From NCBI GenBank assembly GCA_913063835.1, contig CAJXZV010000011.1, forward strand, positions 1 to 37,537: a DNA stretch of 37,537 bases. Reading direction: 5' to 3'. The position numbers and the translations under genes were made by a program. Shown here piece after piece: positions 1-37,537 of this stretch. Each line of letters starts with the position of its first letter. Positions within the stretch are counted from its first letter, which is position 1. This DNA is from an uncultured Eubacteriales bacterium. Its GTDB lineage: Bacteria > Bacillota > Sulfobacillia > UBA995 > UBA9673. A model generated the notes under the pieces. That model was given only the letters and a program-made list of their open reading frames with translations, made no database searches and was not told where the DNA came from.

Positions 1-1512
1 GACGTCCACCGTCCCCGCGACCCGGGGCGTCAGCTCCATCAGGACCTCCCCGTCAGGGGAGCGGATCTCCTTGACGACCTGAGGAACGTAGCGGGTGCCG
101 CCGTTGGCGAGAGCGCACGCGTAGACGGCCATCTGGATGGGCGTGAAGTCGTGGCCCTGCCCTATGGCCGCCTGGAGCGCCGACCCCCCGTACCACGCCT
201 GTCGCGACGGGTCGCTGCCGGCGATGAAGCCCGGTGCTTCCTTGGGGAAGACGTCGATGCCTGTCGGCACACCCAGCCCGAAGCGGCGGGCCCACTCGAT
301 GAAGGGGTCCGGCTCGGGCCCGAGCCTCCGCCCCATCTCGTAGAAATAGGTGTTGCAGGAGTACTTGAGAGCCGCCTCGAGGTCGACCCGGCCGTGGCCC
401 CCGGCCCTCCAACACCGCCAGACCATGCCCCCGTAATAATAGTAGCCGGGGTCGTAGACGGTGAACTCCGGGTCGGTCTTGCCCAGCTCGAGAGCTGCCG
501 CGGCCGTGACCATCTTGAAGGTCGAGCCCGGCGGGAACTGGCCCTGAAGGACCCTGTTGAAGAGCGGCTTGTCGGGGTTGCTCACGAGCTCGCTGTAGGT
601 CGCCCGGTCGATCCCTGTGGCGAACAGGTTCGGGTCGAAGGCCGGCCGGCTGAACATGGCCAGTATCTCCCCGGTGTCCACCTTCATCACGACGCAGGCG
701 CCCGAATCGGCGTCGGGGAAGGCCTCCTCGAAGCCCTCTCCACTGCGGACCCTGGCCGTCCACTGGTCGAAGAACTCCTCGGCCACGCGCTGGAGCTCCG
801 CGTCGATGGTCAGGATGAGGTCGGCGCCCTTCACGGGAGGTATCTCCCCGAGAACCTTGACCGGGTGGCCGGTGGCGTCGACCTCGACCTGCTGGCCCCC
901 GTCGGTCCCGCGCAGTTCCCGGTCGTAGCGGCGCTCGAGTCCGTCCTTGCCGACGATGTCGCCCGGCTCATAGCCGGGGCCGAACCACACAGGGCTCTCG
1001 GGGTCCAGTTCCCTCTCGCTGATCTCCCCCACGTAGCCGAGCAGGTGGGCCAGGAGCTGCCCGCCGACGTAGTCCCGGACGGGCAGGACCTCGATGACGA
1101 CTCCCGGCAGGTTGTCGCGGTCCTCGATGATGCGGGTGTGGACCTCCGGGGAGATGTCGGTGGCGATGCGGACCGGCTCGAACGGGCGCGGGTGCTTTTC
1201 GATCTTCGCCCTTATCTCTTCCTCCGGCACCCCCAGGATGCGGGCCAGCTCGCGGACGGTCGTGTCGGTGTGCTCCTCCTCGAGCTCCATGATGGAGACG
1301 GTGAAGGACGGGCGGTTCGTGACGAGAAGCCGGCCGTGGCGGTCGTAGATGTTCCCGCGGGGCGCCGTGAGGGGGATGATCCGGATGCGGTTCATCTGCG
1401 CCAGTTCCGAGAAGTGCTCACCGCGGACGACCTGCACGTAGGCCAGCCGTCCTCCGATGGACAGGAACACCAGGATGAGGACGAGCGTGTAGACGGCCAG
1501 TCTCCGCTCCAC
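1..1512 (-). CDS. mrdA: Penicillin-binding protein 2 (peptidoglycan transpeptidase), C-terminus cut by window edge
   Basis: Class B penicillin-binding protein that cross-links peptidoglycan during lateral wall growth with the MreBCD/RodA elongasome, at the outer face of the membrane. Seen: one N-terminal membrane segment (about residues 5-25), a dimerisation region, then the transpeptidase domain with the active-site STFK motif (Ser330) and the SCN motif (Ser385). The KTG motif and the C-terminus lie beyond the left edge; 504 residues are visible. The start is uncertain. GTG at 1512 is the only standard codon between the end of mreD and the membrane segment. An in-frame CTG at 1527 has a better Shine-Dalgarno (AGGGGGG eight bases upstream) and may be the true start. 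The gene follows mreD by fewer than 30 bases, so it is the distal member of the shape operon. Confidence 0.93.
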   Translation of the reverse strand, partial: MERRLAVYTLVLILVFLSIGGRLAYVQVVRGEHFSELAQMNRIRIIPLTAPRGNIYDRHGRLLVTNRPSFTVSIMELEEEHTDTTVRELARILGVPEEEIRAKIEKHPRPFEPVRIATDISPEVHTRIIEDRDNLPGVVIEVLPVRDYVGGQLLAHLLGYVGEISERELDPESPVWFGPGYEPGDIVGKDGLERRYDRELRGTDGGQQVEVDATGHPVKVLGEIPPVKGADLILTIDAELQRVAEEFFDQWTARVRSGEGFEEAFPDADSGACVVMKVDTGEILAMFSRPAFDPNLFATGIDRATYSELVSNPDKPLFNRVLQGQFPPGSTFKMVTAAAALELGKTDPEFTVYDPGYYYYGGMVWRCWRAGGHGRVDLEAALKYSCNTYFYEMGRRLGPEPDPFIEWARRFGLGVPTGIDVFPKEAPGFIAGSDPSRQAWYGGSALQAAIGQGHDFTPIQMAVYACALANGGTRYVPQVVKEIRSPDGEVLMELTPRVAGTVDV

Positions 1513-1540
1513 CCGAACCTTGTCCAGAGCCCGTTCCCCC

Positions 1541-2101
1541 CTATCCCTGTCCCACCTGTCCTGCGCCGGCGGTCATCTCGCGCTCCCGGGCCCACTCCCG
1601 GAAGCGGAAGAGGAGGAGGCGGTGATAGACGAAGGGGGCGAAGACCGTGCTGTAAAGGGCCCCCGGCAAGGCGACGGTCAGGAGAGAGAGGGCCGGGGCC
1701 GGCACCCCGAGGCCCCTCAGCAGGACCCACACGACGAACTCGTGCCCGAGGACGGCGACCCCCACGGCCGCCGTCGAGACCCAGACCGACTCCTTGAATA
1801 TCTTCGTCTCCACCGTGCCCATCAGGGACCCGGCCAGGGCCCCGGCCAGCGCGAAGAGCCCGATGTAGCGGGTGAAGAGGAGGTCCTGCACCAGCCCGGC
1901 CCCGAGGCCCGCCAGGAACCCCTCCCGGGGGCCGTAGAGCAGGCCCCAACAGGCCACGACGACCGTCACCAGGTCGGGCCTTATCCCGTGGACGGCCAGG
2001 TGAGGGAAGACGGCCGTCTCGAGGATGAGGGCCGTCAGGACCGACATCCCGAGCACGGAATGGCGTGAGGTCGCCAGGTTGAAGACGGCCTCGCCTCTCA
2101 A
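1541..2101 (-). CDS. mreD: Rod shape-determining protein MreD
   Basis: Small integral membrane protein of the elongasome that links MreC and the cytoskeleton to PBP2/RodA. The 186 residues carry about five hydrophobic segments and the family's amphipathic GLxAGLxQDLL-type segment near residues 65-75, followed by a polar C-terminus. The start ATG overlaps the mreC stop (ATGA at 2098-2101), indicating translational coupling. The position between mreC and mrdA is the conserved one in Firmicutes. MreD is weakly conserved in sequence, so the call rests partly on hydrophobicity and gene order, both of which agree. Confidence 0.92.
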   Translation of the reverse strand: MRGEAVFNLATSRHSVLGMSVLTALILETAVFPHLAVHGIRPDLVTVVVACWGLLYGPREGFLAGLGAGLVQDLLFTRYIGLFALAGALAGSLMGTVETKIFKESVWVSTAAVGVAVLGHEFVVWVLLRGLGVPAPALSLLTVALPGALYSTVFAPFVYHRLLLFRFREWAREREMTAGAGQVGQG

Positions 2102-2943
2102 GGCTCTCCTTCCTCTCCCGCCGCTCGGTAGTTGACGATGACGAGGACCTCCTCCAGGCTCCCGAAATCGACACCGGGGCGGACCGCCGCGTACTTGATG
2201 AGTCCGTGCTGCTCTGTCGTGACCTCGACGACGCGCCCGATGTAGAGGCCCGGCGGGTAGATCTCACCCAGGCCGGAGGTCACGAGGGCGTCCCCTTCAC
2301 CGACCTCGGCCTCCCGCTCGAAGAACATCATCCGGAGCAGTGACGACTGGCTGCCCTGCCCTTTGACGATGCCGGCGTCGCGGGACGACTGGACGAGGGC
2401 GCCCACTCCGCACTCCCTGTCCGTGAGAAGCTGGACGAAGGAGACGTTCGTGGAGACCCCGACGACCCGGCCGACGAGACCCTGGCTGGTGACGACCGGC
2501 ATGTCCTTGGCGATGCCGTGCCGCGACCCGCGGTCTATGGTCACCCGGCTGAACCAGTTGTCCGGGTTCCTGGCTATCACGTCCGCGACCACGTAGTCGA
2601 AAGGCACGGCCTCGCTGAAGCCGAGGAGAGCCCTCAGGCGCTCGTTCTCTATCTCGAGCTCTCTCAGCCGGCGGAGGGCGGCGTCATAGGCCTCGGCCTT
2701 GGCCCGGAGGGACTCGTTCTCCCGGCGCAGTTGGCTGATCGCCCGGATGTCGGAGAGGCCGCCGCGAATGCCGGCGGCCAGACCCTCGAACCAGGCCTGG
2801 ATCGGAGCCGCGGCCTCGACCAGGGCTCGCTCCAGGAGCATGACCGTCTCGCGCTCACGCGCGGTGACGCCCATGAGGACGACCAGGACCACGAGAGTGA
2901 CCACGGCCGCCGCGAACCTCCGGTAGCGTCCGAAGCTGTTCAA
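2098..2943 (-). CDS. mreC: Rod shape-determining protein MreC
   Basis: Bitopic scaffold protein of the elongasome that contacts PBP2 on the outer side of the membrane. Seen: a short basic cytoplasmic start, one membrane helix at about residues 10-27, a coiled coil at about 70-115 (Arg/Glu/Leu heptads), then the two beta-barrel region of MreC with NWFSRVTIDRGS and GLVGRVV-type strands. Its 281 residues are the usual size. It starts 24 bases after the mreB stop and overlaps mreD by four bases, so all three are likely one transcript. Confidence 0.95.
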   Translation of the reverse strand: MNSFGRYRRFAAAVVTLVVLVVLMGVTARERETVMLLERALVEAAAPIQAWFEGLAAGIRGGLSDIRAISQLRRENESLRAKAEAYDAALRRLRELEIENERLRALLGFSEAVPFDYVVADVIARNPDNWFSRVTIDRGSRHGIAKDMPVVTSQGLVGRVVGVSTNVSFVQLLTDRECGVGALVQSSRDAGIVKGQGSQSSLLRMMFFEREAEVGEGDALVTSGLGEIYPPGLYIGRVVEVTTEQHGLIKYAAVRPGVDFGSLEEVLVIVNYRAAGEEGEP

Positions 2944-2967
2944 GCCCGCCGTCTCCCTCTACCGGGC

Positions 2968-4008
2968 TCACCCGACCGCGCGGCGGGAGGCGGTGGTGAC
3001 CCGCCTCAGCGTCTCGATCTCCTCCAGGACCTTGCCCGCGCCGCGGACGACGCAGAGCAGGGGGTCCTCGGTGAGGTGCACCGGCATCCCCGTCTCCTGG
3101 TTGACCAGGCGGTCGAGGTTGCGGAGCATCGAACCGCCGCCCGTCATGACGATGCCGCGGTCCATGATGTCGGCCGCGAGTTCGGGTGGCGTTCTCTCCA
3201 GGGTGACCTTGATGGCCTCGAGGATGGCCCCCACCGGCTCGGAAAGGGCCGTCTGTATTTCTTCGGCGGTGACCTTCACGGTCCTGGGAAGCCCCGTCAC
3301 CAGGTCCCGCCCCCGGACCTCCATGGTCTCCTCCTTGTCGGTGGGAACGGCGTTGCCGATGACTATCTTGACTTCCTCCGCCGTCCGCTCACCGATGAGG
3401 AGGTTGTAGGTCCTCTTGACGTAGTTGACGATGGCCTCGTCCATCTCGTCACCCGCGATGCGGATGGACCGCGAGGTGACGATACCGCCGAGAGAGATTA
3501 TGGCGACCTCGGTCGTCCCGCCTCCGATGTCGACGATCATGTTCCCCGTCGGCTCCTGGACGGGGAGTCCGGCTCCGATGGCCGCGGCCATGGGCTCCTC
3601 GATGGTGTGGGCCTCCCGGGCCCCGGCCTGGAGGGTGGCGTCGATGACCGCCCTCTTCTCGACCTCCGTCACCCCGGAGGGCACGGCCACGACGACCCGC
3701 GGACGCAGGAGGGCGCGGCGGATGTGGGCCTTGGTGATGAAGTACCGCAGCATGGTCTGGGTCACGTCGAAGTCGGCGATGACCCCGTCCTTCATGGGCC
3801 TTATGGCCACGATGTTGCCGGGAGTCCGACCGATCATCCGCTTGGCTTCGTCCCCGACGGCGAGGACCGTCCCGTGGTCGCGGTCCAGGGCCACCACCGA
3901 CGGTTCCTGAAGGACGATACCTCGGCCCTTGACGTAGACCAGCGTGTTGGCGGTGCCGAGGTCCACACCCATGTCGCGGGAGAAGTAGTCGTAGATGAAT
4001 CCGAACAT
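2968..4008 (-). CDS. mreB: Rod shape-determining protein MreB (actin homologue)
   Basis: Bacterial actin that polymerises on the inner membrane face and directs lateral peptidoglycan synthesis. At 346 residues it is full length. Seen: the phosphate-1 loop VDLGTANT (from residue 15), the phosphate-2 loop [10 protein letters not shown], and the adenosine-site TGGGSMLR near the C-terminus. The open frame extends upstream to 4161, but the extra 51 residues are Arg/Pro/Gly-rich and overlap radC, while MFGFIYDYF followed by the ATPase motif matches normal family starts, so ATG at 4008 was chosen. A GAAAGGGG purine run lies about 13 bases upstream. MreB suggests rod-shaped cells. Confidence 0.97.
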
Positions 4009-4099
4009 CGTGGTTAGGATGCCCCTTTCAGGACCCGCTCCGGCCGCGGTGCCGGGACGCGCCCGCCCGTTGCGGTCTCCGGCAGCCGGACGCAGCCTG

Positions 4100-4831
4100 T
4101 CACAAGATTCCTTTCTCTTTGAAACTGACGTAGCGGTTGTCGCCGACCACGACGTGGTCAAGGACTTCTATGCCCAGGAGCCGCCCCGCCTCCACCAGGC
4201 GTCGGGTGACCTCGACGTCCTCACGGCTCGGGGTGGGGTCTCCGCTCGGGTGGTTGTGGACCAGGACGATGGCCGCGGAGCTCCGGGCGATAGCCTCCTT
4301 GAAGATCTCCCGCGGATGGACTATCGACGAGCTGAGGCTCCCGACCGAGACGGTCCTTATCCCGAGCACATGGTTCTTGGCGTCGAGGAGCACAGTGCGG
4401 AACTGCTCACGGTCAAGGAACCTCATCTCCTCCATGACCAGGGCGCTGACGTCCCGGGGCGACCTCACCAAGGGCCTCGCAGCGTTCGAGGCGGATATCC
4501 GCCTCCCGAGCTCCACGGCCGCCTTGAGCTGGACCGCCTTGGCCGGCCCCACTCCCGGGACCTGGATGAGCTCCTCCAGCGACGCTGTTGCCAGGTACCT
4601 CAGGTCCCGGTGCCGGGCCCCTTCCCCACCTGCCCCGGCATGACACTCCTCACAGCCTCTCGACAGGAGCCTCCGGGCGACATCGAGAGCCGAGAGCCCT
4701 CCCGCTCCCGTTCTCAACAGTATAGCCACGAGCTCGGCGTTAGATAAGGCCTCAGGACCGAGCCTTCTCATCCTCTCCCTCGGCCGGTCCTCTTCGGCCA
4801 GGTCCTTCATCCGTAGCCCGTCTCCGGCCAC
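4100..4831 (-). CDS. radC: RadC family protein (JAB1/MPN domain, UPF0758)
   Basis: Protein of the RadC/UPF0758 family, historically linked to DNA repair but without a settled biochemical role. Seen in 243 residues: an N-terminal region with the [20 protein letters not shown] signature, a helix-hairpin-helix ([15 protein letters not shown]), and a C-terminal JAB1/MPN metalloprotease-like domain with the complete metal motif [14 protein letters not shown] (HxH-x7-S-x2-D). An insert of about 20 residues before the hairpin carries GCEECH, which is unusual for the family. The start is GTG 4831 with GGGGTG seven bases upstream; ATG 4810 is an alternative. The maf-radC-mreB order is conserved in Clostridia. 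Confidence 0.93.
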
Positions 4832-4864
4832 GTTCCCGCACCCCCGTTCCGGGTGCAGGCACCC

Positions 4865-5521
4865 CTATTCCGTCAGACCCGTGATGTTCCGCCGGGTGCC
4901 CCCACCGCCTTTCCCGGCCAGGGCCGCCTCCCTGAGCAGGTTCACCCCGAAGCGGCCGAGCACTTCGGCCAGCCTTCCGAGCGGCAGGCCGACGACGTTG
5001 AAATAGCACCCTTCGACCCGTTCGACCAGGAGCGCGCCGACTCCCTGGATGGCGTAGGCGCCGGCCTTGTCGAACGGCTCACCGGTGGCCAGGTAGCTCT
5101 GCACATCCTCCGGCCCCAGCCGCCGGAAGAACACCTTGGTCTCCTCGACGCCCTCCTCCACCCGTCCGGTCGCCGGCTCCGCGACGACCACCGCGGTGAC
5201 GACCCGGTGCTCCCGTCCGGACAGGGCCCGAAGCATCGCGGCGGCCTCTTCGGGCGAGGCCGGCTTCCCCAGGATGCGGTCAGACAGGACCACCAGGGTG
5301 TCCGCCCCGATGACGAGGACGTCCGGAGCGCCGGCGAGCTCCGCCGCGACGGCCTCGGCCTTGCGCCGGGCAAGGCGTAGGGCGAGACCCCCGGCCTCCG
5401 CCGGAGGCACCCGACCCGGCTCATCCTCCGGAGCACGGCTGGGACGCACCTCGAAGGGCACGCCGAGGCCGGCCAGGAGGTCCTTTCTCCGGGGAGAAGC
5501 CGACGCGAGGACCAGTCTCAT
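4865..5521 (-). CDS. maf: Maf/YhdE-type nucleoside triphosphate pyrophosphatase
   Basis: Hydrolyses non-canonical or modified nucleoside triphosphates (dTTP, UTP or methylated forms in the YhdE branch) to monophosphate and pyrophosphate, a house-cleaning role linked to septum control. The 218 residues contain the N-terminal LASASPRRKDLL substrate loop, the catalytic GADT motif, a KP-x-EA helix, and ATGEPFDKAGAYAIQG, the family's hallmark C-terminal motif. The ATG overlaps the stop of the DUF4321 gene (5518-5521), so translation is probably coupled. The C-terminus has about 20 extra residues rich in Gly and Arg. Confidence 0.95.
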   Translation of the reverse strand: MRLVLASASPRRKDLLAGLGVPFEVRPSRAPEDEPGRVPPAEAGGLALRLARRKAEAVAAELAGAPDVLVIGADTLVVLSDRILGKPASPEEAAAMLRALSGREHRVVTAVVVAEPATGRVEEGVEETKVFFRRLGPEDVQSYLATGEPFDKAGAYAIQGVGALLVERVEGCYFNVVGLPLGRLAEVLGRFGVNLLREAALAGKGGGGTRRNITGLTE

Positions 5522-5769
5522 GTCCAGCGCCTGTAGAGGTAGGCTCCCAGCAGGAGCCCCACGAGCCCGAGCAGGTTCAGGCTCAGGCTGAAGCCGAACG
5601 TCAGGTCGAAGAAGCTGAGGTCCGCCACCAGGGGAGGGTCGAGGCCCACAGCGACCGACCGGCCCAGGAACGGGACGAACGGTCGGAGCGCCTCACCAAC
5701 GAGGTTGCCCAGGATGGCGAACGCGGTGACCAGAGCTAGGAGAAGCCACACGCTGAAGCTCTTTCTCAC
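5518..5769 (-). CDS. DUF4321 family small membrane protein
   Basis: Small protein of 83 residues with two hydrophobic segments (about 8-28 and 62-80) separated by a loop containing the FFDLTFGFSLSLNLLGLVGLLLG-like region typical of DUF4321. The family is found beside maf in many Clostridia; its function is not known. The start is ATG at 5769 and the stop overlaps the maf start by four bases. It appears to be the first gene of the shape operon. Identification rests on size, hydrophobicity, C-terminal pattern and gene context. Confidence 0.8.
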   Translation of the reverse strand: MRKSFSVWLLLALVTAFAILGNLVGEALRPFVPFLGRSVAVGLDPPLVADLSFFDLTFGFSLSLNLLGLVGLLLGAYLYRRWT

Positions 5770-5787
5770 GCCGGCGCTTCACTCCCC

Positions 5788-5820
5788 GACAGCCGGACCT
5801 AGATTTCCACCGCGGCTGTC
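5788..5820. other. Inverted repeat upstream of the DUF4321-maf-radC-mre operon
   Basis: GACAGCCG at 5788-5795 pairs perfectly with CGGCTGTC at 5813-5820, around a 17-base spacer. It lies 19 bases before the DUF4321 start, so it would fall in the operon leader or overlap its promoter. It could be an operator or a leader hairpin; there is no direct evidence for either. Confidence 0.35.
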
Positions 5821-5843
5821 CGAATCCCTTGCCTCGAAAGGCG

Positions 5844-5873
5844 GAGACCCGGTCCCACATTCTGCCGGGTCTC
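5844..5873 (-). terminator. Possible terminator after the SPOR-domain gene
   Basis: GAGACCCGG at 5865-5873 (read on the minus strand) pairs perfectly with CCGGGTCTC at 5844-5852, loop 12 bases, about 28 bases past the SPOR gene stop. The following bases are CGCCTTTCG, a poor U-tract, so intrinsic termination would be weak. Confidence 0.4.
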
Positions 5874-5901
5874 GAGGCCGGTCATCGGTCGCCGCGGCGG
5901 C

Positions 5902-6846
5902 TCAGGACCCCGATTCCAACTCCGCCTCGAAGCGGACGTAGCGGTCGACCAGACCGATGAAGGACGACTCGGCCGCCAGGCGGTCGACCTCCACCCCGCT
6001 CGCCAGGTAGCTCTTCAGGGCCTGGAGGTTGGCCGTCGCCTCGATGAGCAGGGTCTCCAGCGCACCGCCGAGTCCGGCGAGGTCCGTCGGAGCCGTGAGT
6101 CCCGCCAGGTTCTCCTTGGCTTCACGGACCGTGACGATGAGCGCGTCGACGGTGCGCGAAGCCTCGGCCCGGTCGAGACTCCCGGCGTGGTGGTCGTCCC
6201 AGATGTCGCCCTCGACACGGAGAAGGCTCACAAGCGCTTCCACAGCCGCGGCGGCCCGCTCGACGTACCTGACGCTCGAACCGCTGAGCGTGAGGTCCGA
6301 AGCGGCGACGGTCTGGGTGACGATGAACGCGTCCGCGTAGCCTTTCGTTCGGACCCGAGCCAGGACGGCTTCCACCACTTCCCGCCTCGTACCGGTGACC
6401 GTCCTGACCCTGTAGAGCTCCGAGTCCGCGCCGGGTTCGAGGACATGACCCGGCAGGCCCTTGCCGGCCAGGTCGGCCACGACGTTGTCCCCGTTGGCCC
6501 TCGAGCCGAAGGCGCCGACCTGTATGGCGTAGAAGGTGACCGGGCTGAGGTCGCAGACCGCCGACCCCGGTCCCCCGCCGGCCGGCACGGACCCGGCGCC
6601 GCCGGTGCCGCCGTCCCCGGAGGTGCCCTCTTCCCCGGACTGGCCGCCTGTCCCGGCGGTCTGGTCCGCCCCCGGCCCGAGACCGTCCGCGACGGTCTCA
6701 CCCAGCGTCGAGAGAAGATAGCGCCCGAGGGCGAAGCCTCCTGAGATGCACAGCACGGCCAGGAGCAGGAAGACCATGAACACGGTGAACCCGCTCGGTC
6801 CCCGGGGTTGCGGCTTCGGCCGGGTCCTCCTCTGGGCGCTCACCAT
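5902..6846 (-). CDS. SPOR-domain membrane protein
   Basis: Predicted bitopic membrane protein with an extracytoplasmic SPOR domain, a fold that binds glycan strands lacking stem peptides. Seen in 314 residues: a basic, Pro-rich start, one membrane helix at about 19-45, a Gly/Ser/Glu-rich linker (about 50-100), the SPOR domain at about 105-185 (FYAIQVGAFGSRANGDNVVADL, then YRVRTV), and a helical C-terminal region of about 125 residues with no recognised family. In Clostridia a SPOR protein often sits before DUF4321-maf, as here. The start ATG overlaps the end of the M20 gene by seven bases. Confidence 0.85.
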   Translation of the reverse strand: MVSAQRRTRPKPQPRGPSGFTVFMVFLLLAVLCISGGFALGRYLLSTLGETVADGLGPGADQTAGTGGQSGEEGTSGDGGTGGAGSVPAGGGPGSAVCDLSPVTFYAIQVGAFGSRANGDNVVADLAGKGLPGHVLEPGADSELYRVRTVTGTRREVVEAVLARVRTKGYADAFIVTQTVAASDLTLSGSSVRYVERAAAAVEALVSLLRVEGDIWDDHHAGSLDRAEASRTVDALIVTVREAKENLAGLTAPTDLAGLGGALETLLIEATANLQALKSYLASGVEVDRLAAESSFIGLVDRYVRFEAELESGS

Positions 6847-8303
6847 CGGTCATCGTCCTCCTTCGGGTTTCCGGAGCCGGCGGCTCCCGCCGCCTCCGGC
6901 TCCGGGTAGACAGTCCTCCTGAAGAGTGAACGGGCGAACTCGATGTACTCGGCCCGGGTCATGGGCGGCCGCGCCGCCCGCCGCACCCTGTCGGCCTCTC
7001 TGGCCCCGTCAGCGAGGAGGTCGATGACCGTGAGGGCCACCGCCTCGGCCGGGCGGATGTAGGCCAGGTCAGGGTCGACCACCCGGTAGTCCGCGCAGTG
7101 CGGACGGCCTTCCACGCCCGCCCCGTAGGGGTGCAGGGCCGGCATGACGTGGGACAGGTCCCCCATGTCGGTCGAGCCCGCCATGTGCCCGCCGTCGGAG
7201 ACGTTCTCCGCCCCGACCAGGCGTTCGAGGTTCCGGCGGTATATCCGGGAAAGCTCCGGGTCCGGAAGCATGGGCAGAAAGCCGGGAGCGTCCCGGATCT
7301 CGACCGTGGTCCCCAGGGCCAGGGCGCCCGCCTTGAAGGCCCGGTCGACCTTGCGCGAGGTCTCCGTGACCGCTTGTATGGTCCGGGCCCTGACGTAGGT
7401 CTCAAGGCGCACGTCGGCCGGGATGATGTTGACGAGGTCCCCGCCCTTGGTCACGATGGGGTGGACCCGCACCGAATCCTCTTCACTGAAAGTCTCGCGC
7501 AGGGCGTTGACGGCCGAGAGGGCCACCAGCGCCGCGTTGAGAGCGTTCACCCCCGCCCAGGGGGAGGCCCCCGCGTGGGCCTCGCGGCCGATATAGCGAA
7601 CGAACTTGCCGACGAAGCCGTTGCTCGTCCCCCCCGGGGACATCTTCGGGCCCGGCCGGCTGCCGCTGTGCACGAGGATGGCCATGTCGACATCGTCGAA
7701 CTCGCCGAGGCGGATGAGCTCCGGCTTGCCGCCGAGGAACTCCACTTTGCCTTCCTCCCGGAGCCTGAACCTGTACTCGAGTTCGACGTACTCCTCGGCG
7801 GGAACGGCCATGAAGACCACGGACCCGGACAGCCCCCGGAGAACATCCGGCTCGGTCAGGCCGACGGCCGCCCCGGCCATGACGGCAAGCTGGGCGTGGT
7901 GGCCGCACGCGTGGGCCGCGCCTGTGACCGGGTCGGCTGCAGGGTGCCCGGGACAGACCACGGCGTCGAGTTCGCCGAGGACGGCGACCCGCGGCGGAGC
8001 CGCGGTCTCCCCGGGCGGCTCCTCCCCCCGCTCCTTCTTCGGGCCCGTCCTCCGGCTCCCGCTCCACGGGGCCTGCCCGTCAGCGACGGCCTTCACCCCG
8101 GTGAGAGCCAGGCCCGTGCGGACCTCGAGTCCCAGGTCGGCGAGGAAGGCGGCCGTCCTGGCAGCGGTGCGCTCCTCTTTGAAACCGAGCTCCGGCGTCC
8201 TGTAGACGTCCTCGGCGAAGCGGATGATGTCCCCGCGCCGGCGGGCGATGGCCGCCAGGGCCTTCTCCTTGAGGTCTTCCACGGCAGGGTCCGCCTTCTT
8301 CAC
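6840..8303 (-). CDS. M20 family amidohydrolase (AbgB/peptidase-like)
   Basis: Metal-dependent amidohydrolase of the M20 peptidase family, 487 residues. It probably cleaves an amide of an aminoacyl or peptidyl compound; the substrate cannot be read from sequence. Seen: ACGHHA (metal ligands), GELDAV, the catalytic AVPAEEYVE pair of glutamates, a dimerisation domain near REAHAGASPWAGVNALNAA, and GSTDMGDLSHVMPALHP, typical of the AbgB (p-aminobenzoyl-glutamate hydrolase) branch. A charged insert (about residues 65-90) precedes GELDAV. GTG at 8303 was chosen because it overlaps the preceding stop (GTGA, 8300-8303) and begins just before the conserved helix; the frame stays open further upstream but without similarity. 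Confidence 0.88.
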   Translation of the reverse strand: MKKADPAVEDLKEKALAAIARRRGDIIRFAEDVYRTPELGFKEERTAARTAAFLADLGLEVRTGLALTGVKAVADGQAPWSGSRRTGPKKERGEEPPGETAAPPRVAVLGELDAVVCPGHPAADPVTGAAHACGHHAQLAVMAGAAVGLTEPDVLRGLSGSVVFMAVPAEEYVELEYRFRLREEGKVEFLGGKPELIRLGEFDDVDMAILVHSGSRPGPKMSPGGTSNGFVGKFVRYIGREAHAGASPWAGVNALNAALVALSAVNALRETFSEEDSVRVHPIVTKGGDLVNIIPADVRLETYVRARTIQAVTETSRKVDRAFKAGALALGTTVEIRDAPGFLPMLPDPELSRIYRRNLERLVGAENVSDGGHMAGSTDMGDLSHVMPALHPYGAGVEGRPHCADYRVVDPDLAYIRPAEAVALTVIDLLADGAREADRVRRAARPPMTRAEYIEFARSLFRRTVYPEPEAAGAAGSGNPKEDDDRW

Positions 8304-8719
8304 AGGTCCACCTCGACCGTCCTCAGCACTCTCCCGCCGGGGTCGACGAAGGTCACCTTCCGGACTCCCTCGAGCCCCCGTCTGGACACGGCCACCACGT
8401 CCCGGGGGTAGGTGATGACCATGGTCACGAAATCGGCCGGGCCCGGGTCGGACCGCGACACGGTCACCCTGAGTTCGTCCGGCGCCGGCCGGTTGAGCCC
8501 CTCGATGGTGATGGAGTAGCCCCCTGTCGGGCACTCCTCCCGCTGGGCGACGACGAGGAACTCGCGGTCCCAGTCCACGCCCGCCTCCGCCGACGAAGCA
8601 CTCACCCCGTAGGCTTCACCGAGCTCCTCCGCGGAGGTGAAGACGAGGTACTTCGGCAGGCTGTGGAACCTGAGCGGCTCGCGGGACGTCAGTTGGACCC
8701 GCCTGAACCCCGGCGTCAA
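8300..8719 (-). CDS. PrcB C-terminal-domain-like protein
   Basis: Protein of 139 residues resembling the PrcB_C domain first seen in the treponemal protease-complex subunit PrcB. The support is the ECPTGGYSITIEGL segment followed by a beta strand ending in a threonine-rich MVITYP and VVAVSR, in the family order. No signal peptide or lipobox is visible. TTG at 8719 forms TTGA with the folC stop and has GGGAGGGGG a short distance upstream; GTG at 8740 is an alternative that overlaps folC by 25 bases. The protein is translationally coupled to both folC and the M20 gene. Function is unknown; the family is thought to assist or modulate proteases. Confidence 0.75.
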   Translation of the reverse strand: MTPGFRRVQLTSREPLRFHSLPKYLVFTSAEELGEAYGVSASSAEAGVDWDREFLVVAQREECPTGGYSITIEGLNRPAPDELRVTVSRSDPGPADFVTMVITYPRDVVAVSRRGLEGVRKVTFVDPGGRVLRTVEVDL

Positions 8720-10167
8720 GGGCCGGCCCCCTCCCCGCACTCCGTAGAGGGTTCAACCCCCGCCTCGCCAGTCCCTCCTGCGGTGAGCCGAGCCGCCGCC
8801 TCCCTCGCTTCCTGGACCTGGTAGAGGGAACCCGCCACGCAGACCGCCCCGCCCGGGCCGGCGCGGGAGTAGGCCAGGTCGAGGGCTGCGCCCGGGCTGT
8901 CCGCCTTTTCGACCGGGAGCCCGGGACAGCGCCGCGACACGAGGGCGGCCAGTTCGGCGGCCGGTACGGCCCTGGGGTTGTCCGGACGGCAGCAGACCAC
9001 ACGGCCCACCTCCGGAAGGGCCGGCGGGAGGAGTTCGGCGAGGAAAGCCGGAGCGTCCTTGTCCGCCAGGAGGCCCAGGACCATGACGAGCCGCCGGCCC
9101 GGCAGGAGCTCACGTAGGGTCCCGGCCAGGGCCCGCGCGCCGGGAGGGTTGTGGGCTCCGTCGACGACCACAGGCGGGTCCTCGCCGAAGACCTCGAAGC
9201 GTCCCGGCCAGACCGTCCGTGCCAGCCCCTCGTGCAGGGCGCCGGACCCCACGTCCGGGGCGTGGCCCCACTCCCTGAGGACGCAGACGACGGTGAGGGC
9301 CGTCGCCGCGTTGGCGACTTGGTGAGGCCCGAGGAGAGGCAGACGGAGCCCCCTTTCCTGGACGCCTCCCGGGCCCGTGAAATCGATGACCTGGCCCTGC
9401 AGGGAAGCCTTCCGCAGGACGGCCCGCCCCGAAAGGAGGCGGCCGGGAGGGCCCAGGGACGCCCCGGGCCGGGCCCGGTCGGCGCCGGCCAGGTAGAGAG
9501 GGCAGGCACGCTGACGCGCGGCCGCGGCGATGACCTGAAGGGCCTCCGGGTCCTGCGGCCCGGACACGACCGGGGCCGAGCGCTTGATGATGCCGGCCTT
9601 CTCGGCCGCGATGTCCGCCAGGGTCGGCCCGAGACGGTCCGTGTGGTCGAGGCCCACCGGGGTGATGACCGAGACGAGCGGCCGGTCGATGACGTTGGTC
9701 GCATCGAACCGCCCTCCGAGCCCGACCTCGCAGACGAGGTAGTCGACCGCCCGCCGGGCGAAGTGGAGGAGGCCGAGGGCGGTCACGAACTCGAACTCCG
9801 TCACCTGGCCGTCCTCTCCATGCTTCGCGGCCAGCCGCTCCGCCGCCGGGGCGAGGGCGCCGAAGGTCAGCTCGGCCACCTCGTCCGGGGCGATGTGCTC
9901 CCCGTCGACACTTATGCGCTCGCGGAAGTCGACGACGTAGGGGGAAATGTAAAGCCCCGTACGGTAGCCGGCGGCCTGGAGGATGGAAGCGACCATGGCC
10001 GCCACCGAGCCCTTGCCGTTGGTCCCGGCGACGTGGACCACACGGAGACCGAGATGCGGGTCGCCGAGAGCGGCGAGAAGCCGCCTCGGCCGGGCGAGAC
10101 CGAGACGGCTGCCGAAGCGGTACAGGCCGTGGATGTAGTCCAGAGCCTTCTCGTAGCTTGAGGCCAC
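8716..10167 (-). CDS. folC: Bifunctional folylpolyglutamate synthase/dihydrofolate synthase
   Basis: Adds glutamate to dihydropteroate and to folates, using ATP, in folate biosynthesis. Its 483 residues fit the Mur-ligase-like family. Seen: YIHGLYRFGSRLGLARPRRLL at the start, the P-loop VAGTNGKGSV at about 47-56, YISPYVVDFRERISVDG, EVGLGGRFDATNV, SVITPVGLDHTDRLG, and VDGAHNPPGA in the C-terminal domain. The start is GTG 10167, with GGAG nine bases upstream, 15 bases after the valS stop. The valS-folC pair is common in Firmicutes, and the T-box ahead of valS may therefore influence folC too. Confidence 0.97.
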   Translation of the reverse strand: MASSYEKALDYIHGLYRFGSRLGLARPRRLLAALGDPHLGLRVVHVAGTNGKGSVAAMVASILQAAGYRTGLYISPYVVDFRERISVDGEHIAPDEVAELTFGALAPAAERLAAKHGEDGQVTEFEFVTALGLLHFARRAVDYLVCEVGLGGRFDATNVIDRPLVSVITPVGLDHTDRLGPTLADIAAEKAGIIKRSAPVVSGPQDPEALQVIAAAARQRACPLYLAGADRARPGASLGPPGRLLSGRAVLRKASLQGQVIDFTGPGGVQERGLRLPLLGPHQVANAATALTVVCVLREWGHAPDVGSGALHEGLARTVWPGRFEVFGEDPPVVVDGAHNPPGARALAGTLRELLPGRRLVMVLGLLADKDAPAFLAELLPPALPEVGRVVCCRPDNPRAVPAAELAALVSRRCPGLPVEKADSPGAALDLAYSRAGPGGAVCVAGSLYQVQEAREAAARLTAGGTGEAGVEPSTECGEGAGP

Positions 10168-10182
10168 TCGGAAGCGCTCCTT

Positions 10183-13017
10183 TCAGCCTGCCCGCGACTC
10201 CTCTATCCAGGCCAGACGTTCGGAGAGCCTCTCGCACTTCGCCTCGAGTTCCGCGGCGCGGCCTCTCTCCTTGTCGACCACCGCCGGCGGAGCCTTCGTC
10301 ACGAAGTCGCGGTTCGCCAGCTTGGCCCGGGCCCTCTCGAGGTCCCGGGTGGCCTCCTCCAGTTCGGCGCGGAGACGCCCCGCCTCCCGGTCCAGGTCGA
10401 TAAGGCCGCGAAGAGGCAGGTATATCTCAACTCCCCGGGTGACCGCGGCGGCGGCGTGCCGTGGGCGCCGGGCCGCACCCGAGGCCACCTCGAGCTCGGA
10501 GACGGAGGCAAGGTCCTGGATGAGCGACCGCCCTTCCTCGACCGCGGCCTGGGCCGTGCCGCCCGCCGCATCGGTGATGAGGAGGACCGGTGCCCGTCTC
10601 CGGGGTTCGACGTTCCACTCCGCCCGGAGGTTCCTTATGGAACGCACGACGTCTATGATCACCCCGACCTTCTCCTCGAGGGTCTCGTCCCTCAAGGACC
10701 TCTCCGGAGCAGGCCAGGGCGCCAGGACCAGGGTCCTCGGGCGACCCGCCGCGTCGGGCGGCGGGTTGTGCCCGACCTCGGGGGGATGCTCACCCTTGAG
10801 GGCCGGCAGGCGCTGCCAGATCTCCTCGGTCACGAAGGGCATGAACGGGTGCAGGAGCCGGAGGATGCCGTCGAGGACGTACACGAGGGTCGTCCGGGCC
10901 GTCCGCCGCGACGCCTCGTCATCACCGTAAAGGCGCGGCTTCACCATCTCGATGTACCAGTCGCAGAACTCGCTCCAGATGAAGTCGTACAGAGCCCGCG
11001 CCGCCTCGCCCAGCTCGAAGGCCCCCAGGAGTCGGTTGACCTCGGTCACGACCCGGCGGTACCGGCTGGCGATCCACCGGTCGGCGAGCTCGCCCCTTGA
11101 CCGGACGGTCTCCTCCAGATCGGCCCGGGCCGCCCCCTCCAGCTCGGCCGCCGCCTCGCCGAGATTCATCAAAGTGAAGCGCGAAGCGTTCCAGAGCTTG
11201 TTGGCGAAGTTCCGGGCCGCCTCCACCTTCTCGTCGTTGTACCGCATGTCGTTGCCCGGGGCCGTCCCCATGACCAGCGAGAAGCGCAGGGCGTCAGCGC
11301 CGTACCTGGCGATGGTCTCGAGCGGGTCGACACCCGTGCCGAGGGACTTCGACATCTTCCGCCCGTCGGCCGCACGCACGAGCCCGTGGATGAAGGTGTG
11401 CTCGAACGGGCGGCAGCCCATGAAGTGGTAGGAGGAGAAGATCATCCGGGCCACCCAGAAGAAGATGATGTCGTAGGCCGTGACAAGGACGGAAGTCGGG
11501 AAGAAAAAGTCCAGGTCAGGTGTCTTGTCCGGCCACCCCAGGGTGGAGAACGGCCACAGGGCGGAACTGAACCACGTGTCGAGGACGTCCTCGTCCTGGC
11601 GCAGACGGCCGCGGCCCGCGCCGCACCTCGGGCACTTCTCAGGTTCGTCCAGGGTGACGACGGTCTCTCCGCACTCGTCGCAGTACCAGGCCGGGATGCG
11701 GTGGCCCCACCACAACTGGCGGGAGATGCACCAGTCGCGGATGTTCTCCATCCAGTTGAGGTATATCTTCTTGAACCGCTCCGGCACGAACTTGACCTCG
11801 CCCCGCTCCACGGCCTTTATGGCCGGCTCGGCCAGGGGCTTCATCCTGACGAACCACTGCTTGGAGACGAGCGGCTCGGCCACGCTGTCGCAGCGGTGGC
11901 AGTGCCCTACGGCATGGCGGTGCTCCTCGACCTTCAGGAGCAGGCCCGCCTCTTCCAGGTCCCGCAGCACGGCTTCGCGGCACTCGTAGCGGTCCATCCC
12001 GGCGTAGGGGCCGGCCTCGGCCGTCATCCGCCCGTCCTCACCGATGACCTTCACCCGCGGGAGGTCGTGCCTCAGTCCTATCTCGAAGTCGTTCGGGTCG
12101 TGGGCCGGAGTGACCTTGACCGCCCCCGTGCCGAACTCGGGGTCCACGGCCTCGTCGGCGATGACCGGTATCCTGCGCCCGAGAAGGGGAAGGACCAGGG
12201 TCCGACGCACGGCCTCCGTGTAGCGCCGGTCGTCGGGGTGGACGGCGACGGCCACATCGCCCAGCATCGTCTCCGGCCTGGTCGTCGCCACGGTGATACC
12301 CGAGGGGCGGCCGGAGGAACCGTCCTTTCCGCCCCCGCCGTCGGCGTCCTCGAACGGGTAGAGGATGTGGTACAGGCGGCCCACCGTCTCCACATGCTCG
12401 ACCTCGATGTCCGAGATGGCCGTGCCGCACCCGGGGCACCAGTTCACGATGTAGTCCTCGCGGTAGACGAGCCCCTCCTCGTAGTAGCGGACGAAGCTGG
12501 TCAAGGTCGCCCGCGAGAGGCCCTCGTCCATGGTGAAGCGGGTACGCGACCAGTCGCAGGAACAGCCCAGCCGCTGGAGCTGCCCTATGATGGTCTTCTC
12601 GTACTCGTCCTTCCAGGCCCAGGCGTGCTCGAGGAACGACTCCCGGTCGAGTTCATCCCGCGTCACCCCCTGTTCGGCCAGGCGGTTCAGGACCACCCTC
12701 TGGGTGGCGATGCTGGCGTGGTCAGTCCCCGGGAGCCATAGGGTGGCGTAGCCCAGCATCCGCCGCCACCGGGTCAGGATGTCCTGGATGGTGTTGTCGA
12801 GGGCGTGTCCCATGTGGAGCGCGCCGGTCACGTTCGGGGGAGGGATGACGATGCAGAACGGCTCCCGCGCAGGGTCTGTCCGGGCGCGGAAGAGGTCGTG
12901 CTCGAGCCAGAAGTCCTGCCACTTCTTCTCGGTCCCGGTCGGGTCGTAGGCCGGCGGTAGGGCGCCGGCCGGCAGGCCGCCCTTTCGCTCCGCGGTGGTG
13001 GTGCCCGTGTCCGTCAT
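10183..13017 (-). CDS. valS: Valyl-tRNA synthetase
   Basis: Class I synthetase charging tRNA-Val; 944 residues, full length. Seen: HIGH-type HMGH (68-71) after PPPNVTGAL, the editing domain with TTRPETMLGDVAVAVHP, zinc-binding Cys pairs (CPGCG, CHRCD, CDECG and CPRCG), KMSKS (554-558), the anticodon-binding helical domain, and the C-terminal coiled coil (about the last 65 residues) typical of ValS. The frame is open upstream to 13296 but that stretch overlaps the T-box, so ATG 13017 with GGAGG and AAGGG upstream was chosen. Expression is likely controlled by tRNA-Val charging through the T-box at 13162-13440. Confidence 0.98.
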   Translation of the reverse strand: MTDTGTTTAERKGGLPAGALPPAYDPTGTEKKWQDFWLEHDLFRARTDPAREPFCIVIPPPNVTGALHMGHALDNTIQDILTRWRRMLGYATLWLPGTDHASIATQRVVLNRLAEQGVTRDELDRESFLEHAWAWKDEYEKTIIGQLQRLGCSCDWSRTRFTMDEGLSRATLTSFVRYYEEGLVYREDYIVNWCPGCGTAISDIEVEHVETVGRLYHILYPFEDADGGGGKDGSSGRPSGITVATTRPETMLGDVAVAVHPDDRRYTEAVRRTLVLPLLGRRIPVIADEAVDPEFGTGAVKVTPAHDPNDFEIGLRHDLPRVKVIGEDGRMTAEAGPYAGMDRYECREAVLRDLEEAGLLLKVEEHRHAVGHCHRCDSVAEPLVSKQWFVRMKPLAEPAIKAVERGEVKFVPERFKKIYLNWMENIRDWCISRQLWWGHRIPAWYCDECGETVVTLDEPEKCPRCGAGRGRLRQDEDVLDTWFSSALWPFSTLGWPDKTPDLDFFFPTSVLVTAYDIIFFWVARMIFSSYHFMGCRPFEHTFIHGLVRAADGRKMSKSLGTGVDPLETIARYGADALRFSLVMGTAPGNDMRYNDEKVEAARNFANKLWNASRFTLMNLGEAAAELEGAARADLEETVRSRGELADRWIASRYRRVVTEVNRLLGAFELGEAARALYDFIWSEFCDWYIEMVKPRLYGDDEASRRTARTTLVYVLDGILRLLHPFMPFVTEEIWQRLPALKGEHPPEVGHNPPPDAAGRPRTLVLAPWPAPERSLRDETLEEKVGVIIDVVRSIRNLRAEWNVEPRRRAPVLLITDAAGGTAQAAVEEGRSLIQDLASVSELEVASGAARRPRHAAAAVTRGVEIYLPLRGLIDLDREAGRLRAELEEATRDLERARAKLANRDFVTKAPPAVVDKERGRAAELEAKCERLSERLAWIEESRAG

Positions 13018-13161
13018 GCCCTTCGTCCTCCAGTCCTCCTCGGGCCGCCGGCGGCGGGGCGCAGGAAACGGGAACGCAGGCGGGCGGCTCGGACAGCCGT
13101 CGTCCGGTGCGACCGGCGCCCGGCCGCGAACGCAAACGGTGAGAGACGGGTCGGAGGCGGA

Positions 13162-13196
13162 TGTGAAAGGCCCTCCGCCCGCAAGGGCGGAGGGCC
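13162..13196 (-). terminator. T-box terminator hairpin
   Basis: GGCCCTCCGCCC (13185-13196) pairs perfectly with GGGCGGAGGGCC (13169-13180), loop TTGC. It is followed by only three T residues (TTTCACAT), a short U-tract offset by a very stable 12-bp GC stem. Confidence 0.85.
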
Positions 13197-13440
13197 TCGG
13201 CCTCTCCGCGGTACCACCTTGGTTCCCGCCGCGCCTCGAAGTCGCCGGCGGGCCCTCTCGTAGCTGTAACGGGCTCAACCCGGGCGGGCCTGACACACGC
13301 CGCCGCGGCGCGCTTTCAGCCCACCGGCTCCGGGGCGACCTTCGGCCGGCTCCGCGCCTGGGGAACCTCCCAGCCCGCCGAGTTCCCCTCTCTGGAGGTG
13401 GAGGCCGACCTACTCCTCCCCGTCATGGCCTCTACGCTTC
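13162..13440 (-). promoter_or_regulatory. T-box riboswitch, valine specific, upstream of valS
   Basis: Leader RNA that senses uncharged tRNA. Seen on the minus strand: stem I with an AGTA (S-turn) motif near 13411, the distal-loop AGAGAGGGGAAC element followed by GGCGGGCTGGGAGG, the specifier segment GAAGGTCGCC with GUC (Val codon) at 13337-13339, and the T-box sequence GGTGGTACCGCGG at 13206-13218, which would pair with the tRNA acceptor end. A strong competing terminator hairpin lies at 13169-13196. Boundaries are approximate. The GUC codon agrees with the downstream valS. Confidence 0.93.
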
Positions 13441-13479
13441 CGCCCGCGGCCTGGCGCCGGGGCGGCAAGGGTTGCCTAT

Positions 13480-13509
13480 ACTCTAATGCCCTCGGCTTGG
13501 AGCTGTCAA
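13480..13509 (-). promoter_or_regulatory. Promoter of valS leader
   Basis: A -35 TTGACA at 13504-13509 and a -10 TAGAGT at 13480-13485, spacer 18 bases. The TAG of the -10 element is also the stop codon of the flavoprotein gene (13483-13485), so the promoter is embedded in the 3' end of that gene. Transcription would start close to the 5' end of the T-box. Confidence 0.75.
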
Positions 13510-14850
13510 GACGCGACCCAGGTAGTCCCAGGCGGCGGTGACGACCGGATAGGTCGTCGGCGCCGAGGTGAGCAGAGGATGTGTCCCCAGCGGCATGAGG
13601 TAGAGGTCGGTGGCCTCCATCCGCCGGCCGACGGCCAGGGCGATGACGTTCACCATCTCGCCCACGCCGGCTCCTCCGGCCACCTGACCGCCGAGGAGCT
13701 CACCGGACATGGTGGAGAAGACGAGCTTGACCTTTATCGGACTGGCGCCCGGCAGGGTCCCGGGGTGCCGGTCGACCGACTCGCCCAGCCCGACGGTGAC
13801 GTCGATGCCCCTGCGCCTGGCCTCGGTCTCGGTCAACCCGGCTGAACCGAGGGCCAGCCCGCCGACGACCGTGGAGAATGCGCCGGGCGTAGACCCTCCC
13901 GGCAGCATGGCCTTGACGGAATACAGGTTGGCTCCGGCCGTCCGCGCTTCTATGGTCGCCACCGAAGCGAGCATGACCGGCGATTCCTCACCGCTGAAGA
14001 AATCGGTCTTGGCGGCGCAGTCGCCCACGGCCAACACATCGGGGTGGCTCGTCCTCATGCCCGAGTCCACGGCGACGGCTCCCCGCGGGGTCAGGCGCAG
14101 TCCGGCCTCAGCCGCCAGGGCGGTGTTCGGTCGGGCTCCGATGGCCAGGACCACGGCGTCTGCCTTGAACCGACCGGCGGAGGTCTCCACGGCCTCGACC
14201 CTGCGGTCCCCGGTGATTCCCAGGACCTTGGTCCCGGTGAGGACCTTCACCCCCTTCTCGGCCAGGGCCTTCTCCCCCATCTCGCAGAACTCGGGGTCGA
14301 ACGACTGCCAGAGGCAGTGGTCCATGATCTCGATGAGTGTGATGTTGCGGTCCTCACGCCGCGCGAGTTCGTCGGCCATCTCGGCCCCGATGAACCCTCC
14401 GCCGATGATGACGATGTCACGGCAGTCGGCCAACCTGCGGTGGACCTCCGTGAGGTACGCGTAACTCTTCCTGATGGTGAAGACGTTGTCGAGGTCCGTG
14501 CCCGGGAGGCCGCTCGGAACGACGGGCTCAGAGCCCGTGGCCAGGACGAGCTTGTCGAAGGAATACTCGCTCCCCGAGGCGGTCTTGAGAGTCTTGGCCT
14601 CGAGGTCCAGGGACACGACCTCGTCCTGGATGATATCGACCTTGGCCGCCTCGAGTGGCTTGTCGGGCATGATGTTCTTGTCGACCGCGTCGAGCGTCCC
14701 GAACATATAGGGGATGCCGCAGGGCACAAGGGTCTTGCTCTCAGGCCTGAAAAGGCCTATCTTCAGGCCCGGACCGTGAACCTTCCTCGCCGTGACCGAC
14801 GTGATGATACCCGCCGGTCCTCCTCCCACTACGAGGACATCGTATTTCAA
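13483..14850 (-). CDS. FAD-dependent CoA-disulfide reductase/NADH oxidase-like protein
   Basis: Pyridine-nucleotide-disulfide oxidoreductase of the single-cysteine branch (NADH oxidase, NADH peroxidase, CoA-disulfide reductase). Seen in 455 residues: FAD-binding VVGGGPAGI (7-15), the redox cysteine Cys44 in VPCGIPY, the ATGSEPV loop, NAD(P)-binding VIIGGGFIGAEMADELA (about 157-173), VLAIGARPN, the second FAD motif VLAVGDCAAKTDF, and the C-terminal dimerisation domain. Substrate (O2, peroxide, CoA disulfide or polysulfide) cannot be fixed. There is no rhodanese domain. It has its own promoter at 14886-14914 and is probably monocistronic, ahead of the valS promoter. Confidence 0.87.
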   Translation of the reverse strand: MKYDVLVVGGGPAGIITSVTARKVHGPGLKIGLFRPESKTLVPCGIPYMFGTLDAVDKNIMPDKPLEAAKVDIIQDEVVSLDLEAKTLKTASGSEYSFDKLVLATGSEPVVPSGLPGTDLDNVFTIRKSYAYLTEVHRRLADCRDIVIIGGGFIGAEMADELARREDRNITLIEIMDHCLWQSFDPEFCEMGEKALAEKGVKVLTGTKVLGITGDRRVEAVETSAGRFKADAVVLAIGARPNTALAAEAGLRLTPRGAVAVDSGMRTSHPDVLAVGDCAAKTDFFSGEESPVMLASVATIEARTAGANLYSVKAMLPGGSTPGAFSTVVGGLALGSAGLTETEARRRGIDVTVGLGESVDRHPGTLPGASPIKVKLVFSTMSGELLGGQVAGGAGVGEMVNVIALAVGRRMEATDLYLMPLGTHPLLTSAPTTYPVVTAAWDYLGRVLTAPSRGH

Positions 14851-14885
14851 CCAACCACCCCCTCTTTAGGATTCTTACCCCATTC

Positions 14886-14914
14886 ATCCTAATATCGAGT
14901 TCTCCATGTGTCAA
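14886..14914 (-). promoter_or_regulatory. Promoter of the FAD-dependent oxidoreductase gene
   Basis: A -35 TTGACA at 14909-14914, 17-base spacer and -10 TAGGAT at 14886-14891, in an AT-rich stretch that contrasts with the surrounding sequence. It is placed 36 bases before the ATG at 14850. The -35 lies in the proximal copy of a tandem repeat (see 14905-14924). Confidence 0.8.
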
Positions 14915-14924
14915 TATGTGTCAA
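14905..14924. repeat. Tandem repeat containing duplicated -35 sequence
   Basis: Two 10-base direct repeats on the plus strand, CATGTGTCAA (14905-14914) and TATGTGTCAA (14915-14924), differing only at the first base. On the minus strand each reads TTGACACAT-. One helical turn apart, they could bind a regulator on one face of DNA or offer two -35 boxes. Confidence 0.6.
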
Positions 14925-14995
14925 TCAAGCAACGTGGGGTCCGATATCCGATAGGCTGGCCTCCAGGTCACGCTGAAAGGAGTGTGTCACCGCGC

Positions 14996-15631
14996 TCAGC
15001 CTGCGGCCGGACGGCAGCCGCGGCCATGATGAGCCCTCAGGCTCCGCCGGCGGCCGCAACGAGCGGAAGGGTCCTCGCACACCTGGTGCAGAGTGAAGGC
15101 CATCAGCAACACGTCATCGGGAAGGGGCGGGTCCGCGTAGCGCCGGTCGTGGCGCACCCGGAGGATGCCCGCCGGACGGAACCCGCAGCTCCTGAAACAG
15201 CGGATGGCCCGGCGGTTGCTCAGGAGGACCTTGACGTAGACGAGGTCGAGGTCGAAGAGGGCCCGCACGCGCTCGAGGTAGGCCCGCACGGCCTCCCGTC
15301 CGAGCCCGTGCCCGCGGTCCCCGGGGCGGCCGATGACCACGCGGAGTTCGGCCGAGCGCGCCGCCCGCGAGACCCCCGAGAGCCCGACGAGTCCGACGAA
15401 GCGGCCGCCGACCTCTATGGCCTGCAGGTGCCGCATGTCCCCTCGGGCGAGGTGGCTCGGGGGTGCTCCGAAGGCCTCCACGAGGTCGGGGTCGGCGTCC
15501 CACCGGCAGACCTCGACGAGGTCGTCCGGACGCGGTCGGCGCAGGACCACGCGCCGGACGGGGGCGTGCGGCGGCGGAATGAAGGGGATGCGGGCGGAAA
15601 GCGTGGGGTCTTCGGGGCGGGTCACCGACAC
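14996..15631 (-). CDS. GNAT family N-acetyltransferase
   Basis: Acetyl-CoA-dependent N-acetyltransferase of the RimJ/RimL-like class. In 211 residues: VVLRRPRPDDLVEVCRW at the fold's start, the acetyl-CoA loop RPGDRGHGLGREAVRAYL (the R/Q-x-x-G-x-G/A motif is GHGLG), and NRRAIRCFRSCGF, the typical C-terminal helix. The acceptor is unknown. The start is GTG 15631, with GGAGGA about 11 bases upstream. The C-terminal 25 residues are Arg/Cys-rich and look like open-frame extension in GC-rich DNA. It is divergent from the DMT transporter gene. Confidence 0.83.
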   Translation of the reverse strand: MSVTRPEDPTLSARIPFIPPPHAPVRRVVLRRPRPDDLVEVCRWDADPDLVEAFGAPPSHLARGDMRHLQAIEVGGRFVGLVGLSGVSRAARSAELRVVIGRPGDRGHGLGREAVRAYLERVRALFDLDLVYVKVLLSNRRAIRCFRSCGFRPAGILRVRHDRRYADPPLPDDVLLMAFTLHQVCEDPSARCGRRRSLRAHHGRGCRPAAG

Positions 15632-15924
15632 TGAGGAGCCGTCCTCCCTCCGGTTGCCGGTCTGTCCGGAGCTTTAGACGGCCCGGGAACGGAACCTCCG
15701 GCCCCGGTCTCCGGACGGGACCGAAACCTCTGCCACGGTTGGCTATCTCTCAGTGCTCGGTCGGCTGTGCCTTCGCCGCGGGTCCGGGGCGCCGTCATCC
15801 GTCAGCCGCGCGCGGCGTCCTCCCCCCCTCGGTTCGACCGCGTCCTACCCCGCTGGTCCGACGTCCGCCTCCCCGCGGAAGGGAAAAAGCGTGCCAGCCA
15901 GAAACCACGACATCAGGACGGGAA
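15632..15924. other. Divergent intergenic region, no clear element
   Basis: About 290 bases between the divergent GNAT and DMT genes. It is GC-rich and should hold both promoters, but I could not find a convincing -35/-10 pair on either strand. A longer open frame runs through it on the plus strand without recognisable similarity. Confidence 0.5.
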
Positions 15925-16983
15925 GTGAGCCCTCTGGACCGCCTCAACCCACAACCCGCCGGCCGCCGGCGGCTCCTCGCCGACGGGGCCCTCCTCCTGG
16001 TGTCGCTCCTTTGGGGAAGCACCTTCGTCATCGTCAAGCAGGCGGTGGCGGAGTTCCCGACGATGACCTTCCTCGCCCTCCGCTTCACCCTGGCCGCGCT
16101 GTGCCTGGCGGCCGTCTTCTGGCGCGACGTCAGGGCGAACTGGCGGCACCTGGCTGCTCCCGGTCTCTTGGTGGGGGCCTGCCTGTGGGGAGGCTACATC
16201 TTCCAGACGTTCGGCCTGCGCCTTACGCAGGCCTCACGGGCCGGTTTCATCACCGGCCTCTCCGTCGTCCTTGTGCCCGTGCTGTCCTCGGTGCTCTTCC
16301 GGCAGAGGCCCTCCCGACAGGCGGTGGGCGGGACGGCCCTCGCCCTCCTCGGGATGGGACTGCTCTTCCTGGCCCCGCCTCCCGGCGGGACAGGGGCCTC
16401 GGGCGAGGGCGTCCTCCTGCCGCCGACCACCACGGGCGACCTTCTCGTCCTGGCCTGCGCCCTCTTCTTCGCCCTGCACATCGTGACCCTCGGGCGCTTC
16501 TCGGCCGCCGGCGCCCGCTCCTTCGGGCAGACCGGAGCCCTGGCGACCTTCCAGGTGGCCGCGGCCGCCGTCGGCTACGCGGGCGTCTGCCTCGCGTCCT
16601 GTCTCCTGACGGGGCCGGACGCCGTCCTTCCCCCGGCCCCTCTGAGCCGCCTGCCGACCGGCGCCATCATCCTCACCGGCCTCCTGGGCACGGCCGCCGC
16701 CTTCCTCGTCCAGACAACAGCCCAGAGGTACACGCCTCCGACGCACACGGCCCTCATCCTGGCCACCGAACCGGTGTTCGCCGCACTTTTCGGCTGGCTG
16801 GTGCTGGGGGAGCGGCTCGGGCTGTGGGCACAACTGGGCTGTCTCGCCATCCTGGTGGGGATGATCGTGGCCGAGCTGCCGGCGGCGGCCGCCCGGACGA
16901 CGACAGGCCGACAGGAGGAGGCGGGCGCGAGCGTGGGGCCGTCTAGGCCGGAGTCCCGGGACGCGTCACCGGGAGCTCCCTGA
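15925..16983 (+). CDS. DMT superfamily transporter (EamA family)
   Basis: Inner-membrane transporter of the drug/metabolite family, probably exporting small metabolites such as amino acids; substrate unknown. In 352 residues there are about ten hydrophobic segments in two EamA repeats. The first begins [18 protein letters not shown] and includes RFTLAAL; the second ends with [20 protein letters not shown], a hallmark of the family. GTG 15925 was chosen because AGGACGGGAA lies just upstream and the first membrane segment follows; the frame is open to 15739 but that segment is Arg/Pro-rich. The end overlaps the end of lon by 41 bases, tail to tail. Confidence 0.88.
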
Positions 16984-19447
16984 CGCCAGGCAGGTCGGGC
17001 GGGAGGATCTGGCCGGGGGTGTCGCGGTCGGCCTGACCGCCGTCATCCAGCCCGTCACCGTCAGACCCGTTCTCAGCCGACCGCCCGGCGAGGTCTCCGA
17101 CCACGGCCTGGAGTCCTCCGACGAGAGCGATGTCGAGCACCTCGTCCATATGCTCGACAAGGGTGATGTCGAGCTTCCGCTTGACGGACGACGGTATCTC
17201 CTCGAGGTCCTTCTCGTTCTCCCGGGGCAGGATGACCGTCGCTATCCCGGCCCTGTGGGCGCCGAGGACCTTCTCCTTGACCCCCCCGACCGGAAGCACG
17301 CGGCCGCGCAGGGTGATCTCCCCGGTCATGGCCACGTCGTGCCGGATGGCGTGCCCGGTGAGGGCCGAGACCATCGAGGCGGCGATGGAGATGCCCGCCG
17401 ACGGCCCCTCCTTGGGGGTGGCGATCTCCGGGATGTGGACGTGGATGTCGCACTTCTCGTGGAACTTCGGGTCGAGGCCCAGGGCCTTCGTCCGGCTGCG
17501 GATGTAGCTCAGGGCGGCCTGAGCCGACTCCCGCATCACCTCGCCGAGCTTGCCGGTCAGGATGAGGTTGCCCTTGCCCGGCATCACGGTGACCTCGATG
17601 GGCATGACGTCCCCGCCGGCGTCTGTGACGGCCACGCCGGTGGCCACCCCGACCTGGTCGCGCTCCTCCGCCGTGCCGCAGCGGAAGCGGGGCACGCCCA
17701 GGTAGTGCTGGAGGTTCTGGGCCGAGATCCGGACGGGGGTCTTGCGGCCTTCGACGATCTCCCGGGCGACCTTGCGGGCGACGGTCGAGAGCTCCCGCTC
17801 GAGGTTCCTCACCCCGGCCTCGCGGGTGTACCGCTGGATGATGCGCCTCACGGCGTTGTCCGAGATGTCGATGTCGCCGTCCTGGAGGCCGTGCTCTTTC
17901 AGGACCTTGGGCCACAGGTGCCCCCTGGCGATGTGGAGCTTCTCCTCCTCGGTGTACCCGGTGAGGTGGATGACCTCCATCCGGTCCAGGAGGGCCCTGG
18001 GGATGGTGTAGGTGGTGTTGGCCGTCGTTATGAAGAGCACCTTGGAGAGGTCGAAGGGAAGCTCCAGGTAGTGGTCGGTGAAGGCGACGTTCTGCTCCGG
18101 GTCGAGGACCTCGAGCAGGGCCGCCGCCGGGTCCCCGCGGAAGTCACTCGTCAGTTTGTCTATCTCGTCCATGAGGAAGACCGGGTTCTTCGAGCCCGCG
18201 ACCTTCATCCCGTGGATGATCCGGCCGGGCAGGGCCCCGACATAGGTCCGGCGGTGGCCGCGTATCTCCGCCTCGTCCCGCACCCCCCCGAGGGAGATGC
18301 GGACGAAGTTGCGGTCCAGCGCCCTGGCCACCGACTTGGCCAGCGACGTCTTGCCCGTCCCCGGGGGACCGACGAGACAGAGGATGGGCCCGCGCATGTC
18401 CCGGGCCAGCTTGCGGATCGCCAGGTACTCCAGAATGCGCTCCTTGGGTTTCCTCAGGCCGTAGTGGTCCTCTTCGAGGACCTGCTCGGCCACGCCGATG
18501 TCGAGGCGGTCGGTCGTCTCGACGTTCCAAGGGAGGGCGAAGATCCAGTCGAGATAGGTCCTGACGACGACGGCCTCGGCCGCCATCGGCGGCATCTTCT
18601 CCAGCCGGTCGATCTCCTTCTCGGCCTTCTCCCGGACCACGTCCGGAAGGTCGGCCTTCTTGAGCTTCTCGCGGTACTCGTCGACCTCGGAGGTGCGGTC
18701 GTCCTTGTCCCCCAGCTCGTGGTGGATGGCCTTGAGCTGCTCCCTCAGGTAGTACTCCCTCTGGGTCTTCTCCATCTGCTTGCGGACCCGAAGGCTGATC
18801 TTGCGCTCGAGTTCGACGATCTCGATTTCCCGGTTCAGGAGCTCGTTCAGGAGCATCAGCCTGTCCCGGACGTCCTCCGCCTCGAGGAGGGCCTGCTTGT
18901 CCTCAAGCTTCAGGACCTGGTGCAGCTGTGCGGCAACGGTGTCGGCGAACCGGCCGGGGGAGGAGATGTCCGAGACGGACCCGGCGGCCTCGGCGGAAAG
19001 CTTGCGGCTGATGCGGGCGAACCGGTCGAACTGCCGGCTCACGGCCCGCATCAGAGCCTCGACCTCCGGGGTGAGCTCCTCGGTCTCCACGAGCTCCTCG
19101 GCCCTCACCCGCAGGAAAGGCTCGAGTCTCGTGTACTGGTGTATCCTGGCGCGGGCGACACCCGAGACCAGGACGCGGTAGGTGCCGCCGGGCAGCTTGA
19201 CGAGCTGTCTGACCTCCGCCAGACAGCCGACGTCATTGATGTCCTGCGGCTCCGGGTGTTCGACCGAGCTCTCTCTCTGGCTGGCCAGAAGAATCAGGCG
19301 GTCCCTTATCATGGCCTCGTTCACGGCGCAGAGGGACTTCTCCCGCCCGACCTCGAGATGGACCGTCATGTGGGGGAAAACCAGCATGCCCCGGAGCGGC
19401 AGAAGGGGCAGCTCACGGTCTATCTGTCCGCGTGAAGGGCGTCTCAT
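16943..19447 (-). CDS. lon: ATP-dependent Lon protease (LonA)
   Basis: Cytoplasmic AAA+ serine protease that degrades misfolded and regulatory proteins. Seen in 834 residues: the N-terminal substrate domain starting [19 protein letters not shown], a coiled coil (about 200-265) with [19 protein letters not shown], Walker [10 protein letters not shown] (360-368), Walker [11 protein letters not shown], and the protease domain with KEGPSAG (catalytic Ser683) and the downstream Lys within GGVKEK. The last 50 or so residues after the protease domain are Gly/Asp/Pro-rich and look disordered. ATG 19447 has GGGAGG five bases upstream; an earlier in-frame start at 19489 is less likely. Confidence 0.97.
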
Positions 19448-19561
19448 GGTTTCCTCCCTCCGAGGTCTCTTGGAGCGTGTCGGTGGCACGTGCGGAGCGG
19501 TCCCGCCACCAGAGGAGCAAAAGCCCAGCCAGAAGGGTCTTTCTGAAATTCAGTGTATGTT

Positions 19562-19634
19562 ATTCGTGGCCCATGAGGCCAATTCCTTGGTGGCCGCGGC
19601 AAGGCCGAGGCCCTGTCGTACAGCAATTCGTGGC
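19562..19634. repeat. Direct repeat between lon and nitroreductase genes
   Basis: ATTCGTGGC occurs at 19562-19570 and again at 19626-19634, 64 bases apart, in the divergent intergenic region that controls lon (minus) and the nitroreductase (plus). The sequence between and around is lower in GC. It could be a regulator site; no CIRCE or CtsR-type box was seen. Confidence 0.35.
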
Positions 19635-19683
19635 AAGGACTCCGAGTTTGGCCGCGGGAGGGAGCAGGAGGTGGTGACCGGAG

Positions 19684-20340
19684 GTGTCTGACGGCAGACC
19701 ATCAGACGGGGGCGTCGGTCTCGACTTCACGACCCTGGCGCGGACCCGACGGAGTATCCGGCGCTACAGGCCCGATCCGCCGTCGGAAGACGTCCTCCTC
19801 CAGGTCCTCGAAGCGGCGAGATGGGCGCCCAGTGCCGTCAACTCCCAGCCTTGGCACTTCGTAGTGGTCAGAGACGCGTCAAGACGCCGGGCCCTGGCGG
19901 ACAAGGCCCGCCTGTTCCGCGTCTTCCGATGGAGGCACCTCGCCACCGCCCCGGTCGTGGTGGCTATCGTCGGCGACCCCCGCGGCAACCGCTGGATGAC
20001 GGTCGACTGCGCTCTGGCGGGGGCGAACTTGATGCTGGCGGCACATTCCCTCGGGCTGGGGACCTGCTGGATCGGGGGGTTCGACCAGGACGCCCTGCGC
20101 CCGGTCCTGGGCGTACCGCCGGAGCGGGAGATCGTCGGCCTGGTCACCCTGGGCTACCCCGCCGAGAACCCGAAGCCCCCTCCGCGCATCCCTCTCGAGA
20201 GGCTCATCTCGTGGGAGGTCTTCGACCCCTCCCGGGCCGCCGGACGCCTGGAGCGGGTCACATGCAGCTGTCTCTACTCGGTGAGAAAGCGCATCCTGGC
20301 CATGGTGCGGCCGCGCCGTGGGCCGGGTCCCGTGGCCTAG
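19684..20340 (+). CDS. Nitroreductase family FMN oxidoreductase
   Basis: FMN-dependent oxidoreductase using NAD(P)H; the natural substrate is unknown. In 218 residues: the FMN-binding start TRRSIRRYRPDPP, WAPSAVNSQPWHFVVV, DCALAGANLMLAAHSLGLGTCWIGGF, and LGYPAENPKPPPR, all in the family order. The C-terminus has TCSC, which might bind metal but is not a family motif. The start is GTG 19684; AGGAGG lies about 12 bases upstream, rather far. It lies on the strand opposite to the surrounding protease genes and ends tail-to-tail with lonB, the two stop codons sharing the CTAG at 20337-20340. Confidence 0.9.
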   Translation: MSDGRPSDGGVGLDFTTLARTRRSIRRYRPDPPSEDVLLQVLEAARWAPSAVNSQPWHFVVVRDASRRRALADKARLFRVFRWRHLATAPVVVAIVGDPRGNRWMTVDCALAGANLMLAAHSLGLGTCWIGGFDQDALRPVLGVPPEREIVGLVTLGYPAENPKPPPRIPLERLISWEVFDPSRAAGRLERVTCSCLYSVRKRILAMVRPRRGPGPVA

Positions 20341-22238
20341 CACAGTGGGGAGGCCGGCGGCGGACCGGCGGACCCGGACCCGGGCGCCAGCGGGGTCGGC
20401 CGGCCGCCCCCAGGGGAACCACCTGCGGCCAGCGGCGAAGCTGCCGCCGGACGTTCGCGGGCCTCCTCTTGTTCCTCCGCCGCGCCGGCCTCCTCCACCG
20501 ACCCGACGTCCTCAGAGGGGCTGTCGCTCCCGCGCGCAGGCCTGTGCTCACGTCGGGCGGACCTCAGCCCGCCCGCGGCGACCTCCAGAGGCCGGACCCC
20601 CGGGCGGGCTTCCTCGACGCCATCGGTCAGCAGGGCCAGTCGGAGGACCTCGCCCAGGTTCCGGACGGGGATGATGTGGGAGCCGCCCTGCGACTTGCGC
20701 ATCATCTCCTGCCAGTTCTCCTTGGGGATGAGGATGCGTTCCGCCCCGGCCCACCTGGCGGCCTCGATCTTGGCCGCTATCCCGCCGACAGGCTTTATCT
20801 GGCCGCGGATGGAGAGCTCGCCGGTCATGGCGACCTTGTTGTCCACCGGGACTCCGGTCAGGGCCGAATAGATGGCCGTGGCCACGGCCACCCCCGCCGA
20901 CGGTCCGTCGACCGGGACCCCCCCTGGGAAATTGATGTGGATGTCGTAGTCCCGCGGGTCCACGCCCAGGTAGCGCCTTAGGACGGTGATGACGTTATCC
21001 ACCGAGCCCTTGGCCATGGACTTGCGCCGGACCCGGTGGCCCGCTCCGCCCATCTCCTCTTCCTCGATGACGCCGGTGACGGTGACCTCGCCTTCACCGC
21101 GGGCGACCCTCACCGTCGCCACCTCTATCTCTATGACCATGGCCATGTTCGGCCCGAAGACGGCCAGCCCGCTGGCCACTCCGACCTGCGGGCGGTCGGG
21201 CATCCGTCGTTCCGGCCGCGGGTTGTACTGGCCGCTCGACACGACCCACTCGATGTCTTCGACCGAGATGGTCTCGCGGCCGTCGTTCTGGGCTATGCCC
21301 GCCGCTATCTGGATGATGTTGACGGCCTCGCGCCCGTTCGTGGCGTACTTCTTGATGACCTCGACCGCCTTGTCGTCGATGCCGAACTTTATCTTCCTGG
21401 TCGCGTTGCGCGCGATGAGGTCGATCTCCTCCGGGGTGAGGGCGCGGAAGAATATCTCCACACACCTCGAGCGGATGGCCGGAGGGATGTCCTGCGGCAT
21501 CCTCGTCGTCGCCCCGACCAGCCGGAAATCGGCCGGAAGGCCGTTCTGGAAGATGTCGTGGATGTGCCTCGGGATGTTGGGGTCCTCGGGGTTGTAATAG
21601 GCGCTCTCCAGGAAGACCTTGCGGTCCTCGAGAACCTTCAGGAGCTTGTTCATCTGGATGGGGTGGAGCTCGCCGATCTCGTCGATGAAGAGGATGCCCC
21701 CGTGGGCCTTGGTGACGGCCCCCGGCTTGGGCTGGGGTATCCCGGCCATGCCCAGCGGCCCGGCCCCCTGGTAGATGGGATCGTGGACCGAGCCGATGAG
21801 CGGGTCGGCTATGCCCCGTTCGTCGAACCGGGCCGTCGTCGCGTCGATCTCGATGAACTTGGCCGACTCCTTGAAGGGCGAGTGCGGGTTGGCCTTGGCT
21901 TCCTCCAGGACGAGCCGGGCGGCGGCGGTCTTGCCTACTCCCGGGGGCCCGTAGATGATGACGTGCTGGGGGTTGGACCCGCAGAGGGCGGCCCTCAGCG
22001 CCTTGAGCCCTTCCTTCTGCCCGATAATCTCGTCGAAGCTCGTCGGCCGGGTCTTCTCGGAGAGGGGCTCTGTCAGAGCGACCCGCCGCATCTCCTGGAG
22101 CCTCTCCATCTCCCTGCGGGACTCGCGGTCCACGGCGGACCGGTTGCCGTGCTGGCTCCTCAGGAGGTTCCAGAAGTAGAGCCCGATGATGACGGCGAAG
22201 ATGAACTGGATGATGTAGAGGATGTTCCCGAGATGCAA
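20337..22238 (-). CDS. lonB: Membrane-anchored ATP-dependent protease LonB
   Basis: AAA+ Lon-type protease of the Bacillus LonB class, which in Bacillus acts in the forespore. Seen in 633 residues: an N-terminal membrane segment (5-23), FDEIIGQKEGLKALRAAL, Walker A GPPGVGKTA (97-105), GGILFIDEIGEL (Walker B), and the protease domain with DGPSAG (Ser447), then AMTGELSIRGQIKPVGG. There is no LonA-like substrate domain. From about residue 545 a Gly/Pro/Glu-rich tail of 85-90 residues follows. The start TTG 22238 has only a weak GGGGTGGG upstream; no ATG lies before the membrane segment. Its presence supports, but does not prove, a sporulating lineage. Confidence 0.95.
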   Translation of the reverse strand: MHLGNILYIIQFIFAVIIGLYFWNLLRSQHGNRSAVDRESRREMERLQEMRRVALTEPLSEKTRPTSFDEIIGQKEGLKALRAALCGSNPQHVIIYGPPGVGKTAAARLVLEEAKANPHSPFKESAKFIEIDATTARFDERGIADPLIGSVHDPIYQGAGPLGMAGIPQPKPGAVTKAHGGILFIDEIGELHPIQMNKLLKVLEDRKVFLESAYYNPEDPNIPRHIHDIFQNGLPADFRLVGATTRMPQDIPPAIRSRCVEIFFRALTPEEIDLIARNATRKIKFGIDDKAVEVIKKYATNGREAVNIIQIAAGIAQNDGRETISVEDIEWVVSSGQYNPRPERRMPDRPQVGVASGLAVFGPNMAMVIEIEVATVRVARGEGEVTVTGVIEEEEMGGAGHRVRRKSMAKGSVDNVITVLRRYLGVDPRDYDIHINFPGGVPVDGPSAGVAVATAIYSALTGVPVDNKVAMTGELSIRGQIKPVGGIAAKIEAARWAGAERILIPKENWQEMMRKSQGGSHIIPVRNLGEVLRLALLTDGVEEARPGVRPLEVAAGGLRSARREHRPARGSDSPSEDVGSVEEAGAAEEQEEARERPAAASPLAAGGSPGGGRPTPLAPGSGSAGPPPASPLC

Positions 22239-22446
22239 GAAGAAGGTCCCACCCCGGTCTCCTGCGCCGCCGCCGCTCGCCCGCCCGGGGGCGACGCCGA
22301 CGCACGGGCCGCCCCGCGGCGCCGCAGGTCTCTAGCAGCACCCGGTAGGTTCCCACCCCGTACCCAGGACTATCCCGGCGGCCGGGAGCACGGGTGGGGG
22401 ACGACAGTCCCAGGTGGCGAAAGTCAGAAGAGGGAGGTCATGCCGC

Positions 22447-22941
22447 ATGTCCGTCTACGTCGCCGTCATCGGAGGAGCACGGGCCTCTCAGAAGGACCTG
22501 GAGCGGTCCGAGGAGGTCGGCCGTGAGGTCGCCCGGGCCGGCGCGGTCCTCGTCTGCGGAGGACGGGAAGGAGTGATGGAGGCCGCCTCGCGCGGAGCCC
22601 GGAGCCAAGGGGGTCTCGTGCTCGGCATCCTGCCGGAGGAGGACAGGTCGGCGGCCAACCCGTACGTGACCGTGGCCGTGGCCACCGGCATGGGCAACGC
22701 CCGCAACGCCGTCATCGTCAAGACGGCCGACGTCGTCATCGCCGTCGGCGGCGGCTACGGGACCCTCTCGGAGATAGGCCTGGCCCTGAACGTGGGGCGT
22801 CCCGTGGTCGGCCTGGAGACCTGGCGGCTCTACCGCGGGGAAGACCGGGACGAGGGGATAAGAGAAGCGGCCTCCCCGCGGGAGGCCGTGGCTGTTGCTC
22901 TTGAACTCGCCCGGAGGCAGGGCGGGTCTGGGCCGGGCTAG
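22447..22941 (+). CDS. TIGR00725/LOG-like Rossmann-fold protein
   Basis: Protein of 164 residues of the TIGR00725 group, related to the LOG/lysine-decarboxylase-like family that binds nucleotides. Seen: YVAVIGGARAS at the start, VCGGREGVMEAASRGA and GGGYGTLSEIGLAL, the equivalent of the PGGxGTxxE motif (Pro replaced by Gly). LOG enzymes cleave cytokinin ribotides to free base; activity here is unproven because the motif differs. ATG 22447 was chosen, with GGGAGG nine bases upstream; the frame is open to 22414. It is divergent from lonB and convergent with clpX. Confidence 0.85.
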   Translation: MSVYVAVIGGARASQKDLERSEEVGREVARAGAVLVCGGREGVMEAASRGARSQGGLVLGILPEEDRSAANPYVTVAVATGMGNARNAVIVKTADVVIAVGGGYGTLSEIGLALNVGRPVVGLETWRLYRGEDRDEGIREAASPREAVAVALELARRQGGSGPG

Positions 22942-22949
22942 GACCTGGG

Positions 22950-22966
22950 GCCCGGGCCGGCCGGGC
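22950..22966. terminator. GC-only hairpin between convergent genes
   Basis: GCCCGG and CCGGGC form a six-base stem with a five-base loop in the 50-base gap between the TIGR00725 gene and clpX. There is no T-tract on either side. It may help termination of either gene, but the support is weak. Confidence 0.3.
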
Positions 22967-22991
22967 GGGCGCACCGCGCCGGGACCGACCG

Positions 22992-24266
22992 TCAGGCCGT
23001 CTCTTCCTTGCCCTTCCGGTCCCCCTTGGCGGAGGTCGCCGGGACCAGGATGGGGTCCTTCTGCTTCAGGACCACGTCCCGGTTCACGATGCACTTGGCG
23101 ATGTCGGTCCTGGAGGGGAGGTCGTACATGACCTCCAGCATGATGTCCTCCAGGATGGCCCGCAGCCCGCGGGCGCCCGTGTTCCGCTTCAGGGCCAGGC
23201 TGGCGATAGTCCTCAGGGCGTCCTCGGTGAACTCGAGGTCTATGTTGTCGAGCTCGAAGAACTTCTTGTACTGCTTGACAAGGGCGTTCTTCGGCTCGGT
23301 GAGGATCCTGATGAGGGCCTCCTCGTCGAGAGCGTCCAGGGTGACGATGACCGGGACGCGGCCGACGAACTCCGGGATCATCCCGAACTTGAGAAGGTCC
23401 TCCGGCATGATCTTGGCCAGGATCTCGCCTATCTTCAGCTTGTTCTGGGCCGTCCTTATCTCGGCGCCGAAGCCGAGCCCCTTCTTGCCGATGCGGTTCT
23501 GGATGATCTTGTCGATACCGTCGAAGGACCCGCCGGTGATGAAGAGGATGTTGGACGTGTCGATCTGGATGAACTCCTGGTGCGGGTGCTTCCGCCCGCC
23601 CTGCGGCGGCACGCTGGCCACGGTGCCCTCGAGGATCTTGAGAAGGGCCTGCTGGACCCCCTCACCCGAGACGTCCCTGGTGATGGAGGGGTTCTCGGAC
23701 TTGCGGGCCACCTTGTCTATCTCGTCAATGTAGACGATGCCCTTCTCGGCCTTCTCGATGTCGTAGTCGGCGTTCTGGATGAGCTTGAGGAGGATGTTCT
23801 CGACGTCCTCACCGACGTAGCCGGCCTCGGTCAGGGAGGTGGCGTCGGCCAGGGCGAACGGCACGTTCAGGAACCGGGCCAGGGTCTGCGCCAGGAGGGT
23901 CTTGCCGGACCCGGTCGGTCCGAGCATGACGATGTTCGACTTCTGCAGCTCGACGTCGTCGATCTTGCCGCCCATGTTGATGCGCTTGTAGTGGTTGTAG
24001 ACGGCCACCGACAGGATCTTCTTGGCCCGCTCCTGGCCGACGACGTACTCGTCGAGGAAGGCCTTTATCTCCCTCGGCTTGGGGAGGTCCTTGAGTTCGA
24101 GCTCGAGCTCCTCGCTGAACTCGTCCTCGATGATCTCGTTGCACAGCTCGATGCACTCGTCACAGATGTACACGCCGGGACCGGCCACGAGCCTCTTCAC
24201 CTGGTCCTGGCCCTTGCCGCAGAACGAGCACTTGAGTTGGCCCTTCTCGTCGGTGAACTTGAACAT
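22992..24266 (-). CDS. clpX: ATP-dependent Clp protease ATP-binding subunit ClpX
   Basis: AAA+ unfoldase that feeds substrates, including ssrA-tagged proteins, to ClpP. In 424 residues: the N-terminal zinc domain with four cysteines (CSFC and CDECIELC), then [21 protein letters not shown], Walker [13 protein letters not shown], Walker [14 protein letters not shown], and the IGF-like loop region containing KKGLGFGAE for ClpP docking. The second of two adjacent ATG codons is taken as the start because the family begins MFKF and the GAGGTG box is then better spaced; 24269 is the alternative. It follows clpP by about a dozen bases. Confidence 0.98.
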
Positions 24267-24281
24267 CATCCACCTCTTCCG

Positions 24282-24887
24282 CTAGGCCCGGTGAGGCAGC
24301 TCCCTGGCGCGGATGACGGTGTCGATGAGGCCGTACTCCTTGGCCTCCTCCGGGGACATGAAGTAGTCACGTTCCGTGTCCTTGGCTACCTTCTCGATCG
24401 GCTGCCCCGTATGGTGCGACAGGATCTTGTTCAGCCGCTCTCGGATCCGCAGGATCTCCCGAGCGTGGATCTCGATGTCCGTGGCCTGCCCCTTGGCCTG
24501 CCCGACGGGCTGGTGCATCATGACGCGGCTGTTGGGCAGGGCGAACCTCTTCCCCTTGGCTCCTCCGGCCAGGATGACCGCTGCCGCGCTCGCCGCCATC
24601 CCGACACAGATGGTCGAGACGTCCGGCTTGACATACTGCATCGTATCATAGATAGCCAGACCGGCGTGCGCGTATCCACCCGGTGAATTGATGTAGAGGT
24701 GGATGTCCTTATCAGCGTCCTCGCCCTCCAGATAAAGAAGCTGGGCCACGACGAGGTTGGCGACCGCGTCGTCGATCTCCGTGCCCAGGAAGATGATGCG
24801 GTCTCTGAGGAGGCGGGAGTAGATGTCATAGGACCGTTCTCCCCTGGCCGTCTGCTCGACGACGATGGGTACCAGGTAACCGCTCAT
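24282..24887 (-). CDS. clpP: ATP-dependent Clp protease proteolytic subunit ClpP
   Basis: Self-compartmentalising serine protease working with ClpX. At 201 residues it is of normal length. The catalytic triad is Ser100 in GMAASAAAV, His125 in [10 protein letters not shown], and Asp174 in [11 protein letters not shown]. The [19 protein letters not shown] and MAASAAAV segments differ from the usual GGSVTAG and AASMGA, although the catalytic residues are intact. The ATG overlaps the tig stop (ATGA at 24884-24887). A tag-recognising substrate supply exists in the same window (smpB, tmRNA). Confidence 0.98.
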
Positions 24888-26332
24888 CCTTGTTCCCCTC
24901 TCCCCGTGGAGTCGTCCTCGGCACCGGCGGCGGAGGAAGGTTCATCCGGCGTCTGGGCCCTGCCCGGCGAAGGTGCCGGCGTCTCGGCACCGCCGTCCGC
25001 CGCCTCGTCCGCCGCCTCGTCCGCCGCGGAGTTCGCCTCGACTAAGTAGTGAACCGTCTTGTCCATCCTTATCCGTTCCCGGAGAGACTCCAGTCTTGAA
25101 GGTGATTCGACGAACAGCTTCCGAACCTTGTCCGGCTTCTCACCGAGGCTGTAAGCCAGACGCACGATCTCGAACTCCACGTCGGCATCCGTCACTTCGA
25201 TGCCCTCACGGTCGGCTACCGCCTCGAGGACCAGTTCCCTCTTGACCTCCCGCTCGGCCCTTGCCCGCAGGTCCTTCTCCCAGGTCTCCCGGTCGAGCCC
25301 CACCATCTTGATGTAGTTGTCGACCGTCAGCCCCTGGCGGCCCAGGCGTTCGCCGATCTCCGCGTTCTTGTGCTCCACGCGGCGGCTCACCAGCGTCTCC
25401 GGGACGTCGACCTCGGCCTCATCAACGACCTTCTCCACCAGTCGGCGCCTGAGCTCGTCGGCGGCGTTCCGCTTGGCCGCCTCCTCGAGGCTCTCCCTCA
25501 CCCGCTCCTTGAGACCGGCCACGTCCGTGCCCGCTATCTCCCGGGCCAGGTCGTCCGTCAGCTCCGGCACCTTCTTGGTCTTGACCTCTTTGACCGTTAT
25601 CTCGAACCGCGCCTCCTTTCCGGCCAGCGCGGGGTTCGGGTGGTCGTCGGGGAGGGAGAGCACCGCCTCGCGGGTCTCCCCGGCCGTGGCCCCCTCGAGG
25701 GCCTTCTCCATCTCAGGCTCCATCTGCCCTGCTCCAAGCTGGACCATCACGCCCTCGGTGTCACCGCCCGGGAAAGTCTCCCCGTCCACAGTCCCGTGGA
25801 TGTCGAGCACGGCGAAGAGACCGTCGGTGAGCCTGGTCCCCTCGGCGGCCGGCTCTATCTGCGCCGCCCGCTCGGCGATGGCCTTGAGCTGCCGCTCGAC
25901 GTCCTCCTCCTTCACCGGCTCCGGCTCGACCTTGAGTCCGAGGCCCTTGTACCGCGCGAGTCGCACTTCCGGCTTGACCTCGACGGTAGCCGTGAATACC
26001 AGAGGCTCGCCTTCCTTGAACGTCACGACCTCGACTTCAGGGCTGTCGATGGGCTGGAGGCCTTGGGAGTCGAGGGCCCGCCCGTAGGAGTCGGGCAGGA
26101 TGAGGTCAAGGGCCTCCCGCCTGACGGTCTCCGCGCCCAGGTGGCTCCGGAGCACCTGACGGGGGGCCTTGCCGGGGCGGAAACCGGGGATGGTGACCCG
26201 CCGGGCCAGCCTCCGGTAGGCCTGCTCGTGAGCCTTCTTGACCTCCTCCCGGTCCACGGTCACGTCCAGCTTGACCTTGTGACCTTCGAGCCTCTCCACC
26301 TTGACACTTATCGGGCTGGCGTGGTCCGTCAT
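24884..26332 (-). CDS. tig: Trigger factor (ribosome-associated chaperone, peptidyl-prolyl isomerase)
   Basis: Chaperone that binds the ribosome exit site and nascent chains. Seen in 482 residues: the N-terminal ribosome-binding domain with the signature GFRPGKAP (about 51-58), the FKBP-like isomerase domain (about 150-240), and the helical C-domain. The C-terminus adds a tail of about 50 residues with a tandem [13 protein letters not shown] run, rich in Ala, Glu, Pro and Ser, not typical of the family. The only upstream purine run is GGAG about 15 bases before ATG 26332. The tRNA-Leu gene ends 119 bases upstream with no obvious terminator, so tig may partly be read from the tRNA operon. Confidence 0.97.
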
Positions 26333-26451
26333 TCGGCTGGTCGCTCACTCCAGGACTGAACCCCTCGGCGGGTCAGGCGGCACCCGCGGGAGCCCGCGAG
26401 GTCGGCAGGAAGGTCTCACCCGCGCGAAGGGTCCAGAGAGATATTTGACGA

Positions 26452-26536
26452 TGGTGCGGGCGGGGAGACTCGAACTCCCACGGGCAAAGCCCATACGGTC
26501 CTAAGCCGCATGCGTCTGCCGTTCCGCCACGCCCGC
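26452..26536 (-). tRNA. tRNA-Leu (anticodon TAG)
   Basis: Cloverleaf with 5' GCGGGCG pairing 3' CGCCCGC, a long variable arm typical of leucine tRNA, anticodon loop CTTAGGA, T-arm GGGAG-TTCGAGT-CTCCC, and an encoded ACCA end. Last of the tRNA cluster in transcription order. Confidence 0.97.
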
Positions 26537-26553
26537 ATCTAAGGACAAAAGAA

Positions 26554-26629
26554 TGGTGGGCCATGAAGGACTCGAACCTTCCACCCTCCGCTTAAAAGGC
26601 GGATGCTCTACCCGATGAGCTAATGGCCC
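26554..26629 (-). tRNA. tRNA-Lys (anticodon TTT)
   Basis: Canonical cloverleaf, 76 nt, acceptor GGGCCAT with encoded CCA, anticodon loop CTTTTAA, T-loop TTCGAGT. Confidence 0.97.
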
Positions 26630-26638
26630 ACCAGTGAC

Positions 26639-26712
26639 TGGCTGGGGCGGCTGGATTCGAACCAACGATCGAGGATCCAAAGTCCCCTGCCTTACCGCTT
26701 GGCTACGCCCCA
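26639..26712 (-). tRNA. tRNA-Gln (anticodon TTG)
   Basis: Acceptor TGGGGCG pairs with CGCCCCA except for its wobble-free stem end; anticodon loop has TTTGGAT, giving anticodon TTG; CCA is encoded. Confidence 0.95.
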
Positions 26713-26730
26713 GCTCCACTTTGACGAAAT

Positions 26731-26808
26731 TGGGGTGAATGACGGGATTCGAACCCGCGACCTCCAGGGCCACAACCTGGCGCTCTAACCGACTGAGCTA
26801 CATCCACC
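26731..26808 (-). tRNA. tRNA-His (anticodon GTG)
   Basis: Acceptor GTGGATG with CATTCAC and discriminator C73 followed by CCA. A G immediately before the acceptor (26808) supplies the G(-1) required by histidyl-tRNA synthetase. Anticodon loop TTGTGGC. Confidence 0.96.
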
Positions 26809-26819
26809 ACACAACTGTC

Positions 26820-26895
26820 TGGCGCGCCTGGGAGGATTCGAACCCCCGACCCACTGGTTAGAAGCCAGTCGCTCTATCCACTGAGCTACAGGCGC
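26820..26895 (-). tRNA. tRNA-Arg (anticodon TCT)
   Basis: Acceptor GCGCCTG with CAGGCGC and encoded GCCA end; anticodon loop CTTCTAA reads AGA/AGG codons; T-loop TTCGAAT. Confidence 0.96.
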
Positions 26896-26917
26896 ACCCT
26901 CGAAACCTCAAAAAACA

Positions 26918-26991
26918 TGGAGCGGGTGATGGGAATCGAACCCACGCTAGGAGCTTGGAAGGCTCCCGCCCTACCATTAGGCTACACCCGC
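26918..26991 (-). tRNA. tRNA-Gly (anticodon TCC)
   Basis: Acceptor GCGGGTG with CACCCGC, encoded TCCA end, anticodon loop CTTCCAA, T-loop TTCGATT. First tRNA downstream of the promoter at 27077-27106. Confidence 0.97.
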
Positions 26992-27076
26992 CCGCAGGTC
27001 CGTGTGTCTCCAGAAGACTCTTCTCCACGCGGACACCGAGGCCGCGAAACCACGTCGGCCTTGAAGCGCAGAATAT

Positions 27077-27106
27077 AGTATAGCACGCGCCCGAAATAAG
27101 CGTCAA
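27077..27106 (-). promoter_or_regulatory. Promoter of the Gly-Arg-His-Gln-Lys-Leu tRNA operon
   Basis: -35 TTGACG at 27101-27106 and -10 TATACT at 27077-27082, spacer 18 bases. It lies 85 bases upstream of tRNA-Gly in an AT-rich patch. Confidence 0.85.
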
Positions 27107-27147
27107 AGAACAGACGGCCGAAGTCCGACGCGACCAGGCCGGCCGTC
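27105..27147 (-). terminator. Likely terminator after tRNA-Pro
   Basis: GACGGCCG and CGGCCGTC (27140-27147 and 27113-27120) form an eight-base stem with a 19-base loop, followed by TGTTCTTT. Its tail abuts and overlaps the -35 box of the next promoter, so termination and initiation are back to back. Confidence 0.55.
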
Positions 27148-27174
27148 TCGGAGCTTCGAAGCAGAAATCAAAGA

Positions 27175-27251
27175 TGGTCGGGGCGCCGGGATTTGAACCC
27201 GGGACCTCCTGCTCCCAAAGCAGGCGCGCTGCCAAACTGCGCTACGCCCCG
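27175..27251 (-). tRNA. tRNA-Pro (anticodon TGG)
   Basis: Acceptor CGGGGCG with CGCCCCG, anticodon loop TTTGGGA, T-arm CCGGG-TTCAAAT-CCCGG, encoded ACCA end. Its first ten bases overlap the 3' end of the HD gene. It has its own promoter at 27302-27330. Confidence 0.97.
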
Positions 27252-27943
27252 CCCGTGTCTGGAGTGTCGCCGGGCACGTCGAGCCGAGGCCCGGCGAGCC
27301 CAGTATAAAGCGCCCGCGCGGACCGGTCAACGCCGGCGGCCTCCGCCCCTCTGGCCCCCGCGCCGGCCGAGAGGACCTCGACCGCCAGGACCGAGGCCAG
27401 GTGACGCCCGAGTTCCTCGGGTGTGACACCGCACGCGCGGGCGACCTCGGCCTCGATCTGCCGGAGGTGTGGCTCAGAACGCTCGATGACGTCCGCCGCC
27501 TCCGGATGGCGGCGTCTCAGACCGTCGATTCTTTTCGACAGACCGACGAAGCGGTCTTCGACAAGCTTGTCCGAAAGAACGACGACCTTCTCCTCCCAGG
27601 TCGCCGGGTAGAACCGGTCGCTCGAGAGCGAATCGAGCCCGTGGACCATGACCGGCCGCGTGACCTTCCCGGCGTAGCCCCGCTGACGGAGCCACTCCGC
27701 GGACACCCAGGCGTGGGCGCAGACGCCCGGCGGCGGACCTCCGGCCCGACCCGGAAGCTCCCGACCGACGCCGGCGCTCTTCCCGACATCGTGGAGGAGG
27801 CCCGCCGCCGCGGCCGCCGCCGGATCCACGTCCTGCCCGTTCTCAGCAAGGAGCAGGGCCGCCTCGCGCGCGACCCTCCCGACGGCCACGAGATGGGAAA
27901 GAGGCCTCCGGAGACGCCGGCTTCGGACAGGTCGGCCAGACAC
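27242..27943 (-). CDS. HD-superfamily hydrolase, apparently lacking its N-terminus through a frameshift
   Basis: Predicted metal-dependent phosphohydrolase. Seen in 233 residues: HLVAVGRVAREAALLLAENG with the first HD histidine, LLHDVGKSAG (the HD pair), CAHAWVSAEWL, and WEEKVVVLSDKLVEDRFVGLSKRIDGLRRR, matching a small HD family known as predicted hydrolases. The first 13 or so residues in this frame (SGRPVRSRRLRR) do not resemble the family. The matching N-terminal helix, VPGHARCLADLSEAGVSGGLF, is encoded immediately upstream in the rdgB frame, one base out of phase. The stop TAG at 27242-27244 lies inside tRNA-Pro. Substrate unknown. Confidence 0.8.
   Translation of the reverse strand: MSGRPVRSRRLRRPLSHLVAVGRVAREAALLLAENGQDVDPAAAAAAGLLHDVGKSAGVGRELPGRAGGPPPGVCAHAWVSAEWLRQRGYAGKVTRPVMVHGLDSLSSDRFYPATWEEKVVVLSDKLVEDRFVGLSKRIDGLRRRHPEAADVIERSEPHLRQIEAEVARACGVTPEELGRHLASVLAVEVLSAGAGARGAEAAGVDRSARALYTGLAGPRLDVPGDTPDTGGA
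27302..27330 (-). promoter_or_regulatory. Promoter of tRNA-Pro, inside the HD gene
   Basis: -35 TTGACC at 27325-27330, 17-base spacer, -10 TATACT at 27302-27307. Both elements lie in the coding sequence of the HD protein, close to its end (codons for the LYTGLAG segment). Confidence 0.85.
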
Positions 27944-28620
27944 CGCGCGTGGCCCGGCACCAGCCCGCCGTCGGACCCACCCGCGGTGAAGTCCCGGTCC
28001 CCGAACACCTCGAAAAGGTATCCTCTGAGAGCCCGCAGAGCCCTCGCCCGGTGGCTCACACGGCTCTTCTCCTCGCGGGAGACCTCAGCGAAGGACCGGC
28101 CCAGGTCGCGCGACAGGAAGACCGGGTCGTAGCCGAACCCCCCGTCCCCCCGGGGTTCGGTGAGGATGACCCCTTCGGTGAGCCCCTCGGAGACGAAGAG
28201 GGGGCCGCCAGGGGCCTTGAGGGCCGCGGCGGCGCGGAACCGGGCCGTCCGCCGAGCATCAGGGACTCCTGCGAGCCTCTCGAGCAGAAGGCGGATATTC
28301 TCCTCCGTACCCCCGCCGCTGAAGCGGGCCGAGCGGACCCCGGGCGCTCCTGACAGGGCGTCGACCTCCAGCCCGGAGTCCTCGCCGAGGCTGGGGAGGC
28401 CGAAACGCCGGGCCGCCCAGAGGGCCTTGGTGACGGCGTTCCCGGCGAAGGTTTCCTTGTCCTCGCTGAGCCCCTCGGCGTCGCCGGGCTGGAGGACACG
28501 TACGGTGAGGCCGAGGCGCGAGGTCGCGGGTGCCAGGAGGGGCCCGGCCTCCCGGACCTTGCCGGGGTTCGTCGTGGCCAGCAGGAGGAATTGCGGGGAG
28601 GCGCTCCCTGTGCCGTCCAC
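27517..28620 (-). CDS. rdgB: RdgB/HAM1 non-canonical purine NTP pyrophosphatase with C-terminal open-frame tail
   Basis: Cleaves XTP, ITP and dITP to monophosphates to keep them out of nucleic acids. The RdgB domain is residues about 10-205: LLLATTNPGKVREA at the nucleotide pocket, GLPSLGEDSGLEVDALSGAPGVRSARFSG (catalytic Asp), and GDGGFGYDPVFLSRD followed by SHRARALRAL. GTG 28620 has AGGG eight bases upstream and lies just past the rph stop. There is no stop after the domain; the frame passes without break into a helix that belongs to the HD protein (residues about 219-241) and then, after a phase change at about 27898, into non-homologous Arg/Ser-rich sequence ending at 27517. The tail is probably not real protein, or a fusion has been broken. 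Confidence 0.9.
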   Translation of the reverse strand: MDGTGSASPQFLLLATTNPGKVREAGPLLAPATSRLGLTVRVLQPGDAEGLSEDKETFAGNAVTKALWAARRFGLPSLGEDSGLEVDALSGAPGVRSARFSGGGTEENIRLLLERLAGVPDARRTARFRAAAALKAPGGPLFVSEGLTEGVILTEPRGDGGFGYDPVFLSRDLGRSFAEVSREEKSRVSHRARALRALRGYLFEVFGDRDFTAGGSDGGLVPGHARCLADLSEAGVSGGLFPISWPSGGSRARRPCSLLRTGRTWIRRRPRRRASSTMSGRAPASVGSFRVGPEVRRRASAPTPGCPRSGSVSGATPGRSRGRSWSTGSIRSRATGSTRRPGRRRSSFFRTSLSKTASSVCRKESTV

Positions 28621-28630
28621 GGCTCCGACC

Positions 28631-29392
28631 CTACCCGCGGCCTGAGTCCGGCCCTTGAGAGTCGATGAGCCCGGCCTCGGGCCCCAGGACCTCACGCTGG
28701 ACGGCGACGAGTCTGGCACAGCCGTCGCGGGCGAGTTCGACCATCCGGACGAGTTCGCTCTCGGTGAAGCTCCCCCGCTCCGCCGTCCCCTGTATCTCGA
28801 CGATCCGGCCGCCGCCGGTCATGAAGACGTTGAGGTCGACGCCGGCCTCGCTGTCCTCGGCGAAGCAGAGGTCCAAGACCGGCCGGCCCCGGACGATGCC
28901 GACCGAGACGCCGGCGACGAAGTCCGTGAGGGGCCAGGAGCCGATCTGCCCCGCCTCCTTGAGTTTCAGGCACGCGTCGAAGAGGGCGACGAAGGCCCCC
29001 GTCACTGAAGCCGTTCGTGTCCCGCCGTCGGCCTGGATGACGTCGCAGTCGAGGACGATGGTCCGCTCGCCGAGCGCGTCGAGGTCCACGACCCCCCTCA
29101 GGGTGCGTCCGATGAGGCGCTGGATCTCGAGGGCCCGGCCGGAAGAGCGGCCCGTGCTGATGTCGCGGGGACGGCGCTCCGGGGTCGCCCGCGGCAGCAT
29201 GGCGTACTCGGCCGTCACCCACCCCCGCCCGGAGCCCTTGAGGAAGGGAGGGACCCTGTCCTCGACCGTCGCCGTCGTCAGGACCCATGTGTCCCCGACC
29301 TCGATGAGTACGGAACCTTCCGCGTACCGGGTGTAGCCTCGGGTGATGGTCACCGGGCGGAGGTCGGAAGGTTCCCGACCGTCTATCCTCAA
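28631..29392 (-). CDS. rph: Ribonuclease PH
   Basis: Phosphorolytic 3' exoribonuclease that trims tRNA 3' ends. Seen: [21 protein letters not shown] at the start, [60 protein letters not shown], and [32 protein letters not shown], which are the full set of RNase PH blocks. The length of about 253 residues is normal. TTG 29392 gives the usual MRIDGR start with AGGGGG seven bases upstream; GTG 29395 is three bases earlier. It precedes rdgB in the common murI-rph-rdgB order. Confidence 0.97.
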
Positions 29393-29441
29393 CACGCCAC
29401 CCCCTGCGAATGCCGCGGCGCCCCGAACCCGGGAGCCGCCG

Positions 29442-30446
29442 TCACGGACCGGACGGGCCTTTCGGCAGGGTCACCTCTAGGACCCGGTCCAGGACCAGCC
29501 GGTGGGCCGCCCCGCCGGCGGCGCCGGGAAGCAGCGCGCGGGCCCGGCCTTCGAGGTGCTCCTTCCGGCCCGTGGTCAGGAAGACCACCTCGACGGGTTG
29601 TTCGCCGGTGAAGCCTCCGGCGCCTTCCCCGCTGGCCCGCATCCGGCCCAGCCCGGCCTCGAGGTCGCGGGCGAGCGCCTCGGACGGGTCGACCAGCCGG
29701 ACCGGCCGGCCCAGAACCGTCGTCGCCAGGACCTCCGCCACGACGGGCGCGATGAGCGAGTAGTGCGTGCAGCCGAGGATGACGACGTCCGGCGGTCTCT
29801 CCGAACCCGCGGCGGCGCCGGCACCCGGGACGCTCCCCGCACCGGACACTCTTCCCACGGCTGGGCCGCCGCCCACCGCGGCCAGGCCGCGGGTCGCCTC
29901 GAGGACCGCCCGCCGGGTCACGGGGCCGTTCCGGCCCTGCTCTATCATGTTAGCCAGGAACGGGCAGGCCCAACCGGCCACCTCGTGGCCGTAGCCTGCC
30001 TCACGCAGGGCGTCCTCCCACGCTCCGCTCCTGACGGTCCCTTCGGTTCCCAGCACGAGGACCCTCGTGGCCCCGGTCGAGCGGGCGACGGACGCGGCGT
30101 GACGGGCCCCTGGACGGATGATGTCGTGGATGGGAACGGGCGCCTCGACCTGTCCCGCCCTGACGCCTGAGGCCGAGGCGGTGTTGCAGGCCACCGCCAC
30201 CAGGTCCGCCCCCAACTCCGCCAGGAGCTCCACCCCGGCCAGCGCCAACCGCCTGACCTCGTCGGCCGGGCGGGGACCGTAGGGGAAGTTCCTGAGGTCG
30301 GCGAGGTACAGTATCCGCCCCCAGGAAGGGGTCCTTGCCCGGAGCATGGCCCGGAGGGTGCCGAAGCCTCCGATGCCGGAGTCGAAAAGACCCACCGTCG
30401 GGCGGTCGTCCGGGGCGACGTCCTTTATCAGGGACACGAGAGACAA
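29442..30446 (-). CDS. murI: Glutamate racemase
   Basis: Interconverts L- and D-glutamate for peptidoglycan. Seen: [30 protein letters not shown], the catalytic cysteine in VACNTASA and in LGCTHYSLI, and [14 protein letters not shown]. An Ala/Gly/Pro-rich insert of about 30 residues (roughly 200-225) lies before LGCTHYS, unlike most MurI. TTG 30446 has GAGGTG five bases upstream; GTG 30455 lacks a spaced box. About 334 residues, longer than the usual 260-280. Confidence 0.95.
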
Positions 30447-30539
30447 ACGGTTCACCTCTTCCGGGTCTCGCCCTACATTACTATCGCCTCAGGACCCGGG
30501 TGGCTCCAGCAGCTCCAGTGGAGAACGCCGGGGGACCGG

Positions 30540-30572
30540 GGGCTCGTGCGGACCGGACGTCGGCACGGGCCC
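30540..30572 (-). terminator. Hairpin directly after the amidase stop codon
   Basis: GGGCCCGTGC (30563-30572) pairs with GCACGAGCCC (30540-30549) with one mismatch, loop 13 bases, beginning one base after the amidase stop. No U-tract follows. It could be a weak terminator or mRNA-stabilising hairpin between amidase and murI. Confidence 0.35.
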
Positions 30573-32570
30573 CTACGGGGTGAGGAAGAACTCCCAGAGG
30601 CCTTCGTAGACGGCGAGGGCGATCTTCTCCCTGACCGCCGGGTCCATGATGAGGGCCAGGTCGGTCGGGTTGCTCATGTAGAGGGCCTCGACGAGGCAGG
30701 ACGGCATGAGAGGCTCACGGACGGCGGGGAAGTTCGGCTGGTACCGGACCCCGCCGTCGGGGCGGCCCAGATGCGCCACGAGACGCGCCTGCACCAGCTC
30801 GGCCAGCCGCCGGCTCTCCGGGTGTGTGTCACAGTAATAGGTCTCCGAACCCGAGACCGACGAGCGGTAGTTGGCGTTCAGATGGATGGAGACACAGGCG
30901 TCGGCCCCGACGGAGTTGGCGAAGGCCGGGCGCTCGTACTTGTCGGGGTTCTCGTCCGCGGAGCGGGTGAGGTGGACCGTCGCTCCGGCCGCCCGGAGCA
31001 TCTCGGCCAGTCTAGAGGTGATGGCGAAGACGAGCTCCGCCTCTGTGACGCCGTCCGGCCCGACGACCCCGGGGTCTGAGCCGCCGTGGCCCGGGTCGAG
31101 GACGATGACCTTCCCGGCAAGGGGGGTCTTGGTGATCTTCACCGAGAGCCCTTGGGGGACCGGAGCCGCCTGAGCCGTCGCGCCCGGGTCGTTCAGGGTG
31201 AAGGTGAGGGTGACGGTCTGGCCGGAGAGGCTCTGCTCGTAGGTCAGCGAGCGCACCAAGTCGTCCTCGTAGTCTATCGTCCCGCCTCCGGCCAGAGCGC
31301 CCGAGAGGAGCGCGCCCTGGATGACGACGGCGACCCGGTCGGGATCCCACAGGCGGACGACGCTGGCCCTCAGCGGGCGGTCGGCCTCGACCGTAGCCCG
31401 GCCGCCGGCTTCGTAGGCCAGGCCGGTGATGGTGGCCGCCGTCCCCAGGTGGATGATGACATCGTTCCCGCTCCTGGTCACGCTGTAGGGTCGGACCCTC
31501 TCGGCGTCCAGCACGACGCGGGTCACGTCCGGGTCCACCTGGAACTGCGCGTACCTGACCTTTGTGAAGCCGGAGTGGCCGAGGGCCAGGGAGCCCTGCG
31601 GGCCGATGAGGATGGTGTCGGAGAAGTCGATGACCACCCGCCACGGGTCGCTGAGTTCCCAGACCTGGTAGTCGGCAGGCCCGTCAAGGTGGATCACGAC
31701 CCGGCCGGAGCCATCCTCATACTCCAGGCCCAACATCCGACATGCAGCCGGGGCTTGTCGGGGAATCTCGACAACCACCGCTTCCAGGCCGCCGAGAAGG
31801 CTGACCGGCAGCTCCCCGCGGGCGGCGAGGCCGGCGCCCTCCCAGGTCGTCCAGACCCGGTAGTCGGAGACCGGGCGGGTGAGGTCCAAGACCACCTGGG
31901 CGCAGTGCAGTCCGCCGGTTTCCTGTTCGAACGTCCGGATCCGCGTCACACCGCCCACGCCCACCGCTATCGTAGGGGGCACTTCCACCCGGGCGCCCTT
32001 GACGCTGATGAGGATGCGGTCGGGATAGGAGTCCGTGGCCGGAAGGGCCATCGTCTCGAAAGAGACGGGACCGCTGGTGACCACGATGAACCGTGCGGCA
32101 GCGGGAAGCTCCTCCCAGGCAAGCCCCCTGACGCCCGGGGCGGCGGAAACACAGGTGACCGTGACGCGCCTCAGAACGGGGTCCCACTCGACCGTCGCCC
32201 CGAGCGCTTCGGACACGAACCTTATGGGCACCATGGTGCGGCCGGAGATGATCTCGGGCGGGGTGTCCAGGGTAACGGGCCGCCCGTCCACCGTGGCCGT
32301 GCTCTGCCCCACGCCGAGGACGACGCGGCTCGCCCCGGAGACAACGGTCACCGTCCGGCTCCGGTCGTCCCACCCCACGTAGGCGCCCAGCTCCTCCGAG
32401 ACGACCCTGACCGGAACGAGAGTGCGTCCCCTGACGATGACCGGGGGGACATCCGTCTCCACAAGGTCGCCGTTGATGACGAGCGAGATATCACCCGGTG
32501 CCGCAAGCAGGGGCGGGCCGCCGGCCGCGGCCAGGAGGAGCACGATGAGGACGAGGGCCAGGTGACGCAC
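30573..32570 (-). CDS. N-acetylmuramoyl-L-alanine amidase with copper-amine-oxidase-like and AMIN-type domains
   Basis: Secreted cell-wall hydrolase that cleaves the bond between muramic acid and L-alanine. Seen in 665 residues: a signal peptide (1-25), a copper-amine-oxidase-N-like domain with two VPVRVVSEELGAYVGWD/VPIRFVSEALGATVEWD repeats (about 30-145), beta-rich regions resembling AMIN domains (about 160-460), and a C-terminal Amidase_3 domain with VLDPGHGGSDPG, a glutamate in TEAELVF, a histidine in VSIHLNAN, and the catalytic VEALYMSN. GTG 32570 has GGAGGT seven bases upstream. It is placed between ireB and murI, consistent with wall metabolism. Confidence 0.95.
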   Translation of the reverse strand: MRHLALVLIVLLLAAAGGPPLLAAPGDISLVINGDLVETDVPPVIVRGRTLVPVRVVSEELGAYVGWDDRSRTVTVVSGASRVVLGVGQSTATVDGRPVTLDTPPEIISGRTMVPIRFVSEALGATVEWDPVLRRVTVTCVSAAPGVRGLAWEELPAAARFIVVTSGPVSFETMALPATDSYPDRILISVKGARVEVPPTIAVGVGGVTRIRTFEQETGGLHCAQVVLDLTRPVSDYRVWTTWEGAGLAARGELPVSLLGGLEAVVVEIPRQAPAACRMLGLEYEDGSGRVVIHLDGPADYQVWELSDPWRVVIDFSDTILIGPQGSLALGHSGFTKVRYAQFQVDPDVTRVVLDAERVRPYSVTRSGNDVIIHLGTAATITGLAYEAGGRATVEADRPLRASVVRLWDPDRVAVVIQGALLSGALAGGGTIDYEDDLVRSLTYEQSLSGQTVTLTFTLNDPGATAQAAPVPQGLSVKITKTPLAGKVIVLDPGHGGSDPGVVGPDGVTEAELVFAITSRLAEMLRAAGATVHLTRSADENPDKYERPAFANSVGADACVSIHLNANYRSSVSGSETYYCDTHPESRRLAELVQARLVAHLGRPDGGVRYQPNFPAVREPLMPSCLVEALYMSNPTDLALIMDPAVREKIALAVYEGLWEFFLTP

Positions 32571-32758
32571 GGTGCCTACCTCCGGGTGTTGTGGGCAGAG
32601 TCGCGACGTGTCGCAAGGACGGGAGTCCTGGACAGCGGCTTTGCAGGGCTTTCGACTCAAGTTAACAGAATTCCTGCAGAAAGGCCGCGGTTCCGGAGGC
32701 CTGGCCGAACCCGGATGGAAGCGACGGCCGTCCTCTCAGGCCGGACGACACTAGAGGC

Positions 32759-33022
32759 TCACTCTCCCTCTATGTAGTAGCGGACCAGCTCCTCCATGAC
32801 CTCCTGAAGGTTGAGCTGGCGAATGAGGGCACGGGCGTCACGGTGGGTCGTTATGTAAACGGGGTCCCCGCAGAGAAGGTAGCCGGCGATCTGGGCCACA
32901 GGATTGTAGCCCTTCTCCTGCAGAGCGAGGTAGACCTGCTGGAGTATCTCCCTTGGTCCCTGTCCCTCCGCCGCGCCGACGGAGATGACCTTGGTCTTAT
33001 CCCGGCTGTTGCTAATGGGCAA
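32759..33022 (-). CDS. ireB: IreB family regulatory phosphoprotein
   Basis: Small regulator of the IreB/DUF965 family; in Enterococcus IreB is phosphorylated by the IreK Ser/Thr kinase and affects cephalosporin tolerance. The 87 residues contain [43 protein letters not shown], the conserved core, and end with [14 protein letters not shown] 33022 was chosen because GAGGAGG lies eight bases upstream and it gives the normal family length. The N-terminal Thr of SRDKTK may be the phosphorylation site. No kinase gene is in this window. Confidence 0.93.
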
Positions 33023-33145
33023 CCGACCCGCCTCCTCACGCAAGAGATAGAAATCACCGGACCGGCGGCACCGCAACCGGCCGTAGGACCGACCATCCGG
33101 AGCTCATCAGCGCTCTTCATCAGGGCGTAGGAACGCAACTTCGGC

Positions 33146-33174
33146 AGGCTGGAGGACTACTCCTCTTCCAGCCT
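33146..33174. other. Inverted repeat upstream of ireB
   Basis: AGGCTGGA (33146-33153) and TCCAGCCT (33167-33174) form a perfect eight-base stem, with an inner AGGA/TCCT pair around CTAC. It lies about 125 bases before the ireB start, and after the tmRNA terminator. It may be a leader structure or operator. Confidence 0.35.
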
Positions 33175-33206
33175 TTCTGAAGACCGGACCAAATCGCGGC
33201 ACCGGA

Positions 33207-33236
33207 AACAGAAAACGCCTCCTTGATGGGGAGGCG
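33207..33236 (-). terminator. Intrinsic terminator of tmRNA gene
   Basis: CGCCTCC and GGAGGCG (33230-33236 with 33216-33222) pair around a seven-base loop, followed by TTTTCTGTT. Begins 11 bases after the tmRNA 3' end. Confidence 0.85.
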
Positions 33237-33246
33237 TCGAGATTCC

Positions 33247-33594
33247 TGGTGGAGGCGGCCGGAGTTGCACCGGCGTCCACAGGTGCGCAGGCAGCGGCGT
33301 CTACAGGCTTATTCCCCGGGAGGATGTTCACCTTCCGCCGGCCCCCGGGGACGAGGCCGACGAAGGCTAGCCCGTGGATGTCCCCTGCGGTTCCGGGCGG
33401 ACCGAAGGGTGAGCCCGCATGCTTGACGCCCTGGCCGGGTCCTGCGGGCGGAAACCCGGAGGACGTAGCCGCCTTATGCGGCTAGAGCGTAGCTCTCGTT
33501 GGCGTTTCTTTGACTTCCCGTGGATTAACGAGGCACGGGAGCTCGACCTGCAGCCGTTGTCCACGCCGACCCATGTCGAAACTGGTTCGCCCCC
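33247..33594 (-). ncRNA. ssrA: Transfer-messenger RNA (tmRNA)
   Basis: Rescues stalled ribosomes and tags the nascent chain for proteolysis. The tRNA-like ends pair (5' GGGGGCG with 3' CGCCTCC, then ACCA), the 5' part has AACCAGTTTCGACATGG, and the 3' part has the T-arm GGTGCAACTCC. The internal frame GCC AAC GAG AGC TAC GCT CTA GCC GCA TAA encodes the tag peptide ANESYALAA. The tag ends in ALAA, the ClpXP degron. The gene directly follows smpB. Both ends are set by the acceptor stem; total 348 nt. Confidence 0.97.
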
Positions 33595-33728
33595 TATAAG
33601 CTTTTCAAAGGCCAACCGCAACGACGGCCGGGTATGCGGCCGTTCGAGCGGCCTCCGGTCCGGTCGTGCCGTCCGGGACCTCATTCTACCACGACTCCGC
33701 CGCCTGCGGAAGAAGTGTCCCCGACCCG

Positions 33729-34214
33729 TCACCGGCGCCGCCGGTCGGTGCGGGAGGCCAGCTCGCGCTCCACGGCCCGGCGGGCGTCCCGCTCGGCGAT
33801 GTCCCGTCTCTTGTCGTAGAGGCGTTTCCCTCGGGCCAGGGCGAGTTCCACCTTCGCTCTAGGCCCCTTGAAGTAGACGCGCAAAGGCACGAGAGTGTAG
33901 CCCCGCTCGCGGACCTTGGAGGCAAGGCGCCGGATCTCCGCCTTGTGCAGGAGCAGCTTCCGCGGCCGCGTCGGGTCGTGGTTGAACCGGTTGCCGTGCC
34001 TGTAGGCCGCGATGTGGCTGTTCAGGAGATAGACCTCTCCGTCCCTTATCTCGGCGTAGCTGTCCCGCAGGCTGCAGTGACGGTCACGCAGCGACTTGAC
34101 CTCTGTTCCCTGGAGGACGAGGCCGGCCTCGTACGTCTCCTCGATATGGTAATCGTGGCGTGCCTTTTTGTTGACGGCCACGTTCTTTATGTTGTCTTGA
34201 CCCGTCGCCGCCAC
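33729..34214 (-). CDS. smpB: SsrA-binding protein SmpB
   Basis: Binds tmRNA and brings it to stalled ribosomes. Seen: KKARHDYHIEETYEAGLVLQGTEVKSLR at the start, SLRDSYAEIRDGEVYLLNSHIA, HDPTRPRKLLLHKAEIRRL, LVPLRVYFKGPRAKVELALARGKRLYDKR and a basic C-terminus. GTG 34214 was chosen: GGGAGGTG stands five or six bases upstream and the 161-residue length fits the family; the frame is open to 34289. The ssrA gene lies 134 bases beyond its stop. Confidence 0.97.
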   Translation of the reverse strand: MAATGQDNIKNVAVNKKARHDYHIEETYEAGLVLQGTEVKSLRDRHCSLRDSYAEIRDGEVYLLNSHIAAYRHGNRFNHDPTRPRKLLLHKAEIRRLASKVRERGYTLVPLRVYFKGPRAKVELALARGKRLYDKRRDIAERDARRAVERELASRTDRRRR

Positions 34215-34343
34215 GTCTCGCACCTCCCGCGGATCGTCTTTATAATAATCGAAGTCAACAACCGGAGTAGAAGACCATGACGGAGACACAACGGAGAATT
34301 GAAGTTTGTTTCAGTTTCAGACAGCGATGTGAAAGATAGACGA

Positions 34344-35528
34344 CTAACTTTCAATTTGGGGGGAAGTCACGATTCGAAGGATTTCCCCGGCATAATACTT
34401 CCTTCTGTACCTGTCCACCCCCTCCGAGAGGATTCCCAGGGCCACCAACCTGTCGATGTTGTTCCGGGCCGTCCGGTAGCTCACACCCAGCAACCTCTCG
34501 ACCTTACGCACCGTCACCACAGGAGTCCGGAAGAGCTCGTCGACCAGCTTCACCAGAAGTGCCGACCGCCGCGCCCTCATCACACGGCGACGGTACTCCC
34601 CCCGGAGTTGCTGAAGAAGCCGCGCGTGCCGGATAGCCAGCTTTGACTGCTCGGCCACCCCGTGCAGGAAAAACCTCAGCCACCGGGACCAGGTACCTTG
34701 TTGACTGACCTCGAGAAGGAGGTCGTAGTACTCCTGCCTGCGGCGTTCGAAGTACGCACTCAAGTACAGCAGGGGCAAGGGCAGTATACCCCAGGCCACG
34801 AGGAGGAGTGCTATCAAGAGGCGCCCGATTCGGCCGTTCCCGTCCAGGAAGGGATGAATGGCCTCAAACTGGTAGTGGATCAAGGCTATCCGCACCAACG
34901 GGGGCAAGTCATCGTCGGAATGAAAGTATTCCTCAAGATTAGACAGTGCTTCGCCCATTTGGGGGACCGGAGGCGGAACAAAGCGTGTCTCCGAGGGGCG
35001 ACACCCGGGAGGCCCGATCCAGTTTTGAACCTGCCTGAACTCCCCTGGTGCGGCGCCGCCTCCACGCACCCCGGCCATCAAGTGTTGGTGCAGTTCCCTG
35101 ATGAGCCTCAGACTGAGTGGGATATCCTCGAGCCTCCGTAGCCCGAACTCAAGCGCGCGAACGTAGTTCAGGACTTCCCTGACATCGCTCGGCGGCGCAC
35201 TACCGCCTTCACCCACCCCCCCTTCGGTCTCAGCTTCATATTCATACAGGTCTTCCATGTCGGCCTCAGTACCCTCTATCCGAGAGGAAAGGACAGCCTC
35301 ACGCCGCACGAACGGCCCCACCAGGAGATGGGGGTTCGGCAACATCCCGCTGAGACCGGCCAGCTCCCCTATGGCCCTGTCGGCCGCCGATATAGCCCCA
35401 AGCAACTCGATGTCCAGGGCGAGCCGCGGGGGAAGAGGGTTTGGGATAAAGGCCCAGTAGCGCTCCTGACCCTCGCCCACCTGGACATAATGACCGGCAG
35501 GTGTCGCTTGAGGAATTTTCAGGCCCAC
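34344..35528 (-). CDS. Fic domain protein (AMP-transferase-like, class II)
   Basis: Fic enzymes usually transfer AMP from ATP to a hydroxyl of a target protein. Seen in 394 residues: the N-terminal inhibitory helix motif S81SRIEG86 (S-x-x-x-E-G, class II), the complete active motif HPFLDGNGRIGR (H225-R236), and a C-terminal winged-helix-like region with VRKVERLLGVSYRTARNNIDRLVALGIL. GTG 35528 has GGGAGGGG upstream; the frame is open upstream but Arg/Gly-rich and overlapping rnr. It interrupts the usual rnr-smpB pair, and its GC content is visibly lower than its neighbours. Likely acquired; target unknown. No separate antitoxin-like gene is adjacent. Confidence 0.93.
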   Translation of the reverse strand: MGLKIPQATPAGHYVQVGEGQERYWAFIPNPLPPRLALDIELLGAISAADRAIGELAGLSGMLPNPHLLVGPFVRREAVLSSRIEGTEADMEDLYEYEAETEGGVGEGGSAPPSDVREVLNYVRALEFGLRRLEDIPLSLRLIRELHQHLMAGVRGGGAAPGEFRQVQNWIGPPGCRPSETRFVPPPVPQMGEALSNLEEYFHSDDDLPPLVRIALIHYQFEAIHPFLDGNGRIGRLLIALLLVAWGILPLPLLYLSAYFERRRQEYYDLLLEVSQQGTWSRWLRFFLHGVAEQSKLAIRHARLLQQLRGEYRRRVMRARRSALLVKLVDELFRTPVVTVRKVERLLGVSYRTARNNIDRLVALGILSEGVDRYRRKYYAGEILRIVTSPQIES

Positions 35529-35710
35529 ACAAACCCCTCCCTCGCCTGCACTCTGACCCGGCCCGCGCTTCAGCATTCCCGCCCCCGCCGAGACCTCGTG
35601 GTCAGCCGCACTCGGCACATCAGACGCGGCCCCTCGTCTCGACGCGGCCACCCAAGCTGGCTGTGGACAGTTTCCCGGCCTGATTGCCGGAACCTGCCTC
35701 CGGGTGGAGT
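35529..35710. other. Intergenic region between rnr and Fic gene
   Basis: About 180 bases with no recognised gene. It holds the imperfect hairpin TTCCGGC-AATCAG-GCCGGGAA just past the rnr stop, with no T-tract. No convincing promoter for the Fic gene was seen. Confidence 0.4.
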
Positions 35711-37537
35711 TCACGCCGGGCCCAGGGTCACCTGCCGCGAAGCGATGTCCGCCCTCACTATTTGCACCCGGCAGGTGTCGCCGGCCCTGAGACCTCTCGG
35801 GTCGAAGGCGCTGGCCGGGACGAGGCCTTCGACACCGTTCGGCAGGCGGACGAAGACCCCGAAGTCGAAGACCCCGGTCACGACCCCCTCCTCCTCGAGG
35901 CCGAGACAGCGACGGGCGAGTTCGACCTTCTTGACCTCCACCCTCTCGAGCTCCGCCGCCTCGGCCGCGCGCTCCAGCCGCGAGCATCTGTCGGCGACGG
36001 CCGCCAGCCGCCGGACGAGGGCGGCCTCCTCCCCCGGGCCGGCGTGCGCCCGTCCCTCGAGCACAGCCTTCACCTGCCGGTGGACGGTGAGGTCGGGGTA
36101 GCGTCTGATGGGAGAAGTGAAGTGCGTGTAGTTCCTCAGGGCCAGGGCGTAGTGCGGCATGGGCGTGACGCTGTACCGGGCCTGGGGGAGCGCGCGCAGC
36201 ACGGCCTTGTGGACGTCGTCGGCCTCCGGTCGGCCCCGGGCCGCCGCGAGGACGGCTTGGAGGTCAGAGGGCCGTGGAGCGCGGGTCGTCGGGATGCGGT
36301 AGCCGAGAGGTGCCAGGACCTCACGCAGGTCCTCGAGGTCATCGGGGAAGGGTTCCTCGTGGACCCTCCGGATGAACGGGACCCCGTGCCACAGCAGATA
36401 GTCGGCCACAGCCTCGTTGGCCGCGACCATGAACTCCTCGATGATCTGGGTGGCCCTGTTGCGCCGCCGGAAGACCACCTCCACCGGGCGCCCTTGACCG
36501 TCGAGCCTGACCTTCTCCTCCGGCAGCTCGAACTCCAGACTGCCCCTCCTCATGCGGCGGGCCCTCAGGGTCTCGGCCAGAAGGGCCATCTCCCGCAGGG
36601 CGGAGCCGACCGGCCCGGCCACCCCGGCGGTGCTGCCGTCCCTTTGCCGGGCCGGCTCGCCTCCGGCCGGCGCGCATTCCCTCACACTCTCGTCTTCCCT
36701 GCTCTCAAGGAAGGCCGCCGCCGCGTCGTAGGTCAGCCGGGCCGCGGAGCGGATGAAGGAGGCGTGCATGCTGACAGCACTGGTCCGCCCGTGCTCGTCG
36801 ATGTCCATGAAGACGCTCACCGTCAGCCGCACCACACCTGGATGCAGGCTGGCGATGCCGTTGGAGAGCCGGGGCGGGAACATGGGAAGCACCCTGTCGG
36901 CAAGGTAGACGCTCGTTCCGCGCCTTTCGGCCTCCCGGTCGAGGGCCGACCCGGCGGCGACATAGTGCGACACGTCGGCGACATGGACCCCGAGCCGCCA
37001 GGAACGGCCCTTCCCGATCCGGCTGATGGACACCGCGTCGTCGAGGTCCCGCGCCTCGGCGTCATCGATGGTGAAGACGACCTCCCCGGTGAGGTCAAGC
37101 CGCCCCTCGAGGTCCGCCGGGTCGACCTCACGCGGGAGCCGCTCGGCCTCGGCGAGGACCTCGGCCGGGAAGACGTCGCGCAGACCGTGGGAGCGGATGA
37201 CGGCCAGGGTCTCCGCGTCGGGCTCTCCGGCGGGCCCCAGTCTCTCCACGACCGCCCCGGAGGGGAAGACCCGCTTCGGTCCGGGGAAGCGGCTCACGGC
37301 GACGACGACCTTCTCCCCGGGCAGAGCGCCGAGGGAACCTCCGTGGAGAGAGACTCGCGGGCCGAGACGGGAGTCGTCGGGGACCACCCACTCGTCCCGG
37401 CCGAGCCGCTCCAGCCTGCCGACGACGGTCTCGTTGGCGCGGGAGACGACGCGGACGATGCGCCCCGGCGGCAGGTCGCCGGTGACGACGCCCGGCCGCC
37501 GCCTCTTCCTCCGGGCGATGACACGGTCACCGTGCAT
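35711..37537 (-). CDS. rnr: Ribonuclease R, N-terminus cut by window edge
   Basis: 3'-5' exoribonuclease of the RNB family; with SmpB and tmRNA it degrades non-stop mRNAs. The 608 visible residues start inside the first cold-shock domain (MHGDRV is an internal motif of the family, so the true start lies to the right of the window). Seen: the RNB catalytic TIDDAEARDLDDAVS (aspartates), GVHVADVSHYV, RGTSVYLADRVLPMFP, RNRATQIIEEFMVAANEAVA, RNYTHFTSPIRRYPDLTVHR, and a C-terminal S1 domain ending at GPA without the basic tail found in Escherichia coli. A Gly/Pro/Ala-rich insert is at about residues 275-300. Confidence 0.95.
   Translation of the reverse strand: MHGDRVIARRKRRRPGVVTGDLPPGRIVRVVSRANETVVGRLERLGRDEWVVPDDSRLGPRVSLHGGSLGALPGEKVVVAVSRFPGPKRVFPSGAVVERLGPAGEPDAETLAVIRSHGLRDVFPAEVLAEAERLPREVDPADLEGRLDLTGEVVFTIDDAEARDLDDAVSISRIGKGRSWRLGVHVADVSHYVAAGSALDREAERRGTSVYLADRVLPMFPPRLSNGIASLHPGVVRLTVSVFMDIDEHGRTSAVSMHASFIRSAARLTYDAAAAFLESREDESVRECAPAGGEPARQRDGSTAGVAGPVGSALREMALLAETLRARRMRRGSLEFELPEEKVRLDGQGRPVEVVFRRRNRATQIIEEFMVAANEAVADYLLWHGVPFIRRVHEEPFPDDLEDLREVLAPLGYRIPTTRAPRPSDLQAVLAAARGRPEADDVHKAVLRALPQARYSVTPMPHYALALRNYTHFTSPIRRYPDLTVHRQVKAVLEGRAHAGPGEEAALVRRLAAVADRCSRLERAAEAAELERVEVKKVELARRCLGLEEEGVVTGVFDFGVFVRLPNGVEGLVPASAFDPRGLRAGDTCRVQIVRADIASRQVTLGPA

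Follow-up and report, generated by a model that had tools for sequence, protein, structure and literature searches.

Organization of the locus

The window analyzed here is the whole 37,537-nucleotide stretch of contig CAJXZV010000011.1 (assembly GCA_913063835.1; positions 1 to 37,537), from an uncultured bacterium of the Bacillota. On its minus strand, rph (29395-28631) is followed by rdgB, which initiates at a GTG codon at 28620, by an HD domain and then by a cluster of seven tRNA genes. The features of this region, all on the minus strand, are as follows.

28631..29395, minus strand: rph (RNase PH), directly upstream of rdgB; an open reading frame whose similarity to RNase PH was judged by eye
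28012..28620, minus strand: RdgB/Ham1 (XTP/dITP diphosphatase) domain, from the GTG start at 28620; Pfam Ham1p_like, 6.8e-52
27901..28011, minus strand: linker with the N-terminal portion of HD, in the rdgB frame; PG[HY]xxC motif common to three of three fused relatives
27893..27900, minus strand: site of the -1 frame break, TTTCCCAT; from the homology bracket and a maximum-likelihood codon switch
27326..27898, minus strand: HD phosphohydrolase domain, shifted by one base; Pfam HD, 1e-5, and alignment
27517..27897, minus strand: out-of-phase tail of the rdgB frame past the break, with its stop at 27519-27517; no family match
27242..27325, minus strand: C-terminal overrun of the HD frame, with its stop codon TAG at 27244-27242, inside the tRNA-Pro gene
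27175..27251, minus strand: tRNA-Pro(TGG), found by ARAGORN; first of the downstream seven-tRNA cluster

Position and size of the frame break

As the original prediction had it, the rdgB frame stays open beyond its own domain, with no stop codon from GTG 28620, past RdgB, to 27519-27517. It runs through LVPGHARCLADLSEAGVSGGLF to the TTT codon at 27900-27898 and is arginine-rich thereafter; a Pfam search of the rdgB-frame sequence past this codon gave no match. The HD frame, read from the TCC codon at 27898-27896, begins S-H-L-V-A-V-G-R-V-A-R-E and remains open to 27242. The shift between the two is -1, a deficit of one base with respect to an uninterrupted frame, and the break is flanked by the Ham1p_like match (6.8e-52) on one side and the HD match (1e-5) on the other.

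Homology limits the break to eight bases, between a conserved Gly-Leu that ends at 27901 and a conserved His encoded by CAT at 27895-27893. Independently of homology, codon statistics placed the switch from the rdgB frame to the HD frame at 27888-27900; a codon-usage model trained on three neighboring genes had its best switch at 27891-27900, favoring the rdgB frame before it and the HD frame after it. Frame reading, homology bracket and codon usage thus agree with the earlier placement of the phase change at about 27898. In the fused relatives described below, the PG[HY]xxC ... GL segment that precedes the switch in the window and the H..A..R..RE segment that follows it make up one unbroken conserved block, which the window fits without a gap after a one-base change of frame; hence a single base is missing, inside TTTCCCAT. 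The N-terminal helix of the HD domain had been proposed to be read in the rdgB frame, and accordingly these relatives conserve both the PG[HY]xxC motif and the residues that run up to the first His. We consider it about 85% probable that the locus is an RdgB-HD fusion gene with a one-base break.

At the other end of the HD frame, its stretch at 27242-27331 on the minus strand outruns both the homology and the coding signal, which end at about 27323-27331. A TGA lies out of phase with the HD frame at 27329-27327, so that a further frame error near the HD 3′ end is possible.

The fusion in related genomes

Among 60 relatives searched, close HD matches (43-47% identity) came from three genomes of the window organism's family, each representing its own genus, and in every case the HD domain shares an open frame with RdgB, in the uninterrupted order RdgB, linker and HD. 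These are SURF_36 (QZJP01000018.1), Tomsk_70_12_70_12 (DYFB01000055.1, labeled Symbiobacterium sp.) and ERR2868533_bin.32 (CALMHV010000178.1), and rph again lies upstream of the fused gene in all three (loci L003-L005). The window HD protein alone, used as a query of the genome contigs, returned no matches; an alignment of the relatives, used in the same way, recovered them. All three other family genomes examined align to the window through the break with no gap, and the idea of a fusion interrupted by a single base, together with the suggestion that related genomes might hold the fused protein, is therefore borne out by three genera of the same family that encode it in one frame. The opposite outcome, in which relatives carry separate rdgB and HD genes in the same frame arrangement or lack the N-terminal helix, was also looked for: no such separate genes were seen in the relatives, and the helix is present. 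The RdgB domain of the window is 61-70% identical to those of the fused relatives, and its HD domain 43-48%, compared with 45-53% for HD among the fused relatives themselves. The window HD is thus about as divergent as the relatives are from one another, and so was still under constraint until recently.

Outside the family, RdgB lacks HD in the four order-mates, and across 154 genomes of the class and 399 of the phylum no RdgB-HD protein turned up among the matches inspected; the HD subfamily is represented there by stand-alone proteins and by combinations with different partners. From these sequence comparisons, we regard the RdgB-HD fusion as real and as a family-level trait. No description of the architecture was found in the literature, and as far as these searches of genomes and literature show, the fusion is a new combination of known domains; the break itself is ordinary.

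The two halves of the protein

The RdgB half scores 176.5 bits against PF01725 (gathering cut-off 22.5), covering profile positions 1-184 of 186, and 144 bits (2.9e-52) against the NCBIfam XTP/dITP diphosphatase model TIGR00042, whose curated cut-off is 145.35. Known RdgB/Ham1 proteins (ITPase, PF01725) share with it the full-length domain, the fold of solved RdgB structures and the rph-rdgB gene order, but the window protein adds a C-terminal HD domain that is absent in the four order-mates examined. By family, the RdgB half would be expected to cut ITP-, XTP- and dITP-type nucleotides to a nucleoside monophosphate (NMP) and pyrophosphate (PPi).

The HD half scores 26.2 bits against PF01966 (gathering score 22), and its counterparts in the three fused relatives score 24.0, 20.7 (under the cut-off) and 34.6 bits. 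Candidate metal ligands are all in place: H in SHLVAV, HD in LLHDVGK, H in AHAW, H in VHGLDS and D in SDKLV. In the alignment, the H, the HD and the D are invariant across the window and the three relatives, along with two more conserved His. The best-scoring models, above those of other HD families, are TIGR00295 and the HD tail of the DVU_1551-family NTP transferases (NF045665). The window HD domain aligns to both, but at 35 bits against a curated cut-off of 172.35 for the former and at 43 bits, far under the cut-off of 315, for the latter, and it differs from the NTP transferases in being joined to RdgB rather than to a MobA-like domain. The YqeK Ap4A hydrolase model (TIGR00488) gave 12.9 bits (E 0.075) against a cut-off of 70.15.

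In the predicted structure of the intact fusion from Tomsk_70_12_70_12 (L026), the greater part of the HD half has a pLDDT near 90, with lower values for RdgB (mean 73); a model of HD only has a pLDDT of 83. A fold search with the fused model matched its N-terminal half to solved RdgB and Ham1 structures and gave no significant HD match, and a search with the HD-only model gave weak matches to the HD domains of PgpH and YqeK (best E 8e-3, TM about 0.5). The HD profile had one marginal match only among PDB sequences. PgpH, a c-di-AMP phosphodiesterase, and YqeK, a symmetrical Ap4A hydrolase, are the best solved-structure fold matches and share the HD metal motif; however, these matches to the window-type HD are weak (E about 1e-2, TM about 0.5) and the domain is not a member of either group. 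These results support the fold assignment without pointing to a substrate.

Origin of the break

Sequencing or assembly error, decay and recoding had all been offered as causes. The slippery-site, hairpin and HD-conservation evidence counts against recoding and long-standing decay, and error or recent mutation remains. Long-standing decay is unlikely because motifs and codon bias are both preserved in the HD frame, which has changed at a normal rate. Over recoding, we prefer error or recent mutation given the lack of an in-register slippery heptamer and of an unusual hairpin, and given a second frame change elsewhere in the same assembly. Codon signal, scanned over 437 kb of the assembly, revealed seven frame switches, the RdgB-HD break included. 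Among the six others, which fall in 400 kb elsewhere in the assembly, only that in a conserved AlkZ-like DNA glycosylase gene (L086, contig C13 of the assembly, 15542-16854, plus strand) is confirmed by a single Pfam domain that extends across the switch: the frame changes in mid-domain, with profile positions 1-163 followed by 167-328 in the next frame, which suggests another indel or a pseudogene. One other switch (on L080) is simply the junction of two different genes, encoding an FMN reductase and a histone deacetylase-like protein, three of the six have no family match, and the last also lies on L080. At least one further break of this kind is thus present in the assembly, which fits a background of errors but does not prove one.

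A real and recent frameshift mutation, by which RdgB would be made with a junk tail and HD would be lost, is one of the two causes within our best explanation, and we rate it as a serious possibility that falls well short of even odds. The RdgB domain sits entirely upstream of the break, which is compatible with such a loss, and the AlkZ-like frame change could likewise be real decay. Against this, the HD half still shows its motifs and codon bias, its frame is open over more than 200 codons and its divergence is accelerated slightly at most, so the mutation would have to be very recent; furthermore, about 20 other open reading frames checked in the window have plausible full domains.

It is highly improbable that two separate genes lie here, HD having a translation start of its own and overlapping rdgB. 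There is a GTG in the HD frame at 27943, but no clear ribosome-binding site accompanies it, no rdgB stop lies near the junction for a coupled restart, and the overlap codes in the rdgB frame rather than the HD frame under the codon-usage model; in addition, the two domains are fused in all three family relatives examined. We reject a separate HD gene on the open-reading-frame layout and the codon usage of the overlap. Programmed -1 ribosomal frameshifting that yields both RdgB alone and RdgB-HD is rejected as more improbable still: although the -1 shift falls beside a TTTCCC run with GGAGG just upstream and each frame looks coding on its own side, the sole heptamer of the form X-XXY-YYZ, TTTCCCA, does not sit in register with the rdgB frame, the hairpin downstream (MFE -33.0) gains no stability over shuffled sequence (-32.1 +/- 3.6), the rdgB frame continues 127 codons past the break with no nearby stop, and the relatives encode the fusion in one frame so that the shift is not conserved.

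Phosphohydrolases next to RdgB

The place that HD takes after rdgB in this family is occupied by a different enzyme in its neighbors. In the four order-mates (G004-G007), a calcineurin-like phosphoesterase (Metallophos_2) directly follows rdgB, sharing its contig and strand, and the same holds for a calcineurin-like phosphoesterase in six class-mates (G012, G013, G016, G018, G019 and G020). In a further class-mate (G009), RdgB is itself fused to a Metallophos_2 phosphoesterase (L095, 991-2229, plus strand), a parallel RdgB-phosphohydrolase fusion. These phosphoesterases, of the YfcE/YsnB type (PF12850), resemble the HD domain in being phosphohydrolases placed directly after RdgB, but they are metalloenzymes of a fold unrelated to HD. 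Elsewhere in the window's assembly, SURF_36 and ERR2868533_bin.32, other contigs give weak Metallophos matches, so loss of the phosphoesterase may be incomplete.

The same HD subfamily has other partners as well. It is fused to a MobA-like NTP transferase in L029 and occurs in apparent NUDIX fusions with modest scores (L041 and L042; in L048, NUDIX falls below the Pfam gathering score). Two stand-alone proteins of the subfamily (L035 and L037, the same as L006 and L009) adjoin a gene that, by eye, resembles YmdB-type phosphodiesterases.

Proposed function and significance

The family-level gene comprises RdgB, a non-canonical purine NTP pyrophosphatase, a short conserved linker and a metal-dependent phosphohydrolase of the HD superfamily; the window copy lacks one base at 27893-27900, through error or recent mutation, with the -1 shift just before the first metal-binding His. 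The architecture, the break and the conservation of the catalytic motifs are demonstrated, and the RdgB chemistry is expected from its family. In the intact fusion, RdgB would release PPi from (d)ITP/XTP-type nucleotides and leave the monophosphate, and HD, whose substrate is proposed from context, would then dephosphorylate the nucleotide product. We give this two-step chemistry slightly less than an even chance. The occurrence of two unlike phosphohydrolases in one place, beside an NMP-producing enzyme, favors action on the products of RdgB; NMP, as originally suggested, is the natural candidate substrate of HD, with PPi or another nucleotide also possible. Equally tentative is the wider picture, in which RdgB-HD would be a two-step nucleotide sanitation enzyme limited to one uncultured Bacillota family, where HD may have replaced the phosphoesterase found after rdgB in neighboring lineages and become fused to RdgB.

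The break is of interest chiefly as a warning, as gene callers would report an RdgB bearing a junk tail and, separately, a truncated HD protein. The action of RdgB is generally considered to end with the monophosphate, and for most bacteria no enzyme is known to have been assigned to the removal of this product. The HD fusion in this family, together with the unrelated phosphoesterase at the same position in its neighbors, suggests that an activity for the second step recurs as a partner of RdgB, and the phosphohydrolases that adjoin RdgB provide named candidates for it.
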